Shown one piece after another: positions 1 to 64,000 of a DNA stretch of 64,000 nucleotides; the first letter of the stretch is position 1, and every line of letters begins with the position of its first letter. The position numbers and the translations under genes are program-made. Under the pieces are notes generated by a model. That model saw nothing but the letters and a program-made list of their open reading frames with translations, was not told the DNA's origin and made no database searches. This DNA is from Planotetraspora phitsanulokensis (GTDB lineage: Bacteria; Actinomycetota; Actinomycetes; Streptosporangiales; Streptosporangiaceae): contig NZ_BOOP01000025.1 of NCBI RefSeq assembly GCF_016863295.1, positions 62,001-126,000 on the forward strand. Direction: 5' to 3'.

Positions 1-2
1 AC

Positions 3-146
3 GAACTCGGCATCTCCCGATCGACCTTCTACGAATGGCGCGCCAAGCGCCGTGCACCTAAGTGCATCACCCTGCCCAACGGCAGCCTCCGGGTCCGCCG
101 TACCGAACTTGACCGCTGGCTCGACGACCGAGAGGACGCCGCCTAA
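3..146 (+). CDS. Excisionase/AlpA-type small HTH DNA-binding protein, 5' end cut off
   Basis: Only the last 47 codons are in the window, reading from base 3 to a TAA at 144-146. The translation begins with a helix-turn-helix segment (ELGISRSTFYEWRAKRRAP), followed by a short wing (ITLPNGSLRVRRTELDRWLDD). This is the layout of MerR-like excisionase and AlpA proteins that bend DNA or control excision of actinobacterial integrative elements. Its stop codon overlaps the ATG of the integrase (TAATG), so the two are translationally coupled, which is the usual xis-int arrangement. The excisionase role is inferred from fold and neighbour. The N-terminus lies outside the window. Confidence 0.75.
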   Translation, partial: ELGISRSTFYEWRAKRRAPKCITLPNGSLRVRRTELDRWLDDREDAA

Positions 147-1555
147 TGGGCAACACCACCACCTACGACGTGCGGATCTACAAGACCGAGATCCGCAAAA
201 ACACAGCAGGGAAGATCACCTCATACCGAGTGCGGTGGACGACAGCCGGCAAGCCATGGAAGAAGAGCTTCCAGAAGCGCGCCCAGGCAGACACCTATCG
301 AAGCAACCTCGTCACCGCCGCGAGGGACGGCGAGGCATTCAGCCTGGTCACCGGCGAGCCCATCAAGTGGGGGAGGGCCGCTCAAGAGATGAGCTGGTAC
401 GAATTCGCATGCCGGTTCGCCGACTTCAAATGGAAAGTCGCCTCAGCTAAGTACCGACAAGACATCGCCCGCGCTCTCACCGCAACTACCCCCGCCCTGC
501 TCACCAGCGACAAGCGGAAACCAGATGACCTGACCCTCCGCACGGCCATGCGCCGATGGGCCTTCAATACCAAACAACGCGACCACGCCGTTGGAGATAT
601 CGCCGACGCGCTCGTCTGGCTCGCCGACAACACCGCACCCGTGTCCGCTCTTGCCGAGGCCGCGACCGTCCGCGCCATGCTCGACACCGCCAGCACACGA
701 CTGGACGGAAAGCAGGCAGCCACCAGCACGATCCGCCGAAACAAAACCATCCTGCAAAACGCTCTCGACTACGCCGTTGAGCTGGAGCTCCTGACCACGA
801 ATCCGATCAAGTCACTCAAGTGGAAGGCACCCCAGGTCACCCACGAGGTGGACCGGCGAAGCGTGGTCAACCATGCCCAGGCTCGCCGCCTACTAGCCGC
901 CGTCGAAGCCCAGAAACCCAGCGGAAAACGCCTGGTCGCCTTCTTCGCCACCATGTATTACGCGGCATTGCGCCCCGAGGAAGTCGTCAACCTCCGCGAG
1001 GACAACGTCACCCTCCCCGATCTCATCTGGAACCCCAAAACAGAGCAGACGGAAGAGCCTGCCGACGACTGGGGAGAACTCCATTTCGCCAGCGCCGCAC
1101 CGTTCGCCGGCCGTGAGTGGACAGATGACGGCAACCCCCGAGAGGAACGGTCACTTAAGCACCGCGCGAACGGCCACGCCCGCACCGTCCCGTGCCCGCC
1201 GGCACTCACCAAGATTCTCCGCGTCCATCTGGCCGAGTTCGGCGACGGGCACGGTGGGCTACTATTCACCGGCGTGCATGGGGGAGCAGTGCCGGGCATT
1301 ACCTACCGGCGGGTATGGAGTAAAGCCCGCGAAAACGCCCTCAGCGCGATGGAGGCTCGGTCGCCGCTCGCCAAGCGCGTTTACGACCTTCGGCACGCCT
1401 GCGTCTCCACCTGGCTCAACGCCGGAGTTCCCGCCACCCAGGTAGCCGAATGGGCAGGACATAGCGTAGAGGTTTTGCTACGCATCTATGCCCGATGCAT
1501 TGTCGGGCAAGACGCGGTTGCCAAACGTCGGATATCCGAGGCTCTCCGTGAATGA
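146..1555 (+). CDS. int: Tyrosine-type site-specific recombinase (integrase)
   Basis: A 469-residue phage/ICE-type integrase that would catalyse recombination between element and chromosomal att sites. The N-terminal third has an arm-binding-like segment (YRVRWTTAGKPWKKSF near 27-42), followed by a SAM-like core-binding domain near 170-240. The catalytic domain shows Arg276 (YYAALRPEEV), Arg416-His417 (VYDLRHACVSTW), His439 (WAGHS) and the nucleophile Tyr448 (RIYAR). The first His of the HxxR box is a Tyr (Y413), which I believe is common in actinobacterial integrases. The start is the ATG overlapping the upstream stop. It runs convergently into the cargo operon, with only 7 bp between stop codons. 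The target is inferred to be the tRNA-Arg about 4 kb to the right. Confidence 0.93.
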   Translation: MGNTTTYDVRIYKTEIRKNTAGKITSYRVRWTTAGKPWKKSFQKRAQADTYRSNLVTAARDGEAFSLVTGEPIKWGRAAQEMSWYEFACRFADFKWKVASAKYRQDIARALTATTPALLTSDKRKPDDLTLRTAMRRWAFNTKQRDHAVGDIADALVWLADNTAPVSALAEAATVRAMLDTASTRLDGKQAATSTIRRNKTILQNALDYAVELELLTTNPIKSLKWKAPQVTHEVDRRSVVNHAQARRLLAAVEAQKPSGKRLVAFFATMYYAALRPEEVVNLREDNVTLPDLIWNPKTEQTEEPADDWGELHFASAAPFAGREWTDDGNPREERSLKHRANGHARTVPCPPALTKILRVHLAEFGDGHGGLLFTGVHGGAVPGITYRRVWSKARENALSAMEARSPLAKRVYDLRHACVSTWLNAGVPATQVAEWAGHSVEVLLRIYARCIVGQDAVAKRRISEALRE

Positions 1556-1562
1556 CGCGTCC

Positions 1563-3284
1563 TTAGGATCGGTGCCTTCTGCTTCGCAGCGCATAGCGCA
1601 GCGTGCTGGTGAAAGCGGTGAGCTGTTCCACCGTTCCTAGCGCGGCTATACGTTTAACGGCGTAGCCTACAGCTCTATCAGAGAAGTTCTCATGCGCAAC
1701 CCACTTCAGCATTTGGTCAACGTCCACTGATTCACTGGGCAACTTATCATCGCGAATATCGGCGCGCCCTGCGGCGATAGTGGAGCGCTTTAGGTTAGGG
1801 GAACGACTCACTTCAGTGGGGCGAGTTTCTTCACTTGAGGCTAGGGGCAGTTGTTCGATTTCGGATTGCGCCTCAGAGAGGTTTCGAACGCGCCGCACTG
1901 GCCTATTTCCCGTGGGCAGTTCACGCAGCCTCGGGCGATGTTTGGCAAGGAATGATGCACCAAAATCGCTGTGCACCCATGACCAGACTGCATCTTTCTT
2001 TTCCGGAGAGTCGGTGCCCTCAAGTGGTTCCAGCCAGCTAAGTCCGGCCAGCGCCGGACGGCCTTCTACCGTGCCTACTGCATCTAGTTGAGTCCGTGGA
2101 GGGGACCAGTGCAGCAGATCCGGATAGCTAAACGTCTTAGTCGTCTTTCCGCTCGCTATTTCCGCTAGTTTTCTCGCTTCAGCGATTAGATACGAGCTGT
2201 CGAGTACATGTTCAGGGTCTGGTGCTTCAACGGCATCCGTGGCCCCAATCAGAGCGCCTGCCATTGTCGCGATGGTATCTGTGTCCGTACCTAGAGCGTT
2301 TGCGGAAAGGAGGGCAGCACGGGCGGGATCGGGAAATGCGGCCGCGATTGCCATGGCAGCCAGCACGGTGGTTATGCCACTTCCACGGTGTGATGGATCA
2401 CGAAGTTTCAGGATCTCCGTAATCGTGTCGTATAGCTGTGCTTGGTCTTTCAGTGGCAAATCAATCTTCGACTTCAGTTGAACTACTGCGTGGCTGAGTT
2501 CCGGCAGTACTACACGGCATTCGCGGATAGTTTGATGCCATGCCTCGGAAAAGGAAGAGCCGACAGTTCTCTCCCATTGAGGACGCCACACCGTTGAGAG
2601 TTGCGAATGATCGTCCACGAGTTTGACAGACTGCTCACACATGTGGAGCAACTCTGGCCATCGTTCGGGTCCGGGCACGTGGCCTTCGTGCAGGGTCACA
2701 CCTAGTGCGACGGCATGCAGGACTGCACCAACCAAGGCCCGAGGGTGCCCATGCGTCGCTATGGCATTTATTAGGACATCAAGGATGTGTGGTCCCAATA
2801 TTGCAGGCTGTGGCGCAGCCCAAATATGAGGCTGGATCCGCATGGCAACGCCGTTGCCACCGGAATTTTCCCATCCGTCGTAGAAATTTCCAAACCATGG
2901 GACACCTGGACGGGCCAAGTTAACCGCCGCCGCTTTGGAAGCACGACCGCCCCCCAAGGCATACGAAGGCCACACGGTCATTTCGACCTGTGTAAATGCC
3001 TCGATGTCGAAACCCCGGTTTTGAATGGAACGCGAGGTGGCAAGCCGCAACTGTGTGTCATCGCTATAGCATCCAGCCGGCAAGGCAACCTCGACGCCAA
3101 ATCTCCCGCCGACTCGACGCTTCCACTCGACTGGTTCAACCAAAGGCTTTCCCGACAAACGGCGTCGGAGCCCGACGTCGTCAGTGAGCTCGGTTATAAA
3201 TCCCAAAGCGTCAGCCCATGCGGCCCACAGCATGGAGTTGACCGTACGACGAACCCTCGTCGATTCGTACGTGGCGGGGGTCAT
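1563..3284 (-). CDS. ADP-ribosylglycohydrolase (ARH/DraG-like) family protein
   Basis: A 573-residue protein, last gene of a three-gene minus-strand operon. The N-terminal 350 residues carry hallmarks of ARH hydrolases: a dinuclear-metal motif SDDTQL near 74-79, GGNGVAMR near 142-149, and a second metal motif LGTDTDT near 331-337 followed by a glycine-rich helix. Such enzymes cleave ADP-ribose from protein or nucleic-acid targets. The C-terminal 220 residues match no domain I know and include a Ser/Glu-rich stretch. The start chosen is the ATG at 3284, whose bases overlap the TGA of the DarT-like gene (ATGA). A longer open frame exists upstream but lies wholly inside that gene. Inferred role: reversal of the upstream transferase's modification, analogous to the macrodomain protein DarG. 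GC is lower than in the chromosomal genes. Confidence 0.88.
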   Translation of the reverse strand: MTPATYESTRVRRTVNSMLWAAWADALGFITELTDDVGLRRRLSGKPLVEPVEWKRRVGGRFGVEVALPAGCYSDDTQLRLATSRSIQNRGFDIEAFTQVEMTVWPSYALGGGRASKAAAVNLARPGVPWFGNFYDGWENSGGNGVAMRIQPHIWAAPQPAILGPHILDVLINAIATHGHPRALVGAVLHAVALGVTLHEGHVPGPERWPELLHMCEQSVKLVDDHSQLSTVWRPQWERTVGSSFSEAWHQTIRECRVVLPELSHAVVQLKSKIDLPLKDQAQLYDTITEILKLRDPSHRGSGITTVLAAMAIAAAFPDPARAALLSANALGTDTDTIATMAGALIGATDAVEAPDPEHVLDSSYLIAEARKLAEIASGKTTKTFSYPDLLHWSPPRTQLDAVGTVEGRPALAGLSWLEPLEGTDSPEKKDAVWSWVHSDFGASFLAKHRPRLRELPTGNRPVRRVRNLSEAQSEIEQLPLASSEETRPTEVSRSPNLKRSTIAAGRADIRDDKLPSESVDVDQMLKWVAHENFSDRAVGYAVKRIAALGTVEQLTAFTSTLRYALRSRRHRS

Positions 3285-3946
3285 TGGAATACCTCCGGCT
3301 TGTACTCGACCGGCACGGGGGAGATCTTCGGAAAGAGCGGAAACCATCCGCGGATCGTGTCTATATGCTCTTCTTCGCGCACATAAATGGCGCGGAGAGT
3401 TCCGATTGGGACTTGTTGAGGATACAGGACCTCCGCCTGGGGATCCGTTGTCCAAGATGCAGGCATCCGGCTGTTCCGATGGAATCGACTGCCGTACCGG
3501 CCCCATTCAACTGAGTCTGCGAACAGGGCCGCCAATGAATTGACTCCTATGCCGCGCTGAACGCAAGCTGAATATGTATTATTCGTGGTCGTAAAGTGGA
3601 CTCCAGGATGGACCAGAAGTGAGGCATCGAATGAGAGTATCGCCCACCAGACATCCTCCGTCGCGTGCCAGGTCTTTGAGACACCCAGCATCCGTCCGTT
3701 GACTCGGCTGATCGAAAGATTAACGTAGTCGGTCCACGCAGCATCCTTCAGTCGGTCCGAACAGTTTGGCGTATAGATGTGCTCTATATAGTCTTCCTTG
3801 GCAAGCCGGTCTCGTGAGAGCACGGCACCGGTAGCGAATATGCCCAGAAGTCCCTTATTTGTGGTGAAATGCAGGATTTCCTGTATTTGGCGTCCACTAA
3901 CATATTCACTGATCGAGAGATCTAGCGGGTGAGCATGATCGGTCAT
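3281..3946 (-). CDS. DarT-like (DUF4433) ADP-ribosyltransferase
   Basis: A 221-residue protein with the layout of DarT ssDNA ADP-ribosyltransferases. There is an NAD-binding H-x-T (ILHFTTNKGLLGIFATG, His26-Thr28), a DYVNLSISRVNGRML block near 73-87 matching the family's conserved 'YVNL...M' strand, and a probable catalytic Glu172 in AEVLYPQQVP followed by IYVRE. Characterised DarT enzymes modify thymidine (DarT2) or guanosine (DarT1) in single-stranded DNA and act as toxins or phage-defence effectors. Base specificity cannot be read from this sequence. ATGA overlaps at both ends couple it to the helicase upstream and the ADP-ribosylglycohydrolase downstream, so all three should be made together. 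Family assignment rests on motif order and length, without an alignment. Confidence 0.8.
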   Translation of the reverse strand: MTDHAHPLDLSISEYVSGRQIQEILHFTTNKGLLGIFATGAVLSRDRLAKEDYIEHIYTPNCSDRLKDAAWTDYVNLSISRVNGRMLGVSKTWHATEDVWWAILSFDASLLVHPGVHFTTTNNTYSACVQRGIGVNSLAALFADSVEWGRYGSRFHRNSRMPASWTTDPQAEVLYPQQVPIGTLRAIYVREEEHIDTIRGWFPLFPKISPVPVEYKPEVFQ

Positions 3947-5343
3947 AGTGTCACCAACTCATATGTCTCGGGCTTAAGTAGGCCCAGAACCCTTGATGGA
4001 TCGCTCGGCTTATAACCAATGATGACTGATTTTCGAGCACGGCCAACTCCCATAGCGATCAGGCGCCGCAGGTTATCGAGTTGAACATCTCCTTCGTCAT
4101 TTCCATGTGGAGTTACTTCTGCATTGAGTCCGGGCATCACCACGTGGTCGAATTCGAGTCCTTTCGCCGAATGCATGGTGCATAGCGCGATAGATTCTGC
4201 CCCGGTCGGCCAACGACTGGCGCGTGTCAACTCGGCAAACGGAAGTCCGCCGGAGCGAAGTCGAGCGCGCAGGGCATCGAACCACCCGTATCCGCGGGTC
4301 TGTAGGAACGCCACAGACTCATTTCCGAAGTCAACGGTACCTAGAAGTCTATTGAGTATGTAGTCGATTTGATCACTGTATTTGCCGGATACGACGAGCG
4401 GAAGCGGGCCGTCTTTCGTGCAGGCGTCGAAGTCGGGAATGGCTCCGTCGTTCTCGGCCGGCAACCCTTCGACTAGAGGGCGAGCGAACGCGGCAATCTG
4501 CTTAGTGTTCCGATAATTACGCTTAAGTGTGTAGATGTTTTCAAAGCGAGTAATGCCGACTTCTTTCCAGGCGAAGTATCTAGGATAAATTCGCTGAACG
4601 GCATCCATGACGAATGTGACCGAAAATGGATCAGATAGATGTGCGAGAACGGCGCGAACTTGATTTGCTGAGAAGTCTTGGGCCTCGTCAAGGATGACGA
4701 CATCCCATGGAGGGACGTCTTGGATCATTTTTGCGGCGACTGCCACATCATTCCAATCCAAGACATCGAGTCGGAGCTTGTCTTGCGTGTATGGCGCTAT
4801 TACTTCGTCAAGTAGCTGTCGCTTCGTTGGCGTCTCGATTCGAGGCGTAATACCTCGGCCATCTCGCCTAGCGGTCAGATATGAGCCAAGGTCATTCGGC
4901 TCGAACCGGCCCAAGAGATAATCAATCTCTTCGAGTAGAAAGTTCTCATCGCCTCGGACGTTACGAAGATAGGGCCGCAGCAGCTTTTCGGAATCCTTAC
5001 GATCAAGTACGTCCGTCCCGCCCATGAGGCCGATGGCCCACTTGCTGAGGGTCATTACCTCTAGCTGCAAGCCAGTACGGCCGGCTATCTGCTGGCGCGC
5101 TAGCTCCGTAATGTATCCCTCAAGCGTACGGTTGTACGTCAACACGAGAACACGAACAGGCGCCGTGAGGTCCAGTCGTTCCCGTCGAGCGAGCCATGAT
5201 TCGCAGAGCTGCCGCAGACGGAGTAGCGCTGTCGTCGTCTTCCCGCTTCCTGCGGCTCCTTTGATAAGCGTGAAACCCGCCTTGTTGTCCGCGAGGATCT
5301 TTAGCTGCTCGGCTGTGGGCTGGACAGGCGGGAGGATACGCAT
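3943..5343 (-). CDS. UvrD/Rep-like superfamily 1 DNA helicase
   Basis: A 466-residue compact SF1 helicase, first gene of the operon. Motifs are in order: Walker A GAAGSGKTT at 29-37, motif Ia (VLVLTYNRTLEGYI near 66-79), Walker B DEAQDFS at 219-225, motif III-like FVMDAVQRIY near 243-252, motif IV KRNYRNT near 273-279, motif V CTMHSAKGLEFDHV near 387-400, and a divergent motif VI (LIAMGVGRARKS near 427-438, where housekeeping enzymes have a VALTRAR-type box). It is much shorter than housekeeping UvrD or PcrA (about 700 residues or more) and resembles helicases found in defence operons. The start is supported by GGAGG six bases upstream of the ATG. Inferred role: supplying or clearing single-stranded DNA for the coupled DarT-like enzyme. 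Confidence 0.9.
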   Translation of the reverse strand: MRILPPVQPTAEQLKILADNKAGFTLIKGAAGSGKTTTALLRLRQLCESWLARRERLDLTAPVRVLVLTYNRTLEGYITELARQQIAGRTGLQLEVMTLSKWAIGLMGGTDVLDRKDSEKLLRPYLRNVRGDENFLLEEIDYLLGRFEPNDLGSYLTARRDGRGITPRIETPTKRQLLDEVIAPYTQDKLRLDVLDWNDVAVAAKMIQDVPPWDVVILDEAQDFSANQVRAVLAHLSDPFSVTFVMDAVQRIYPRYFAWKEVGITRFENIYTLKRNYRNTKQIAAFARPLVEGLPAENDGAIPDFDACTKDGPLPLVVSGKYSDQIDYILNRLLGTVDFGNESVAFLQTRGYGWFDALRARLRSGGLPFAELTRASRWPTGAESIALCTMHSAKGLEFDHVVMPGLNAEVTPHGNDEGDVQLDNLRRLIAMGVGRARKSVIIGYKPSDPSRVLGLLKPETYELVTL

Positions 5344-5526
5344 GGTGCCTCCGGGGTGGGGGGTGAGTGCTCTGCTGGCGTAAGACGATACGCCCGTGTA
5401 CGGAAGGTTTCAGGTCTATCTCCGCATCCCAGGGGAGGTTCGCGGGACAAGGTCGACCGTTGGGCACGCATTGGGCAGGAACGGCCGCAAACGATGATCG
5501 TCAGCCGTGGACAGCCGGACACAAGG
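5344..5526. promoter_or_regulatory. Leader/promoter region of the helicase-DarT-ARH operon
   Basis: About 180 bp between the operon's first start codon and the tRNA terminator. It must hold the operon promoter because nothing co-directional lies upstream except the tRNA, which has its own terminator. I see no convincing -10/-35 pair and no gene in it. Confidence 0.4.
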
Positions 5527-5566
5527 AACCCCCGCACGACTGCATCTCTGCAGGCCAGCGGGGGTT
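5527..5566. terminator. Hairpin terminator downstream of tRNA-Arg
   Basis: Arms AACCCCCGC (5527-5535) and GCGGGGGTT (5558-5566) pair perfectly, with a smaller CTGCA/TGCAG stem inside. It lies just past the 3' end of the minus-strand tRNA and ahead of the minus-strand cargo operon, so it should stop tRNA transcription from entering the operon. Confidence 0.7.
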
Positions 5567-5584
5567 TCCGCGGTTGAGAGGTAG

Positions 5585-5630
5585 CGCGCCCTGCAGGATT
5601 CGAACCTGCGACCGTCGGATTAGAAGTCCG
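5585..5630. other. Probable attachment site (att) in the 3' half of tRNA-Arg
   Basis: Inferred only. Tyrosine integrases of actinobacterial integrative elements commonly recombine in the anticodon-to-3'-end part of a tRNA gene. The integrase and low-GC cargo lie on the 3' side of this tRNA, and typical chromosomal genes begin on the other side. The matching direct repeat would be left of the window, so the exact limits cannot be set here. Confidence 0.45.
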
Positions 5631-5658
5631 GTGCTCTATCCGGCTGAGCTAAGGGCGC
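5585..5658 (-). tRNA. tRNA-Arg, anticodon UCU
   Basis: The minus-strand sequence folds as a complete cloverleaf. The acceptor stem GCGCCCU (5658-5652) pairs with AGGGCGC (5592-5586), with discriminator G at 5585. The D-arm contains AGCTCAGCCGGATAGAGC, the anticodon loop is CTTCTAA with anticodon TCT, and the T-loop is GGTTCGAATCC. No CCA is encoded. It decodes AGA (and AGG), rare codons in such a genome. Its 3' end faces the integrase and cargo operon, the orientation expected if the element inserted into the 3' half of the tRNA and restored it. Confidence 0.96.
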
Positions 5659-5717
5659 CCGTGCCTAATTCTGCATGATCCCACGAGTGCTCCGACAACT
5701 GGTATTCGGCCGGGGCC

Positions 5718-6698
5718 TCAGAGCGTGCCTCGCGGGGTCAGGCCGGCCTTCCGGTAGATCTCGTCGATGACGGCCATGTTGGCGATCGAGTCGGACGGCG
5801 GCGTGAGGTTGCCCTCCCCGGTCTGCACGGCCGACAGGAACGCCCGGAGCTGGTAGGTGTACGTCGCCTCGCCGGGCACTTTCACGCGCGTGGTGACCCC
5901 GTCCACGGTGTACGACAACCGGTGGAGCGCCTGGGGCGCGATGAAGTTGAACACCCGCATCTGGCCGCGCGAGCCCGTGACCCTGGCCGCGATCCTCAGC
6001 AGCTGCGACGACCACAACGACGTGTTGATCCGGCCGGCGGCCCCCGAGGGGAACTCGAGTGAGGCCGACATCGCCCGGTCCACCCCGGGCGAGCGGAGCA
6101 GGGCCCGGGCCGCCAGCACCTTCGGCTCCCCTCCGCCGAGAAGACGGGCCAGGTGGACGGCGTAGCAGCCGGCGTCCATGAGCGCCCCGCCGGCCAGCGG
6201 CAGCGAGTATCGGATGTCCGAGAAACGGGGGAGCGGGAAGCACATCCACGTCTCGATCTGCCGGATCTCGCCCAGTTCCCCGACGATCGACACCATCCGA
6301 TCAGCCAGCGGGTGATACCGGTAGTGGAAGGCCTCCATCACGACAAGTCCGGACTTGTCGGTTGCCTCGGCCACCGACCTGGCCTCTGACTCGTTGGACG
6401 CGAGCGGCTTCTCGCACAACACGTGCTTGCCGGCCTCAAGCGCCCGGAGGGTCCATTCGGCGTGCAGGGCGTTGGGCAACGGGTTGTACACCGCGTCGAT
6501 CGTGGGATCGGCGATCAGCGCCTCGTAGGACTCGTGGATGACGGGGATGCCGTGTTTGGCGGCGAACGCGCCCGCACGCACCCGGTCTCTGGCGGCCACC
6601 GCCGCGACCTCGACACCCGGCACGAGCCTCGCCGGCTTGATCAGGGCGGATGGAGTGATCCGAGCGGCACCGAGCGTTCCGATTCGCACGCGGATCAT
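5718..6698 (-). CDS. Gfo/Idh/MocA family NAD(P)-dependent oxidoreductase
   Basis: A 326-residue cytoplasmic dehydrogenase. The N-terminal Rossmann fold starts with IGTLGAARITPSALI, where the glycine-rich loop is G-x-x-G-A-A-R rather than the common GxGxxG. The family's EKP motif is seen in AGKHVLCEKPLASNESEA (near 92-108), where the Lys contacts substrate and cofactor. The C-terminal GFO_IDH_MocA domain has EAFHYRYHPLADRM and GGALMDAGCYAVHLARLL, with the expected catalytic DxxxYxxH region. The substrate (a sugar, inositol or related compound) cannot be told. It is transcribed toward the tRNA and divergently from the phosphotransferase, sharing a 128-bp intergenic region. First native chromosomal gene beyond the integrated element. 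Confidence 0.93.
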   Translation of the reverse strand: MIRVRIGTLGAARITPSALIKPARLVPGVEVAAVAARDRVRAGAFAAKHGIPVIHESYEALIADPTIDAVYNPLPNALHAEWTLRALEAGKHVLCEKPLASNESEARSVAEATDKSGLVVMEAFHYRYHPLADRMVSIVGELGEIRQIETWMCFPLPRFSDIRYSLPLAGGALMDAGCYAVHLARLLGGGEPKVLAARALLRSPGVDRAMSASLEFPSGAAGRINTSLWSSQLLRIAARVTGSRGQMRVFNFIAPQALHRLSYTVDGVTTRVKVPGEATYTYQLRAFLSAVQTGEGNLTPPSDSIANMAVIDEIYRKAGLTPRGTL

Positions 6699-6826
6699 CT
6701 TAAGTGTGGATTGCTACCGGCTTATGACCGCTGATCGACATTTCCGACTTGGGTCATCAGATCATGCCGAAAAGGTGTGACCGAAATGCGTGCGAGGCCA
6801 GATCGCCACCGCTAGGGTGAATCGCC
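6699..6826. promoter_or_regulatory. Divergent promoter region
   Basis: A 128-bp AT-richer stretch between the divergent oxidoreductase and phosphotransferase genes must contain both promoters. A possible -10 (TAGGGT, 6813-6818) lies just ahead of the phosphotransferase start. No clear operator palindrome was found. Confidence 0.35.
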
Positions 6827-7648
6827 ATGGTCGTGCGTTCGGCTCCCTCGGCGGTCCTCCTCGGCGGTGACGTCACCGGAGGAGTCCTGCGGGTGGGCGC
6901 CAGTGTTCAGCGCCCGATGAGAGCCTGCTCGCCCTCGGTCCACGCGCTGCTCCGGCACCTCGAATCGGCCGGGTTCTCCGGGGCGCCCCGGGTGATCGGC
7001 GTCGAAGGACAGACCGAGATCCTCTCCTACGTGCCGGGTGAGGTCCCCGCGCGACCCCTGCCCGGTTACACGGTGAGCGACGCCACTCTCGTCGCGCTCG
7101 CCGATCTTCTGCGGCGGTTCCACGATGCCGCGGCGTCCTTCGAACCTCCTGCTGGGGCGGTCTGGGAGGACGGCTCCGCTCTCGATGACGATCCCGAACT
7201 CGTCGGGCACTGCGACGTCACCCCCGCGAACGTCGTCTTCCGCGAGGAGCCCTCACTCGGTGGGCCGGCGCGGCTCGTGCCGTACGCGCTGATCGACTTC
7301 GACATGGCGCGGCCGACGACCCGGCTGTTCGACGTGGTCACGACGTTGCGGCACTGGGCGCCGCTCGCCGACCCGGTCGACCGCGATCCGGCCCAGCGCG
7401 AGCTCGACGCCGGCGCTCGGTTGCGGCTGTTCTGCGACGCGTACGGCCTGGCCCGGCGCGACCGGCTGCGGCTGGTGGAGACGGCGAGAGCGCGGTTCGG
7501 CCGGTCCTACCTGGCGATGCGCGAGATGGCCGAGACGCGTGGCGGGGGCTGGGCACGCATGTGGGAAGAGGGCGCCGGCCAGCGGATCAGAAGGGCCGCC
7601 CGCTGGCTCGACGCCAACGAGGACGCCCTCCACGAGCACCTCATCTGA
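6827..7648 (+). CDS. Aminoglycoside phosphotransferase (APH) family kinase-like protein
   Basis: A 273-residue protein with the APH/choline-kinase fold. The catalytic loop is GHCDVTPANVVF (near 126-137), in the HxDxxxxN pattern with His, Asp and Asn, and the metal-binding segment is ALIDFDMARPTTRLFDV (near 150-166, IDFD). N-terminal ATP-binding features are weak, as is usual in this family. These enzymes phosphorylate small hydroxyl compounds including antibiotics, choline, homoserine or fructosamine. Nothing here fixes the substrate, so it should not be read as a resistance gene. The ATG at 6827 is the first plausible start. The next gene, cobD, follows on the same strand after a short gap. 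Confidence 0.85.
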   Translation: MVVRSAPSAVLLGGDVTGGVLRVGASVQRPMRACSPSVHALLRHLESAGFSGAPRVIGVEGQTEILSYVPGEVPARPLPGYTVSDATLVALADLLRRFHDAAASFEPPAGAVWEDGSALDDDPELVGHCDVTPANVVFREEPSLGGPARLVPYALIDFDMARPTTRLFDVVTTLRHWAPLADPVDRDPAQRELDAGARLRLFCDAYGLARRDRLRLVETARARFGRSYLAMREMAETRGGGWARMWEEGAGQRIRRAARWLDANEDALHEHLI

Positions 7649-7660
7649 CCGCCCACCCGG

Positions 7661-7673
7661 GGCCGTGATCATG
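7661..7673. repeat. Dispersed 13-bp motif GGCCGTGATCATG, copy 1
   Basis: GGCCGTGATCATG lies 12 bp after the phosphotransferase stop. Identical cores occur at 8677-8689 (inverted) and 40470-40482, each at a gene end. It contains the palindrome TGATCA. Function unknown. Confidence 0.55.
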
Positions 7674-7709
7674 TACGAGCCCCTCCCCGCATGCCGTACA
7701 CGGCCGGGA

Positions 7710-8681
7710 ATGCGCCAGAATGCCCAGGTGATCAGGGGAAGCGGCACGACGGCGGGGATCCTTCTGGGCGCGGCGGTCGACGCGGTCGTGGGGGATCCGC
7801 GGCGAGGACACCCTGTGGCGGTGTTCGGCAGCCGTGTCTCTGCCCTGGAAAAGCGCATATATCGAGACTCGCGGCTTGCCGGAACCGCGTTCACCGTGCT
7901 CTGCGTCGGCTCCGCCGGAGGCCTCGGGCTGCTCGCCGACCGGCTGACCCGTTCGCATCCGCTCGCGCGTACGGCCGTCACGGCCGCGGCGACCTGGGCC
8001 GTCCTCGGAGGGACGACTCTCGCCGCAGAGGGTGCGCACATGGCCGGCTCCCTTGAGTCGGGCGATCTCCGCGCCGCCCGTGAGCGGCTGCCGCACCTGT
8101 GCGGCCGCGACCCCGCGGGTCTCGACGCCGAGGAGCTGGCCAGGGCGACCGTCGAGTCGATCGCCGAGAACACCTCCGACGCCGTCGTGGCGCCGCTCGT
8201 GTGGGGAGCGGTCGCGGGCGTGCCCGGCCTGGTCGCCTATCGCGCGATCAACACGCTGGACGCCATGGTCGGCCACCGGTCGCCGCGCTACAACCGGTTC
8301 GGCTGGGCCTCCGCGCGGCTGGACGACGTCGCCAACTTCGTGCCCGCGCGGCTGACCGGCCTGCTCACGACAGCCCTCGCTCCGGTCGTCGGCGGGTCCC
8401 CGCGTCGCGCGCTCGCCGTGCTGCGGCGCGACGGCCACCGCCACCCCAGCCCCAACGCCGGGCGGTGCGAGGCCGCCTTCGCCGGGGCTCTCGGCGTACG
8501 GCTCGGCGGCGCCAACAACTACGGCGGACGCGTGGAGCACCGCCCCGAGCTGGGCGACGGCCCTCGCCCCGCGGTCGCGGACGTCCGCAGGTCCGTACGG
8601 CTGGCCCGGGCGGTGTCGCTCTCGGCGGTGGCCTTGGCGGTGGGTGCGAGGCTGCTTTGCCGTACGCGCCGCCGTGCATGA
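7710..8681 (+). CDS. cobD: Adenosylcobinamide-phosphate synthase CobD/CbiB
   Basis: A multi-pass membrane enzyme that joins the aminopropanol side chain to adenosylcobyric acid in cobalamin synthesis. The N-terminal GAAVDAVVGDPRRGHPVAVFGSRV matches the CobD signature (LD...GDP...HPV...G). Later blocks VESIAENTSDAVVAPLVWGAVAGVPGLVAYRAINTLDAMVGH (with the invariant ENxSD) and RYNRFGWASARLDDVANFVPARLTG are also diagnostic, as is NYGG near the C-terminus. I place the start at ATG 7710 (323 residues), with GGGA a few bases upstream. GTG 7728 and ATG 7671 are alternatives. Other cobalamin genes (cbiX-like, cobT) are 25 kb away rather than adjacent. No B12 riboswitch is seen in front of it. Confidence 0.92.
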   Translation: MRQNAQVIRGSGTTAGILLGAAVDAVVGDPRRGHPVAVFGSRVSALEKRIYRDSRLAGTAFTVLCVGSAGGLGLLADRLTRSHPLARTAVTAAATWAVLGGTTLAAEGAHMAGSLESGDLRAARERLPHLCGRDPAGLDAEELARATVESIAENTSDAVVAPLVWGAVAGVPGLVAYRAINTLDAMVGHRSPRYNRFGWASARLDDVANFVPARLTGLLTTALAPVVGGSPRRALAVLRRDGHRHPSPNAGRCEAAFAGALGVRLGGANNYGGRVEHRPELGDGPRPAVADVRRSVRLARAVSLSAVALAVGARLLCRTRRRA

Positions 8682-8689
8682 TCACGGCC
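8677..8689. repeat. Dispersed 13-bp motif, copy 2 (inverted), at the end of cobD
   Basis: CATGATCACGGCC, the exact reverse complement of the motif at 7661-7673, overlaps the cobD stop codon. The cobD gene is thus bracketed by an inverted pair about 1 kb apart. Confidence 0.55.
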
Positions 8690-8790
8690 CAGGGGAACCG
8701 AGGGTTGCCGGATGTGGGAAGGGAACGGGGGCGGAAGATGTCCTGTCTCCGGCATACCGCAGGGCGGGTCGCCGCAGGAACATGTCGAGC

Positions 8791-9696
8791 ATGACAGCAG
8801 TGGTGGAGACCGAAGGGCTGACCAAGTTCTACGGCAGACGCAAGGGTCTGGAGGACCTCACCCTCCAGATCCAGCCCGGTGAGGTCTTCGGATATCTCGG
8901 GCCCAACGGCGCCGGGAAGACGACGACGATCCGGTTGCTCCTCGACGTGATCCGGCCGACCTCCGGCCGGGCGACCGTGTTCGGGGCCGACACCCGTGAC
9001 ACCGCGGTGCGCGGGCGGATCGGATACCCGCCCGGCGAGCTGGCGCTCGAAGGGCGGGAGCGGGCCCATGACTTCCTGACCTTCATGGCCGACGTCCGGG
9101 GCGGGGTGAGCCGGGGGCGGATCGACGAGCTCGCCGAGCGGCTGGACGCCGACCTGTCGATCAGGATGGGCCAGCTCTCCAAGGGCAACAGGCAGAAGGT
9201 CGGCCTCATCCAGGCGTTCATGCACGAGCCGGAGCTGCTCATCCTCGACGAGCCGACGAGCGGCCTCGACCCGTTGGTCCAGCATGAGTTCCTGGCCATG
9301 GTCCGTGAGGTCCGTACGGCCGGCCGCACCGTGCTGATGTCGTCCCACGTGCTGGCCGAGGTCGAGAACGTCGCCGACCGCGTCGGCATCGTCAGAGCCG
9401 GCCGCCTGGTGGCGGTCGAGGACGTCGCGGCCCTGCGGGAGCGGGCCGTGCGGCACGTCGAGTTCCACTTCGACGCGCCCGTGCCCAAGGAGGCGTTCGA
9501 GGACCTGCTCGGAGTGCGCGACGTCACGGTGGAGGGCGCGAGCCTCCGCTGCACGATCGACGGCCGGCCCGACGCCCTCATCAAGGCCGCGGCGAAGTTC
9601 ACCGTGGTCCACATGGTCAGCTCGGAGCCCGACCTCGAAGAGATCTTCCTCACCTACTACAGCGAGGAGGCCCCCCGTGCCCACGCTGGTGCGTAA
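8791..9696 (+). CDS. ABC transporter ATP-binding protein (exporter type)
   Basis: A 301-residue nucleotide-binding subunit of a drug/lipid-type ABC-2 exporter. Walker A is GPNGAGKTTT, the signature is LSKGNRQKVGLIQAF, Walker B is LLILDEPTSGLDPL, and the H-loop is MSSHVLAEVE. The LSKGN form of the signature, in place of LSGGQ, is usual in this subfamily. A C-terminal domain of about 80 residues (VEFHFDAPVPKEAFEDLL onward) is typical of DUF4162-containing exporters. ATG 8791 is preferred over ATG 8782 because AGGAA at 8776-8780 is 10 bases from the former and one from the latter. Its end overlaps the permease start by 20 bases, indicating a cotranscribed pair. Confidence 0.92.
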   Translation: MTAVVETEGLTKFYGRRKGLEDLTLQIQPGEVFGYLGPNGAGKTTTIRLLLDVIRPTSGRATVFGADTRDTAVRGRIGYPPGELALEGRERAHDFLTFMADVRGGVSRGRIDELAERLDADLSIRMGQLSKGNRQKVGLIQAFMHEPELLILDEPTSGLDPLVQHEFLAMVREVRTAGRTVLMSSHVLAEVENVADRVGIVRAGRLVAVEDVAALRERAVRHVEFHFDAPVPKEAFEDLLGVRDVTVEGASLRCTIDGRPDALIKAAAKFTVVHMVSSEPDLEEIFLTYYSEEAPRAHAGA

Positions 9697-10477
9697 GACC
9701 CTCGGTGAATACCGCCGCAGCGTCATCGGGTGGCTGATCGGCATCTCCGCCTTCCTGTCGCTCTACCTGTCGATCTATCCGAGCATCCGGAGCAATCCGG
9801 AGTTCTACCAGCAGGCCGCCCTGTCGAAGTACCCCGGCCCGCTGAAGGACCTCATGGGCGGGCTCGCCGACATCGCGTCGGGCAGCGGCTACCTCCAGAC
9901 GGTCGTCTATCAGCTCCTCGTTCCGCTGCTCCTGATCATGTGTGCGATGACCCTCGGGACCCGGGCGATCGCCGTCCCCGAGGAGCAGGGGACGCTGGAG
10001 CTCACGATGACGCTGCCGATCGACCGCAGGCGCCTCGTTCTGGATCGCTGGGCGGCCTTCGCGCTCAGCCTGCTGGCCGTCGCGCTGGTGACGCTGATCC
10101 TGGTTCTGGCGCTGGCGGCGGTGGGCGACCTCAAGGTGCCGGCGGGCAACATCGTCGCCGCGCACGCCGGGCTGTTCCTGATCGCCTTCTTCTTCGGCAC
10201 GCTGGCGCTGACGCTCGGCGCCGCGACGGGCAAGAGGGCCTTCGCGCTCGCGGTGGGCGGCGGCTACGCCGTCGCGGGCTACGTGATCGAGACGCTCGGC
10301 AAGAGCGTCGACGCGATCTCGTGGCTGCGCTGGGTCTCGCCGTTCCACTACTACCTGGACGGCCGGCCGGTCTTCCAGGGCTGGCCGGTGGGGGACTACC
10401 TCGTGATCCTGGGGGCGACCGCCGTGCTGGCGATGACGGCCGTGCTGGCCTTCGAGCGGCGTGACGTAGGGGTCTGA
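9677..10477 (+). CDS. ABC-2 type transporter permease
   Basis: A 266-residue integral membrane protein with six predicted hydrophobic helices: near residues 16-34, 75-93, 117-150 (two segments), 155-180, and a last one before FERRDVGV. The N-terminal helix (VIGWLIGISAFLSLYLSIYPSI) and the IAVPEEQGTLELTMTLPIDRRRLVLDRW cytoplasmic loop are typical of ABC-2 permeases with an ExGTLE coupling helix. GTG start at 9677 is preceded by GAGGAGG inside the ATPase gene. It works with the preceding ATPase as an exporter of unknown substrate. The stop overlaps the next gene's start (TGATG). Confidence 0.9.
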   Translation: MPTLVRKTLGEYRRSVIGWLIGISAFLSLYLSIYPSIRSNPEFYQQAALSKYPGPLKDLMGGLADIASGSGYLQTVVYQLLVPLLLIMCAMTLGTRAIAVPEEQGTLELTMTLPIDRRRLVLDRWAAFALSLLAVALVTLILVLALAAVGDLKVPAGNIVAAHAGLFLIAFFFGTLALTLGAATGKRAFALAVGGGYAVAGYVIETLGKSVDAISWLRWVSPFHYYLDGRPVFQGWPVGDYLVILGATAVLAMTAVLAFERRDVGV

Positions 10478-11529
10478 TGGACGACGTTCTCGCTCGGGTG
10501 AGCGAGGCGACCGGGGTGCCCGCCGACCTTCTCGGCGGGTACCTTTCGGTGCTCGCCGCCACGGTCGCGACGGGCCGGTTACCCGGCCGGGCCGAAGTGG
10601 ACGACCTGCGGGCCTGCGGAGCGCTCGCGGCCGAGCGCGGCATCCCCCTGCGCGCGCTCGCCGACGCCTGCCTGCACGCCGCCGAGCTCACGGAAGGGGG
10701 AGCGTTCTCCGCCGTACGGCGGAGCATGGCGGCCTTCGCCGAGGGTTATGAGGAGGCTCAGCTCACGGCCATCAGGAAGGAGGAGGACGGCCGCCGCGAG
10801 TTCGTCGCCGATCTGCTCCAGGGCCGGGCCGACGCCCGGCGGGCCGAGCACTTCGGGCTGCGCCTCGCCGAGGCCTACATGGCGACCGTCGTCAAGGCCG
10901 ACAGGCCCCTGACGGGAGGGGACCCGCTGATCCGGAGGATCGAGCAGGCCCTGATCGCCAGGTTCGGGTCGCACAACATCCTGGTGGCCGTGCGGGACGG
11001 CCTGCTCGTGTGCGTCTCCCCGGGCTCGCTCGGCGCGGCGGGAGGCGAATTCGTCCATCATGTCCGGGCGGCGCTGACGACCTGGCGGGCGGGTGTCGGC
11101 AGGCCGCACTCGGGTCCCGGCGGGATCGTCACCTCCTACCAGGAGGCCGCCGGCGCCATCGAGCTCGGCGAGCGGCTCGGCCTCCGCCCGCAGGTGCTGA
11201 AGGCGGCGGACCTGCTCGTGTTCCCCGTCCTGCTCCGTGACAGGACCGCGATCGTCGACCTCGTCGACACCGTGCTCGCACCCCTCACCCAGGCCCGCGG
11301 CGGGCCCGAGGCCCTGCTGGAGACCCTGGAGGCGGTCTTCGCGTCCCAGGGGAACCACACCGCGGCGGCCCGCAGGCTGGGCATCAGCACGCGGACCATC
11401 ACCTACCGCCTGGAGCGGATCCGCAGGCTGACCGGATTCTCGCCGACCGACCCCACCCAGCGGTTCACGCTGGAGACGGCGGTGCTCGGAGCCCGCCTCC
11501 TGGAGTGGCCGGAGCAGCCGTTGCCGTAG
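10477..11529 (+). CDS. PucR/CdaR-family helix-turn-helix transcriptional regulator
   Basis: A 350-residue cytoplasmic regulator. The C-terminal 60 residues (ALLETLEAVFASQGNHTAAARRLGISTRTITYRLERIRRLTG, near 285-325) are the PucR-type HTH_30 domain with its usual NHTAAARRLGISxRTxxYRL core. The middle (about 120-240) looks like a GGDEF-related CdaR domain. The N-terminal region is helical and unassigned. The ATG overlaps the permease stop by one base, so it is the third gene of the exporter operon and may control it in response to the exported compound. That regulatory role is inference from linkage. Confidence 0.88.
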   Translation: MDDVLARVSEATGVPADLLGGYLSVLAATVATGRLPGRAEVDDLRACGALAAERGIPLRALADACLHAAELTEGGAFSAVRRSMAAFAEGYEEAQLTAIRKEEDGRREFVADLLQGRADARRAEHFGLRLAEAYMATVVKADRPLTGGDPLIRRIEQALIARFGSHNILVAVRDGLLVCVSPGSLGAAGGEFVHHVRAALTTWRAGVGRPHSGPGGIVTSYQEAAGAIELGERLGLRPQVLKAADLLVFPVLLRDRTAIVDLVDTVLAPLTQARGGPEALLETLEAVFASQGNHTAAARRLGISTRTITYRLERIRRLTGFSPTDPTQRFTLETAVLGARLLEWPEQPLP

Positions 11530-11596
11530 ACCGTCGCCGCGTACCGATGTGCTCGCAACCCCTGGCGGCAGGCCGTTTCCGATCTATATTCGAGCC

Positions 11597-12358
11597 ATGA
11601 TCACCCCCCTTCGGCTCGTACGGCGGTCCATCGGGCTGTTCGTCGGGCTCGGCGCGCTGAGCTGCGCGCTCACCCTGCTCTACCTCGGCGCCAGCGCGGT
11701 GATGACCCTCGGCGGCAGCTGCGGGGTGGGCGGGCCGTACGTCGTCGAGACGCCCTGCCCGGAGGGCATCGCCTGGATCGTGCCCGTCTCGGTTCTCGGC
11801 GGGCTGGTCGCGACCGGCCTCTACGCCGCCAGCCTCCTGCCCGTGGGCCCGAAGCTGGTCGTGCTGGCATGGCCCGCGTTGTTCATGAGTCTCGGCTGGG
11901 CCTTCCTGGACGCGGGCCTCGACCCCGACGGCGTCGACTGGGGCTTCATGGTCTGCGCCGTGCTGTTCATCCTCATGGGCGGCATCCCGCTGCTGTTCCT
12001 GGCGAACCGTGACGCGGCACGGCGGGTCTTCTGGGGCGTCGCCCCACCGGAGCCCGCGCGGCAGGGGTTCGTCACGCGGCCCGGTGAGGTGCGCTGGACC
12101 ACCACCGTGGAGCTCCCAGGTGATCGGGACCGCCGCGGTCGCGGGCCGTCCGCCCCGGTCCCCGCCGAGCCCGGTCCCCGCTCAGGCCAGAGCTCAGGCC
12201 AGAGCTCAGGCCAGAGCTCAGGCCAGAGCTCAGGCCAGAGCTCAGGCCCGCGACCGGGCCTCGTCGACGAGCTCGAACGGCTGGCCGCCCTGCATCAGGA
12301 AGGGCGGCTCGACGACGCCGAGTACTCCGCCGCCAAGCAGCGCCTACTGAACGGATGA
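11597..12358 (+). CDS. Membrane protein with C-terminal SHOCT domain
   Basis: A 253-residue protein of unknown function with four hydrophobic segments in the first 150 residues: SIGLFVGLGALSCALTLLYLG, IVPVSVLGGLVATGLYAASLL, LVVLAWPALFMSLGWAFL and GFMVCAVLFILMGGIPLLFL. A cytoplasmic linker follows, carrying five GQSS units, and the protein ends in a SHOCT domain (LVDELERLAALHQEGRLDDAEYSAAKQRLL). SHOCT domains are short helical oligomerisation modules on otherwise diverse proteins. ATG 11597 was chosen because the first transmembrane helix begins shortly after it. A 33-codon membrane peptide gene follows after 5 bases. Expression context gives no clear role. Confidence 0.78.
   Translation: MITPLRLVRRSIGLFVGLGALSCALTLLYLGASAVMTLGGSCGVGGPYVVETPCPEGIAWIVPVSVLGGLVATGLYAASLLPVGPKLVVLAWPALFMSLGWAFLDAGLDPDGVDWGFMVCAVLFILMGGIPLLFLANRDAARRVFWGVAPPEPARQGFVTRPGEVRWTTTVELPGDRDRRGRGPSAPVPAEPGPRSGQSSGQSSGQSSGQSSGQSSGPRPGLVDELERLAALHQEGRLDDAEYSAAKQRLLNG
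12181..12247 (+). repeat. 12-bp in-frame tandem repeat (about 5.5 copies)
   Basis: The unit CTCAGGCCAGAG repeats head to tail with essentially no mismatches inside the SHOCT-protein gene and encodes a Gly-Gln-Ser-Ser linker. Because 12 is a multiple of three, copy-number change alters linker length without breaking the frame. Confidence 0.92.
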
Positions 12359-12363
12359 CGCCC

Positions 12364-12465
12364 ATGAGCCCCACCGCGGTCCGCGTGCTGTCGATCGTCC
12401 TTCATGTGGTCGCGATCGCCGGCGGCGTCTATCTGGGCGTGCTGATCTTCCACGCTGCGACGTGA
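12364..12465 (+). CDS. 33-residue single-pass membrane peptide
   Basis: A short reading frame beginning MSPTAVRVLSIVLHVVAIAG and ending in FHAAT, stopping at TGA 12463-12465. It is almost entirely one hydrophobic helix with one Arg near the N-terminus, so it would span the membrane once with a short tail. It begins 5 bases after the SHOCT-protein stop on the same strand, which suggests cotranscription. Third positions are mostly G or C, like the neighbours. No family recognised. Too short to be sure it is expressed. Confidence 0.5.
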   Translation: MSPTAVRVLSIVLHVVAIAGGVYLGVLIFHAAT

Positions 12466-12516
12466 CGCCGCCGTCCTCAGGAGACGGCCGAGGAGATTCG
12501 GCCGGGCGGGCGCCGA

Positions 12517-13476
12517 CTAGGGGATCAGCAGCACCTTGCCGGTCGTACGGCGGGCCTCCAGGTCGTCATGGGCCCGCCGGGCGTCCTCCAGCGCGTACCG
12601 CTGGAAGATGTGGACCTTGAGCGCGCCCGACGCGACCCAGCCCAGCAACTCGTCGGCCCGGGAGAGCAACTCCTCGCGGGTCGAGGTGTACCAGCCCAGG
12701 GAGGGCCGGGTGACGAACAGCCCGCCCGCCTGGTTCAGCCGCTGGAGGTCGAACGGCGGGACGGGCCCGCTGGCCGCGCCGTACAGGGCGAGCAGGCCGC
12801 GCGGCCGCAGCGACGCGAGCGAGCCCTCGAAGGTGGCGGCGCCGACGCCGTCGTAGACGACGTGGACGCCTGAGCCGGTGAGCGCCTTGACGCGCTCGGC
12901 GAAGCCGTCGTAGCCGAACACCTCGTCGGCGCCGGCCTCCCGCGCGAGCTTCTCCTTCTCCGCGGTGGAGACGGTGCCGACGACCCGGGCGCCGCGCAGC
13001 TTGGCCACCTGCGTCAGCAGCAGGCCCATCCCGCCCGCCGCCGCGTGGACGAGGACGTCGTCGCCCGGCTGGATCTCATGCGTCGAGTGCGTGAGGTAGT
13101 GGGCGGTGAGCCCTTGGAGGAGCACGGCCGCCGCCACCTCGGGCGACAGCCCCTCGGGCAGCACGATCGCCCTCGCCGCCGGGATCACGGCCTTCTCGGC
13201 GTAGGAGCCGAGGATGTTGACCCATCCCACCCGGTCGCCGACCACGATGTCGGTCACGCCCTCGCCGACGGCCGACACCGTGCCCGCGCCCTCGGAGCCG
13301 ACCACGCGCGGGGGCGGCAGGGGATAGCGGCCCTCGCGGTGGTAGACGTCGATGAAGTTGACCCCGCTCGCGGCCACGTCGACGAGGACCTCTCCGGGCC
13401 CGGGCACCGGATCGGGGACCTCGGTCACTCGCAGGGCCGACGAATCGCCGTGGGAGGGAACGACGACGGCACGCAT
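12517..13476 (-). CDS. Zinc-independent NADPH:quinone oxidoreductase (MDR family)
   Basis: A 319-residue medium-chain reductase. The N-terminal GroES-like domain has PDPVPGPGEVLVDVAASGVNFIDVYHREGRYPLPPP, the classical Qor signature (G-V-N-x-x-D-x-x-x-R-x-G-x-Y), and lacks the zinc cysteines of alcohol dehydrogenases. The Rossmann part carries VLVHAAAGGMGLLLTQVAKLRGARVVGTV, with an AAxGGxG NADPH loop. Family enzymes reduce quinones or other unsaturated carbonyls using NADPH. The physiological substrate is unknown. Convergent with the membrane peptide gene upstream. Tentatively qorA-like. Confidence 0.93.
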   Translation of the reverse strand: MRAVVVPSHGDSSALRVTEVPDPVPGPGEVLVDVAASGVNFIDVYHREGRYPLPPPRVVGSEGAGTVSAVGEGVTDIVVGDRVGWVNILGSYAEKAVIPAARAIVLPEGLSPEVAAAVLLQGLTAHYLTHSTHEIQPGDDVLVHAAAGGMGLLLTQVAKLRGARVVGTVSTAEKEKLAREAGADEVFGYDGFAERVKALTGSGVHVVYDGVGAATFEGSLASLRPRGLLALYGAASGPVPPFDLQRLNQAGGLFVTRPSLGWYTSTREELLSRADELLGWVASGALKVHIFQRYALEDARRAHDDLEARRTTGKVLLIP

Positions 13477-13566
13477 GTGCGACTCCTGTCTTCAGGCTTC
13501 ACCTATGATCATGCCCAACCGGTGTCATGTCACCGATTGTTCCCGTGTTCCCGCCCCCGGGATCCG

Positions 13567-14244
13567 TCAGTCGCGGCGCGACACGAGCAGCCGCAACAGC
13601 GGCAGGTCCACGCTCTCCAACGTGGACACCCTGGCCACCCCCGCGGGTACGGCGTCCGCGCCGCCCGCCAGGATGACCGCGCAGCCGGCGGCGCGGGCGG
13701 AGGCGACCCCCGTGGGGCTGTCCTCGATCGCCACGCAGTCCTCCGGATCGACCCCGAGCTTCCTCACGGCGGTCAGGTAGGGGTCGGGCGCCGGCTTGTT
13801 CCTGGCGCTCTCCTCGGCCGCGATCGACAGCTGGAACCGGTGCGCGCCGATCGTCTCCAGCACGATGTCGACGATCCGCCGGGGCGACGCGCTGACCAGG
13901 GCCGCCGGAATCCCCGCCGCATCCAGTGCGTCGAGCAACGGGAGCGCTCCCGGCAGTGTGGTCACGCCGGCCTCGACCCGGACGGTGAAGGCCTTGGTGA
14001 TCATGGTCTCCACCTCCCGCCGCGTCGGTGCGCCGTCGGCCATCCGGATGAGGTGCTCCGCGGCGTCCTCGATCGACAGGCCGAGCAGGATGTGCTGATC
14101 CGAAGCCGCCAGGGCGGACCCGAGGTGGAGGGCGACCTCGAAGCAGGCCGCCCACCACAGTCCCTCGGTGTCCACGACGGTGCCGTCCATGTCGAACAGG
14201 ACGGCACCCAACTGCCTGGACGACTTCGGTGGCTCAGACGACAT
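13567..14244 (-). CDS. HAD-superfamily hydrolase (beta-phosphoglucomutase/phosphatase-like)
   Basis: A 225-residue HAD subfamily IA enzyme. Motif I is VLFDMDGTVVDTEG (near 14-27) with nucleophile Asp and acid/base Asp, motif II is LVSASP (near 115-120), motif III is the Lys in ARNKPAPDPYL, and motif IV is VAIEDSPTGVASARAAG. A helical cap lies between motifs I and II. It overlaps the ABC ATPase gene upstream by 11 bases, so it belongs to the importer operon and may dephosphorylate the imported substrate. It has the ordinary DMDGT nucleophile box rather than the phosphonatase-type DWAGT, so a phosphonoacetaldehyde hydrolase role is unlikely. Confidence 0.9.
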   Translation of the reverse strand: MSSEPPKSSRQLGAVLFDMDGTVVDTEGLWWAACFEVALHLGSALAASDQHILLGLSIEDAAEHLIRMADGAPTRREVETMITKAFTVRVEAGVTTLPGALPLLDALDAAGIPAALVSASPRRIVDIVLETIGAHRFQLSIAAEESARNKPAPDPYLTAVRKLGVDPEDCVAIEDSPTGVASARAAGCAVILAGGADAVPAGVARVSTLESVDLPLLRLLVSRRD

Positions 14245-15322
14245 CGTGCTCCGGGACCGGAGTCTTCGCCGAAGCCGCCGTGGCGCCCGAGGACGCCGAT
14301 ACCAGTACGGGACGTTCCACGAGCTCGATCCGCACGCGAGTGCCGGGCGCGAGCCGCACGCTGTCGTGGCCGGGCACGTCGGCGAGCACCTCGATGTCGC
14401 CGAGCTGCACGCGCAGCTGCGCCGTCGACCCGCGGAACGAGGAGACCAGGACCATGCCCTCCGCCTCCGCGTCCGGCGTGAGGCGCACGGCCTCCGGCCG
14501 GATCAGCACGTCCACGTCCGGCGTTCCGGGAAGGTCGCCGTCCACGGGCAGCGTCTGCCCGAGCACCGCCACCTGGTTTCCGTCGATCCGGCCGGGGACG
14601 CGGTTCATCGTGCCGACGAACTCCGCCACGAACGGCGTCGCGGGCCGGTCGTACAGCGTGGCCGGGTCGGCGACCTGCTCCAGGCGGCCAGCGCGCAGCA
14701 CGGCGACCCGGTCGGCCATCGACAGGGCCTCCTCCTGGTCGTGCGTCACGAAGATCGTCGTGATGCCGAGCGAGAGCTGAAGCCGCCGGATCTCCTCACG
14801 GAGCGAGACCCGGACCTTGGCGTCGAGCGCGGACAGCGGCTCGTCGAGCAGCAGCACGCGGGGCTCCAGAGCGAGCGCGCGGGCGAGCGCGACACGCTGC
14901 TGCTGCCCACCCGACAGCTGGTGCGGGAACCGCCCGCCGATGTGCGGCAGGCCGATCAGCTCCAGCAGCTCCTGAGCGCGGGCGTGCCGCTTGGCGGCGG
15001 GCACCTTGCGGACCCGGAGGCCGAAGGCCACGTTGTCCCTGATGTTCAGGTTGGGGAACAGGCTGTAGGACTGGAACACCATGCCCGCGTCCCGCTTGTT
15101 CGCGGGCACCCGGGTGATGTCCTTGCCGTCGACCAGCACGGTGCCCTCATCCGGCTGCTCGAAGCCCGCGACGCACCGCAGGGCGGTGGTCTTGCCGCAC
15201 CCCGACGGCCCGAGCAGGGCGATCAGCTCGCCCGACTCGATGGTGAGGTCCAGCCCGTCCAGCGCGGCGGTGCCGGAGAAGTTCCGACGAAGCCCGCGCA
15301 GCTCGACCTTGGCCCCGTTCAT
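14234..15322 (-). CDS. ABC importer ATP-binding protein (PotA/PhnT-like)
   Basis: A 362-residue ATPase for a two-permease importer. Walker A is GPSGCGKTTALR, the Q-loop lies in MVFQSYSLFPNLNIRDNVAFG, the signature is LSGGQQQRVALARALA, Walker B is VLLLDEPLSALD, and the H-loop is FVTHDQEEALSMAD. The C-terminal 120 residues form a TOBE regulatory domain (VLIRPEAVRL...AQLRVQLGDIEVLADVPGHD). This architecture serves polyamine, iron(III), thiamine and 2-aminoethylphosphonate importers. Four-base overlap with the upstream permease (ATGA) and 11-base overlap with the downstream HAD gene show one operon. Confidence 0.93.
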   Translation of the reverse strand: MNGAKVELRGLRRNFSGTAALDGLDLTIESGELIALLGPSGCGKTTALRCVAGFEQPDEGTVLVDGKDITRVPANKRDAGMVFQSYSLFPNLNIRDNVAFGLRVRKVPAAKRHARAQELLELIGLPHIGGRFPHQLSGGQQQRVALARALALEPRVLLLDEPLSALDAKVRVSLREEIRRLQLSLGITTIFVTHDQEEALSMADRVAVLRAGRLEQVADPATLYDRPATPFVAEFVGTMNRVPGRIDGNQVAVLGQTLPVDGDLPGTPDVDVLIRPEAVRLTPDAEAEGMVLVSSFRGSTAQLRVQLGDIEVLADVPGHDSVRLAPGTRVRIELVERPVLVSASSGATAASAKTPVPEHDVV

Positions 15323-16209
15323 GAGCCACTCCTTTGCCTAGCGCCGGCCGACGACAGGACGAGCAGCAGCAGCCAGGTGATCAGGAGGCTGAACACCGAG
15401 ACGGCCACAGAGACCTGCGCCTGCGAGCCGGAGATCGTGTAGATCCAGACGGGGAAGGTCTGGAAGTGCAGCAGACTCGCGATCGTGAACTCTCCGAGCA
15501 CGAGCGCCAGCGTGAGGAACGACGCACTGGCCAGGGACGACCTCAGGTTCGGCACGATCACCCTGAAGATCAGGTGCGGCCACGACGCGCCGAGGTTCCT
15601 GGCCGCCTCCACGAGCGTGCGCACGTCGATCGCGCCCAGGCCCGCGTCCAGAGACCGGTAGACGAACGGCAGCGCCAGGATGACGTAGGCCAGCACCAGC
15701 ACCACGGGGAAGTTCTCGTCCTGGATCGCGAAGATCGTCTGGTAGAACGGCGTGCTCGCCAGGTAGTCAGGCCCGAACTGCAGCACCGTGTTGATGCCGG
15801 CGACGAAGGTGATCGGGGGCACGACCAGGGGGAGCGTGCACACGATCTCCATGATCGGCTTCATCTTCGGCACCCTGAGCCGTACGGCCAGCATGGCGGG
15901 CAGGGTCAGGAGCAGGACCACCGCGATGGTGGCGACACCGAGACCGATCGACAGCAGTAGGGACTGGCCGAAGCCCTCGGTGGTGAAGATCTGGCCGTAG
16001 GCGTCCAGGGAGAAGTCCTGCTCGGGCGCCTTGACCGTGAACGTGAACGAGGCGATCAGCGGAACCAGGAAGTAGACCGCGGCGATCGCCAGGATCGCGC
16101 CGCGCCATACCCGGATCCGGCGCCGCCTGCCGGGCCCACTCACGGGTCCGGCGGCCACGGCCGGGGGAGTCAGCTGAGCCATCGGGCCCTCGGGAGTCAG
16201 CGCAGCCAT
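15319..16209 (-). CDS. ABC importer permease (second)
   Basis: A 296-residue inner-membrane subunit of the BPD_transp_1 family with about six helices. The first is GAILAIAAVYFLVPLIASFTFTV, and helices near LLSIGLGVATIAVVLLLTLPAML and EIVCTLPLVVPPITFVAGINTVL follow. The EAA coupling loop is VEAARNLGASWPHLIFRVIVPNLRSSLASASFLTLALVLGEF. The ATG start is preceded by AAGGAG eight bases upstream, inside the previous permease gene, with 13 bases of overlap. Partner of the other permease. The substrate is not determined by sequence. Confidence 0.92.
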   Translation of the reverse strand: MAALTPEGPMAQLTPPAVAAGPVSGPGRRRRIRVWRGAILAIAAVYFLVPLIASFTFTVKAPEQDFSLDAYGQIFTTEGFGQSLLLSIGLGVATIAVVLLLTLPAMLAVRLRVPKMKPIMEIVCTLPLVVPPITFVAGINTVLQFGPDYLASTPFYQTIFAIQDENFPVVLVLAYVILALPFVYRSLDAGLGAIDVRTLVEAARNLGASWPHLIFRVIVPNLRSSLASASFLTLALVLGEFTIASLLHFQTFPVWIYTISGSQAQVSVAVSVFSLLITWLLLLVLSSAGARQRSGS

Positions 16210-17069
16210 CGGGCGCTCCTTCGCTGCAGCGGGAGGTAGACCGCCATGACGAGGCCCGCGATGATGATCATGTCGAGGCTGAGGGCGAGCGCGACGTTCT
16301 CGTGGCCGATGAGGACGTTGCCCGACAGCGCGTTGGCGATCTGCAGGGTGACCAGGGGGACGGTTCCTCCGACCATCGCCGCCGCCGTCGCGTACGCCGC
16401 GAAGGCGCCGCCGAACAGCAGGACGACCCCGCCCAGCAGGGTCGGCGTCAGCACCGGGATTCCGACGTGCCGCCAGTACTGCCAGGTGTTCGCGCCGTTG
16501 TTCTGGGCCGCCTCACGCCACTGCTGGCGCAGGCCGTCCAGCGCCGGCACGACCACGACGACCATCAGCGGAATGGAGAAGTACAGGTAGACCAGGGCGA
16601 GGCCCCAGAAGTTGTACAGGCTCCACCCGGCGGAGTCGAGGCCGAGGGCCTTGGTGATCACGCCGGAGTTGCCGAGGGTGGCGATCCAGGCGAAGGCCAG
16701 GGGAATGCCGCCGAAGTTCGACAGCACGCCCGAGGCCGTGAGCACCGCCTCGCGCAGCAGGCGGAACCGGGAGGTGACCACCGCCTGCGCGAGGAACGTC
16801 CCCAGCAGCGCGCCCACGACCGCGACGAGCGCGGAGAGCTTCACGCTCCCGATCATGGCGGTGAGGTAGGCGCCCTGCACAGACTCGGTGATGTTCGCGG
16901 CGCTGAACGCGCCGTCCCGCTTGAACGTGCCACCGAGAATGATCACGAGGGGGACGCCGAAGATCAGGGCGACGAAGGCCAGCAGGGGAACGGTCGCCAG
17001 CCAGCTCTTGGACTTCGTACGGCGACCGCCGGAGGCGGAAGCCGTACGAACCGCTGAGGGTGCGGACAT
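16197..17069 (-). CDS. ABC importer permease (first)
   Basis: A 290-residue BPD_transp_1 membrane subunit. A basic N-terminus (GGRRTKSKSW) precedes helix one (LATVPLLAFVALIFGVPLVIILGG). Later helices include LSALVAVVGALLGTFLAQAVV and FSIPLMVVVVVPALDGL. The EAA-type loop is WREAAQNNGANTWQYWRHVGIPVLTPTLLGGVVLLFGGAFAAYATA. The ATG overlaps the binding-protein stop by one base (TGATG), so translation is coupled. Two distinct permease genes instead of one homodimer fit the Pot/Afu/Phn class of importers. Confidence 0.92.
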   Translation of the reverse strand: MSAPSAVRTASASGGRRTKSKSWLATVPLLAFVALIFGVPLVIILGGTFKRDGAFSAANITESVQGAYLTAMIGSVKLSALVAVVGALLGTFLAQAVVTSRFRLLREAVLTASGVLSNFGGIPLAFAWIATLGNSGVITKALGLDSAGWSLYNFWGLALVYLYFSIPLMVVVVVPALDGLRQQWREAAQNNGANTWQYWRHVGIPVLTPTLLGGVVLLFGGAFAAYATAAAMVGGTVPLVTLQIANALSGNVLIGHENVALALSLDMIIIAGLVMAVYLPLQRRSARWLR

Positions 17070-18217
17070 CAGCCCGCGACCGCCGCGCCCCAGCCGCTGG
17101 CCAGCGTCGCCTTGGCCTTGTCGACCTGCTCCGGCGTCGGGAACGTCGGGGTGCCGTCAACCGTGGGAAGCTGCGACACCAGGGTGGCGTCGGCGCTGCC
17201 GTCGGCCTGCATCGCGGGCAGCAGCACCGGGCGGGCGTAGCCCTTCAGCCAGAGGTTCTGGCCCTCGGCGCTGTAGAGGAACTCCTCCCAGAGGCGGGCG
17301 GCCGCCGGGTGGGGACCCGTCTTGTTGATCGCCTGGGAGTAGTAGCTGGCGTACTTGCCGTCGGTCGGGATGGCGATCTTCCAGTCGACGCCCTTGCCCG
17401 CGAACTCCTTGGAGTAGCTCGCGTTGAGGTAGTCCCAGTCGATGCTGATCGGGGTCTCGCCCTTCTCGACCGTGGCCGGGGTGGACTCGACGGGGTTGTA
17501 GTTGCCGGACTCCTTGAGCTTCTTGAAGAAGTCGAGGCCGGGCTGGATGTCGTCGAAGGAGCCCTGGTTGGCCAGCGCGGCGGCGTAGACGCCGGCGAAC
17601 GCCGAGCCGGACTTGGTCGGGTCGCCGTTCATGGCGACCTTGCCCTTGTACTCGGGCTTCAGCAGGTCGGCGAAGGTCGCCGGGCAGTTGGTGACCTTCT
17701 TCGCGTCGCAGCCGATCGAGACGTAGCCGCCGTAGTCGTAGAACCAGGCGCCGTTCGCGTCCTTCTGGCCGTCGGGGATCTTGTCCCAGCTCGCGACCTT
17801 GTAGTTCGCGAACAGGCCTTCCTTGGCGCCGCTCAGGGCGAACGCGGCACCCAGGTCGAGGACGTCGGGGGCGCGGTCCTGGCCCTTGAGGGTCTTGACG
17901 GCGTTGATCTCGTCCTGGCTGGAGCCGTCGGGGTTGTCGCTGTTGACCTTGATACCGTACTTGGTCGAGAACGCCTGGATGATCTCGCCGTAGTTCGCCC
18001 AGTCCGGCGGGAGCGTGATGACGTTGAGCTGGCCTTCCTTCTTAGCGGCCTCGACGAGCTTGTCCATGCCGCCGAAGTCCGCGGCGGAGGTCGCCGCGGC
18101 GGCGTTCGTGCCACCGGCAGCGGTCGTCGTGTCCGACTTCGGCGCGGAGCCGCATGCGGCGGCTGTCAGGGTGGCTACGGTTAGCGCGGCCATGACGCCG
18201 GCGATACGAGTGGACAA
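17069..18217 (-). CDS. ABC importer substrate-binding lipoprotein (PotD/PhnS-like)
   Basis: A 382-residue secreted lipoprotein and first gene of the importer operon. The N-terminal signal (MAALTVATLTAAACGSAP) ends in lipobox TAAAC, with the acylated Cys near residue 22, followed by a Thr/Ala-rich linker. The mature part has the type II binding-protein pattern (LVEAAKKEGQLNVITLPPDWANYGEIIQAF, KFGIKVN-like KYGIKVNSDNPDGSSQDE, and ending EQVDKAKATLASGWG). It resembles the spermidine/putrescine, Fe(III) and 2-aminoethylphosphonate binding family. The ligand cannot be read off. Control by the divergent GntR/UTRA regulator is likely. Confidence 0.92.
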   Translation of the reverse strand: MSTRIAGVMAALTVATLTAAACGSAPKSDTTTAAGGTNAAAATSAADFGGMDKLVEAAKKEGQLNVITLPPDWANYGEIIQAFSTKYGIKVNSDNPDGSSQDEINAVKTLKGQDRAPDVLDLGAAFALSGAKEGLFANYKVASWDKIPDGQKDANGAWFYDYGGYVSIGCDAKKVTNCPATFADLLKPEYKGKVAMNGDPTKSGSAFAGVYAAALANQGSFDDIQPGLDFFKKLKESGNYNPVESTPATVEKGETPISIDWDYLNASYSKEFAGKGVDWKIAIPTDGKYASYYSQAINKTGPHPAAARLWEEFLYSAEGQNLWLKGYARPVLLPAMQADGSADATLVSQLPTVDGTPTFPTPEQVDKAKATLASGWGAAVAG

Positions 18218-18259
18218 CGGGTGCCTCCCACTGAGATATGTGGATCGAACCTAGAGCAA

Positions 18260-18273
18260 CTTGTACAAACAAG
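18260..18273. promoter_or_regulatory. Inverted repeat CTTGT-N4-ACAAG, candidate operator
   Basis: CTTGT (18260-18264) and ACAAG (18269-18273) flank four bases in the 114-bp gap between the importer operon and the divergent GntR/UTRA gene. The inner TTGTACAA is itself palindromic. HutC-type regulators bind GT..AC-type palindromes in such gaps. Assignment by position and symmetry only. Confidence 0.6.
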
Positions 18274-18284
18274 CGAGACCTAGT

Positions 18285-18295
18285 AAGTCGGACTT
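18285..18295. promoter_or_regulatory. Inverted repeat AAGTC-G-GACTT, second candidate operator
   Basis: A perfect 11-bp palindrome (AAGTCGGACTT) in the same divergent gap, 37 bp ahead of the regulator start. It could serve the regulator's own promoter. Confidence 0.5.
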
Positions 18296-18331
18296 TTATG
18301 TCACAGATATGAACGGAGAGGGACCGGGACG

Positions 18332-19069
18332 ATGGCGCGTTATGAACACATCGCGGGTGAACTGCGGGACGCGATCGTCCGGGGCGACTACCAAATCGGC
18401 GCCCAGCTACCCACGGAGGCCGAGCTGGCCTCCCGTTTCAACGCGGCACGGGGAACGGTCCGCCAGGCCGTCGCGGTCCTGGTGTCGGAAGGACTCGTCG
18501 GCACCCGGCAGGGCGCGCGGCGGATCGTGCTCGGAAGTGAGCGCAGCCAGAGCTTCGCCGAGTTGCACAGTTTCGCCCAGTGGGCGCGCTCGGTCGGCCA
18601 CCGGGCCGGAGGTCTCGTGCTCGACTCCCGCCGCCGTCCGTCGACCTCGTCGGAGGCGGTCCGGCTCGCGATCACCCCGGGTGAGGAGGTCCTCGCCGTG
18701 CTCCGTCTCCGCCGCCTCGACGGCGAGCCCGTCCTGGTGGAGCGGACCGTCTACGCGAGCTGGATCGCCCCGGCCGTCGAGAAGCTCGACCCGGCCTGCG
18801 AGTCCGTCACCCAGGAGCTCTACGAGACGGTCGGCCTCGTCTTCGCCTACGGCGAGCACCTGATCGACGCCGTCGCCGCGGGAGCCGAGGACGCGCGGCT
18901 GCTCGGCGTCCGCCGCGGCAGTCCCCTGCTGCGCCAGCGGCGCACGACCACGAGCCAGGAGGGGCGCCCGGTCGAGTGCTCGGACGACCGTTATCGCGCG
19001 GGCAGCGTCACCTTCAGCATCCGGAACTCCACGACGGCGAACTCCCTGGTCCGCAGGGCCGGCGACTGA
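18332..19069 (+). CDS. GntR/HutC-family transcriptional regulator with UTRA domain
   Basis: A 245-residue repressor-type protein. The N-terminal winged helix covers residues 1-70 (YEHIAGELRDAIVRGDYQIG, then LPTEAELASRFNAARGTVRQAVAVLVSEGLVGTRQGAR), the GntR signature. Residues 85-235 form the UTRA effector-binding domain (LAVLRLRRLDGEPVLVERTVYASWI, then ETVGLVFAYGEHLIDAVAAGAEDARLLGV, then CSDDRYRAGSVTFSI). It is transcribed divergently from the ABC importer operon across a gap with two palindromes, so it most likely senses the transported ligand and controls uptake. The linked HAD phosphatase gene would be under the same control. Confidence 0.93.
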   Translation: MARYEHIAGELRDAIVRGDYQIGAQLPTEAELASRFNAARGTVRQAVAVLVSEGLVGTRQGARRIVLGSERSQSFAELHSFAQWARSVGHRAGGLVLDSRRRPSTSSEAVRLAITPGEEVLAVLRLRRLDGEPVLVERTVYASWIAPAVEKLDPACESVTQELYETVGLVFAYGEHLIDAVAAGAEDARLLGVRRGSPLLRQRRTTTSQEGRPVECSDDRYRAGSVTFSIRNSTTANSLVRRAGD

Positions 19070-19115
19070 CCCGGGCACGCGCCGCCGCTGTGGCGACTTG
19101 CGTTCGATCTCCTGG

Positions 19116-19127
19116 GAACGTATGTTC
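19116..19127. promoter_or_regulatory. LexA SOS box GAAC-GTAT-GTTC
   Basis: GAACGTATGTTC matches the actinobacterial LexA consensus GAAC-N4-GTTC exactly and continues into CGA as in the extended form. It lies about 90 bp upstream of the DUF6504-dnaE2 pair, the classic SOS-mutagenesis target in actinobacteria. Confidence 0.88.
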
Positions 19128-19204
19128 GAAGTAGCGGGCATTTCTGCCCGATTGATCCGCCCGTCTTCCCCCGGGTGGCAGTGAAGCCACAGGGAGAAGG
19201 CGTC

Positions 19205-19471
19205 TTGAGCAGACTCTACGGTGATCCGATCGAGGTGTGGGTCCGGGACGGTCAGCCTGCTCAGTTCGTCTGGCGGGACCGGCTCTACGCCGTACGGCAG
19301 GTGCAGGACCACTGGGTGGTCGCCCGTGAATGGTGGAAGACCCACGACGCCGACCCCGGGGAGCGCCGGTTCTGGCGGCTCGAGGCCGCCGCGGGCAGGG
19401 ACGTCGGCACCTACGAGCTGCGCTTCGACACCGCGAGCGGCGGCTGGCTTCTCTTGAGGGCCTGGGACTGA
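19205..19471 (+). CDS. DUF6504 family protein (DnaE2 partner)
   Basis: An 88-residue protein, SRLYGDPIEVWVRDGQPAQF at the N-terminus and WLLLRAWD at the end, matching the DUF6504 pattern. It is rich in Trp and aromatic residues (FVWRDRLYAVRQVQDHWVVAREWWK). This family sits next to the translesion genes imuB or dnaE2 in many actinobacteria, but its biochemical role is unknown. I place the start at TTG 19205 because AGGGAGAAGG lies 5-14 bases before it and the domain begins right there. GTG 19175 in frame is the alternative (98 residues). An SOS box precedes it and dnaE2 follows within 40 bases, so both should be damage-inducible. Confidence 0.8.
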   Translation: MSRLYGDPIEVWVRDGQPAQFVWRDRLYAVRQVQDHWVVAREWWKTHDADPGERRFWRLEAAAGRDVGTYELRFDTASGGWLLLRAWD

Positions 19472-19509
19472 TGGGAACGGTCCGGGGATTTCCGAGCAGG
19501 AGGGCTCCG

Positions 19510-22500
19510 ATGACCTCCTTCACTCATCTGCACGTGGCCTCGGCCTACTCGCTCCGGTACGGCACGGCGTTCCCCGACGCCCTCGCCCGGAGGGCGGCCG
19601 AGCACGGCATGGACGCGCTCGCGCTGACCGACCGCGACGGTCTCTACGGCGCGGTCAAGCACATCCAGGCGTGCCACGCCGTCGGGGTCGATCCGATCGT
19701 CGGCGTCGACCTCGCGACCGAGACGCGGCCGGCGCGGCCGGGGGACGAGCCGGCGCGGATCGTCGTGCTCGCCCGGTCCGGCGGCTGGGCCGCCCTGTGC
19801 CGCCTGGTCACCGCGGCCCATCACGCGGGGGAGCGCGGCGAGCCGTACGTGACGCCGGGGATGGTGGCCGAGCACGCGACCGGCCCCGACGGCGACCCCC
19901 GGCTGGTGGTGCTGCTCGGCCCGCGGTCCGGCGTCGGCCGCGCGGTGGCGGAGCGGCGGGACGAGCAGGCCAGGACTCTGCTGGCCGCCTGGCGTTCCGT
20001 GGTGCCCGAGCTGGTCGTCGAGCTGTCCGACCTCTTCGGCTACCACGAGGCGAACATCGCCACCCGCATGCTCGCACTGGCCGGCTCGATGGGCGTGCCC
20101 GCCGTGCTCACCAACGCGGTGCGCTATCTCGATGCCGCCGGCCACCAGGTCGGCAACGTGCTCGACGCGGCGCGCAAGCTCGTGCCCCTGCACACGCGGC
20201 ACGTCGAGAACCCCACCGCGCACGCCTACCTGAAGGACGGTCAGGAGATGGCCCGCGTCGCCTTCAAGATCTGCGGGGGAGACGCCGACCGCGCCGGGCG
20301 ACTGCTGGCGCGGACGCGCCGCGTCGCGGAGCAGTGCCGGCTGGACCCCGTCGAGATCGTGCCGCTCCTGGACGAGGACGATCCCCGGCTGCACCTGCCG
20401 GAGATCGGCGAGGACCCGGTTCCGCTGCTGCGGCACCGGTGTGAGGACGGGCTGATCGACCGCGGCATGGCCCGCTCGCGCGACGCGAGGGAGCGGCTCG
20501 CCGCCGAGCTGGACATCATCGAGAAGAAACGCCTGTCCGGATATTTCATCGCAGTCGCCGGTATCACGGACATGATCCGCTCGATGGGCATCCGTTGTGC
20601 GATCCGGGGCTCCGGCGCGGGCAGCCTGGTCAACCACCTCATCGGCATCGGCGAGGTGAACCCCCTCGAGCACGGCCTGCTGATGGAGCGCTTCCTCTCC
20701 GAGGGGCGCCGCGGCCTGCCCGACATCGACGTCGACGTGGAGTCCGCCCGCCGCCTCGACTGCTACCGGGCCATCCTCGACAGGTACGGCGAGGCGCGCG
20801 TGGCCTGCGTCTCGATGATGGAGACCTACCGGGCCCGCAGCGCCCTCCGCGACGTGGGAGCGGCGATGGGCCTGCCGCCGCACGAGATCGACGTCATCGC
20901 CAAGGCGTTTCCGCACGTCAGAGCCAAGCAGATCAGCGCCGCCCTGTCCGACCTGCCCGAGCTGCGTGACAGCGGGCTGAACGACAGGGGGCTGCAGAAC
21001 ATGTTCCGGCTGGCGGAGCGGCTCGACGGGCTGCCCCGGCACATCGCGCTCCACCCGTGCGGGGTGCTGATCGGCAACTCCGCCCTCCGCGACCGGACGC
21101 CGGTGGAGCGCAGCCTGCTCGGCTTCCCGATGTCGCAGTTCGACAAGGACGACGTCGAGGAGGCCGGCCTGCTCAAGCTCGACGTGCTCGGGGTGCGCAT
21201 GCAGTCGGCGATGGCCTACTCGCTCAAGGAGATCGAGCGGGTGGACGGCGAGAAGGTCGAGCTGGACGCCGTCCCCCATGACGACCGGCCCACCTACGAC
21301 ATGATCCGCACCGGCCGCACGCTCGGCTGCTTCCAGATCGAGTCGCCGGGCCAGCGGGAGTTGGTGGCCAAGCTCGAGCCCCGGACCATGCACGACCTGA
21401 TCGTGGACATCTCGCTGTTCCGGCCGGGACCGGTCAACTCCGACATGGTCACCCCCTACCTGGAGGCCAGGCACGGCTACCGCGAGCCGTTCTATCCGCA
21501 CGACAGGCTCAAGGACGCGCTCCGGGAGACCAACGGGGTGGTCGTCTTCCACGAGCAGGTCCTGAAGATCATCGATGTGATGACGGGGAAGGGCCTGTCG
21601 TTCGCGGAGAAGATGCGCCGCACCCTCGGGACCCCGGCGGGCCGGGAGATCGTCCGGTCGTGGTTCGTGCCGCTCGCCAGGGAGAACGGCTTCGACGACG
21701 CCGCGGTCGATAAGGCGTGGAAGGTGCTCGACGCGTTCGGCGGCTTCGGGTTCTGCAAGGCGCACGCGGCGGCGTTCGCGCTGCCCACCTACCAGTCGGC
21801 CTGGCTCAAACGGCACCACGCGGCCGCCTTCTTCGCCGGCGTGCTCACCCACGAGCCCGGCATGTACCCCAACCGCGTGATCCTCGACGAGGCCCGCCAG
21901 TGCGGGGTCGACGTCCTTCCGCTGGACGTCAACCGCTCCGGCAGGGAATGGCTCGTGGAACGGACGGGTCCCGTCGCGCCCGGCGGCCCGGGCGGGCCCG
22001 GGATCGGGGAGATCGGGCGCGGGTACGGCCTGCGTGTGCCGTTCTCGGCGGTCAAGGGGGCGAGCGACGCGGAGGTCGACCGGATGGTCGCGGGCCGGCC
22101 GTACACCTCGATGGCCGACTTCTGGGAGCGGGCCCGCCCCTCACGCCCGACGGCCGAGCGGATCGTCGAGGTCGGCGGCTTCGACGCGCTGTACGGCCTG
22201 CGGCCGGGCGAGCCCCGGTGGCGGCCGGGAGAGCTGACTCGGCGCGACCTGGTCGCCCAGGTGGGCGCCCTGGACCGGGCGTCCTCGACGGGCGTGGCCG
22301 CGTCCGGAGCGGCCGTGCAGCTTCCGATGGGGTTCACCGAGCAGGTCATACCGGGGGAGCTGCCGGAGATGACCGAGGTGGAGGCGGTCGAGGCGGAGCT
22401 GGCGATCCTCGGCATGGACGTCAGCCGTCACGTGATCGCCTTCCACGACGAGCTCCTCGACGCCATCGGCGTGACCAGGTCGAAGGACCTGCTGAAGCAG

Positions 22501-23007
22501 CGCAACGGTGCGGAGGTCCTGGTCGCGGGGGTGAAGGTGGCCACCCAGACCCCGGCCGTGCGCTCGGGTCAGCGGGTGATCTTCGCGACGCTCGACGACT
22601 CGACCGGCCCGGTCGACCTGACGTTCTTCGAGTCGGTGCAGGCGCACACCGCGGCCACGGTGTTCGGGTCATGGCTCCTGCTGGCCCGGGGGGTGGTCAG
22701 GCGCACCGGCGGGAGGGCCGTATCGCTGCGGGCCGTCCGCTGCTGGAACCTGCTCGACCTCGACCGGCTGTGGCGGGCCGAGGGCATCGGGGCCGTCCGC
22801 GCGGTGCTGAACGAGCAGCCCGCCTCCGGCACGGGTGTGGGCGGGCGGCCCATCGAGTACGGCAACGGCTTCCGGCAGTCGCCCTACTCCGATATCGGGC
22901 CGACTCCGGGGGTGCGGGAAGGCCGGATCCGCGGCCATCCGGCGGAGCCCCAGCGGCGGCTCTGGCATGCCAGCTCGGGCAGCTCCGGGCCGCCGCCCGG
23001 GCGGTGA
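19510..23007 (+). CDS. dnaE2: Error-prone DNA polymerase III alpha subunit DnaE2 (ImuC)
   Basis: A 1165-residue C-family polymerase for SOS mutagenic translesion synthesis. The PHP domain opens with FTHLHVASAYSLRYGTAFPDALARRAAEHGMDALALTDRDGLYGAVKH. The polymerase palm has RGSGAGSLVNHLIGIGEVNPLEHGLLMERFLSEGRRGLPDIDVDVES, with PDIDVD catalytic aspartates, and the third Asp is seen in LLKLDVLGVR. FRPGPVNSDMVTPYL and VVFHEQVLKI are further family blocks. The C-terminus has an OB fold (VLVAGVKVATQTPAVRSGQRVIFATLDDSTGPVDLTFF). Start ATG 19510 has AGGAGG 6 bases upstream. The imuA' and imuB partners are not adjacent; only DUF6504 is. The 3' end overlaps the DUF4328 gene on the other strand by 124 bp. 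Confidence 0.95.
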   Translation: MTSFTHLHVASAYSLRYGTAFPDALARRAAEHGMDALALTDRDGLYGAVKHIQACHAVGVDPIVGVDLATETRPARPGDEPARIVVLARSGGWAALCRLVTAAHHAGERGEPYVTPGMVAEHATGPDGDPRLVVLLGPRSGVGRAVAERRDEQARTLLAAWRSVVPELVVELSDLFGYHEANIATRMLALAGSMGVPAVLTNAVRYLDAAGHQVGNVLDAARKLVPLHTRHVENPTAHAYLKDGQEMARVAFKICGGDADRAGRLLARTRRVAEQCRLDPVEIVPLLDEDDPRLHLPEIGEDPVPLLRHRCEDGLIDRGMARSRDARERLAAELDIIEKKRLSGYFIAVAGITDMIRSMGIRCAIRGSGAGSLVNHLIGIGEVNPLEHGLLMERFLSEGRRGLPDIDVDVESARRLDCYRAILDRYGEARVACVSMMETYRARSALRDVGAAMGLPPHEIDVIAKAFPHVRAKQISAALSDLPELRDSGLNDRGLQNMFRLAERLDGLPRHIALHPCGVLIGNSALRDRTPVERSLLGFPMSQFDKDDVEEAGLLKLDVLGVRMQSAMAYSLKEIERVDGEKVELDAVPHDDRPTYDMIRTGRTLGCFQIESPGQRELVAKLEPRTMHDLIVDISLFRPGPVNSDMVTPYLEARHGYREPFYPHDRLKDALRETNGVVVFHEQVLKIIDVMTGKGLSFAEKMRRTLGTPAGREIVRSWFVPLARENGFDDAAVDKAWKVLDAFGGFGFCKAHAAAFALPTYQSAWLKRHHAAAFFAGVLTHEPGMYPNRVILDEARQCGVDVLPLDVNRSGREWLVERTGPVAPGGPGGPGIGEIGRGYGLRVPFSAVKGASDAEVDRMVAGRPYTSMADFWERARPSRPTAERIVEVGGFDALYGLRPGEPRWRPGELTRRDLVAQVGALDRASSTGVAASGAAVQLPMGFTEQVIPGELPEMTEVEAVEAELAILGMDVSRHVIAFHDELLDAIGVTRSKDLLKQRNGAEVLVAGVKVATQTPAVRSGQRVIFATLDDSTGPVDLTFFESVQAHTAATVFGSWLLLARGVVRRTGGRAVSLRAVRCWNLLDLDRLWRAEGIGAVRAVLNEQPASGTGVGGRPIEYGNGFRQSPYSDIGPTPGVREGRIRGHPAEPQRRLWHASSGSSGPPPGR

Positions 23008-23789
23008 CGGTCCCGGCCGGTGGGCTCCGCGGCGACCGAGCCGGAGCCCGATGAGAGGACGTAGCTCGAGTGATGCGACGGCTGCCGGGCCTGGAGCCGC
23101 CGTTCCCGGAGCTCCGGGAACTCCCGGTGCTCGAACGCCCTCGGCGCATGCCGGGTCTCCCCGAGGAGGGTGATCTCCCGGACGGTCGCGGCGCACAGGA
23201 CGGCGGCGATGATCGTGGCGCCCAGTTGCGGCAGCCCCGCGCCGGTCAGCCCGGCGTGCCCCGGCCGTACGAACACCAGGAACAGCGCCACCAGCAGGCT
23301 CGCCCACCAGCAGACGCCCAGGAGCAGCCAGCGTCCACGGCCCTCCTCGACGGGCACGGACCGCCCGCCGGCTTCGGTCCAGGTGACTCCGTTGCGGGAG
23401 GCTCCGGTCGCGCCGGCGTCGCGCCAGGCGCGGTCGACCAGGACGAGCGGCGCCACCAGGTTGACCCCGGGCACGAGCCAGGACGCGAGGAGTCTCAGCC
23501 TGGAGGTTCCGGGCAGGGCGCGCCGCAGCCAGGTCAGGTAGGCCGCTCCCGCCGCGAGGGTCGCGATGGTCAGCGCCATCATCAGGATCGCGAACACCGT
23601 CACGGCGCCCGCCACCTCACGGGCTCCGGGTGCCTCGGGGTTGCCGCCGAACGCGGCGATCTGCTGGGCCAGCCGGTGCCCGCGGGCCTCTTCGAAGACC
23701 ACCAGCGCGGCCATCGCGACGACCTGGAGCGTGAGCCAGGCGTACACGCCGGCGGCCGCACGGCTCACGGGTGACGAGGTCGACCGCAT
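22884..23789 (-). CDS. DUF4328-type membrane protein
   Basis: A 301-residue protein with four or more hydrophobic helices: AWLTLQVVAMAALVVFEEA, VAGAVTVFAILMMALTIATLAAGAAYL, a short LRLLASWLVPGVNLVAPLVLVDRAW, and LLLGVCWWASLLVALFLVFV. The WLVPGVNLVAPLVLVDRAWR block between helices two and three is characteristic of DUF4328 proteins. The last 80 residues are hydrophilic and Arg/Pro-rich, and are encoded antisense to the end of dnaE2. This tail may be dispensable. Function unknown. The start codon at 23789 is the first Met before the first helix. Confidence 0.75.
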   Translation of the reverse strand: MRSTSSPVSRAAAGVYAWLTLQVVAMAALVVFEEARGHRLAQQIAAFGGNPEAPGAREVAGAVTVFAILMMALTIATLAAGAAYLTWLRRALPGTSRLRLLASWLVPGVNLVAPLVLVDRAWRDAGATGASRNGVTWTEAGGRSVPVEEGRGRWLLLGVCWWASLLVALFLVFVRPGHAGLTGAGLPQLGATIIAAVLCAATVREITLLGETRHAPRAFEHREFPELRERRLQARQPSHHSSYVLSSGSGSVAAEPTGRDRHRPGGGPELPELACQSRRWGSAGWPRIRPSRTPGVGPISE

Positions 23790-23936
23790 GTGATTCTCCC
23801 CCCGGCGTGCGCGGAACTTGTCTCAGTCCTATCCCGTCAGTGATCCTCTTAATCAGGTGAAGTTGCCCGGCCCGGTGCAGGCGGGGACGCTCACCGGCCG
23901 GCGCTCCGTCTCCGTCGGCTCACGCCCGCGGCGACC

Positions 23937-26261
23937 ATGACACGATCTCTCCACGTATCGCCCGAAGTGGCCACTATGCTGCCGCCTAGCCATAAGAGCG
24001 GACGTATCCATCAAACGGGCCGACTGGGCAACGTACCGACAAGCCCCTGTAGACAGGTGATCGCACTGAGCAGCCGGGATACCTCGCCGAGTCGCGCCGA
24101 CGAAACGGACGGGCACCCGGTGGCCGCTCAAGAAGGGCGTCTGATCCTGGAGGAGTCCCCGGCGCCCGCCACGTCCGCCGAGCAGGAGGAGTCCTCCAGC
24201 GCGGAGGGGCGGGGGTCCTCGAGCCGGTTCCGCGGCGACATCGAAGGGCTCCGCGCGGTCGCCGTCGGGCTGGTGCTGCTGTACCACGCGGGACTACCCT
24301 TCCTCCCCGGCGGATTCGTCGGCGTCGACGTCTTCTTCGTCATCTCGGGCTTCCTCATCACCACGCAGCTCCTGTCGGAGATGGGCAGGACCGGGACGAT
24401 CTCGCTCGTCCGGTTCTACGCCCGGCGGGCCAAGCGGCTGCTGCCGGCCGCGGGAATCGTCCTGCTGGTCAGCGCGGTGCTGACGCGCCTGTTCATCCCG
24501 GCGACGCGATGGAGCGAGATCGGCGGCGACATCGCCGGCGCGGCCCTCTACGTCGTGAACTGGCGGTTCGCCGACCGGTCGGTGGACTACCTGGCAGAGG
24601 ACTCCCAGCCCTCTCCGGTGCAGCACTTCTGGTCGCTGGCGGTGGAGGAGCAGTTCTACCTGGTGTGGCCGCTGCTGATACTCGCCGCCATCGTGGTGGC
24701 CCGGATGCTCCGGGGGCGGACCAGGCCGACGCTCTGGGTGGGCCTGGCCCTGGTGGTCATCCCGTCGTTCGCCTGGTCGCTGAGCGAGACGGCGAACATC
24801 CCGGCCCGCGCGTTCTTCGAGACGACCACCCGCATGTGGGAGCTGGGGATCGGCGCCGCGGTGGCGCTCGCCGCGGGCGCGTTCACCCGGCTGCCGCGCG
24901 GCCCGGCGATCGGACTCGGCTGGGCCGGCCTGGCCGCGATCGCCGCGGCCGGGCTGCTCATCACCGGCGAGACGGCGTGGCCCGGCTACGCGGCCGCGTT
25001 GCCGACGCTCGGCGCGGCGGCGGTCATCGCGGCCGGGTTCTCGGTGACCAGGGGAGGGCCGTCGTCGCTTCTCGCCCTGCGGCCGTTCCGCTGGATCGGC
25101 GGCCTGTCGTACTCGCTCTACCTGTGGCACTGGCCGCTGCTCGTGGCGGCGACCGCGTACCTGGGCGAGCTGTCGACGGCGAAGGGCCTGATCGTCGCGG
25201 CCGCATCGGTCGTCCCGGCCTGGCTGACCGCCCGACTCGTGGAGAATCCCCTCCGGCATTCCGCGGCCATCTCACGCTCGTCGCGGCTCGCCCTCAGCAT
25301 GGGCGCCAACTTCACCCTCCTGGGCGTGGCCGCGGGTCTGGTCCTGCTGCTGGGCGTCACCACCACCCAGATGCCCGCGGGCGCGGTCGCCCAGGGCGCC
25401 GCGGCACTCGGCGACAAGCCGCGCGACAGCCCGGCCGGAGCCGTGGTGGACCGCGTCGACTGGATGACGCCGACGCCCACCGAGGCGACGGAGGACGTCC
25501 CGGACGCGTACGCCAACGGATGCCAGCAGGTCACGACCAAGTCCGAGGTGGTCACCTGCCAATACGGCGACAAGAGTGGGCCGACCACCGTGGCGGTGGT
25601 CGGCGACTCCAAGATGGCCCAGTGGATGCCGGCCCTGCAGTCGCTCGCCGACCAGAACGGCTGGAACATGATCACGTACTTCAAGTCCGCGTGCGGCTAC
25701 TCCCTGGCGACGACCCAGTACGACGGCACGCCGTACCAGTCGTGCCGGGAATGGACCGACGAGGTGCGCCGGCGGCTGACGTCGGACCCGCCGGACTTCG
25801 TGATCACCTCGCAGGGAGAGGGCAAGGCGCTGGACGAGGGCGGCGGGCCGACCCAGGCGGCCATGGTCGAGGGCCTGCGCGGCGCCTGGTCCGAGCTGAC
25901 GTCGCTGCGGACGAGGGTCGTGGTGGTGGCCGACAACGCGCCTCCCGGCCTGAACGTCTACGAGTGCGTCGCGAAGAACCCCGAGAAGTTGTCGGCCTGC
26001 GCGTTCGACCGCAAGCGGTCCGCCGCGAGCGCGGCGCCCACGCAGCGCCTGGCGGCCAAGGGCCGGCCGCGCGTGGCGTTCGTCGACCTGTCCGACGCCA
26101 TCTGCCCCGCCGAGCGGTGCGCCCCCGTTATCGGCAACGTGCTCGTCTACCGCCAGGGCTCGCACATCACGGCGACGTACGTCGAGTCGCTCACCCCGCG
26201 GCTCGCGACGGCCCTGACCAAGGCGAAGCTGCCGACCGCGTATCAGCCGGGCACGAGCTGA
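23937..26261 (+). CDS. Acyltransferase family 3 (OafA/YrhL-like) with C-terminal SGNH domain
   Basis: A 774-residue membrane O-acyltransferase. The acyltransferase-3 domain spans about residues 95-470 with around ten helices. It has the conserved Arg and His in RGDIEGLRAVAVGLVLLYHAG, GGFVGVDVFFVISGFLI and FYARRAKRLLPAA. The C-terminal part (about 540-770) is an SGNH-hydrolase-like domain (VAVVGDSKMAQWMPALQSL has the GDS Ser), as in proteins that acetylate cell-wall or exopolysaccharide sugars. The first 90 residues are Ser/Glu-rich and poorly conserved, so GTG 24057 or a later codon may be the true start. No strong ribosome site favours 23937. Alone in its transcription unit. Confidence 0.88.
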   Translation: MTRSLHVSPEVATMLPPSHKSGRIHQTGRLGNVPTSPCRQVIALSSRDTSPSRADETDGHPVAAQEGRLILEESPAPATSAEQEESSSAEGRGSSSRFRGDIEGLRAVAVGLVLLYHAGLPFLPGGFVGVDVFFVISGFLITTQLLSEMGRTGTISLVRFYARRAKRLLPAAGIVLLVSAVLTRLFIPATRWSEIGGDIAGAALYVVNWRFADRSVDYLAEDSQPSPVQHFWSLAVEEQFYLVWPLLILAAIVVARMLRGRTRPTLWVGLALVVIPSFAWSLSETANIPARAFFETTTRMWELGIGAAVALAAGAFTRLPRGPAIGLGWAGLAAIAAAGLLITGETAWPGYAAALPTLGAAAVIAAGFSVTRGGPSSLLALRPFRWIGGLSYSLYLWHWPLLVAATAYLGELSTAKGLIVAAASVVPAWLTARLVENPLRHSAAISRSSRLALSMGANFTLLGVAAGLVLLLGVTTTQMPAGAVAQGAAALGDKPRDSPAGAVVDRVDWMTPTPTEATEDVPDAYANGCQQVTTKSEVVTCQYGDKSGPTTVAVVGDSKMAQWMPALQSLADQNGWNMITYFKSACGYSLATTQYDGTPYQSCREWTDEVRRRLTSDPPDFVITSQGEGKALDEGGGPTQAAMVEGLRGAWSELTSLRTRVVVVADNAPPGLNVYECVAKNPEKLSACAFDRKRSAASAAPTQRLAAKGRPRVAFVDLSDAICPAERCAPVIGNVLVYRQGSHITATYVESLTPRLATALTKAKLPTAYQPGTS

Positions 26262-26285
26262 CGGCTCGGCGAGCCGCTGAACGCC

Positions 26286-26741
26286 TCAGGCGCCCGCCGA
26301 CCATTCGATGAGGGGCGGCCGCACGGCGGCGCGCAGCGGCTCCCCTCTGCCGTCGGTGAGCCCGAGACGCGCGACGAGCCGTCCCCCGCGGACCGCGGCC
26401 TCGACGGTGGCGGGGTCGACGGCGTCGAGCATGAGCTTCGCCCGGCGGAACATCGTGAAGGCGCCCGTGTCGTCGACCGAGCCCCAGGCCAGGTAGATGA
26501 ACCGCCCGCCTGGACGGCCCTGGATGTGGGGTCCCCTGATGTCCGCGCCGCCTGGCGTGGCGACGGCCGTGCACTCCAGCGTCCACGCGGCCGAGGACGC
26601 GTCGCCGGGATGGAGGCCGAGCAACTCGTCACGGCGGTCCCGCCTCTGGACGCCGACGTGGATGCCGTCGTAGCCGGGGAAGCCTGCGTTGGGAGGGCAC
26701 GAACGGCCGGGCAGGTTCGTCGCCTCGATGTGGATCCGCAC
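26286..26741 (-). CDS. DUF5990 family protein
   Basis: A 151-residue cytoplasmic protein beginning MRIHIEATNLPGRSCPPN and rich in beta strands. Blocks IHVGVQRRDRRDELLGLHPGDASSAAWTLECTAV and GPHIQGRPGGRFIYLAWGSVDDTGAFTMFRRAKLMLD match the pattern I associate with DUF5990. No catalytic residues recognised, and function is unknown. It follows the LLM oxidoreductase on the same strand after a 46-bp gap, so the two may be cotranscribed. Confidence 0.72.
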   Translation of the reverse strand: MRIHIEATNLPGRSCPPNAGFPGYDGIHVGVQRRDRRDELLGLHPGDASSAAWTLECTAVATPGGADIRGPHIQGRPGGRFIYLAWGSVDDTGAFTMFRRAKLMLDAVDPATVEAAVRGGRLVARLGLTDGRGEPLRAAVRPPLIEWSAGA

Positions 26742-26787
26742 TCCGCCATCATCGCCTGCGACCGGGCCGCGCGCCGCCCGATGTCCC

Positions 26788-27801
26788 TCACCCCAGGACG
26801 AGGTCCCGGATGTCCTTCAGCGTGGCCTCGTCGCGCGGGCCCATGACCAGCAGGTTCGTCACCGGGCTCTTGCGCCACAGTTCGAGCCGTTCGCGGATGC
26901 GGCCGATGGGGCCGACCAGCGAGATGCCGTCGGCGAGTTCGTCCGGGATGGCGGCGAACGCCTCGTCCCTGCGTCCCTCCAGATAGAGCGCCTGGATCCG
27001 CTCCGCGGCCTCGGCGTACCCCATCCGGCCCACGATGTCGGCATGGAAGTTGCGCGTCTTGGCGCCCATGCCGCCGATGTACAGGGTGAGCATCATCTTC
27101 ACCCCGTCGATGGCGGCGCGGACGTCGTCGGTCACGATGACGTTCACCATGGCCGCGACGTCGAAGCCGGGAGCCGCGCCGGCGAGCGCCTCGCCGTACA
27201 TGGCCTCGATCTTCTCGGGGAAGACGAACAGCGGGAGCCAGCCCTGGCCGACCTCGGCGGCGAGCGCGACGTTCTTCGGGCCCTCAGCGCCGAGGTAGAG
27301 GGGGATGTCGTCGCGGAGGGGATGGGTGATCAGCTTGAGCGGCTTGCCCAGGCCGCCGGGGAGCGGCAGGGGGTAGTGCGGCCCCGGGCCGGTGACGGGC
27401 TCCTCCCGGCGCCAGACCTTGCGCATGATCTCGACGTACTCACGGGTCCTCGCGAGTGGCCGGGAGAACGGCTGGCCGTACCAGCCCTCGACCACCTGGG
27501 GTCCCGACGCGCCCACGCCGAGGAGCAGGCGCCCGCCGGTGAGGTGGTCGAGCGTCATCGCGGTCATCGCGGTGGTGACGGGAGGCCGCGCGGACAACTG
27601 GGCGACGCTCGTCCCGAGCTTGATCCTGCTGGTGCGCGCGCCGTACCAGGCGAGGGGCGTGAAGGCGTCGCTCCCGTAGGCCTCGGCGGTCCACACCGAC
27701 TCGTAACCGAGCCGTTCGGCCGTCTGGACCAGCTCGGTCGCGTCGTCGGCGTTCCGCTGCCAGTATCCGAGGTTCAGTCCCAGTCTGAGATCGTCAGCCA
27801 C
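26788..27801 (-). CDS. LLM class F420-dependent oxidoreductase
   Basis: A 337-residue TIM-barrel enzyme of the bacterial luciferase-like family that would use coenzyme F420. Markers are LRLGLNLGYWQRNADDATELVQTAERLGYESVWTAEAYGSDAFTPLAWYGARTSRIKLGTSVAQLSARPP, LDHLTGGRLLLGVGASGPQVVEGWYG and DDIPLYLGAEGPKNVALAAEVGQGWLP. The start is GTG 27801, after which homology begins at once (ADDLRLGLN). A KstR-type palindrome ends ten bases upstream, leaving almost no room for a ribosome site, so the transcript may be leaderless. The substrate is unknown. The operator suggests a link to sterol or lipid catabolism. Confidence 0.9.
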   Translation of the reverse strand: MADDLRLGLNLGYWQRNADDATELVQTAERLGYESVWTAEAYGSDAFTPLAWYGARTSRIKLGTSVAQLSARPPVTTAMTAMTLDHLTGGRLLLGVGASGPQVVEGWYGQPFSRPLARTREYVEIMRKVWRREEPVTGPGPHYPLPLPGGLGKPLKLITHPLRDDIPLYLGAEGPKNVALAAEVGQGWLPLFVFPEKIEAMYGEALAGAAPGFDVAAMVNVIVTDDVRAAIDGVKMMLTLYIGGMGAKTRNFHADIVGRMGYAEAAERIQALYLEGRRDEAFAAIPDELADGISLVGPIGRIRERLELWRKSPVTNLLVMGPRDEATLKDIRDLVLG

Positions 27802-27810
27802 GCCCTTAAG

Positions 27811-27824
27811 TAGAACACGTTCTA
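27811..27824. promoter_or_regulatory. KstR-type palindrome TAGAACACGTTCTA
   Basis: TAGAAC-AC-GTTCTA fits the published KstR consensus TnnAACnnGTTnnA for the TetR-family repressor of cholesterol catabolism. It lies 10 bp upstream of the LLM oxidoreductase GTG and overlaps the stop codon of the FadR-type regulator gene. Other TetR proteins bind related sites. Confidence 0.65.
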
Positions 27825-28535
27825 GCTCGCTGGGCCAGCGGTCGACGGATATGCGCGCTCCAGATGTACGGCTATCGCCTCCACCGCCGTCGCGGCGTCG
27901 CCGTCCCTGATCGCATCGTGGATACGGCGATGGTCGGCCTGCAGGCCCCCCGTGTCGCCCAGCCGTACGACGGCGTCGATGGCGAAGCGCTGGACGGCCC
28001 CGCGCAGCGCCTGCATGATCGCCGAGGTGAGCCGGTTGCCGGAGGCCTCGGCGATGGCGGCGTGGAAGGCGACGTCGTGCTCGACGAACTCCTCCGGGCT
28101 CCGCGCCGCGTCCATGGCCGCGATGGCCCGCGCCATGGTCTCCAGTCCCGCCCCGGAGCGGGCCGCGTGCCCGGCGGACCACTGTTCGATCATCAGCCGC
28201 GTGTCGACAACCTCGCGCAGCGACAACGTGGCCAGCCCGAGGTGCAGGCGCAGCAGGCCGGTGAGCGCGCTGCCGGGCCGCGAGGTCAGGACGGCTCCCG
28301 CGTCCGGGCCCCGTCCCACCTGCGACGACACCACGCCCAGGCTCTCGAGCACGCGCAGGGCCTCGCGGACCGACGACCGGCTCACCTGGAGTTGCTCGGC
28401 GAGTTGGCGTTCACCGGGCAGCCGGTCGCCCACGGTGAGGCCGTCGGCCGCGATCCGCTCCTCGATCCGCGCGAGGACTCCCTCGAAGGCGCGCACGCGG
28501 GCCGGGTTACGCGCTTGCCCGCCGAGCTCGGTCAC
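27822..28535 (-). CDS. FadR/GntR-family regulator (FCD domain), LldR/LutR-like
   Basis: A 237-residue regulator. The winged helix (LPGERQLAEQLQVSRSSVREALRVLESLGVV, near 37-68) is followed by an all-helical FCD effector domain. That domain carries the metal-binding Asp and His residues in EFVEHDVAFHAAIAEASGN and the ADHRRIHDAIRDGDA block. It is divergent from lutABC with 89 bp to the lutA start, and two identical TGGTCTGACCA sites lie between. Regulators of this type (LldR, LutR) sense lactate or related hydroxyacids and repress the utilisation operon. That role is inferred. The next gene downstream, the LLM oxidoreductase, has a separate operator at this gene's stop codon. Confidence 0.93.
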   Translation of the reverse strand: MTELGGQARNPARVRAFEGVLARIEERIAADGLTVGDRLPGERQLAEQLQVSRSSVREALRVLESLGVVSSQVGRGPDAGAVLTSRPGSALTGLLRLHLGLATLSLREVVDTRLMIEQWSAGHAARSGAGLETMARAIAAMDAARSPEEFVEHDVAFHAAIAEASGNRLTSAIMQALRGAVQRFAIDAVVRLGDTGGLQADHRRIHDAIRDGDAATAVEAIAVHLERAYPSTAGPAS

Positions 28536-28581
28536 GGGGCCTCCTCCGGTGTCGCGTGGTGCGTGCGGGATGATGCATGTA

Positions 28582-28592
28582 TGGTCTGACCA
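28582..28592. promoter_or_regulatory. FadR-type operator 1, TGGTCTGACCA
   Basis: Palindrome TGGTC-T-GACCA matches the TGGTnnnACCA core bound by FCD-domain GntR regulators. It lies in the gap between the divergent regulator and lutA. Confidence 0.82.
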
Positions 28593-28596
28593 TATT

Positions 28597-28607
28597 TGGT
28601 CTGACCA
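28597..28607. promoter_or_regulatory. FadR-type operator 2, TGGTCTGACCA
   Basis: Identical second copy with centres 15 bp apart. Two copies close together suggest cooperative binding by two regulator dimers. Confidence 0.82.
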
Positions 28608-28624
28608 TACACGCGGGAGGGCAT

Positions 28625-29377
28625 GTGCGGGTCGCCCTGTTCATCACCTGTGTCAACGACACGCTGTTCCCGGACACCGGGAAGGCGGTCGTGACCCTGC
28701 TCCGGAGGCTCGGCGTCGACGTCGACTTCCCGGAGGCGCAGACCTGCTGCGGGCAGATGCACCTCAACACCGGCTACCGCGACGAGGGCGTACGGCTGGC
28801 ACGCCGGTTCGTGGACGTCTTCCGCGACTACGACGCCGTGGTCGTCCCCTCGGGGTCGTGCGGCGCGATGGTGCGGGAGCAGTACCCCAGGCTGGCGGAC
28901 GACGGCGCGTTCGCGGAGGCGGTGGCCGGGACCGTCCCGCGGGTGTACGACCTGTCGGAGTTCCTGGTCGACGTGCTCGGCGTCACCGACGTCGGCGCCT
29001 ACTTCCCCCATCGGGTCACCTACCATCCGACCTGCCACTCGCTCAGGGGCCTCCACCTGGGCGACCGGCCGAGGAGGCTGCTCGAGCAGGTCAAGGGGCT
29101 CGAGCTCGTCCCGCTGCCGGGCGCCGAGGAGTGTTGCGGTTTCGGCGGCACCTTTGCCGTGAAAAATCCGGATATATCGGCGGCCATGTGCAGCGACAAG
29201 GTCCGCAACGTGCTGGACACGGGCGCCGAGGTGCTCTGCGCGGCCGACAACTCCTGCCTGATGCACATCGGCGGCACACTCACCCGTCAGAAGGCGGGCG
29301 TGCGGGTCATGCACCTTGCCGAGATCCTGGCGTCAACGGAACCGGGGAACACCCGCGAACGGGAGGACTCGCGATGA
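28625..29377 (+). CDS. lutA: Lactate utilization protein LutA (Fe-S oxidoreductase, CCG domains)
   Basis: A 250-residue subunit of the LutABC L-lactate dehydrogenase complex that oxidises lactate to pyruvate. It has two CCG domains: EAQTCCGQMHLNTGYRDEG near 38-56 and GAEECCGFGGTFAVKNPDIS near 165-184. Both resemble heterodisulfide-reductase cysteine motifs that bind Fe-S clusters. GTG 28625 is preferred because GGGAGG lies 4 bases upstream and the family begins with a RVALFITCVNDTLFP-like strand. An ATG at 28577 would start inside the operators. The stop overlaps lutB (ATGA), starting a three-gene coupled operon under the divergent FadR-type regulator. Confidence 0.93.
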   Translation: MRVALFITCVNDTLFPDTGKAVVTLLRRLGVDVDFPEAQTCCGQMHLNTGYRDEGVRLARRFVDVFRDYDAVVVPSGSCGAMVREQYPRLADDGAFAEAVAGTVPRVYDLSEFLVDVLGVTDVGAYFPHRVTYHPTCHSLRGLHLGDRPRRLLEQVKGLELVPLPGAEECCGFGGTFAVKNPDISAAMCSDKVRNVLDTGAEVLCAADNSCLMHIGGTLTRQKAGVRVMHLAEILASTEPGNTREREDSR

Positions 29378-30816
29378 GCCGCACCTTCCTCGGCATGCCG
29401 GGAACCGTCTCGATGATGGGCTACACCGGCAAGGAGACCTTCCCCGAGAACGCCGCGAAAGCCGTACGGAACTCCCAGCTCAGGTTCAACCTGCGCAAGG
29501 CGACCGGGACGATCCGCGGCAGGCGGGCGAGCGTCGTGGGGGAGCTGCCCGACTGGCCCGACCTGCGCCAGGCCGGCAAGGCGATCAAGGACCACACGCT
29601 CCGCAACCTGGACACCTACCTCGTGCGACTGGAGGAGGCCGTCACGAAGGCCGGCGGCCACGTGCACTGGGCCCGCGACGCCGCCGAGGCCAACCGGATC
29701 GTCACCGACCTCGTCAAGGCCACCGGCGAGACGCAGGTGGTCAAGGTCAAGTCGATGGCCACCCAGGAGATCGGGCTCAACGAGGCCCTCCACGCGGAGG
29801 GCATCACCGCGTACGAGACGGACCTGGCCGAGCTGATCGTCCAGCTCGGGGACGACTGGCCGTCCCACATCCTGGTCCCCGCTATCCACAGGAACCGGTC
29901 GGAGATCCGCGACATCTTCGTCCGGCACATGTCCGAGTGGGGCCGCCCGGCGCCGGAGCGGCTCACCGACGATCCCGCGGCCCTCGCCGAGGCGGCCCGC
30001 CTCCATCTGCGGGAACGCTTCCTGTCCACCAAGGTCGCCATCTCCGGGGCCAACTTCATGGTCGCCGAGACCGGGACGCTGGTCGTCCTGGAGTCCGAGG
30101 GCAACGGCCGGATGTGCCTTACCCTCCCGGAGACGCTGATCAGCGTGGTCGGGATCGAGAAGCTGGTGCCGACCTGGCGCGACCTCGAGGTGTTCCTCCA
30201 GTTGCTGCCCAGGAGCTCGACCGGCGAGCGGATGAACCCGTACACCTCCATGTGGACCGGCGCGACCGAGGGCCAGGAGTTCCACCTCGTCCTGCTCGAC
30301 AACGGTCGCACCGGCGTGCTCGCCGACGACCTCGGCCGCCAGGCGCTGCGCTGCATCCGGTGCTCGGCCTGCCTCAACGTCTGCCCCGTCTACGAACGCT
30401 CCGGCGGCCACGCGTACGGATCGGTCTATCCGGGCCCGATCGGGGCGATCCTCACCCCGCAGCTGCGCGGGATGGGGTCCGAGCTCGACCGGTCGCTGCC
30501 GTACGCCAGCTCGCTCTGCGGCGCGTGCTACGAGGTGTGCCCGGTCGCCATCGACATCCCGTCGGTCCTGGTCGAGCTGCGCGGCCGGAGCCGCCACCCG
30601 GTGGCCGAGCGCGCGGGCATGGCCGCCGCCGGCTGGGTCTTCGAACGGCCGGGACGGCTGGCCCGCGCACAGAGGATGGGCGGCCGGATGCGCCGCCTCG
30701 TACCGAAGCGGCTGCCGGGCCCGCTCGGCGGATGGACGGACACCCGCGACCTGCCCGCCATTCCCAGGGAGTCGTTCCGCGACTGGTGGAACCGTACGGA
30801 CGGAGGCTCACGATGA
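29374..30816 (+). CDS. lutB: Lactate utilization iron-sulfur protein LutB
   Basis: A 480-residue electron-transfer subunit of LutABC. The first 290 residues form the LUD domain (LRNLDTYLVRLEEAVTKAGGHVHWARDAAEAN, then VKVKSMATQEIGLNEAL and TGTLVVLESEGNGRMCLTLPE). Two 4Fe-4S ferredoxin motifs follow, CIRCSACLNVCPVY near 327-340 and CGACYEVCPVAIDIP near 378-392. The C-terminus is a helical DUF3390-like tail rich in Arg. Starts at the ATG within the lutA stop and overlaps lutC (ATGA). No signal peptide, so cytoplasmic. Confidence 0.95.
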   Translation: MSRTFLGMPGTVSMMGYTGKETFPENAAKAVRNSQLRFNLRKATGTIRGRRASVVGELPDWPDLRQAGKAIKDHTLRNLDTYLVRLEEAVTKAGGHVHWARDAAEANRIVTDLVKATGETQVVKVKSMATQEIGLNEALHAEGITAYETDLAELIVQLGDDWPSHILVPAIHRNRSEIRDIFVRHMSEWGRPAPERLTDDPAALAEAARLHLRERFLSTKVAISGANFMVAETGTLVVLESEGNGRMCLTLPETLISVVGIEKLVPTWRDLEVFLQLLPRSSTGERMNPYTSMWTGATEGQEFHLVLLDNGRTGVLADDLGRQALRCIRCSACLNVCPVYERSGGHAYGSVYPGPIGAILTPQLRGMGSELDRSLPYASSLCGACYEVCPVAIDIPSVLVELRGRSRHPVAERAGMAAAGWVFERPGRLARAQRMGGRMRRLVPKRLPGPLGGWTDTRDLPAIPRESFRDWWNRTDGGSR

Positions 30817-31433
30817 GCGCTCGCGACGTGATCCTCGCCCGTGTCCGCGCGGCGGTCGAGGGCGTCCCCGAGGTCCAGATCCCCCGGGCTTACCGGGGTC
30901 CGGCTCCCGCCTCCGAGGGCCTGGTCGACCTGCTGGCCGAGCGCGTGCGCCACTACAAGGCCGCCGTCCACGTGGTCGAGGAGGCGGGTGTGGCGGCGCT
31001 CGTCGCCGCGTCGCTGGCCGAGCGCGGCGCCCGGCGGCTCGTCGTGCCGGAGGGGTTCCCCGAGCCCTGGCTGCCGTCCGGGGGGTTCGAGCGGATCGGC
31101 GACGAGCCGCGGCTGAGCGCCTCCGACCTCGACACGGTCGACGGGATCCTGACGACGTGCGCCGTCGCCGTCGCCGAGACCGGGACGATCGTGCTGGACG
31201 CCGGGGCGGGTCAGGGACGGCGGGCGCTCACGCTCCTGCCGGACTACCACCTGTGCGTCGTGCGGCGGGACCAGATCGTGGCGAACGTCCCCGACGCCGT
31301 CGACCGGCTCGACCCGGCACGTCCCCTGACCTGGATCAGCGGCCCCTCCGCGACCAGCGACATCGAACTCAACCGGGTCGAGGGCGTCCACGGGCCCCGG
31401 ACGCTCGAGGTGGTCGTCGTGACCTCCGCCTGA
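30813..31433 (+). CDS. lutC: Lactate utilization protein LutC
   Basis: A 206-residue LUD-domain protein and last gene of lutABC. Recognisable blocks are HYKAAVHVVEEAGVAALVAASLAERGARRLVVPEGFP, CAVAVAETGTIVLDAGAGQGRRALTLLPDYHLCVVRRDQIVANVPDAV and the family end-block SATSDIELNRVEGVHGPRTLEVVVV (family form: TADIELxxVxGxHGP). The ATG overlaps the lutB stop (ATGA). It completes a canonical lactate operon, and its exact part in the complex is not established. The stop is 4 bases from the stop of the convergent DUF2795 gene. Confidence 0.95.
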   Translation: MSARDVILARVRAAVEGVPEVQIPRAYRGPAPASEGLVDLLAERVRHYKAAVHVVEEAGVAALVAASLAERGARRLVVPEGFPEPWLPSGGFERIGDEPRLSASDLDTVDGILTTCAVAVAETGTIVLDAGAGQGRRALTLLPDYHLCVVRRDQIVANVPDAVDRLDPARPLTWISGPSATSDIELNRVEGVHGPRTLEVVVVTSA

Positions 31434-31437
31434 GACC

Positions 31438-31737
31438 TCACTGGTGGTGGCGTTCCACCCCCAGTCCGAGGGCTTCGGCGACCTGGCCGACGTTCTGGTA
31501 CCTGAGGTCGGGCAGGTCGCGTACGGCCCGCAGCACGGCGTCGGGGGCGTTCTTGGCGCGGGCGTGGGTGAGGAGGTCGTGCGCGTCCGCGGGGTAACGG
31601 GCGTCGCTGAGCCATTTCGCCAGGTTGCCGCGGCGCTCCACGTCGGCGGGCGTGATGCCGATGCCGCCGTCGGGCCCGTGCTCCCGGTGGTCGTCGAGAC
31701 GGGGGGAATGCTCGGCGCCGCCACGTTGGATACTCAT
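31438..31737 (-). CDS. DUF2795 domain protein
   Basis: A 99-residue cytoplasmic protein. Residues 40-95 (ERRGNLAKWLSDARYPADAHDLLTHARAKNAPDAVLRAVRDLPDLRYQNVGQVAEALG) form the DUF2795 helical module found in small actinobacterial proteins of unknown function. The N-terminal 35 residues are charged and probably disordered. The ATG at 31737 has a strong ribosome site (GGAGGTGA about six bases upstream), so longer upstream starts are not needed. Convergent with lutC and divergent from the tandem acetyltransferase. Confidence 0.82.
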   Translation of the reverse strand: MSIQRGGAEHSPRLDDHREHGPDGGIGITPADVERRGNLAKWLSDARYPADAHDLLTHARAKNAPDAVLRAVRDLPDLRYQNVGQVAEALGLGVERHHQ

Positions 31738-31880
31738 GACCTCACCTCCGAATAGGGTCATGAGGTGCCTCGTACCCGGCCCGGCCGCCCCAAACATCGG
31801 CGCCGGCCCATCCGGAATGTGCGAAGGCCCAGGTGGGCGAGGAAGCAGACGGGAAATCGGCATCTCCCTGGAGTGGCGCT

Positions 31881-32957
31881 GTGTTCGACGAGCAGCTGAC
31901 GATCAACACCGAGCGGCTGGTGCTCCGGCCGTTCGGACCCCAGGACTCCGTCATGGTGCGGACGGTCATCAACGAGGGGGCGCACTCCACCGCGCTGCCG
32001 CCGGGCGCCCCCGGGCATCCGGCCGGGATACCGCAGTGGCTGTCGCAGGGCGTCCACGAGCTGTGGCGCTCCGGGCAGGGGATCCACCTCGCCATGGAGG
32101 CCTCCGGGGCCGTCGTCGGCGCGATCAGCCTGTTCAAGACGCAGTGGGGCGCCGCCACGTCGGAGGTGGGGTACGGCGTGCATCCGGCGCACCGGGGCCG
32201 CGGCTACGCCACCGAGGCGGTCAAGGGCCTCACCGGCCGCCTGCTCCGGGCGGGCGCCCTGCGCAGGATCGAGTTGCGGGCCAACGCCGACAACGTGGCG
32301 TCCATCCGGGTCGCGGAGAAGGCGGGCTTCACCCGTGAGGGGCTGCTGCGCGGTGCGGGGTTCGAGGACGACGGGCCGCACGACCTGGTGGTCTTCGGCA
32401 TGCTCCGTGGCGACAGCCACGTGGAGCGCCGGTTGGAGAGCGAGCGGCTGATCCTGCGGCCGTTCGTCAAACGCGACGCCTTCGACCTGCTGTCCGCGGT
32501 GCGGGACGACGCCGAGATCGGCCGCTGGATGCCGTGGGCCGAGGGGTTCACCCTCGAGCGCGCGCTCGACTGGTGCACCCGCGTCGCGCACGCCGGAGGC
32601 ACGGCCGTCGGCGGCAACTTCGCCATCGAGCCGCGGGAGGGCGGGCGCCTCGCGGGCGCCATCGGCGTCCAGCGCGAGGATCACGAGCGGGGCGACGCCG
32701 AGGTCGGCTACTGGATCTCGCCCTGGGCGAGGCGGCAGGGATACGCGGCCGAGGCGACCAGAACCGTCACCGAGCACCTGCTCGACGCGGGCTTCCACCG
32801 CGTCCACCTGCTGGTCGCGACCGGCAACCACGCCAGCCAGGCGGTCGCCAGGCGCGCCGGCTTCATCGAGGAGGGCATCCTTCGCCAGGCGCTTCCCATG
32901 CCTGGTGGACGGGCCGACGCCGTACTGTTCAGCGTGCTTAAAGGGGAAATTAAGTGA
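31881..32957 (+). CDS. Tandem GNAT acetyltransferase (two RimJ/RimL-like domains)
   Basis: A 358-residue protein made of two GNAT domains in a row. Domain one (about 1-175) starts LTINTERLVLRPFGPQDS and has the acetyl-CoA loop HPAHRGRGYATEAVKG, then NADNVASIRVAEKAGFTREG. Domain two (about 180-355) starts LESERLILRPFVKRDAF with loop ISPWARRQGYAAEATR, then TGNHASQAVARRAGFIEEG. Domain one lacks the start of the usual fold and may be the less active copy. RimJ/RimL relatives acetylate N-termini of ribosomal proteins or small amines; no target can be named. Start GTG 31881 has GGAG 7 bases before it. GTG 31833 is the longer option. Confidence 0.85.
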   Translation: MFDEQLTINTERLVLRPFGPQDSVMVRTVINEGAHSTALPPGAPGHPAGIPQWLSQGVHELWRSGQGIHLAMEASGAVVGAISLFKTQWGAATSEVGYGVHPAHRGRGYATEAVKGLTGRLLRAGALRRIELRANADNVASIRVAEKAGFTREGLLRGAGFEDDGPHDLVVFGMLRGDSHVERRLESERLILRPFVKRDAFDLLSAVRDDAEIGRWMPWAEGFTLERALDWCTRVAHAGGTAVGGNFAIEPREGGRLAGAIGVQREDHERGDAEVGYWISPWARRQGYAAEATRTVTEHLLDAGFHRVHLLVATGNHASQAVARRAGFIEEGILRQALPMPGGRADAVLFSVLKGEIK

Positions 32958-33082
32958 GAAAAGGTAAAAAATTTCCTCGCCACCTGGGCCTATCGGTCAA
33001 GAGGCGCCCATGATTGGGCCCGGAGGGTTATCCTCACGAGCCGGATCACGTCTCCGCAGGTCAAGGCATGGGAGATCAGTAC

Positions 33083-34075
33083 ATGAAACCGCCGCTGCTG
33101 CTCATCGGTCACGGTACCCACGATGAGACCGGCGTAGCCGAGTTCGGCAGATTCGTACACCGTCTCCGCTGTCGCCTCGACGCACTGCCCGCGGAGGTGA
33201 CCGGCGGCTTCATCACCAACGCCCGTCCTCCGCTGAGCGACTCCGTCGCCTCCCTCGTGGCACGCGGGCACCACCACGTGATCGCGGTGCCGCTGAGCCT
33301 CACCGGCGACCGGTACGCCCTCGGCGACATCCCCGGCACGCTGGCGCTCGAGCAGGAGCGGCACCCGACGTTCGAGTACGACCTCGGCCGGCCGCTCGGC
33401 GCGGACCCCCGCGTGCTCGACATCCTCGCGGAGCGGCTCGCGGACGCCCGCGCGGAGATGCCCCGGCTGGTGACCGACGAGCCGGCGGAGTTCATCGCGC
33501 CCGCGGAGACGGCCGTGGTGCTCGTCGGCCACGGATCCGCCGACCCCGAAGTGAACGCCGAGGTCCACCGGGTCTCCCGGCTCTTCTGGGAGACGCACGC
33601 GCCCGACCTGCTCACGGTCGAGACGGCCTACGTCTCGCACACCCGCCCCGGGGTTCCCGGCGGTCTGGAGCGCTGCCGCAGGCTCGGCGCCAAGCGGGTG
33701 ATCGTCCTGCCGTACATCCTGTTCGCCGGGGCGGTGCTCGAGCGCATCTGGGCGCAGGCCCTGGCCTACGGCGCCAACCACGAGGGTCTCGACATCCGCT
33801 GCGCCGAGGTCATCGGCGACTGCGAAGGTCTCGCGGACGTCGTCATCGACCGTTACGAGGAGGCCCTCGCCGGCGCGGATGATTGGTACGCGGCGCGGCG
33901 CTACCATGACATGCTCACGATCGAATCGCCCGCGCGCGCCGAGCTTGTCGTGTCCCCCGACGCCGAAGCCGGCGCCGAGCGCGAGCCCGGCATCGACGCC
34001 GAGCTCGAGGCGGAGTTCGACGCGGAGATCGAGCCTGGGCTCGATGCCGGGACGGGGATCCCCAGCGCCGTCTGA
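33083..34075 (+). CDS. Sirohydrochlorin chelatase/ferrochelatase (CbiX-like)
   Basis: A 330-residue two-domain chelatase that would insert cobalt or iron into sirohydrochlorin for cobalamin or siroheme. The first domain begins PPLLLIGHGTHDETGVAEFGRF, with His in GHGT, and the second begins AVVLVGHGSADPEVNAEVHRVSRLFWE. The V-I-V-L-P-Y-I-L-F-A-G block (KRVIVLPYILFAGAVLERI) is a CbiX hallmark. The last 45 residues are a low-complexity acidic tail (ELEAEFDAEIEPGLDAGTG) instead of the His-rich metal-storage tail of some CbiX proteins. ATG 33083 has GGGAG 8 bases upstream. Ten bases from cobT, forming a tetrapyrrole operon. Confidence 0.9.
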   Translation: MKPPLLLIGHGTHDETGVAEFGRFVHRLRCRLDALPAEVTGGFITNARPPLSDSVASLVARGHHHVIAVPLSLTGDRYALGDIPGTLALEQERHPTFEYDLGRPLGADPRVLDILAERLADARAEMPRLVTDEPAEFIAPAETAVVLVGHGSADPEVNAEVHRVSRLFWETHAPDLLTVETAYVSHTRPGVPGGLERCRRLGAKRVIVLPYILFAGAVLERIWAQALAYGANHEGLDIRCAEVIGDCEGLADVVIDRYEEALAGADDWYAARRYHDMLTIESPARAELVVSPDAEAGAEREPGIDAELEAEFDAEIEPGLDAGTGIPSAV

Positions 34076-34085
34076 AGGAGTGAGC

Positions 34086-35171
34086 ATGACCCTGCTCGAC
34101 GCGACCGTCGCGGCCATCTGGCCGGTGGACCCGGTCGCGATGGCCGAGGCACGGACTCGTCAGGACCGTCTCACGAAGCCGCGGGGCTCCCTCGGCGTCC
34201 TCGAAGACGTCGCGGTACGGCTGGCCGGAGTCGCCGCGGCCTGCCCTCCGCCGATGCCCTCGCCCGTCGCGCTGGCGATCTTCGCCGCCGACCACGGTGT
34301 CCACGCCCAGGGCGTCAGCCCCTGGCCGCAGGAGGTCACCGCCCAGATGGTGGCCAACTTCGCCGCCGGGGGCGCCGTCGCCAACGCGTTCGCCGCGCAG
34401 GTCGGCGCCTCGGTGACGGTGGTCGACGTCGGGGTGGCCACGGATCTGACCCCGGTGCCCGGCGTCGTGTCCCGCAAGGTCGCGTACGGCACGGCGGACC
34501 TGTCCGAGGGGCCCGCGATGACGCGCGAGCAGGCACTCGAAGCCCTCTCCGCCGGCATCAGGACCGCCGGGGACCTCGTCGCGGCAGGCAACCGCTGCCT
34601 GATCAGCGGCGACATGGGGATCGCCAACACCACCGCCTCGGCGGCGCTGATCAGCCTGTTCACCGGCCGGGACCCGGCGTCGGCCACCGGACGCGGCACC
34701 GGCGTCGACGACGCCATGTACCAGCACAAGATCGACGTGGTCCGCCGCGCGCTCGCGGTCAACGGCTACGGGGAGGCGGGAGCCGTTCCCCAGGGGCAGG
34801 ACTCCGTACTCGATGCGCTGGCGGCCGTCGGCGGGTTCGAGCACGCGGCAATCGCCGGGTTCATCCTCGGCGGGGCGGCGGCCCGGGTGCCCGTCATCCT
34901 CGATGGCGTGATCGCGGGAGCGGCCGCCCTCGTCGCGGCGGCGCTCGCCCCCGACGCGGCGGGCTACTGCGTCGCCGGGCACCGCTCGGCCGAGCCGGGC
35001 CACGCGGTCGCGCTCGCCCACCTCGGGCTCCGGCCCCTGGTCGACCTCGAGCTCCGCCTCGGGGAGGGCACGGGCGGGCTGCTCGCGCATCCGCTGGTCA
35101 GCGCCGCGGTGCGGGTCATGCACGACGTTGCGACGTTCGACTCCGCCGGGGTGGCGGACAAGGAGCGTTGA
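34086..35171 (+). CDS. cobT: Nicotinate-nucleotide-dimethylbenzimidazole phosphoribosyltransferase CobT
   Basis: A 361-residue enzyme that makes alpha-ribazole phosphate, the lower-ligand precursor of cobalamin. Family blocks are QDRLTKPRGSLGVLEDVAVRLAG, IFAADHGVHAQGVSPWPQEVTAQMVANF, VDVGVA, RCLISGDMGIANTTASAAL (with G-D-M-G-I-[AG]-N-T-T) and RGTGVDDAMYQHKIDVVRRAL. The catalytic Glu expected near the C-terminus is seen in LELRLGEGTGG. AAGGAG lies 6 bases before the ATG. Follows the CbiX-like gene by 10 bases. Together with cobD it shows that the organism makes cobalamin. Confidence 0.95.
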   Translation: MTLLDATVAAIWPVDPVAMAEARTRQDRLTKPRGSLGVLEDVAVRLAGVAAACPPPMPSPVALAIFAADHGVHAQGVSPWPQEVTAQMVANFAAGGAVANAFAAQVGASVTVVDVGVATDLTPVPGVVSRKVAYGTADLSEGPAMTREQALEALSAGIRTAGDLVAAGNRCLISGDMGIANTTASAALISLFTGRDPASATGRGTGVDDAMYQHKIDVVRRALAVNGYGEAGAVPQGQDSVLDALAAVGGFEHAAIAGFILGGAAARVPVILDGVIAGAAALVAAALAPDAAGYCVAGHRSAEPGHAVALAHLGLRPLVDLELRLGEGTGGLLAHPLVSAAVRVMHDVATFDSAGVADKER

Positions 35172-35296
35172 CTCCCGGAATCGACCCAAGACCCGCTGGA
35201 CTGCCGATAAGTCTCATCTGGTGAGTGCCGTCACAGGTCAACGGGTAGGTTTGCCTCTTAACAGACCACGCTTGACGCATTAGGGAGACTGGGGTC

Positions 35297-36529
35297 ATGG
35301 CGCCCTACCTGCTCGGCCTCCGCCTCGACGGGCGGCGGGTACTCGTCGTCGGCGGCGGACACGTCGCCCAGCGGCGCGTTCCCACGTTGCTCGACGCCGG
35401 AGCGTCGGTCACCCTGGTCTCGCCGAGCGTCACGCCGGCGCTCGACGACCTCATCGCCGACGGCCGCGTGACGTGGGAGCGAAGGCCGTACCAGGTCGGC
35501 GACTGCGACGGCGCCTGGCTGGTGCACGCCTGCACCGACCATCGCGAGGTCAACACCGCGATCGCGGCCGAGGCCGACGCCAAGCGCATCTGGTGCGTGC
35601 GGGCCGACGACAAGGACGCCTCCGCCGCCTGGACCCCGGCCAGCGGCCGGGTCGACGAGGTGAGCGTGGCCATCACCGCCGGCGGGGACCCGCGGCGGGC
35701 TGCGGGTATCCGCGACGCCGTCGTCGGCGCCCTGCGGGACGGCACCGTCGACGCTCGCCGCCACCGCACCAAGCCCGTCGGCGTCGCGCTCGTCGGCGGC
35801 GGCCCCGGGGATCCGGGGCTGATCACGGTCAGGGGCCGCCAGCTGCTGGCGCAGGCCGACGTCGTCGTCGCCGACCGCCTCGCGCCGCGGGCCCTGCTCG
35901 ACGAACTGCCGGCCGACGTCGAGATCATCGACGCCGCGAAGATCCCTTATGGCCGTGCACTCGCCCAAGAGAAGATCAACGAGCTGCTCATCGAGCACGC
36001 CCGCAAGGGCAAGTTCGTGGTCCGGCTGAAGGGCGGCGACTCCTTCGTCTTCGGCCGCGGCGGCGAGGAGATGATCGCGTGCGCCAGGGCCGGCATCCCG
36101 GTGACCGTGGTCCCGGGCATCACGAGCGCCGTCGCCGTCCCCGCCTCCGCCGGCGTCCCCGTCACGCACCGAGGGGTCAGCCAGGAGTTCCACGTGATCT
36201 CGGTGCACGTGGCCCCCGACGATCCCCGATCCACCGTCGACTGGCCCGGAATGGCGAGATCGCAGGGGACTCTGGTGTTGCTGATGGGAGTCGAGCGAAT
36301 CGGGGAACTCACCCGGACCCTGATTCGAGACGGACGTTCGCCGGAAACTCCCGTAATGGTGGTACAGGACGGTACTCTTCCCACCCAGCGAGCTGTCTCC
36401 GCCACGCTCTCCACGGTGGCGGAACGAGTGACCGCAGCGGGGATACGTCCGCCTGCGATCGTGATCGTCGGCGAGGTCGTCAGAGTCGGCCAGGAGATCG
36501 AGATGGTGCGAGCGGAGCGGGTCCCGTGA
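35297..36529 (+). CDS. cysG: Siroheme synthase: precorrin-2 dehydrogenase + uroporphyrinogen-III C-methyltransferase
   Basis: A 410-residue bifunctional enzyme. Residues 1-150 are the NAD-dependent precorrin-2 dehydrogenase ([37 protein letters not shown], GxGxxA-like loop). Residues 160-405 are the SAM uroporphyrinogen methyltransferase ([33 protein letters not shown], with [23 protein letters not shown] and [10 protein letters not shown] blocks). Family members turn uroporphyrinogen III into sirohydrochlorin for siroheme and cobalamin. The linked CbiX-like enzyme would insert metal, so a separate ferrochelatase function here is not needed. The stop TGA overlaps the next GTG start (GTGA). 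Confidence 0.93.
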
Positions 36530-38784
36530 AATCGGCTGCCAAGAACACGCCCGACCCCGAGGCGGCCGAGCAGCCCGGCGAGACCGAGGGGCCGGTCATC
36601 GAGGGCCGGCCCGAGACGCCGGGGGAGCAGTCCCTCACGTTCCGCTCGATCCGTGACGAGGATCCCGACGCGGACGACGCCGGGCCAGGGCGGGCGGAGC
36701 CCGAGGGCTCCACGCCGGACGCCGGCGAATCCGGTGAGTCCGGCTCTGAGAAGCCGGGCGCCGAGTCCAGTGCGGCGGAAGATCCGGACGTGACCCCCGG
36801 CGCCGAGGAGGGTGACGACGCCGCCCCTGTCTCCGCCCCGGACCCCGAAGCCGTCTCGGACCCTGACGCCGTTTTGGGCCCGGATGCCGGTGCGGGCGCA
36901 GGCTCTCCTGACGAGGGCGAGACTCCGTCGGACGCGCCCGACGCCACGGCCGAGGCGCCCGGAGGCACGGATCCTCCCGCCGAGCCCGCCGAGCCCGCCG
37001 AGCCCGCCGAGGCTTCCGGGGACTCGCGGGAGGAGCCCGGACAGGAGTCGGCCGACGCCGGTCCTCCTGCCCCGACGTCGTCCCCGATCGCCCCGCCCGT
37101 ACGCGAGATGCCGTTGCCGGAACCGGTGTCGGCGGCGCTGACCGCCGCGCTCGCCCAGCTCCGCGTGGCCGTCAAGGGTCTGCACTTCGGCCTCGACGTG
37201 CCCGGAGCCGAGGAGGCGCGCAAGACCCAGGACGCCGTCCTGGCCCAGATCGACGACTACGTCATCCCACGCGTGCACATGAGCACGGCCCCCGCACTGA
37301 TCGTCGTGGCCGGCTCCACCGGAGCGGGCAAGTCCACCCTGGTCAACACGCTGGCCGCGCAGAACGTGACGGCGACGGGCGTGCGCCGCCCGACCACCGG
37401 CACCCCGGTGCTCGCCTGCCACCCCGACGACTACGAGTGGTTCGCCAAGGGCGACCTGCTCGGTGGACTGACCAGGGTCGACAAGGTGGATGCCGACACT
37501 GGGCCGGACTCCGTCATGCTCGTCGCGACACCGCGGCTGCCCCAGGGCGTGGCGCTGCTCGACACACCGGACATCGACTCCGTCGTCGAGGAGCACCAGG
37601 ACATCGCCCACCGCATGCTGGACGCGGCGGACCTGTGGGTGTTCGTCACCACCGCCGCCCGGTACGCGGACGCGCCGTCGTGGGGGCTCCTGCGCCGCGC
37701 GAAAGAACGCGGGGCGCGCCTGGTCATCGTCTTGTCCCGGGTACCCATGCGCTCCCGCGACGTCATCGTCAAGCACTTCGGCCGCATGCTCGACGAGTAC
37801 GGCCTGGCCGACGTGGAGCGTTTCGTCATCAACGAGACGGCCGTCCGCGAGGGCAGGCTGGCCGACGAGGAGGTCACCGACCTCCGGCTGTGGCTGTCGG
37901 AGATGTCCGTCGACGACGAGCTCCGCGCCCAGGCCGTGCAGGCGACGCTGAACGGCGTGTTCGACAGCTTCAGAACCCGGCTGCCCGCCCTGGCCAGGCA
38001 TCTGGAGACGCAGGTGGCGCTGCGCGCCGACCTGCGCTCCGACGTCGACTCGGCCTACATGGCCGCCCTCGCGGAGATCGACGAGGCGAGCCGGAACGGT
38101 TCGCTGCTCAGGGGCGAGGTGCTCGCCCGCTGGCAGGACTTCGCGGGCTCCGGCGATCTCATGCGCACCCTCCAGCTGCGGCGTGGCGGTAAGGCACAGC
38201 ACAAGGGTCCCGAGCGGCTCCGGGCACTGAAGTCCGCCCTGCGCACAGGCCTGGAGTCGGTGATCACCTCGGCGGTCCAGCGGGCGGCGGAGGAGGTCGT
38301 CGTCCGGTGGCGTCAGCGCGCCGGAGCCGGGGACCGGCTCGCCGCCACCCCCGGGCTCGGCCGTCCCTCCGAAGAGGTCGCACGGCGGACCGTGCGGACC
38401 ATCACTGCGTGGCAGGACCACGTGACCGAGCTGATCAGGACCGAGGGCGTCACCAAGCGGTCCGTGGCGAGGCTGGTCTCCTTCGACGTCGAGTCCCTGT
38501 CCCTGATCTTCACCGTCGGACTGCTCGGTTACGGCACCACCGACGTCTCGGTGGGCGCCGGCAACAGCGCCCTGCCGCAGCGGCTGCTGCGCGGGCTGCT
38601 CGGCGCGGAGTCCCTGCGCAACATCAGCGCCAAGGCGCGAAGCGACCTGCGCGCGCGGATCGGCCTGCTCTTCGACGAGGAGACCCTGCGCTACGTCGAC
38701 GAGCTCGACAGCGCGGGGATTCCGGACGAGGCCGCCGCCACCCGGCTCTACCAGGCCACGTACAACCTCGAGGTCGCACGATGA
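36526..38784 (+). CDS. Dynamin-like GTPase with long acidic N-terminus (first of pair)
   Basis: A 752-residue protein. Residues 1-185 are low-complexity, Asp/Glu/Pro/Ser-rich, with [12 protein letters not shown] near 152-163, and are probably disordered. The GTPase domain carries P-loop [14 protein letters not shown] near 262, switch-II-type LLDTPDID near 345, and a G4-like [10 protein letters not shown]. The C-terminal 300 residues are helical with a hydrophobic stretch near [16 protein letters not shown], fitting a dynamin-type membrane-active stalk. GTG 36526 overlaps the cysG stop. The next gene encodes a second GTPase. The pair recalls actinomycete dynamin pairs such as DynA/DynB of Streptomyces; that equivalence is inferred, not aligned. 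Confidence 0.78.
36978..37016 (+). repeat. 9-bp tandem repeat in GTPase acidic tail
   Basis: GCCGAGCCC repeats about four times in frame, giving Ala-Glu-Pro units. It is a local copy-number repeat inside the disordered acidic region. Confidence 0.8.
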
Positions 38785-38821
38785 CTCCGGCGACGCTTCC
38801 CGGCACCACGGTGGGAGATCG

Positions 38822-40453
38822 ATGAGCACTGTCAGCACCGCCGAGACGCGGCACGGACTGGGCACTCGGCTCGCCGCACTCTCCAAGATCGTCGAACTCG
38901 GCCAGGGCAGGATCGATCCCGCGCTCATCACCGAGGCCGCCCAACTGCTCCTGCGGGCGGGCGACCGCCTCAAGCTCTCTCCCGACCACACCGTGGTGGC
39001 TCTCGCCGGGGGAACGGGCAGCGGCAAGTCGTCCCTGTTCAACTCGATCTCCGGGCTGGAGCTGTCGCCCATCGGGGTGCGCAGGCCGACCACCGCCCGC
39101 ACCCACGCCTGCGTGTGGGGCCTGGAGGGCGCCGGGCCCCTGCTCGACTGGCTGCAGATCCAGTGGCGGCACCGGTTCGCCCGGGCGAGCGCGCTCGACA
39201 AGGGCGAGAGCCAGCTTCACGGGCTCATCCTGCTCGACCTGCCCGACCACGACTCCATCCGGGCGCTCACCGACCCGGAGGCCAACCGGCTGATCCAGGT
39301 CGCCGACCTCGTCGTGTGGGTGCTCGACCCGCAGAAGTACGCCGACGCGTCCGTGCACCGGCGCTATGTGACCGACCTCGCCGGGAACGACGCCGTGACG
39401 GTCTTCGTGCTCAACCAGTCCGACCGGTTGAGCCACGAGGAACAGGCCGAGTGCGTCGCCGATCTGGAGGACCTGCTCAGGCGGGAAGGGGTGACCGACC
39501 CCCAGGTCGTCGCCACGTCCGCGCTGACGGGCAAGGGCATCGACGGGCTCAAGGCCGTGCTCGCCGGATCGGTGTCCACCCGTCGGGCGGCCTACCAGCG
39601 GCTGGAGGCCGACCTCGACCGGCTCATGGCGCGCCTGGCGAAGAACGTGCCCGACCTGCTGCACGTCGACCCCACGGTGGACGGCGCCCGCAAGGCCGGT
39701 CTGACCGACGCCCTGTGCGACGCCGTCGGCGTCTCGGCCCTCGGCGAGGCCATGGAGAACGTCTACGGGGTGCGCTCGGTCGACTGGGTCGGCTGGCCGT
39801 ACGCGCGGTGGGCCGCGAAGTTCCGGCGCGACCCGCTGAGCAGCCTCAAGCTCGGAGCCGTGAAGGACGACATCCGCAGCCTCGTGGGCAGCGCGGTCAG
39901 CGCCCAGCCGGCCGAGGTGGACAACGCCGTCCAGGCCCTGGCGGACGGCCTCACGGCCGGGATGCCGGAGGTGTGGCAGAACGGGGTCCGTCAGGCGGCA
40001 CGCGGGCGGTCGGTCCAGCTGCCCAAGGCGCTGTCCGGCGAGCTGTCCGAGGTGGCGCCGCCACTCGACCGGGTGCCCGGCTGGTGGTGGCTGCTGAAGA
40101 TCTGGCAGTACCTCCTGGTCGTCCTCTTCGTGGCGGGGCTCGCGTGGATCGGCTCGATCCTGGCGTACGGCGTGTTCAAGACCGGCAGGCCGCCCATCGG
40201 CGTCCTGGGTGACGTCGGTGCCCTGCCCTGGGTGGGGCTGATGCTGGTCAGCGTCCTCGGCCTGGGCATCCTCTCCGCCGTGGCGAGCCGGAACTTCGTG
40301 ATCCTGGGCGCGAGCAACGAGCGTGATCGCCTCGAGCGCGACATGCGCCGCCGGGTCACGACGGTCGCGCAGGAGACGGTCATCCAACCGGTCGAGCGTG
40401 AGCTGCAGCGCTACAACGAGTACTTCGCGGCGATCACCCAAGCCAAACGCTGA
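38822..40453 (+). CDS. GTPase with C-terminal membrane helices (second of pair)
   Basis: A 543-residue GTPase. The G1 P-loop is [21 protein letters not shown] near 57-77, the G2/switch I area is [16 protein letters not shown], the G3 is [13 protein letters not shown] and the G4 is [11 protein letters not shown]. The C-terminal part has a helix [32 protein letters not shown] near 420-451 and a second near [20 protein letters not shown], so it is membrane-anchored. The first GTPase ends 38 bp upstream on the same strand, making an operon. Proteins of this type are often called YfjP or dynamin-like and are thought to act on membranes; a septum or membrane-remodelling role is inferred. Confidence 0.85.
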
Positions 40454-40469
40454 CCCGCCCCACCCCTTC

Positions 40470-40482
40470 GGCCGTGATCATG
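40470..40482. repeat. Dispersed 13-bp motif GGCCGTGATCATG, copy 3
   Basis: Exact third copy of the motif flanking cobD, 17 bp after the GTPase stop. Confidence 0.55.
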
Positions 40483-40510
40483 CAGGGACCCGTTCGATCA
40501 CATGGCGGAA

Positions 40511-40542
40511 GGCCCGCATCCGCCCCTGTCGGAATGCGGGCC
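40511..40542. terminator. Hairpin terminator after the GTPase pair
   Basis: Arms GGCCCGCAT (40511-40519) and ATGCGGGCC (40534-40542) pair perfectly over nine bases, 58 bp after the plus-strand stop. No T-tract, as is usual for actinomycete terminators. Confidence 0.7.
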
Positions 40543-40585
40543 CTCCGCTCGGTGCGCGTCGTACCGGTGCTCGTCGTACGGCCGG

Positions 40586-40624
40586 CACCGTCGTACGGCC
40601 GCGTGGGTCAGCCGTACGACGGTG
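40586..40624. terminator. 14-bp stem hairpin between convergent genes
   Basis: CACCGTCGTACGGC (40586-40599) and GCCGTACGACGGTG (40611-40624) are perfect inverted repeats with an 11-base loop. It lies between the convergent GTPase and LCP genes, and ends the LCP/sigma operon from the minus strand. Confidence 0.75.
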
Positions 40625-40651
40625 CGAGGCGGATGGGAGATCCGGCCTCGT

Positions 40652-41731
40652 TCACCGGGCCTTCTTGCCGGTCCTCTTCGGAGGGGTGCCGCCCAGGCTG
40701 GTGAAGAGCTTGTCGGCGGCCGGTTGCTTCAACTCGATCCGGTTGGGATCGGGCTGAAACGGACGCCACGGAACAGTGACGAAATCGAAGTCCCGTGCCT
40801 CGACCCCGGCCAGGCTCTGGGCGATGCCGGCTATCTCCCGCACGCCGAGCGCTGGGGTCGTCTTGATCGCCTTGCTGGACTCACGCAGGAAGGCGTACAT
40901 GCGGGCCGGATCGGTCAGCTCCGACTTGGCCTTCTTGAACATCGAGCCCAGGAACTGCTGCTGCCTCTCGATCCGGCTCAGGTCTGACCCGTCGCCCAGG
41001 TTGTGCCGGGCTCGCACGTAGGCCAGCGCCTCATCGCCCTTCACGAGATGCCTGCCGGCGGGCATGTCCAGACCTGCGTCCTTGTCCTTCACAGCCTTCG
41101 GCAGCGTGATCTCGACTCCGCCCAGGGCGTTCACGATGTTCTTCAACCCGGCGAACTGGACCTCCAGCACATGATCGATCCGGACGCCTGTCATGGACTC
41201 GACGGTCTTCTCCGCGCAGGAGGCGCCGCCCTCGGTGAACGCCGAGTTCACCAGGCCGAGATGGGTCGGGATGCCCGTTCCATGGGCATCCTTGCAGGCT
41301 GGGATCTGGACCATGGTGTCCCGCGGAACGGAGACGACCGTGATCTTCTTCCGGTCGGCGGGCATGTGCACGAGCATCATCGTGTCGCTTCTGGCTCCTA
41401 GTTTGTCGGGGCCTCCCACGACTGACACAGGTATGCGCCTGTCCACACCCAGGACCAGCAGGTTGAGCTCCTCTGACGCGACCGGCCGGGCGGCGGGATC
41501 GGTCACGGGCGCCTTCTCCGAGCGCGGGTGGACGATCATCGTCGGCACGACGATCGCGGCGGCCGTGACCACGGCGGCGAGCCCGATCAACCCCCAGCCG
41601 CGCATCAGACGGGGGACGCGGCGCCGTGGCCGAGCGCCTTCCAGCAGTCGCTGCCGCTGGCGTACGAGCGACGGCGGGGGTTCGTGCTCCAGGGAGCGCC
41701 CGAGGTCACGGAGCATCTTCAGATCGTCCAT
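40652..41731 (-). CDS. LytR-CpsA-Psr (LCP) family protein, ECF-sigma partner
   Basis: A 359-residue membrane protein. A cytoplasmic N-terminus of about 50 residues (MDDLKMLRDLGRSLEHEPP) precedes one helix (GWGLIGLAAVVTAAAIVVPTMIV). The extracellular LCP domain has LNLLVLGVDRR, SDTMMLVHMPADRKKITVVSVPRDTMVQIP, NSAFTEGG and GDEALAYVRARHN.LGDGSDLSRIERQQQFL, with the conserved Asp and Arg residues that bind the polyprenyl-phosphate. LCP enzymes attach teichoic-acid or arabinogalactan-type polymers to peptidoglycan. ATG 41731 overlaps nothing but sits one base from the sigma gene stop, with GAGGAG upstream. Its N-terminus resembles those of membrane partners of ECF sigma factors. Confidence 0.88.
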   Translation of the reverse strand: MDDLKMLRDLGRSLEHEPPPSLVRQRQRLLEGARPRRRVPRLMRGWGLIGLAAVVTAAAIVVPTMIVHPRSEKAPVTDPAARPVASEELNLLVLGVDRRIPVSVVGGPDKLGARSDTMMLVHMPADRKKITVVSVPRDTMVQIPACKDAHGTGIPTHLGLVNSAFTEGGASCAEKTVESMTGVRIDHVLEVQFAGLKNIVNALGGVEITLPKAVKDKDAGLDMPAGRHLVKGDEALAYVRARHNLGDGSDLSRIERQQQFLGSMFKKAKSELTDPARMYAFLRESSKAIKTTPALGVREIAGIAQSLAGVEARDFDFVTVPWRPFQPDPNRIELKQPAADKLFTSLGGTPPKRTGKKAR

Positions 41732-41732
41732 G

Positions 41733-42314
41733 TCAGTTCTCCTCGCGCATCGGGTTGCTGTCACCGAGCACCGAGCGGACTTTTCGTCTGGCCCGGTTGA
41801 GCCGGGACCGCACGGTGCCGATCGGCACGCCCAGCGCCTGGGCGACCTCCTCGTACGACAGGTCGCTCCAGGCGACCAGTAACAGGACGTTGCGATCCCT
41901 GGCGGCGAGACCGGCGAGGGCTCGGGCGAGCAGCGGGCGTGCCGCCCGTGCGGTCACCCCGGCGGCCACCCGGTCGTCATCGCTCTGGGCGACGTCCTCG
42001 ATCGGGCTGCGCTGCAGGGCCCGGTAGTGCGCGGCCTCCGTCCGGCGATGCCGGGAGATGAGGTTGGTGACGATGCCGAACAACCACGGGCGGGCGTCGG
42101 CGTACGACAGGTCGTAACCCGACCTGCCGGCGAAGGCCACGAGGAACGTCTCTCCGACGAGGTCCTCGGCGATCTCCGGACCCACGCGCCGGGACACGTA
42201 GCGATAGAGCATGCCGGAATAGCGGTCGAACAGGACCGCGAAGGCCTCGGGCTCCGTCCGTGAGTCGGCGATCAGGTCGGAGTCCCGTGGTACGGCTGCG
42301 GTTTGAGCAGTCAT
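41733..42314 (-). CDS. ECF-type RNA polymerase sigma factor
   Basis: A 193-residue sigma-70 family member. Region 2 is AFAVLFDRYSGMLYRYVSRRVGPEIAEDLVGETFLVAFAG and ARPWLFGIVTNLISRHRR. Region 4 is LAALSERDRNVL-like AARDRNVLLLVAWSDLSYEEVAQALGVPIGTVRSRLNRARRKVRSVL, with the YEEVAxALGVPIGTVRSRL helix-turn-helix. No region 3 and no extra C-terminal domain. The longer upstream open frame lacks homology, so ATG 42314 is used. The next gene (LCP, 1 base away) is presumed to be its membrane partner. It is divergent from the ssb paralogue. Confidence 0.92.
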   Translation of the reverse strand: MTAQTAAVPRDSDLIADSRTEPEAFAVLFDRYSGMLYRYVSRRVGPEIAEDLVGETFLVAFAGRSGYDLSYADARPWLFGIVTNLISRHRRTEAAHYRALQRSPIEDVAQSDDDRVAAGVTARAARPLLARALAGLAARDRNVLLLVAWSDLSYEEVAQALGVPIGTVRSRLNRARRKVRSVLGDSNPMREEN

Positions 42315-42515
42315 CGCTGGCACCGTTGCATGAAACGCGGCCTTTCGTGGGCTATGGGGGACAACGATGTCTTGCCACTCCTGTCCGTTCGGGTTCACGG
42401 CCGTCCACAGCGTGCCCGAAATCCCCAGAACGACGTTCGGAAACGTGGAGATCACGACCGGCGGGCCACTGTGTCATCGGAGTCCGGCGAGTGCCCGGAC
42501 CCTGGAAGGCGCGTC

Positions 42516-43208
42516 ATGAGCGACATCTACGTCACGCTGAGCGGGAACGTCACCGACGACCCACGGCAGTACCAGTTCAAGGACGGCACCCGCGTCACCT
42601 CGATGCGGATGGCCGTCAACAGGCGGGTCCTCGACCAGCAGACCAACACCTGGCAGACCAGGGACACCACCTATTACACGGTTCGCTGCTACCGGGGCCT
42701 GGCCGACAACGTCCACCAGTCGATCGCCAAGGGCCAGCCGGTCGTCGTGTACGGCAGACTGCGGATCAAGCAGTTCGAGCGGGACGGGGAAAACCGGTTC
42801 TGGGCCGAGATCGAGGCCGTCTCCGTCGGTCACGACCTGAAATGGGGCATCGCCACGTTCGAGAAGCCGGCCCGGGCCTATGCCGGCGTCGCCGGCGACG
42901 ACCGGCAGGGCATGGAGGACGCCACCAGGGAGTGGGAGCTCAGCGCGCCCGGAGCAGCCGTGGGCGCGCCTGCGGCGGTGGCCGCGCCTGCGGCGGCCGG
43001 AGTGACCGCACTGGGGGAGAGCGTGTCAGGGACGCGGGGAAGCGGTCTCTCGGAGGGGCTGAGGGCGTTGGAGGGCGGAGGGGCCGGAGTCGAAGGAGGA
43101 GGGGACGGTTCCGAGCGCTCTGAGATCGGCGAGGTCGAGGAGAACCATGAGGAGGAGGGGGACGACGGGGCAGCTGATTCCTGGCTCACGGGCACCCGAG
43201 CGGCGTAG
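42516..43208 (+). CDS. Single-stranded DNA-binding protein (SSB paralogue)
   Basis: A 230-residue SSB. The OB fold covers residues 1-110 (YVTLSGNVTDDPRQYQFKDGTRVTSMRMAVNRRVLDQQTNTWQTRDTTYYTVRCYRGLADNVHQSIAKGQPVVVYGRLRI). The remainder is Ala/Gly/Glu-rich and acidic. The C-terminus ends TGTRAA and lacks the acidic DDDIPF-type tip of the housekeeping SSB that recruits replication proteins. It is therefore more like the second actinomycete SSB (SsbB) used in chromosome segregation or stress; the housekeeping copy would sit with rpsF and rpsR elsewhere. GGAAGG precedes the ATG. Confidence 0.85.
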   Translation: MSDIYVTLSGNVTDDPRQYQFKDGTRVTSMRMAVNRRVLDQQTNTWQTRDTTYYTVRCYRGLADNVHQSIAKGQPVVVYGRLRIKQFERDGENRFWAEIEAVSVGHDLKWGIATFEKPARAYAGVAGDDRQGMEDATREWELSAPGAAVGAPAAVAAPAAAGVTALGESVSGTRGSGLSEGLRALEGGGAGVEGGGDGSERSEIGEVEENHEEEGDDGAADSWLTGTRAA

Positions 43209-43563
43209 CCGGGGGTTCGGTCATCCGACACTGTGGAGGGGCATCGGCCGTGCGCGGCCGGTGCCCACCGCTGGGGAGCTTCCGGGGATCGGCCGATGGC
43301 GACTTTCCGTGTCGCTGCAAGAGCACCAACTCAGGTCCAGGTAACACCCCGCACCATGGCTGCTCCTTTCCCAACAGCCCGCTCCGAATGGAACGGATTT
43401 CCACCAGATAGGTCTCCAGGCAAATCGCCGCAGACCCACCCCTAGGCCATCAGATGCAGATAGCCACCGTGCCAAGGTAGCGGTTCCCGTCGCGCGCCGC
43501 ACACTCCGCAACTATTGTGTTACACATCGTGAGACGCCGTTTTGGTTGCGTTGGGGGGGCGGG
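43209..43563. other. 355-bp gene-free region between SSB and diguanylate cyclase
   Basis: No coding region found. By eye it is less GC-rich than the neighbouring genes in its second half (CACTCCGCAACTATTGTGTT, GTTTTGGTTGCG), where the diguanylate cyclase promoter should lie. No convincing riboswitch (c-di-GMP, c-di-AMP) or operator was recognised. Confidence 0.5.
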
Positions 43564-44865
43564 ATGACGGGGCCCAGTCATACCTCGGCCAAGCCGCGAG
43601 AAGCGATCCTCTCGCGGGGCCGGTGGCCCCTGCTCGCCCTGCCGCGCCCGCTCAAGATCTATCTCTGCGGGATCATCGCCCTCGACCTGGTCGCCATTTG
43701 CGTCATCGCGGCGCGGACCGACCTGCACGTCCATGATCTCCTGACGTTCGCGGCGCTGACGTTCTGCGGCGTGGTCTGCATCGAGGCGACGCGGCGGCTG
43801 GGCATGCCGGCCGGCGTCTCCCGTGACCTGCTGTCGGCCTGGTGGCTACCGGCGGCGCTCCTGCTGCCCCCGCTCTACGCCCTGCTCGCCCCGATTCCCC
43901 TGCAGTTCCTGCTGCAGACCCGCGTGCGGGCGACGGTCCTGTACCGGCGGGTGTTCAGTGCGGCGGCGATCGGCCTCTCCGCGTGCGCGGCGTCGGCGGC
44001 CTTCCACGGCTGGATCGGCGATCCGGTGCTGCTGAGCAGCGGCGGCGCCGGCCCGATCGCGGTCGCCGTCGCCTGCGCGATCCTGTTCACCGTCCTCAAC
44101 ACGGCCCTGATCGCGGTCGCCGCGCACACCGCCGATCCCAAGGGCCGCTGGAGCGCGGTCCTGTGGGATCGGGAGCGGCTCCTGCTCGACGCGGTGGAGC
44201 TGTGCCTCGGGGTGCTGGTCGCCGTCGTGTGCGGGCTCAACCTGTGGCTGTTGCTCCTGGTGCTCCCGCCCGTCGTGCTCCTCCAGCGCAGCCTGTTGCA
44301 CGCCCAGCTCCAGGCGGCCGCCCGTACGGACCCGAAGACCGGGCTGCTCAACGCGGCGGCCTGGCAGCTGGAGGCGGACACGGAGATCGTCCGGGCGCAG
44401 CGGACCGGTGAGACGCTCGCCCTGATCATCATCGACATCGACCACTTCAAGCGGGTGAACGACACGCACGGGCATCTGGTCGGCGACCAGGTGCTGATCG
44501 AGGTCGCCGCAACCCTGCGGAGCCAGTTGCGTGAGTACGACGTCGTCGGCAGGTTCGGCGGCGAGGAATTCGTGGTCCTGCTCCCACGTGCCGACCTCAC
44601 CGAGGCCCGCAGGATCGCCGAGCGTCTCCGGACCCGGGTGGGCCGGATGGCCGTGGCCGCCGACCATGTCATGGTGTCGGTCACCGTCTCCGCCGGCGTC
44701 GCCATCATGAACACCCACGGCGAGGATCTGATCGAGCTGCTCGCGGCCGCCGACCTGGCGCTCTACCGGGCCAAGGCCCTGGGACGCGACCGGATCTGCC
44801 TTCCGGCGACCCCGGCGCCCCCGCGTCAGCGCAGAGCGGACGGCACCACCGGCGCGATCCCCTAG
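43564..44865 (+). CDS. Membrane diguanylate cyclase (GGDEF domain)
   Basis: A 433-residue protein with about seven hydrophobic helices in the first 240 residues (IYLCGIIALDLVAICVIAARTD, LLTFAALTFCGVVCIE, WWLPAALLLPPLYALLAPI, IAVAVACAILFTVLNTALIAVA and others) and a cytoplasmic GGDEF domain. The domain begins RTDPKTGLLNAAAWQLE, contains IIIDIDHFKRVNDTHGHLVGDQVL, and has an intact GGEEF active loop near 333. An RxxD inhibition site (REYD) sits five residues before it. It should make cyclic di-GMP, which controls development in actinomycetes through BldD. GGGG-rich ribosome site precedes ATG 43564. Confidence 0.93.
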   Translation: MTGPSHTSAKPREAILSRGRWPLLALPRPLKIYLCGIIALDLVAICVIAARTDLHVHDLLTFAALTFCGVVCIEATRRLGMPAGVSRDLLSAWWLPAALLLPPLYALLAPIPLQFLLQTRVRATVLYRRVFSAAAIGLSACAASAAFHGWIGDPVLLSSGGAGPIAVAVACAILFTVLNTALIAVAAHTADPKGRWSAVLWDRERLLLDAVELCLGVLVAVVCGLNLWLLLLVLPPVVLLQRSLLHAQLQAAARTDPKTGLLNAAAWQLEADTEIVRAQRTGETLALIIIDIDHFKRVNDTHGHLVGDQVLIEVAATLRSQLREYDVVGRFGGEEFVVLLPRADLTEARRIAERLRTRVGRMAVAADHVMVSVTVSAGVAIMNTHGEDLIELLAAADLALYRAKALGRDRICLPATPAPPRQRRADGTTGAIP

Positions 44866-44875
44866 TCTTAGGGGC

Positions 44876-46540
<1,665 letters not shown>

Positions 46541-46579
46541 GTCAGACGCGACTTAGGGAAGCGCGCCGCACGTGGGTTC

Positions 46580-46608
46580 ACGGCCGGGACGTCCATCGTC
46601 CCGGCCGT
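46580..46608. terminator. Strong hairpin terminator after ettA
   Basis: ACGGCCGGGACG (46580-46591) and CGTCCCGGCCGT (46597-46608) are perfect 12-bp arms with a five-base loop, 39 bp after the ettA stop. It also faces the end of the convergent glucosidase gene. Confidence 0.85.
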
Positions 46609-46705
46609 AACCGTTTCCGGCCTTTCGCGGCCGTCGAAGCCCCTTGTAGCCGCCGTCACCGCCGAGCGGCGTCAGCCTCGAGCCGCGACCTCAACGTTCA
46701 GTGGT

Positions 46706-48259
46706 TCATCCGGCGGTGTAGAGCCAGGCCGCCGTGTCCGGCGGGAGATCCGGCCCGTCCAGTGCGCCGCTGGAGATCAGGACCCGCTCGTGCGGCGGGA
46801 GCCGTACCGGCTCGGTCCCGCAGTTGATCGCGCAGACGAGCCGGCCGCGTGCGAGGAACAGGGCGTCGCTCGGTGCCTCCAGCCAGCTCATCGTGTCCGG
46901 CAGGGCGCCCCGGAGGGCACGGCGGGCGGCCAGGGCTCTCCGGTAGAACGCCAGTGTGGAGGACGGGTCGGCGGCCTGCCGTTCGGCGGTGAGCTCGGCC
47001 CAGTCCGCCGGCTGCGGGAGCCAGGATCCCCCCGTCCCGAATCCGAATGGCGGGGCCGTACCGGACCAGGGGAGGGGCACGCGGCAGCCGTCCCGGCCGA
47101 GGACTTCGCCCTTGGATCGGATGAAGATGGGGTCCTGGCGAGCTTCGGGAGGAAGGTTCTTCACCTCAGGTAAGCCCAATTCCTCCCCCTGGTAGAGATA
47201 TGCCGACCCGGGGAGGGCGAGCATCGCCAGCAGAGCGGCGTAGCCCCGCGCGAGACCGATGGACGGGTCGGGAGCCCCCTCGCCGTAGCGGGTGGTGTGC
47301 CGGACGACGTCGTGGTTGGACAACACCCAGGTGGGCGCGGGGACGGCGCGCAGGGTCGCGTCGATGACCTCGCGGAACGCCGTCGCGGACCACGGCGCCT
47401 CCAGCCAGGCGAAGTTGAAGCTCTGGTGGAGTTCGTCGGGCCGCACGTAGAGGGCGAGGTCCTCGGCCGAGTCGGTCCAGACCTCGCCGACGGCCGCCCG
47501 CACGCCGGGATAGGAGTCGAGCACCCGCCGCCAGTCGCGGTAGATGTCGTGGACCTCGGGCCGGCTCCAGATCGGGGACGTGGCGCCGAAACCGGGGTCG
47601 GTGTCGGGCAGACCGGGGGCCTTGATGAGGCCCATCGCCACGTCGATCCGGAATCCGTCGATTCCGCGATCCAGCCAGAAACGCAGGACGTCGAGGAACT
47701 CCTCGCGGACTTCGGGATTGCGCCAGTTGAAGTCGGGCTGCTGCGGCGCGAACAGGTGGAGGTACCACTGCCCGTCGGGCACCTGCGTCCAGGCGGGCCC
47801 GCCGAACACCGAGAGCCAGTTGTTGGGCTCCTGGCGGGCGCCGTCGCCGGTCGAGGACGGCCCGTCGCGGAACATGTAGCGGTCGCGTTCCTCGGAGCCT
47901 TTGGGAGCCGCCAAGGCCTTCTGGAACCACGGGTGCGTGGAGGAGCTGTGGTTGGGGACGATGTCCACCATCAGCCTCAGACCGTGGGCGTGGGCGTCCG
48001 CCACGAGGTCGTCGAAGTCGGCGAGGGACCCGAAGAGCGGGTCGACGTCGCGGTAGTCGGCGACGTCGTAGCCGCCGTCGGCCATGGGAGAGGGGTAGAA
48101 GGGCGTCAGCCAGATCGCGTCGACGCCCAGAGCCGCGAGGTACGGCAGGCGGCTCCGGACCCCGGCGAGATCGCCGACGCCGTCACCGGAGGCGTCGGCG
48201 AAACTGCGGACATAGATCTCGTAGACGACGGCGTCACGCCACCAGGGGGAATCTTCCAT
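46706..48259 (-). CDS. GH13 alpha-glucosidase / oligo-1,6-glucosidase
   Basis: A 517-residue cytoplasmic glycoside hydrolase; no signal peptide. The barrel starts WWRDAVVYEIYVRSFADASGDGVGDLAGVRSRLPYLAALGVDAIWLTPFYPSPMADGGYDVADYRDVDPLFG, as in neopullulanase/oligo-1,6-glucosidase relatives. The nucleophile Asp is in GFRIDVAMGLIK near 205, the acid Glu in GEVWTDS near 256 and the third Asp in NHDVVRH near 314. Region I is VDIVPNHSS. Likely cleaves alpha-1,4 or alpha-1,6 glucosides such as trehalose, maltose or isomaltose. No sugar-uptake genes are adjacent, and specificity is not set. Confidence 0.93.
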   Translation of the reverse strand: MEDSPWWRDAVVYEIYVRSFADASGDGVGDLAGVRSRLPYLAALGVDAIWLTPFYPSPMADGGYDVADYRDVDPLFGSLADFDDLVADAHAHGLRLMVDIVPNHSSSTHPWFQKALAAPKGSEERDRYMFRDGPSSTGDGARQEPNNWLSVFGGPAWTQVPDGQWYLHLFAPQQPDFNWRNPEVREEFLDVLRFWLDRGIDGFRIDVAMGLIKAPGLPDTDPGFGATSPIWSRPEVHDIYRDWRRVLDSYPGVRAAVGEVWTDSAEDLALYVRPDELHQSFNFAWLEAPWSATAFREVIDATLRAVPAPTWVLSNHDVVRHTTRYGEGAPDPSIGLARGYAALLAMLALPGSAYLYQGEELGLPEVKNLPPEARQDPIFIRSKGEVLGRDGCRVPLPWSGTAPPFGFGTGGSWLPQPADWAELTAERQAADPSSTLAFYRRALAARRALRGALPDTMSWLEAPSDALFLARGRLVCAINCGTEPVRLPPHERVLISSGALDGPDLPPDTAAWLYTAG

Positions 48260-48289
48260 GGCTGAATCGCTGCCCGCCGTCTCCCCGAC

Positions 48290-48673
48290 TTATGCGTTGA
48301 TCATGCTGTGGGCGGCGTAGACGAGGTAGTCCCACAGCTGCTTCTCCTGCTCCGGAGGCAGGTCCAGCGACTGTACGGCGTCGCCCATGTGCTTGAGCCA
48401 CGCGTCCCGCTCGGGCTCCCCGATCACGAACGGGGCGTGCCGCATGCGCAGCCGGGGGTGGCCACGCTGCTGGCTGTAGTCGTTCGGGCCGCCCCAGTAC
48501 TGGATGAGGAACATGCGCAGGCGCTCCTCTGCTCCGTCGAGGTCGTCCTCGGGGTAGAGGGGGCGCAGCAGAGGATCTTCGACCACGCCTTCGTAGAACC
48601 GGTGGACCAGTCGCCGGAAGGTCTCCTCGCCACCGACGGCCTCGAAGAAGGAGGCGGTCTGCTCGCTTGTCAC
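48290..48673 (-). CDS. glbO: Group II truncated haemoglobin (GlbO-like)
   Basis: A 127-residue trHb2 globin. Features: [93 protein letters not shown]. The proximal haem His is in RMRHAPF (F8), and the conserved B10 Tyr, CD1 position and G8 Trp (DAWLKHM) are in place. The [10 protein letters not shown] block is specific to the group II class. Family proteins bind O2 and NO and are linked to oxidative metabolism. Separated from the glucosidase by 30 bp on the same strand. Confidence 0.95.
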
Positions 48674-48708
48674 CGTTCAAGCCTAGGTCAGGCGGAGGCC
48701 AGGTCGGT

Positions 48709-49749
48709 TCACACGGTGGGGCTGGCGAACGCCAGGCCCTGCCGGTCGAACGCGTTCTTGATCCGCAGGCGCAGCTCGCGGGCGACCGCCAGCCGGCTGG
48801 ACGGAACCGTCTTGACACTGACGCGGAAGATGACCGCGGTGTCGGAGATCTGCTCCAGCCCGAACACCTGAGGCTCCTCGACGATGGCGACCTCCCGGTA
48901 TTCGGGGTCGGCGTACATCTCGGCGGCGAGGTCCCTGAGCAGCTCGCGGATCGCCGAGACGTCGGCGTCGTAGGGGACGGGGACGTCGACGAGTGCCCGG
49001 GACCAGCCCTGGGACTCGTTGCCAACGCGCGTGATCGTGCCGTTGCGTACGTACCACACCGTGCCGTCGGCGTCGCGGATGCGGGTGATGCGCAACGTGA
49101 CCGCCTCGACGGTGCCCGTCGCCACCCCGGTGTCGATCACGTCGCCCACGCCGTACTGGTCTTCGAGCAGCATGAACATGCCGGCGATGAAGTCCTTGAC
49201 CAGCTCCTGCGCGCCGAAGCCGACGGCCACGCCGATGATTCCGACGCTGGTCAGGAGGGGGGCCAGTTCGACCCCGAGCCTGGCCATGATCATCAGGGTG
49301 GCGGTGCCGAGGATGATGACCGAGGCGAGACTCCGCAGCACCGACCCCATGGTCTCGGCGCGCTGCCTGCGCCGCTCGGTGAGGATCGCCGAGGTGGTGT
49401 CGGCGCCGAGAAGGTTCTTGCCGCGCAGTCGCTCGGGGAGCACGCCCTCGCTCGCGTGGAGCGTGACCCTGGTGATCAGTCGGTGCGCCACGCTCCGCAC
49501 GATGAGCGCGATGACCAGGATCAGCCCTAGGGCGAGGATGACATCCGTGACCCCGGCCACGAGGGGCACCCACGGCGGAAAGCCCTTGTCCGGGACCACC
49601 GCGTTGAGGATCGAGCAGAGGACGCCGTCACCGCTCTCGCAGGCCTTCGCCATGTTCTGAGCAGTCGTGGTGAAGTCGAACGGACCAGGCGACCCCGGGG
49701 GCGTTGTCGCGAGCGGCAACGGGGGCGACACGGTCGACAGCGGGAACAA
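48709..49749 (-). CDS. Small-conductance mechanosensitive channel family protein (MscS)
   Basis: A 346-residue membrane channel. The first 70 residues are Pro/Ser-rich with one helix (LVAGVTDVILALGLILVIALIVRSVAH) near 65-90. A second (VLRSLASVIILGTATLMIMARLGV) and the pore helix (LTSVGIIGVAVGFGAQELVKDFIAGMFMLLEDQYGVGDVI) follow, with the GxAxG-rich TM3. Then the beta domain (GTVEAVTLRITRIRDADGTVWYVRNGTITRVGN) and an alpha/beta C-terminal domain. Opens under membrane tension to relieve osmotic shock. Transcribed ahead of glbO on the same strand (35-bp gap). Confidence 0.92.
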   Translation of the reverse strand: MFPLSTVSPPLPLATTPPGSPGPFDFTTTAQNMAKACESGDGVLCSILNAVVPDKGFPPWVPLVAGVTDVILALGLILVIALIVRSVAHRLITRVTLHASEGVLPERLRGKNLLGADTTSAILTERRRQRAETMGSVLRSLASVIILGTATLMIMARLGVELAPLLTSVGIIGVAVGFGAQELVKDFIAGMFMLLEDQYGVGDVIDTGVATGTVEAVTLRITRIRDADGTVWYVRNGTITRVGNESQGWSRALVDVPVPYDADVSAIRELLRDLAAEMYADPEYREVAIVEEPQVFGLEQISDTAVIFRVSVKTVPSSRLAVARELRLRIKNAFDRQGLAFASPTV

Positions 49750-50177
49750 TAGGTGGATCCCCCTCGGATCGGTTCGGCGACAGCAGCAGGCAGGGAAAAC
49801 CTAACCCATGCTGCCGACCGAACCGGCCACCGTCACATCGCCGGGGAAGACGGAAGCGCCCATCGATCCGGGGCCGCGGAGGGCGGACCGGGAACGCTCC
49901 AGTGACGTGCGGCAGGGCTGGGACACGCACCCGGAAGCATGTCCCTGGCCGTTCTCCGAGGGGGGGATCCCCCCGATAGCCCTCCAGTCCGGCCTCGTCG
50001 GCCGTGCCGGACGGCAGTCTGGTGTGTACGGCCGGTCATGGGCGCCGCCCTTCGGGCCGGGGCGGCAGGTGCCGTACATGAGTCTGAGTGGTTGACGCGG
50101 AACCGGCGGGGTGCCACAACGTTCCGGTGGAACGCTCCGCACCGGGCACCCCACCGGCTCCGCGGAGCCGCGGTGGG
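49750..50177. other. About 430-bp region without a clear gene upstream of MscS
   Basis: Holds the MscS promoter and several strong inverted repeats, including CCGGCGGGGTGCC with GGGCACCCCACCGG around 50103-50156. An open frame at 49808-50095 on the plus strand (95 codons) is possible but has weaker third-position bias than neighbours and no recognised domain. Confidence 0.45.
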
Positions 50178-50219
50178 GGCGGTGGGCCGGCGTGGCTGAG
50201 CGTCATCCGGCCCACCGCC
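50178..50219. terminator. Hairpin terminator after the small minus-strand gene
   Basis: GGCGGTGGGCCGG (50178-50190) and CCGGCCCACCGCC (50207-50219) are perfect 13-bp arms. It begins five bases past the stop of the gene ending at 50224. Confidence 0.75.
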
Positions 50220-50223
50220 TCTC

Positions 50224-50484
50224 CTACTCGCTCACCGCGGCGAGCACACGGGCGACCTTGGTGGCCGCTCCCGCAGGATCGTCGGCCCGATGCATCCGCT
50301 CTCCCCAGGACCACCAGTAGTCGGCGGCCTGGCAGACCACGTTCTCGGTGAGGCTCGTCGCGTTCGGATTGATGACACGCACGTAGGCGCGCCCCGACGG
50401 TGCGCGCACGACACGCGCGCTCAGCCCTCGGGCATCGAGCTCGCCGACCAGTCGCTCCAGCCGCCGCACATCGTCCTCGCCCAC
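50224..50484 (-). CDS. Conserved-looking small protein of unknown function
   Basis: An 86-residue cytoplasmic protein, basic at the N-terminus (VRRLERLVGELDARGLSARVVRA) with SGRAYVRVINPNATSLTENVVCQ and WWSWGERMHRADDPAGAATKVARVL. The aromatic cluster YWWSWGE is distinctive, but I do not recognise the family. The start is GTG 50484, because GGAGGAGGA lies 6-14 bases upstream. An ATG further upstream (50568) has no such site. It points away from the TPR regulator gene 340 bp to the right. In the same gap there may be promoters for both. Confidence 0.68.
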   Translation of the reverse strand: MGEDDVRRLERLVGELDARGLSARVVRAPSGRAYVRVINPNATSLTENVVCQAADYWWSWGERMHRADDPAGAATKVARVLAAVSE

Positions 50485-50824
50485 CTCGCGTCCTCCTCCG
50501 TCAATTTCGGCTTCGACCCGAATTGCACGGTTTGCAATCCTGCATCTTCGGCCTGGTGCGCCCACCATGACTCACCGAACTGAATGGGTCAACGAGTGCA
50601 AGAGGGCCCTGTGGTGGAGGAAACCCCAAGTGGGTTGAAAGAAACCCCCTACCGGAGGACGATCCTTAGTCAGCACGTTCAGTCCTGGGTCTTTGCCGGA
50701 TAACGCTTGGGCCATCATTATTAGGTAGGCGGAGCGCGACGTTCGTGTCACACTCCGTTAGTAGATGAGGACCGGTCGGGACACGTGAGCGGCGAGCGCG
50801 GCCGGTCACGAGAGAGGGGCCGGA
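50485..50824. promoter_or_regulatory. 340-bp gap between divergent small gene and TPR regulator
   Basis: No gene. Contains AT-richer stretches (TTATTAGGTAGGCG near 50719) where a promoter for the regulator may lie, and the ribosome site GAGAGGGG just before its ATG. No clear operator was seen. Confidence 0.4.
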
Positions 50825-52417
50825 ATGTCCGGCAGGCAGCACAGGGAGACGGAGATCGCCCGTCAGGTGCGGGCTCGCGGCCTCGCGGCCGGGCGCATCC
50901 TGGCCATGATCGCCGACGAGATCCATGAGGTGTGCGGACCGCAGTTCGGCACCACGAAGATCAAGTCGCATCGTCTCTCGAACGGCATCGCCCTCGCCGA
51001 TGTGATCGAACAGGTGCGAGCCCTGTTCGAGAGGGACGGGAAACCCGCCCCCGGCATCGGTGAGACTCTTCTGTCCGCGTACGAGTCGGGCATGAAGAGG
51101 CCTGGTCCCGAGTATCTTCACTACCTGTGTTCGGTCTACCGGGTCGAGCCGGCCGCTCTGGGATTCGAGGGTCCCTGCATCTGCGGTCATCCCCACCTGG
51201 CGCCCGGCGCTCCCGGTGGTGCGGAGCCGAAAGAAGAACGACCCGACATTACCCCCGGGCTGCGTCAGCTACTGGTCCGCGAGGACGGCGGCTTTCCTCC
51301 CACCGACGGGGGCGAGGAGGACGAGAACGTGCTACGCAGGACGCTGTTGAAGCTTCTCGCCGGCGGTGCTGGTGTCACTGCCGGCGTCGGCATGGACAGC
51401 CAGTTGCTCGGCGCGGTCGAGAACGTGCGGCGGAAGATGGACGACACCATGGTGTCGGCGACCGTCTCCCCGGCGATGCTCGACCAGTGGGAGCAATCGA
51501 CCACCGGCTTCGGCCGCCAATATATGAACACCCCGCCTCTGCGGCTGCTCTGCGACGTCCTGCTGGAGTTCTCCACGGTCCGCAAGGCCATGGAACGCCG
51601 CCAGCCCGTCGACGTGCAGGAGCGTCTGTGCCGGATGGCCGCCCAGCTCTCCGGACTGTGCGGGATGATCATGATCGACCTCGGCGACCATCGCCTGGCA
51701 CGATCGTTCTTCCGCACCGGGCGCACCGCGGCCGACGAGACCGGCGACCGCGCGCTGCGGGCCTGGGTCACCGCGCGTGAGGCGCTGGTGCCGCTCTACT
51801 ACGGCGATCCACGCGAGGCGCTGTCGCTGGCCAAGAAGAGCCGCGACATGGCCGGGCACACGCCCTGTGCGGCCAGGACCATGGCGCCCGTCGTCGAGGC
51901 CAGGGCCCTGGCGATGCTGGCCGGCGCCAACGGGACACGGCAGGACGTGGTCGAGCAGGCGAAGCGGGCGCTGCACCGGGCCCGTCAGGCCTTCGCCCAG
52001 ATGAGCACGGACGACCAGGAGGACGCGGCCTTCGGGTACACCGAGCGCCAGCTCTACTTCTACCAGGGCGACGTCCTGGTGAAGCTGGGCCAGACGCTGG
52101 AGGCCGACGTGGTCTTGGAGCAGGCGCTCGGCAAGTACTCCGGCGAGGACCTGCTCGACCAGACGCTCATCCGGTTCGACCGCGCGATGTGCCGCTTCAT
52201 CGAGGGCGACGTCGACGAGGCGCTGATCATGGCCACCGCGGCCGTCGACGCGTTCGAGTCCGACGACTTCCCCCGGCTCGCCATGCGGCCGGCAGCCGAT
52301 CTGATCAAGGCCATCCAGGCGAAGCACGGCGACCTGCCGCAACTGCAGGCCTTCCGTGACCGTCTCATTCCCACAGAGCCCAGCTCGTCGGCATCCGGCT
52401 TGGAAACAACCCTGTGA
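50825..52417 (+). CDS. XRE-type HTH/TPR regulatory protein (NsdA-like)
   Basis: A 530-residue protein. An XRE-like helix-turn-helix lies near 75-105 (IGETLLSAYESGMKRPGPEYLHYLCSVYRVEPAALG). A linker with CICGHPH and an RRTLLKLLAGGAGV segment follows near 173-186. The last 330 residues are helical repeats that look like TPRs (AMERRQPVDVQERLCRMAAQLSG, LGDHRLARSFFRTGRTAADETGDRALRAWVTAREAL, and DEALIMATAAVDAFES). The architecture matches actinomycete regulators such as NsdA, a negative regulator of sporulation and antibiotics; orthology is not shown. The twin-Arg-like segment is probably not a signal, because it is internal. The GNAT gene follows after 21 bp. Confidence 0.72.
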   Translation: MSGRQHRETEIARQVRARGLAAGRILAMIADEIHEVCGPQFGTTKIKSHRLSNGIALADVIEQVRALFERDGKPAPGIGETLLSAYESGMKRPGPEYLHYLCSVYRVEPAALGFEGPCICGHPHLAPGAPGGAEPKEERPDITPGLRQLLVREDGGFPPTDGGEEDENVLRRTLLKLLAGGAGVTAGVGMDSQLLGAVENVRRKMDDTMVSATVSPAMLDQWEQSTTGFGRQYMNTPPLRLLCDVLLEFSTVRKAMERRQPVDVQERLCRMAAQLSGLCGMIMIDLGDHRLARSFFRTGRTAADETGDRALRAWVTAREALVPLYYGDPREALSLAKKSRDMAGHTPCAARTMAPVVEARALAMLAGANGTRQDVVEQAKRALHRARQAFAQMSTDDQEDAAFGYTERQLYFYQGDVLVKLGQTLEADVVLEQALGKYSGEDLLDQTLIRFDRAMCRFIEGDVDEALIMATAAVDAFESDDFPRLAMRPAADLIKAIQAKHGDLPQLQAFRDRLIPTEPSSSASGLETTL

Positions 52418-52438
52418 CGGAAGTGTGAAGGGCGCGAC

Positions 52439-52942
52439 ATGGTGGCGGTCCTGAAGATCCGGCAGTACCGCTGGTCCGATCTCGACGCGGTGTGGACGCT
52501 GCATCAGATCGGCCTGGCCCAGGTGGGTCTGTTGCCGGGCGACGGCGTCTACTACGACGACGACTTCCCGAGGATCAGCGAGGTCTACCTGGCCGACCGC
52601 GGCGATTTCCTCATCGGCGAGGTGGCCGGCTTCGGGATCGTCGCGATGGGCGGCCTGCGCCGGGTCGACGAGGAGACGGCCGAGATGTGCAGGCTCCGGG
52701 TGCATCCGGGCCATCAGCGCCGGGGCTACGGCGGCCAGATCATGGCGGCGCTGGAGCAGCGGGCCGGGCAGCTCGGCTACTCGCTGCTGCGCGGTGACAC
52801 GACTCTCCAGCAGGTCGCCGCCGTGGAGCTCTACCGCAAGTCGGGCTGGCGTGAGCTCCGCCGCGAGGTTCGTGGGAACACTGTGGTGCTCTACGGCGAG
52901 AAACGACTGAATGCGGAGGTTCCGCGACTTTTCAACCGATAG
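52439..52942 (+). CDS. GNAT family N-acetyltransferase
   Basis: A 167-residue single-domain acetyltransferase. It starts LKIRQYRWSDLDAVWTLHQIGLAQ. The acetyl-CoA-binding motif is MCRLRVHPGHQRRGYGGQIMAALEQRAGQLGY (Q-R-R-G-Y-G), followed by QQVAAVELYRKSGWRELRR. It may be cotranscribed with the TPR regulator 21 bp upstream (GAAGTGTGAAGG before the ATG). The substrate is unknown. The end is followed by 80 bp of AT-richer DNA leading to the peptide gene. Confidence 0.88.
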   Translation: MVAVLKIRQYRWSDLDAVWTLHQIGLAQVGLLPGDGVYYDDDFPRISEVYLADRGDFLIGEVAGFGIVAMGGLRRVDEETAEMCRLRVHPGHQRRGYGGQIMAALEQRAGQLGYSLLRGDTTLQQVAAVELYRKSGWRELRREVRGNTVVLYGEKRLNAEVPRLFNR

Positions 52943-53022
52943 ATAATGCCTCTGGGCTCTTGGCGGATGGCTGATTTGTACTAATACTTGTGCCTTATCC
53001 GTTAAACGGGGAAAGAGGCATA
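52943..53022. promoter_or_regulatory. Promoter region of the peptide-TPR pair, with a palindrome
   Basis: 80 bp of low GC containing CCGTT-A-AACGG (52999-53009), a small palindrome, and GAAAGAGG about 5 bases before the peptide ATG. The AT-rich TTGTACTAATACTTGTG upstream looks like a promoter, but exact -35/-10 hexamers are not sure. Confidence 0.5.
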
Positions 53023-53097
53023 ATGAAGAAGATCATTGTCCGCAAGCCCGGCACGATGAAGCTCACGGGAACTTCGAGCGTCATCCACAAGGGGTGA
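53023..53097 (+). CDS. 24-residue basic peptide, translationally coupled to the TPR protein
   Basis: A short frame starting MKKIIVRKPGTMKLTG and ending SVIHKG. It has six Lys and one Arg against no acidic residue, and a Thr/Ser/Gly-rich second half (LTGTSS). A good ribosome site (AAAGAGG) precedes the ATG, and its stop overlaps the GTG of the next gene (GTGA). That layout suits a small precursor or signal peptide, or a leader whose translation sets expression of the TPR protein. There is no hydrophobic signal sequence and no Cys. I do not recognise the family. Confidence 0.6.
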   Translation: MKKIIVRKPGTMKLTGTSSVIHKG

Positions 53098-55094
53098 ACC
53101 TCCGCCACATCTGGGTTCGGGGGAACCTCTCCCGCGATCGCGTGGTGGCGCTCCGCTCCCTGGAGTTACCTGCCCCCCTGACGCCTGTGATCAACGGGCA
53201 TCGACGGTTGCGCGGTCCGTATTCGATCGGCAGTGTCATCCTGCGCGAGCTCGTGCCGATCGCATTGGAGCGTTCCCCTGACCTGGTGGCGCGGCACGAC
53301 ATCGAGATCCGCGCCGCCGCACCGGACCTTCGGCACCTGGTGCCCCCGCGACGCGAACCGATCGAGGCCCGCCTCTCCGAGAACGAACGGATTCTCGTGC
53401 CGGCTCCGCGCCGGACGTTGCGGATCGCCAACGGGCTCGCCGAGTTCATCCGCGACTGCCTGCCCGGACCACGCTCCCTGATCGTGGACAACCTGCATCA
53501 GGCGGATCCCACCGACCGTGAGTTGCTGGCCGTGCTCGCCCGCCGGGTGGGACGGCTCACGCTCGCGATGGGGTCCCCGGAGCAGCCCCTGGACGAGCCG
53601 GGTGAGCCGGTCGTGGTCGACGCCGTCCCTCAGGAGGGCACCTCCGGCGGCTCGCCCGAGGACTATGTGGCCTCGGACGGCACCTCCGACGACTCTCCGG
53701 CCTACCAGGCGTATCTCGACCTTCCTCCGGATGAGCGGGCTCGCCTGCACGATCGGCGGGCGGCCGAGCTGACCGGCGAGTTCGCGCTGGGCGCCGTGCC
53801 GTACCACCTGGAGCACGGCAGCGACCCCGACGCCGCGGTGCGGGCGTTGTGGGAGGCGGTGGACCACTGCGTCACCGAGGGCTTCCTGCACGCCGTCGCC
53901 GAGCTGGGCACGCGCGGCCTGCGCCTCGCGGAGAGCGGTTCCGACCTGTGGTGGCGGTTCACGCAGCGTACGGCGACCGCGCTGGGCGGGCTGGGCCGCC
54001 GCGACCGGGCCCTGGACCTCTACGAACAGGCCCGGCGCGAGAGCATGGACCCCGTCGTCCACGCGGCCTCCGCGTACGGCACGGCGATGCTGGACGCACG
54101 CCATCCCGACCCGGCCAAGCGGGACCTGGGCCGGGCCACCGGCTGGATCAACGAGGCCGTGGCGATCTCGACGCTGCTGCACGACCGGCGGGAGCGGGCC
54201 TTCAAGCTCGGGTTCGACCAGAACGGCCGTGCGCTGATCGAGCTACGGCAGGGCCGGATCGAGTCGGCGCTCCAGCTCGTGGAGTCGGCGATCGACCTCG
54301 CGGATCGCGATCTGCCTGAGGACGCGCACCCGGTCCACCGCATGGTCCTGTTCGCCAACCGTGCCCAGTTGCTCGCGCGCACCGGCCGGGCCGAGGAGGC
54401 GCTGCGCGATCTCGACCGGGCCATCGCCATCGATCCCTCCTTCCCGGACCACTACCTCGACCGGGGCAATCTCCTGCTGGAGCTGGGCCGTCCGGACGAC
54501 GCGCTGGCCGACTACGAGACCGCCATGCTGGTGAGCCCGCCGCTGCCCGAGGCGTACTACAACCGGGCCGAGCTGCGTCTGGCGGCCGGAGACCTGGAGG
54601 CGGCCAGAGCCGACCTCGATCATGTTCTGGATCTGGACCCGGGTTACCTCAACGCGTACGTGAACCGCGCGGGGATCCTGGAGATGCTGGGCGAGCATGA
54701 CGCGGCCCGCGAGGACGTGGCGGCGGGCCTGGCCCTCGATCCCGGGAACGCCCACCTGCACGGCGTCCTGGGCCAGCTGGAGACGGCGGCCGGCCGGTTC
54801 GCGGACGCGGGGAAGGCGTTCGACGCCGCGTTGCAGGCCGATCCCGGACTGGCGTCGGCCTGGGCCAACCGGGCGATCCTGAGGTACGAGACGGGCGACC
54901 CCGCCGGCGCCGTCGACGACCTCACCCGGGCGATCGAGCTGGGGGACGACCCCGCGCTCTACTTCAACCGGGCCACCGCCCTCGACGCCCTGGGGCGCGC
55001 GGAGGAGGCCGTGCTCGACCTGCGGCGGGCCCGCGATCTCGCACCCGGCGACCCCGACATCCGGGAGGCGCTCGAACGCCACACGGCCGGATGA
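53094..55094 (+). CDS. TPR protein with degenerate STAND-like N-terminal domain
   Basis: A 666-residue cytoplasmic protein. Residues 1-170 resemble the ATPase part of STAND/AAA regulators: HRRLRGPYSIGSVILRELVPIALERSPDLVARHDIEIRAAAPDLRHLVP, then Walker-B-like SLIVDNLHQADPTDRELLAVLARR. However, no Walker A (GxxxxGK[ST]) is present, so ATP hydrolysis is unlikely. Residues 235-665 are TPR-like repeats, regular near 380-660 (LDRAIAIDPSFPDHYLDRGNLLLELGRPDDALADYETAMLVSP, then further 34-residue units). GTG 53094 overlaps the peptide stop. It may bind the peptide or a protein partner through the TPRs; that is inference. Confidence 0.78.
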   Translation: MNLRHIWVRGNLSRDRVVALRSLELPAPLTPVINGHRRLRGPYSIGSVILRELVPIALERSPDLVARHDIEIRAAAPDLRHLVPPRREPIEARLSENERILVPAPRRTLRIANGLAEFIRDCLPGPRSLIVDNLHQADPTDRELLAVLARRVGRLTLAMGSPEQPLDEPGEPVVVDAVPQEGTSGGSPEDYVASDGTSDDSPAYQAYLDLPPDERARLHDRRAAELTGEFALGAVPYHLEHGSDPDAAVRALWEAVDHCVTEGFLHAVAELGTRGLRLAESGSDLWWRFTQRTATALGGLGRRDRALDLYEQARRESMDPVVHAASAYGTAMLDARHPDPAKRDLGRATGWINEAVAISTLLHDRRERAFKLGFDQNGRALIELRQGRIESALQLVESAIDLADRDLPEDAHPVHRMVLFANRAQLLARTGRAEEALRDLDRAIAIDPSFPDHYLDRGNLLLELGRPDDALADYETAMLVSPPLPEAYYNRAELRLAAGDLEAARADLDHVLDLDPGYLNAYVNRAGILEMLGEHDAAREDVAAGLALDPGNAHLHGVLGQLETAAGRFADAGKAFDAALQADPGLASAWANRAILRYETGDPAGAVDDLTRAIELGDDPALYFNRATALDALGRAEEAVLDLRRARDLAPGDPDIREALERHTAG

Positions 55095-55174
55095 CCAAGG
55101 TCGCTCCCGGTCTTCGCGAGAGCTACCCCTAGGCTGGGTCGCGTCGAAACGCACCCCTCGCCGAGGACGAACGC

Positions 55175-56023
55175 ATGAGTGCTGAGTATGTGCTGACCCT
55201 GTCCTGCCCGGATCGCCCCGGAGTGGTCGCCGCCGTCTCCGGGATCCTGGCGGGACACGACTGCAATATCACCGAGAGCCAGCAGTTCGGGGACCCGATC
55301 GCGCAGCGTTTCTTCATGCGCGTGCAGTTCGTCAGCGGGCTGGGGCTCGACGAGCTCCGTACGGCCTTCGCCGCGCTCGCTCCGGAGTTCGGCATGGAGA
55401 TCCAGCTGTTCGCCCGGGCCGTGAAGACGCGGGCGCTGGTGCTGGTCAGCAAGTTCGACCACTGCCTCAACGATCTTCTCTACCGGGTGCGCTCAGGTCT
55501 GCTGGCCGTCGACATCGTCGGGGTGGCCTCCAACCACCCGGACCTGCGGCCGCTGACCCAGTCGTACGGCGTCGACTACCACCACCTGCCGGTCACGCCC
55601 GACACCCGGGCGAAGCAGGAGGCCGAGATCCTCACCCTGGTCGACCACTACCAGGCCGACGTGGTGGTGCTCGCCCGTTACATGCAGGTGCTGTCCGACG
55701 ACGTGTGCGCGAAGCTCGCCGGGCGGATGATCAACATCCACCACTCGTTCCTGCCGTCGTTCAAGGGCGCCAAGCCGTACCACCAGGCGCACGCGCGAGG
55801 CGTCAAGCTGATCGGCGCGACCGCCCACTACGTGACCTCGGACCTCGACGAGGGGCCGATCATCGAGCAGGAGGTCGCCCGGGTGAACCACACGCACTCC
55901 CCGGACGACCTCGTGGCGATGGGCCGTGACGTCGAGAGCCGGGCCCTGGCCAGGGCCGTCGGCTGGCACGCGGAGCACCGCGTGCTGCTCGACGGCCACA
56001 AGACGGTCATCTTCCCGCGCTGA
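55175..56023 (+). CDS. purU: Formyltetrahydrofolate deformylase
   Basis: A 282-residue enzyme that hydrolyses 10-formyl-THF to THF and formate, balancing one-carbon pools and feeding purine synthesis. The N-terminal ACT domain is YVLTLSCPDRPGVVAAVSGILAGHDCNITESQQFGD. The catalytic domain is the formyltransferase fold (GVASNHPDLRPLTQSYGVDYHHLP, YMQVLSDDVCAKLAGRMINIHHSFLPSFKGAKPYHQAHARGVKLIGATAHYVTSDLDEGPIIEQEVARV). Asn and His in the INIHHS block and Asp in YVTSDLDEGPI are the catalytic residues. GAGGA lies 6-10 bases before ATG 55175. Stop overlaps the prolyl oligopeptidase gene by 17 bp, tail to tail. Confidence 0.95.
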   Translation: MSAEYVLTLSCPDRPGVVAAVSGILAGHDCNITESQQFGDPIAQRFFMRVQFVSGLGLDELRTAFAALAPEFGMEIQLFARAVKTRALVLVSKFDHCLNDLLYRVRSGLLAVDIVGVASNHPDLRPLTQSYGVDYHHLPVTPDTRAKQEAEILTLVDHYQADVVVLARYMQVLSDDVCAKLAGRMINIHHSFLPSFKGAKPYHQAHARGVKLIGATAHYVTSDLDEGPIIEQEVARVNHTHSPDDLVAMGRDVESRALARAVGWHAEHRVLLDGHKTVIFPR

Positions 56024-58079
56024 CCTCCAGGCCCGTGTGGAGGGCCAGGAAGGCAAGCTGGTCGGCCGCGAGCTCGACGGACTTGCTCACCGCGCGGGCG
56101 CCGTGGCCGACCTCGGTCTCGTTGCGCAGGAGGATCGGGCGGTCCCCGGCCTGGGCGTGCTGGAGGGCCGCCGCCGTCTTCCAGGCGTGCAGCGGATGTA
56201 CCCGCGTGTCCGAGGCGAAGACCGTGAACAACGTGGCCGGGTAGGACACCCCCTCGCGGACCCGGTGGTAGGGGGAGTACCCCCACAGCCAGCCGAACTC
56301 CTCGGGCACGTCGGCCGAGCCGTACTCGACGTTCCAGGTCGCGCCGAGGCCGAACTTCTCGTACCGGATCATGTCGAGCAGCGGGGCGGAGCACACCACG
56401 GCCGCGTACAGGTCGGGCCGCTGGGTCAGGGCCGCGCCGACGAGGAGGCCGCCGTTGGAGCCGCCGGAGATCGCGAGCCGGTCGGAGCTGGTCACACCCG
56501 TCGCGATCAGATGCTCGGCGGCCGCGTGCAGGTCGTCGAAGACGTTCTGCTTGTTGCCGAGCATGCCGGCGCGGTGCCAGCGCTCGCCCTCCTCACCGCC
56601 GCCGCGTAGCTGCGCGATGGCGTACACGCCGCCGGCCTCGACCCAGGCGAGCGTGGAGGCGGAGAATCCCGGGGTCAGCGAGATGCCGAAGCCGCCGTAG
56701 CCGTACAGGATGGTGGGCCGGGGCCCCGAGCCCTCGCGGGAGACGACGAGCATGTGGACCTCGGTGCCGTCCTTGGAGCGGTAGACCACCTGCTCCGTGC
56801 GCACCCGCGGCACCTCCACGGCGCCGGGGGGAGCCTCCCAGAGGGTGGTCTCGCCGGTCAGCACGTCGAACCGGTAGACGGCGGTGGGGGTGACGTTGTC
56901 CGTGTAGCTGAACCAGGCCTCGTGGCCGCCCTCGGGACGCTCGACGATGCCGCCGATGGAGCCCAGCCCGGGCACCGGGACCTGCCCGACCCGCTCGCCG
57001 CTCTCCAGCGCGTGGATGGAGATCTCGGAGATCGCGTGCCTGGTCCAGCCGACGAGCATGACGGGCTCGTCGGTCTCGTCGAGGATGGCGAAGTCGGACA
57101 GCACCGCCTCGTCGTCCTCGGGGACCAGGTCCCGCCAGTGCTCACGCGTGGGCGTCTCGGGGGAGGTCACGCAGACCCTGCCGCGCGGGGCGTCGAGGTC
57201 GGTGAAGACGTAGAGCCTGCCGTCCCGGCCGAACAGCAGCCCGGTCTGGGCGTCCACGTCCTGCTGGACGGTGACCAGCTCCGGGGCCTCGGCCGGCGAC
57301 GCCGCGAGGTCGGCGACCCACAGGTCGTTGCGCGGGGCCGTGCCACGCGACGCGGAGACCGACAGCCACCGGCCGTCACGCGACACCGAGACGCCGTAGT
57401 AGTTGGTCTTCTCCAGGCCGTCGCCGAAGATCATCACGTCGTCGTCGGGGGACTGCCCGACCTTGTGCAGGTAGACGCGGCGGTGGAACTGCTCCTCGCC
57501 CTCGGGTACGGCGGAGGGCGCCAGCCTGCGGACGTAGTAGAACGCCTCGCCGCCGGGCAGCCACGCGATGGGGGAGTAGCGGCACCGGTCGATCGGGCCC
57601 TCGATCACGGTTCCGTCGGCGACGTCGACCACGTAGAGCATCGACTCCTCGTCGCCGCCCACCGAGATCTGGTAGGCCAGCCGGCGGCCCTCCTTGTCCG
57701 GCTGGTAGGCGTCCAGCGTGGTGAGACCCGCCGGGTCGAGGGCGGTGGGGTCGAGCAGCACCCGCTCACCCCGGGCGTCGCCGACGTAGAGGACCGGATG
57801 CTCCTGATCGGGAGTCCGGCGGGTGAAGAAGCGCCGCTCGCCGCGCCACACCGGCGTCCCGATCGAACCGGACTTCAGTAGCGCGGCGACGCGGTCGCGC
57901 AGGTGGTCGCGGCCGGGCAGGTCGGTGCTCTTGAACAGCGTGTCCTGCGCGTCCAGCCACTCCTTGACCGCGGGGTCGTCCGGGTCCTCGAGCCACCGGT
58001 ACGGATCCGGGACCGGGGTCCCGTGCAGGTCGTCGACGATGTCGTCACGGTGCGCGAGCGGATAGGGCTGTCGGGTCAT
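56007..58079 (-). CDS. Prolyl oligopeptidase family (S9A) serine peptidase
   Basis: A 690-residue cytoplasmic peptidase. The N-terminal part (to about 410) is a seven-bladed propeller (RRFFTRRTPDQEHPVLYVGD and later strands). The C-terminal alpha/beta hydrolase has the nucleophile in AISGGSNGGLLVGAALTQRPDLYAAVV near 540, with Asp in FASDTRVHPLHAWKTAAALQ near 623 and His in EVGHGARAVSK near 657. Starts with YPLAHRDDIVDDLHGTPVPDPYRWLEDPDDPAVKEWL, the classic family opening. Cleaves after Pro in peptides shorter than about 30 residues. No signal peptide. Confidence 0.95.
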   Translation of the reverse strand: MTRQPYPLAHRDDIVDDLHGTPVPDPYRWLEDPDDPAVKEWLDAQDTLFKSTDLPGRDHLRDRVAALLKSGSIGTPVWRGERRFFTRRTPDQEHPVLYVGDARGERVLLDPTALDPAGLTTLDAYQPDKEGRRLAYQISVGGDEESMLYVVDVADGTVIEGPIDRCRYSPIAWLPGGEAFYYVRRLAPSAVPEGEEQFHRRVYLHKVGQSPDDDVMIFGDGLEKTNYYGVSVSRDGRWLSVSASRGTAPRNDLWVADLAASPAEAPELVTVQQDVDAQTGLLFGRDGRLYVFTDLDAPRGRVCVTSPETPTREHWRDLVPEDDEAVLSDFAILDETDEPVMLVGWTRHAISEISIHALESGERVGQVPVPGLGSIGGIVERPEGGHEAWFSYTDNVTPTAVYRFDVLTGETTLWEAPPGAVEVPRVRTEQVVYRSKDGTEVHMLVVSREGSGPRPTILYGYGGFGISLTPGFSASTLAWVEAGGVYAIAQLRGGGEEGERWHRAGMLGNKQNVFDDLHAAAEHLIATGVTSSDRLAISGGSNGGLLVGAALTQRPDLYAAVVCSAPLLDMIRYEKFGLGATWNVEYGSADVPEEFGWLWGYSPYHRVREGVSYPATLFTVFASDTRVHPLHAWKTAAALQHAQAGDRPILLRNETEVGHGARAVSKSVELAADQLAFLALHTGLEVSAGR

Positions 58080-58455
58080 GCTCGCACTTTAAAGCAGTGG
58101 GGGGCCAGGAGCGTACACCCGTCCTCACCCGGCCATGACGGGAGTAAAGGGACGACAGTCTGGGCATAACAGACATCAGGCGTCCCAGTCGTCAGCTCCC
58201 TGCCAGGTTATGGGGTGGCGGAGTGGCCGCTCCAAAGGCCACACTTTGGTAAGGGCGGTGCCGTGGTGACCATCCGCTGGACCGTCCGGCGGAGGTCCTT
58301 GTGACGGATGCATCCGGGTCCCAACAGGTGGGCCCACAACCAGGGCGCGCAGCCGTGCCGGTGACTGGAGTCCCCGGCTATCCGGTGCCGACGTGGGAGA
58401 CGGTCACGCCAGGCTGTTCCACGCCGACTTCTGAGATAGCTGTGGAGGCCGGCTG
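58080..58455. other. 376-bp gene-free leader of the HNH gene with strong secondary structure
   Basis: The DNA upstream of the HNH gene holds several inverted repeats: CATCCG (58271-58276) with CGGATG (58305-58310), enclosing GGACC/GGTCC; TGGCC with GGCCA near 58222-58241; and GTGGGCCCAC near 58333. Longer GTGAC/GTCAC arms surround CCGGCTATCCGG near 58374-58385. No open frame. It may be a long 5' leader or a small RNA. No known class matched. Confidence 0.5.
58271..58310. repeat. Nested inverted repeat in HNH leader
   Basis: CATCCG...CGGATG outer arms with GGACC...GGTCC inner arms form a bulged stem-loop, immediately followed by CATCCG (58311-58316), which could pair with the same arm in an alternative fold. 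Confidence 0.65.
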
Positions 58456-58965
58456 ATGCGCCAAGTCCTACTACTCAACGCCACCTACGAGCCGCTCACC
58501 ACGCTCGCCCTCCACCGGGCCGTCATCCTGGTGCTGAGGGAGAAGGCGGAGGTCGTGCATCGTGACGGGCGGGGCGCGGTGCTCCGCTCGGCCACCCGCA
58601 CGCTCGACGTGCCCTCGGTGATCCGGCTTCGCCGATATGTTCGAATCCCCTACCGGTCCCGGATTCCGCTCACGCGCGCCGCACTGATGCGCCGTGACGA
58701 TTTCCGCTGCGCCTACTGCGGGCAGCGGGCCGAGACCATCGACCATGTCATTCCGCGTTCCAAGGGAGGCCCGCACACCTGGGAGAACTGCGTCGCATCC
58801 TGCATGCCGTGCAATCACAGCAAGGCCGACAGACTGCTGGAGGAGCTGGGGTGGACTCTACGCGTCGCCCCGGTGGTGCCACACGGCGTCCACTGGCGGC
58901 TCATCGGTGCGCAGTTCGATGGAGATCCCCAGTGGGCGCCCTACCTGACGGAGTCCGCGGCATGA
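58456..58965 (+). CDS. HNH endonuclease family protein
   Basis: A 169-residue protein of the HNH type widespread in actinobacteria, likely housekeeping or DNA-repair. Zinc ligands are in FRCAYCGQRAETIDHVIPRSKGGPHTWENCVASCMPCNHSKADRLLEELGW: the first CxxC (near 85), the H of IDHVIPRSKGG, and CMPCNHSK. The N-terminal 60 residues (LLLNATYEPLTTLALHRAVILVLREKAEVVHRD) are the usual partner segment. No restriction partner is adjacent. Ribosome site is GAGG near 58446, and the GNAT gene follows after 7 bp. Confidence 0.93.
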   Translation: MRQVLLLNATYEPLTTLALHRAVILVLREKAEVVHRDGRGAVLRSATRTLDVPSVIRLRRYVRIPYRSRIPLTRAALMRRDDFRCAYCGQRAETIDHVIPRSKGGPHTWENCVASCMPCNHSKADRLLEELGWTLRVAPVVPHGVHWRLIGAQFDGDPQWAPYLTESAA

Positions 58966-58972
58966 TGGCCGG

Positions 58973-59788
58973 ATGAATTGGATCTTCACCGCCGAGGCTG
59001 AAGAGTTCGCGGCGGCGGCCGAGCCCTGGCTGCTTCGCGACCCGGTGCGCAACACGGTCCCGCTGACCGTGCTGCGGGGGTTGCGGAGCGGCCAGTTCGC
59101 GGAGGATCCGCTGATGGGCCGGCTGGCCGACGACGACTCCGTCACCGGGGCGATGATCCACACTCCGCCCTACCCCCTGCTCCTCGGCGTCGTCCCGCTC
59201 GAAGGCCTGCCGTCCCTGGTTGCGGATCTCATCGAGCTCGACCGGTCGATCGCCGGGGTCAGCGGGCCGCTCGCCCAGGTGGAGGCCTTCGCGCGGGCAT
59301 GGTGGCGGCCCGAGACCGGCCGCCGTTCCGAGCGCCTCTACCGGCTCGGCTCCCTCGTGCCCTGCGCCGTGCCTGGCAAGCCCCGTACGGCTGTCGCGGC
59401 CGACCTCGACGAGGCGGTGCGGTGGTTCGTGGCCTTCCAGGAGGAGGCCGATGTCGACGTCGAGGCCGACCCCACGCCGGTGGTCTCGGCCCGGATCAAT
59501 CGGCAGGAGCTGATCTGGTGGGAGGACGGCGACCGCCCGGTCGCGCTCGCCGGCGTTTCCTCGCCCATCGCCGGGATGTGCCGGGTCGGGCCCGTCTACA
59601 CGCCGCCGGAGTTGCGGCGGCGGGGATACGGCTCGGCGGTGACGCACGCGGTCACCGCCAAGGCGCTCGACGACGGCGCCGAAGAGGTCCTGCTGTTCAC
59701 CGACCTGGACAATCTCACGTCCAACTCGATCTATCAGAGCCTCGGCTACCGGCCGGTTGAGGACTACGCCTCGATCCGTTTCGACTAG
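58973..59788 (+). CDS. GNAT family N-acetyltransferase
   Basis: A 271-residue protein with a C-terminal GNAT domain. The acetyl-CoA motif is RVGPVYTPPELRRRGYGSAVTHAVTAKALDDGAEEVLLFTDLDNLTSNSIYQSLGYRPVEDY (with PELRRRGYG). The first 150 residues (EEFAAAAEPWLLRDPVRNTVPLTVLRGLRSGQF) form a DUF4081-like part of a type seen in actinomycete acetyltransferases. Substrate unknown. Starts 7 bp after the HNH stop; the zinc-ribbon gene follows after 26 bp, so the three may be one transcript. Confidence 0.85.
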   Translation: MNWIFTAEAEEFAAAAEPWLLRDPVRNTVPLTVLRGLRSGQFAEDPLMGRLADDDSVTGAMIHTPPYPLLLGVVPLEGLPSLVADLIELDRSIAGVSGPLAQVEAFARAWWRPETGRRSERLYRLGSLVPCAVPGKPRTAVAADLDEAVRWFVAFQEEADVDVEADPTPVVSARINRQELIWWEDGDRPVALAGVSSPIAGMCRVGPVYTPPELRRRGYGSAVTHAVTAKALDDGAEEVLLFTDLDNLTSNSIYQSLGYRPVEDYASIRFD

Positions 59789-59814
59789 AAGCGGGCGAGC
59801 CGTACCCTGAGGGC

Positions 59815-60024
59815 ATGCCGCGCTACGACTACCGCTGCCGCGCCTGCGGATCGACGTTCGAGCTCAACCGGCCGATGGCCGAGGCCAACGCCCCGGCGGC
59901 CTGCCCGTCGGGACACGACGACACCGTGAAACTGCTGTCCACGGTCGCGGTCACCGGGACGGCCGCCGCCGCTCCCCGCGCCGCGTCGGGCGGCGGTTGT
60001 TGCGGCGGCGGCTGCTGCGGCTAA
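59815..60024 (+). CDS. FmdB-type zinc-ribbon protein
   Basis: A 69-residue protein starting PRYDYRCRACGSTFELNRPM, with the CxxC of a zinc ribbon. A second Cys pair would be expected; here only AACPSGHDD follows, so the site may use Cys plus His. The end is unusual: GGGCCGGGCCG-type Gly/Cys repeats (CCGGGCCG) at residues 62-69. Members of this regulatory group often sit near other genes without a fixed role. Ends exactly at the start of a 34-bp tandem repeat array. Confidence 0.82.
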   Translation: MPRYDYRCRACGSTFELNRPMAEANAPAACPSGHDDTVKLLSTVAVTGTAAAAPRAASGGGCCGGGCCG

Positions 60025-60182
60025 CCCCGCGCTGCGATCATCCGCGGGCTGCGATCAGCCCCGCGCTGCGATCACTCGCGGGCTGCGATCAGCCCCGCGC
60101 TGCGATCACTCGCGGGCTGCGATCAGCCACGCGCTGAGGCCGGCCTCTCGGTGCGATCACTCGCGGGCTGCGGCCGGCCTCG
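60025..60182. repeat. 34-bp tandem repeat between zinc-ribbon and WYL genes
   Basis: The unit CCCCGCGCTGCGATCACT plus CGCGGGCTGCGATCAG (34 bp) occurs about three times in direct order, then degenerates to about 60182. Each unit contains two GCTGCGATCA blocks, one after CCGC and one after CGGG. It fills the gap between the two convergent genes. Confidence 0.85.
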
Positions 60183-60189
60183 CGCGCCC

Positions 60190-60672
60190 TCAGGCCGCCG
60201 CGCGGCGCTGGAACGGCAGATAGCGCTCGGCCAGATGCGGCCGGGCCGGCACGTCCGTCGGCTCGACCGAGACGATCCGGTCGAAACGGAAGGCCCGGAT
60301 TCCCCGGCGCATCCGGCACCAGCCCACCAGATACCAGTGATCACGGTGGACCAGGCAGGTCACCGGCTCGACATCGCGGACGGTGAGCCGGCCTGCGGCG
60401 TCGAGGTACTGCAGGCGGATCACCAGCCGTGCGGTGATCGCGTTCGCCACGGCCCTGGCGCGCCGGGCGACGTCGGGCGGCAGCGGCGTGGTGAGGGTCG
60501 ACAGGGTGGTCGCGATGACGTCGTCGTCCAGGTCGAGGTGCTCGAACGCGTGACGGAGCCCGCGACGGGCGGTCACGGACTGCGGCCCTGCCCCCAGATG
60601 AGCGAGGGACAGGGCCAGTGCGGCGAGCTCAGCGGTCGTCAGCGGTGCCGGGTGCCTTGTGACGTTGGCCAT
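60190..60672 (-). CDS. WYL-domain protein lacking a helix-turn-helix
   Basis: A 160-residue protein made only of a WYL module (LQYLDAAGRLTVRDVEPVTCLVHRDHWYLVGWCRMRRGIRAFRFDRIVSVEPTD, with the WYL-type core WYLVGWC near 116-122), preceded by about 75 helical residues. Typical PafBC/DeoR-type WYL regulators are about 320 residues and carry an N-terminal wHTH, absent here. Some stand-alone WYL proteins act as ligand- or nucleic-acid-sensing partners. The ATG at 60672 is not preceded by obvious HTH code. Its promoter is in the 56 bp to the IlvD gene. Confidence 0.85.
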   Translation of the reverse strand: MANVTRHPAPLTTAELAALALSLAHLGAGPQSVTARRGLRHAFEHLDLDDDVIATTLSTLTTPLPPDVARRARAVANAITARLVIRLQYLDAAGRLTVRDVEPVTCLVHRDHWYLVGWCRMRRGIRAFRFDRIVSVEPTDVPARPHLAERYLPFQRRAAA

Positions 60673-60728
60673 ACCTTGACGATAACGTCCAGGACCGACA
60701 TTTTTCCGAACGGATTATCGCAATCCGG

Positions 60729-62567
60729 CTATCGAGACAGCTGTGAAATGTCGCGGGAGGCTCCGGTGGAGGCCGAGGTCGTCATGGCCGCGTACGCCTG
60801 CAACGCCACCGACACCGGACGGTTCCGGTCGCGCGGGCGGTAGCCGCCGAGGTCGGCCAGCAGCTTCTCCCTGCGTGCGGCGAGCACGTCGTCGGCCACC
60901 TTCAGCTCCATGGAGCGGGCCGGGATGTCGATCTCGATGGTGTCGCCGTCCTCCACCAGGGCGATCAGGCCGCCCTCGGCCGCCTCGGGGGAGGCGTGGC
61001 CGATGGACAGGCCGGACGTCCCGCCGGAGAACCGGCCATCCGTGACCAGGGCGCACGCCTTGCCGAGGCCCTTGCCCTTGAGGAAGCTCGTCGGGTAGAG
61101 CATCTCCTGCATGCCGGGGCCGCCCTTGGGCCCCTCGTAGCGGATGACGACCACGTCGCCGGCCTTGACCCTGCCGCCGAGGATGCCGTCGACGGCGTCC
61201 TCCTGGGACTCGAACACGACGGCGGGACCCGAGAAGCGCCAGATCGACTCGTCGACGCCGGCCGTCTTCACGATCGCGCCGTCGGGGGCGATGTTGCCGT
61301 ACAGCACGGCCAGGCCGCCGTCACGGGTGTAGGCGTGCTCGGCGTCGCGGATGCAGCCGTCGGCCCGGTCGAGGTCGAGCGAGTCCCACCGGGCGTCCTG
61401 TGAGTAGGCCTTCACCGTGCGGACGTTGCCGGGGGCCGCGTGCCACAGCTCCATCGCCTCGTCGGTGACCTCGGGCGACTTGGGATCCCACGCGGACAGG
61501 TAGTCGCCGAGAGAGTCGGAGTGGATGTTGTGCACGTCGCGCTGCAGGAGCCCCGCCCGGTCGAGCTCGCCCAGGATCGCGGGGATGCCGCCCGCGCGGT
61601 GCACGTCCTCGACGTGGTACTTCGCGGTCGCCGGCGCGACCTTGCACAGGCACGGCACGCGCAGCGAGACCTCGTTGATCTCCTTGAGGCCGAAGTCGAC
61701 CCCCGCCTCCCTGGCGGCCGCGAGCAGGTGGAGGATCGTGTTGGTCGAGCCGCCCATCGCGACGTCGAGGGCCATGGCGTTCTCGAAGGCGTCGCGGGTG
61801 GCGATGTTCTTCGGCAGGACCGACTCGTCGTCCTGCTCGTAGTAGCGCTTGGTGATCTCGACCACCGTGCGGCCGGCCTCTTCGAAGAGCGCCTTGCGGG
61901 CGGTGTGGGTGGCCAGGGTGGTCCCGTTGCCGGGCAGGGCCAGGCCGATCGCCTCGGTGAGGCAGTTCATCGAGTTGGCGGTGAACATCCCGCTGCAGGA
62001 CCCGCAGGTCGGGCAGGCGTTCTCCTCCATCTCCAGCAGTTCGGCGTCGGACACGCTGTCGTCGGCCGCGGCGATCATCGGGTCGATCAGGTCGAGCTTG
62101 CGGCCGGGGGTCTTGCCGGCCTCCATGGGACCGCCGGAGACGAAGACCGTCGGGATGTTCAGCCGGAAGGCGGCGAGCAACATGCCGGGCGTGATCTTGT
62201 CGCAGTTCGAGATGCAGATCAGGGCGTCCGCGCAGTGCGCGTTGACCATGTACTCGACCGCGTCCGCGATCAGCTCGCGGGACGGCAGCGAGTAGAGCAT
62301 GCCGCCGTGGCCCATCGCGATGCCGTCGTCGACCGCGATCGTGTTGAACTCGCGCGGGATCGCCCCGGCCTCGCGGACCGCCGCGGCCACCACGTCGCCC
62401 ACCTCGCGCAGGTGCACGTGGCCGGGGACGAACTGGGTGAAGCTGTTGGCCACCGCGATGATCGGTTTGCCGAAGTCGCCGCCCGCTACGCCCGTCGCCC
62501 GGAGCAGCGCCCGGGCACCGGCCATGTTCCTGCCGTGTGTGACCGTACGAGACCTGAGGGCGGGCAT
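60729..62567 (-). CDS. ilvD: Dihydroxy-acid dehydratase
   Basis: A 612-residue Fe-S dehydratase for valine, isoleucine and leucine synthesis. Signature cysteines are in [35 protein letters not shown] (near 122-156) and [21 protein letters not shown] (near 193-213). Other family blocks are [15 protein letters not shown] and [36 protein letters not shown] near the N-terminus, and [24 protein letters not shown] near the C-terminus. The length matches the 610-620 of the long class. It is preceded by a perfect 7-bp-arm palindrome that may control it. Confidence 0.96.
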
Positions 62568-62583
62568 GGCCTGACTCCCATCA

Positions 62584-62600
62584 GAAGACTATGAGTCTTC
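62584..62600. promoter_or_regulatory. Inverted repeat GAAGACT-N3-AGTCTTC upstream of ilvD
   Basis: GAAGACT (62584-62590) and AGTCTTC (62594-62600) are perfect arms around ATG, 16 bp upstream of the ilvD start codon. The TTGAAGACT-like context in minus-strand reading fits an operator or promoter element. The binding protein is unknown. Confidence 0.55.
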
Positions 62601-62642
62601 AAATGGTACGGCTCTCGCCCGACTGCTGAGACCTCGCGTCCA

Positions 62643-63470
62643 CTACTCGGGATAGCGCGGGGGAAGCACCCGGTCGGCGGCCCGGTAGATCGACTCGACC
62701 TCCGCCGTCGTGAGCGACCGCTCCCGCTTGGTGATCCACTTGCGGACCAGGCTGCCGGAGAAGACGTCGACCTCGCGGATGTTGAGGATCCGCCACGGGA
62801 TCGCCGGGCCGTAGATCGCGAGCGACGGGACGACCGTGACCTCCCGGCCGAGGGCCTTGCTGATCAGGTCGCTGGCCTGGGAGGCCTCCCACCGGGCCTC
62901 GTCGAGCCTGGGCTTGCGGTTGAACGGCCCGTGGAAGAGCTTGCGATGCGACTGCACCCGGACCGGTAGCCTCCGGTCCCATTTCTCGGAGTCCACCGCG
63001 TACACGCCCGTCGGGCCGACGACCAGATGGTCGATCTGGGCCTCGCTGCCCGGGATGGCGCGCGCGTGCAGGGTCCGGTAACCGCTCCGCTCCAGCTTCT
63101 TGAGCTGGCCCTCCGTGCGCCGCTCCGCCGCGGAGGCACGCCTCCATGCGGGGATCGAGGAGACGGTCCTGGCCCGGTAGACGGTGTCGGCGATGGCCGC
63201 GAGGATCGCGACGGTGACGCCGATCCGCCAGCTCGTCAGCAGAACACCCGTGACGATTCCGGCACCGGCCGCGATCAGCACACGCAGGCGCAGGTGACGG
63301 TAACGGGGATGCTGAAGCAGGCTCTTGACGGACGCGCGCTCAACGGGCGCGTAGGTAGACGCTGGAGCGTCAGGTGCTGTCGGGGCTCGCTCCGACGTGT
63401 GGTCACTGACCCAGATGGGTGACGTATCGTGACCGTCTTCTGGCGCTAGACCGGTATCCACATCACTCAC
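62643..63470 (-). CDS. NERD (nuclease-related) domain membrane protein
   Basis: A 275-residue protein. Residues 55-95 include two helices (LRLRVLIAAGAGIVTGVLLTSW, IGVTVAILAAIADTVYRA) and the N-terminal 50 are polar. The NERD domain starts near 122 (GQLKKLERSGYRTLHARAIPGSEAQIDHLVVGPTGVYAVDSEKWDRRLPV, the E-x-QIDHLVV...G-V-x-A-V-D-x-K motif). It ends VESIYRAADRVLPPRYPE. The domain is distantly related to restriction-type nucleases (E..QIDH..V.D..K), but many members have no proven activity. Stop to stop with nothing downstream; it lies near ilvD by chance. Confidence 0.85.
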   Translation of the reverse strand: MSDVDTGLAPEDGHDTSPIWVSDHTSERAPTAPDAPASTYAPVERASVKSLLQHPRYRHLRLRVLIAAGAGIVTGVLLTSWRIGVTVAILAAIADTVYRARTVSSIPAWRRASAAERRTEGQLKKLERSGYRTLHARAIPGSEAQIDHLVVGPTGVYAVDSEKWDRRLPVRVQSHRKLFHGPFNRKPRLDEARWEASQASDLISKALGREVTVVPSLAIYGPAIPWRILNIREVDVFSGSLVRKWITKRERSLTTAEVESIYRAADRVLPPRYPE

Positions 63471-63604
63471 CGTAGTTGAGGCGTCGGCGGGTGCCTAGTG
63501 TTGGTTGGTTCATACTTTTGTGGCCTGCTTGAGCTGATTCGCGGCTGTCCAAGCCGGGTATCTTCTCTAGATATCTTGGCCTCTTCGGCCTACCGTTCAG
63601 TAGC
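63471..63604. promoter_or_regulatory. Divergent promoter region
   Basis: 134 bp separating the NERD gene from the amidase gene, AT-richer in its centre (CATACTTTTGTG, TATCTTCTCTAGATATCTTG). AGATATCT is palindromic. The two promoters must be here, but exact hexamers are uncertain. Confidence 0.4.
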
Positions 63605-64000
63605 GTGGCGCACATTCATGATCTTACCGCCCTCGAGCAGGCGGCAGCCGTACGAACGCGGGAACTGTCCCCCGTAGAGATCACCGAGCACTATCTGGAG
63701 CGCGCCGGACGGCTCGACCGCGCCGTGGGCGCATTCGTCACCCTGACCGCCGACCGGGCACTCGACCAGGCGCGCGAACAGGAGGCGCGGATCGCGGGCG
63801 AGGACGCCGCCGGCCTGCCGCCCCTGCTCGGGGTCCCGGTGCCCATCAAGGACCTCAACTTCGTGAAGGACGTGCCGATCCACTTCGGCTCGGCGACGTA
63901 CGACGGGTTCGTCGCGCCGGTCGACGACAGCGTGGTCGAGCGCCTTCGGGACGCGGGCACGATCATGCTGGGCAAGACCAGCACGCCGGAGTTCGGGCTG
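63605..64000 (+). CDS. Amidase signature family hydrolase, 3' end cut off
   Basis: The first 132 codons of an amidase (indole-acetamide hydrolase, GatA-like or aryl-amidase group). It starts at GTG 63605 (VAHIHDLTALEQAAAV); the window ends before the stop. The block GVPVPIKDLNFVKDVPIHFGSATYDGF shows the catalytic Lys (PIKD), which is followed by VVERLRDAGTIMLGKTSTPEFG, the canonical amidase-signature entry. The Ser-cisSer-Lys triad's two Ser (GSS/GGS) would lie beyond the window. The frame stays open to the last base. Confidence 0.92.
   Translation, partial: MAHIHDLTALEQAAAVRTRELSPVEITEHYLERAGRLDRAVGAFVTLTADRALDQAREQEARIAGEDAAGLPPLLGVPVPIKDLNFVKDVPIHFGSATYDGFVAPVDDSVVERLRDAGTIMLGKTSTPEFGL

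Follow-up and report, generated by a model that had tools for sequence, protein, structure and literature searches.

In this study, we analysed a stretch of 64,000 nucleotides of the Planotetraspora phitsanulokensis genome (hereafter the window) and identified a trio of genes for a helicase, a DarT-type ADP-ribosyltransferase and an ADP-ribosylglycohydrolase (ARH), which we read, with a probability of about 0.68, as a toxin-antitoxin module of three components, mobile and directed against phages (or against mobile elements). The trio looks like an undescribed anti-virus system that moves between unrelated bacteria on mobile DNA.

The operon runs on the minus strand from position 5343 to position 1563 of the window, and its helicase, DarT and ARH genes are joined by ATGA overlaps; the coordinates and overlaps that the initial annotation had given for this three-gene operon beside an integrase and a tRNA were correct. 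The features are as follows:

3943..5343, minus strand: compact UvrD-like SF1 helicase, 466 aa, first gene of the operon (Pfam)
3281..3946, minus strand: DarT1-like ADP-ribosyltransferase, 221 aa, predicted toxin/effector (Pfam, PDB profile, residue mapping, tree)
1563..3284, minus strand: ADP-ribosylglycohydrolase of the ARH/DraG fold, 573 aa, predicted antitoxin/eraser (Pfam, PDB profile)
146..1555, plus strand: tyrosine integrase of the carrier element, convergent with the trio (Pfam Phage_integrase, 1.5e-9)
5584..5658, minus strand: tRNA-Arg(TCT), integration site of the element (ARAGORN)
5583..5628, no strand: attachment repeat at the trio end of the element, a 46-bp exact direct repeat

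The suggestion that the operon sits at the end of a mobile element was borne out and can be widened to an entire element. An AICE-like element of 18.6 kb carries the trio as cargo. At the tRNA-Arg gene it has one copy of a 46-bp direct repeat whose second copy lies outside the window (G000:C25:48939-48984), and the other element genes gave Pfam matches to GntR (3e-21), FtsK_SpoIIIE (3e-5), DUF3631 (1e-69) and HTH_17 (3.9e-12). AICEs are defined by an attachment repeat at a tRNA gene, an integrase, an excisionase, a replication protein, which we take to be the DUF3631 protein here, and an FtsK-type translocase. Judged from its sequence, the carrier element appears to hold this whole set.

HMM searches of the two ADP-ribose enzymes, as the initial annotation had proposed, assigned the 221-aa protein to DarT (PF14487, 2.9e-18; 66.8 bits against a cut-off of 22.5 bits) and the 573-aa protein to ADP_ribosyl_GH (PF03747, 3e-29 over residues 18-350). 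Among solved structures, the profile of the former matched DarT1 (8baq) at 7.5e-19, versus 0.66 for DarT2-DarG (7omu). Its catalytic glutamate, Glu172, aligns with E152 of DarT1 and was invariant, in 6/6 and then in 19/19 aligned DarTs, so that the claim of a DarT-like ADP-ribosyltransferase withstood both a profile search and an inspection of this residue, on either of which it could have failed. The tree split the trio DarT and the NADAR-paired rows from 11 macrodomain-paired DarTs, whose partners carry a Macro domain, with values of 100/99. The side holding the trio and the NADAR-paired rows had no settled branching order, and there NADAR neighbours were shown only for the Klebsiella and Deinococcus rows, the row NADARpair_Sphingobium being mislabelled (its neighbour, at L018, gave no Pfam match). 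The position of DarT1 S63 holds Ser in 13/13 close trios; Arg45 is absent from the DarT of L012 and from those of the divergent trios, and the DarT1 Arg52/Asp54 pair lies one residue out of register in the pairwise alignment. The NCBIfam toxin_DarT model gave 17.3 bits against a cut-off of 150. By profile and tree, the trio DarT is of the DarT1 type (guanine, NADAR-paired) and not a macrodomain-paired DarT2; this likeness therefore points to guanine, which is most likely its target, and the protein is very probably a DNA-base transferase. The base-contact Asn was dropped as proof of guanine specificity, because it is also present in 8/11 macrodomain-paired DarTs.

The reversing enzyme proved to be a true ARH, as had been claimed. 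Besides the Pfam match, its profile retrieved MJ1187 (4.9e-12), an ARH3-like structure (7.9e-10) and DraG (1.2e-4) from the PDB, and its motifs stand at positions 74 (SDDTQL), 177 (TH) and 334 (DTDTI). The catalytic metal motifs SDDTQ, DTD(T/S) and TH were present in all 16 unbroken trio ARHs, two of which did not show the G(G)NG.AMR pattern. Past the ADP_ribosyl_GH domain, the window ARH has a C-terminal extension (approximately residues 360-573). No Macro or NADAR match was found in the three window trio proteins with Pfam, and the ARH gene follows DarT in every trio. By this position, the ARH is likely the antitoxin. Weighing against this reading, NADAR is reported to be the sole family able to reverse ADP-ribosylation of guanosine in RNA, whereas neither ARH-like SCO5809 nor the tested human enzymes did so (PMC11833690).

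The third part, described beforehand as a compact UvrD-like helicase, was recovered as such, with Pfam matches to UvrD_C (1.6e-12) and UvrD-helicase (1.6e-5), and PcrA (2e-17), HelD-type (7.1e-17) and UvrD (3.1e-15) proteins were its closest solved relatives by profile. Walker A and DExQD were kept in the helicases of 16/16 unbroken trios, and the motif VI pattern was absent from four of them. GajB models of PADLOC were among the top helicase matches (the best 25 of 45 listed), at partial level only. The name "3'-5' exonuclease", which this helicase carries in other records, was rejected because the two members scanned had only helicase/NTPase Pfam domains. Helicase homologues alone were likewise dropped as a marker of the trio: plasmids of Geobacillus and Pseudanabaena and, among the matches listed, the viral contigs L062-L069 carry related helicases with no DarT or ARH match in the stretch examined.

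Seventeen distinct loci in Actinomycetota, Pseudomonadota and Desulfobacterota were found to carry the trio with gene order and strand unchanged; 13 are close and four divergent, and at one locus the ARH is split. L016 and L017 were counted once, as were the Salmonella and E. coli copies, and L061, where the ARH lies at a contig edge, was not counted. Because the three genes are collinear at these loci in three phyla, their co-occurrence is far beyond chance. Motif and distance counts cover 16 of the 17 loci, L013 being excluded because two frames share its ARH. Across these 16 loci, the pairwise distances of helicase, DarT and ARH correlated with one another (r 0.75-0.95, values that still include shared host ancestry), and none of 2000 permutations reached the observed correlation. 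The supposition that the trio is conserved as a unit across genomes was upheld by the neighbourhood survey: it was complete at 5/5 loci from the search of genome contigs and present in 4/4 plasmid records with a close DarT, and absent in three with a distant DarT only. The genome-by-genome survey covered the window's phylum only; among its 396 genomes, the same three have DarT, ARH (E <= 1e-30) and the close helicase (E < 1e-180), and the three genes are adjacent in 3/3, a survey in which divergent trios may have been overlooked because only 3 to 7 first-look candidates were scored per genome (the divergent trios of G002 and G025 had search scores of only 4.8e-10 and 1.2e-8). We therefore regard the helicase-DarT-ARH trio as a conserved functional unit with near certainty. 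Seventeen genomes have a DarT without the trio, with no ARH or helicase profile match in the short stretches at hand (about 1.5 kb or less on each side); 12 of them have a Macro-domain neighbour (Pfam) and the neighbour at L051 gave no match, a count that leaves out L044, L046, L056 and L057. Annotated phage records gave no match to the DarT or ARH queries, and no fourth gene common to the trio loci was seen among the loci read.

The trio is carried by the AICE-like element, plasmids (two typed as conjugative), a Tn7-like gene cluster, an integrative island and a P2-like prophage, and was also found beside inovirus genes; at the G002 trio, a second att repeat was not found. Defence genes recur around it. 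Present in 21 of 5,426 E. coli genomes, the trio adjoins Tmn there, and RADAR rdrB lies about 13 kb away in two of the three E. coli stretches read, being out of view in the third because that stretch ended about 12 kb away. In two Gallionella MAGs, the trio adjoins a type I restriction subunit or a DNA methyltransferase. One trio occupies the gpA-portal gap of the P2-like prophage, a hotspot of anti-phage systems according to the accessible text of its description (PMC9122126). In two BREX operons, the gene after DarT encodes NADAR (Deinococcus) and ARH (Nostoc); in the latter, the ARH comes after an MkoA-like helicase and a DarT fused to an MkoB-like N-terminus. An anti-phage role of the trio is thus quite probable.

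From the sequences we infer a substrate, an antitoxin activity, a defence function and a part for the helicase as follows. On single-stranded DNA, DarT would attach ADP-ribose to bases, guanine being the likeliest, and thereby block replication. The ARH, in the position of NADAR in DarTG1 and of the macrodomain protein in DarTG2, would keep the host's own DNA free of the mark, either by taking it off or by binding DarT. The helicase may sense or unwind replicating or broken invader DNA and hand single strands to DarT, a role modelled on GajB acting for GajA in Gabija; the odds that it is a sensor or loader are about even. Tentatively, at somewhat less than even odds, the trio may represent a third DarT class, in which the ARH would be the first known efficient eraser of base-linked (guanine) ADP-ribose on DNA and the SF1 helicase would license DarT on invader DNA. 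Such a class might, equally tentatively, couple a Gabija-like sensor to a reversible DNA-modifying effector that replaces the nuclease.

Other functions could be served by the same genes. As an addiction or competition module, toxin and eraser would be selected for element retention or rival exclusion, with phage defence secondary or absent, and the mobile settings listed above, from the AICE-like element, plasmids, Tn7-like cluster and island to the P2-like prophage and the inovirus neighbourhood, would suit this. We consider it unlikely, since the P2 site is an anti-phage hotspot in the available text of PMC9122126, Tmn and RADAR lie in the E. coli island of the trio, and plain addiction would presumably need no dedicated helicase. 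Very improbable is a DraT/DraG-like or RNA-targeting pair, in which DarT would mark RNA or protein, the ARH would clear the mark and the helicase would act on RNA: the transferase is a DarT1 relative, and DarT1 and DarT2 modify single-stranded DNA bases (PMC11543638, part of the text), even though characterised ARH/DraG enzymes work on ADP-ribosylated proteins or phosphate ends (PMC11833690) and Aeromonas phages are reported to have an ART-ARG pair (PMC9503650).

The helicase might instead be a repair arm, that is, a second antitoxin that clears ADP-ribosylated DNA from the host chromosome, and not a sensor. UvrD-type enzymes function in excision repair, which favours this reading. Repair is also reported to reverse DarT lesions in E. 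coli, as the title of PMC7003065 has it; however, the DarT and ARH of the Nostoc BREX come with an MkoA-like helicase, and helicases or NTPases are interpreted as sensors in several defence systems (PMC10952713, in excerpt), so a repair arm seems rather unlikely. It is quite improbable, too, that the ARH handles some other signal (free ADP-ribose or a phage mark) and that the helicase or an unseen partner restrains DarT. Strong action of any ARH on base-linked ADP-ribose is not reported in the sources as available, and human ARH3 has low but detectable activity on U-alpha-ADPr (PMC13036486, in part), both of which would agree with an ARH that is no antitoxin. Against it, each unbroken trio ARH keeps SDDTQ, DTD(T/S) and TH, the gene occupies the NADAR or macrodomain place of other DarT operons, and no shared fourth gene was seen at the loci read. 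The preferred reading remains a defence module with the ARH as antitoxin.

We found no description of the helicase-DarT-ARH trio in the open-access literature searched, and none of a component devoted to targeting or sensing in a DarT system, which the helicase fixed to the DarT-ARH pair would be. Single parts of the trio may be touched on in older reviews of the comparative genomics of ADP-ribosylation. The DarT erasers in the literature found, as far as its available text goes, are of two kinds, macrodomain and NADAR. A DarT1-type toxin is tied to ARH across phyla, and the position after DarT is filled by NADAR in one BREX operon and by ARH in another; this predicts that the chemistry has been solved a third time, by an enzyme unrelated to the other two. 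The E. coli copies make direct tests with standard laboratory phages feasible.

Among known systems, DraT-DraG and the Aeromonas phage ART-ARG pair (PMC9503650, in excerpt) likewise join an ADP-ribosyltransferase to an ARH/ARG partner, but the DraG substrate is a protein, whereas the trio has a DarT as its transferase and a helicase in addition. Mokosh type I (MkoA-MkoB) resembles the Nostoc BREX relative, with its MkoA-like helicase and MkoB-like N-terminus fused to DarT; the window trio differs in its UvrD-like, not MkoA-like, helicase and in having no PLD domain, and no Mko match was among the listed defence-model matches of the window proteins (for the helicase, the best 25 of 45). Gabija also pairs a UvrD-like helicase with a DNA-acting effector, but the trio has no OLD-type nuclease, nor any nuclease domain by Pfam, its helicase matches GajB models partially, and its effector, a transferase, comes with an eraser. 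DarTG2 (DarT2-DarG macrodomain) shares a DarT-family toxin and an eraser with the trio, which differs in its separate DarT branch (100/99), its lack of a Macro match, its toxin_DarT score of 17.3 of 150 bits and its extra helicase. In DarTG1 (DarT1-NADAR), as in the trio, one operon encodes a transferase of the DarT1 type and, after it, an enzyme that removes ADP-ribose, and both occur in anti-phage contexts. The trio toxin belongs to the DarT1 branch (PDB profile; tree, 100/99), yet in place of an adjacent NADAR the trio has an ARH, unrelated to NADAR, and a UvrD-like helicase fixed in front.

The three genes that the initial annotation had described as a helicase, a DarT-like ADP-ribosyltransferase and an ADP-ribosylglycohydrolase (ARH) were located on the - strand of the window, exactly where it had placed them, with a 4-base overlap at the helicase/DarT joint and another at the DarT/ARH joint:

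5343-3943, - strand, helicase, 466 aa, Pfam UvrD-like helicase
3946-3281, - strand, DarT, 221 aa, Pfam DarT (2.9e-18)
3284-1563, - strand, ARH, 573 aa, Pfam ADP-ribosylglycohydrolase (3e-29)

The Pfam searches confirmed both enzyme assignments proposed for the 221-aa and 573-aa proteins. The PADLOC DarT model also matched the window DarT (6.1e-9), and its score against the strict NCBIfam DarT model was below that model's cut-off; a PADLOC search of the window ARH returned no matching model. The best solved relative of the window DarT was E. coli DarT1 (3e-8 from the single sequence, 7.5e-19 from the family profile), and the DarT2-DarG fusion structure reached just 0.66. The ARH profile matched MJ1187, an ARH3-type protein and DraG, all inside the first 380 positions, and the helicase profile matched PcrA, a HelD-type helicase and UvrD.

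Surveys of gene neighbourhoods, as the initial annotation had proposed, showed that the trio is kept as a unit. A total of 17 distinct loci were found, 13 close to the window trio and 4 divergent. Scanning GTDB genome contigs with DarT gave five loci (Paractinoplanes, Alcaligenes, one Desulfocapsaceae MAG and two Gallionella MAGs), all collinear with the order helicase-DarT-ARH. Seven plasmid records matched DarT, with the trio in 4/4 close ones and 0/3 distant ones; two further plasmids with a divergent trio were reached through ARH or helicase matches, and DarT adjoined ARH in all six plasmid records with an ARH match at 1e-20. The genes were present at both DarT loci of viral contigs, the ARH of one being split into two frames. 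With the window's genome included, a DarT match and the trio occurred in 3 of 60 relatives, and DarT occurred in 3 of 396 genomes of the window's phylum; the same three alone carried ARH at 1e-30, and six carried the helicase at 1e-30, with values <1e-180 only in the three DarT carriers. In E. coli, 21 of 5,426 genomes held the trio, always on the chromosome, >=99% identical and each with >=80% query coverage.

Motifs and distances were compared in the 16 of 17 trios with an unbroken ARH. Walker A/DExQD, QAE and SDDTQ/TH/DTD(T/S) were kept in all 16, and the three proteins gave parallel pairwise distances (r 0.75-0.95, 0/2000 permutations), shared host ancestry being still included in these values. 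The hosts, however, belong to several phyla, and their relationships are not mirrored in the DarT tree; one group (fork 84/92) joins E. coli, Gallionella, Desulfocapsaceae and a Streptomyces plasmid. Separately, in G002, a same-genus genome with a divergent trio, the ARH (L084:8105-9943) has a C-terminal glyoxalase/bleomycin-resistance-like domain (1.3e-8) that the window ARH lacks. The window's genome also has a second helicase, distantly homologous to that of the trio, within a 701-aa frame (G000:C8:50927-52255, L035) and with no DarT or ARH match in the surrounding stretch. On Geobacillus zalihae pJS1-2 (L021:1-6392), a helicase of the trio kind (1.3e-62) closes a different operon, after a large ATP-dependent helicase, a 909-aa protein matching nothing in Pfam or PADLOC, and a small protein; neither DarT nor ARH was found in this stretch.

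The DarT tree (32 rows) was split with support 100/99. One side held the trio DarTs, the two DarTs shown to adjoin a NADAR gene, one unassigned DarT (Sphingobium) and the Nostoc DarT, with branching order not resolved within it, and the other held 11 macrodomain-paired DarTs. Residue roles of DarT1 were taken from PMC11543638, where S63 is dispensable and guanine in ssDNA is the target. All 13 close trios have Ser at the S63 position, the four divergent ones have Ser or Thr, and the macrodomain-paired rows have Tyr (10) or Phe (1). Other residues speak against a plain DarT1 label: Asn122 has no diagnostic value, Arg52/Asp54 are shifted by one residue in the pairwise alignment, and L012 (an inovirus-associated trio) and the divergent trios lack Arg45.

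Two plasmid BREX operons bear on the eraser position. In Deinococcus sp. QL22 plasmid unnamed4 (L078:12276-15496), an 846-aa fusion with C-terminal DarT, whose long N-terminus had no match in Pfam or PADLOC, is followed by a DarT1-associated NADAR protein (9.4e-76). In Nostoc sp. C052 plasmid pC052_C (L059:3878-23873; brxA, DUF1788, brxC, pglX, pglZ, brxL), an MkoA-like helicase (2.7e-106), a DarT fusion with an MkoB-like N-terminus and ARH (3.9e-42) lie between pglX and pglZ. The place after DarT therefore takes either eraser and, on its predicted genes, the Nostoc operon repeats the helicase-DarT-ARH order with another helicase. A Macro-domain neighbour was found in 12 of 17 other phylum genomes with a DarT.

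The 3' half of tRNA-Arg (window 5583-5628) has an exact 46-bp second copy at C25:48939-48984, which puts the element at ~18.6 kb, of which only the final 5.6 kb fall inside the window. Beyond the C25 repeat, 52-68 bases match the tRNA 3'-adjacent sequence in 4/4 same-genus genomes compared, as expected if this were displaced chromosomal flank. The remainder of the element carries genes for a GntR regulator, an FtsK-type protein (at cut-off), an excisionase-like HTH protein and a DUF3631 protein, which we take to be the likely replication protein; with the integrase added, this predicted gene set corresponds to that of an AICE. In G002, the divergent trio is flanked by a different tRNA-Arg (CCT) and by an integrase sharing 40.6% identity with that of the window; a second att repeat was sought there and not found. 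Two same-genus genomes have copies of the tRNA-adjacent sequence (G001:C27:33155-33277 and G004:C41:38592-38711) at a distance of 8-12 kb from their orthologous tRNA-Arg, which suggests that other elements may use, or have used, the same site.

Elsewhere, the trio keeps company with mobile elements and defence genes. In E. coli its neighbour is Tmn (5.6e-221, from the scan of L036). The surrounding island, located beside ychF and containing integrases, is common to all three records read of the 21, and RADAR rdrB lies ~13 kb away in both stretches long enough to show it. One trio, with its ARH split into two frames, sits inside a P2-like prophage (L013:1976-9802) between a gpA-type nickase (4.4e-259) and the portal gene (3e-144), a site that PMC9122126 identifies as an anti-phage hotspot. 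Another comes immediately after inovirus Zot-like and protein-IV genes (L012:2001-8291). On the 18.8-kb linear plasmid pST1 of Streptomyces tsukubensis (L089:1109-12988), the trio adjoins a Tn7-like set (TnsA-like, transposase, ATP-binding, TniQ); a 'helicase associated domain' gene with a TniQ-like match lies on the other side. Of the two Gallionella copies, one comes after a gene for a type I restriction subunit and one comes before a DNA methyltransferase gene.

In the mechanism we propose, DarT would block replication of the invader through base modification in ssDNA, ARH would keep DarT action in check, and the helicase may find or open the target. In several defence systems the sensing role is assigned to helicases and NTPases, and sensing of DNA termini has been reported for GajB (PMC10952713).

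A literature search, covering mostly journals without subscription, found no description of the helicase-DarT-ARH trio. In PMC11543638, PMC11833690, PMC11125620 and PMC9503650, the partners described for DarT are macrodomain or NADAR proteins, and an ART-ARG pair of Aeromonas phages is presented whose ART is not named as DarT. The Nostoc pair resembles Mokosh, but DarT replaces the PLD domain. The erasers of DarTG1 and DarTG2 are NADAR and macrodomain proteins, respectively, whereas ARH occupies the eraser position of the trio, and the trio is set apart from both systems because it has neither of these erasers.
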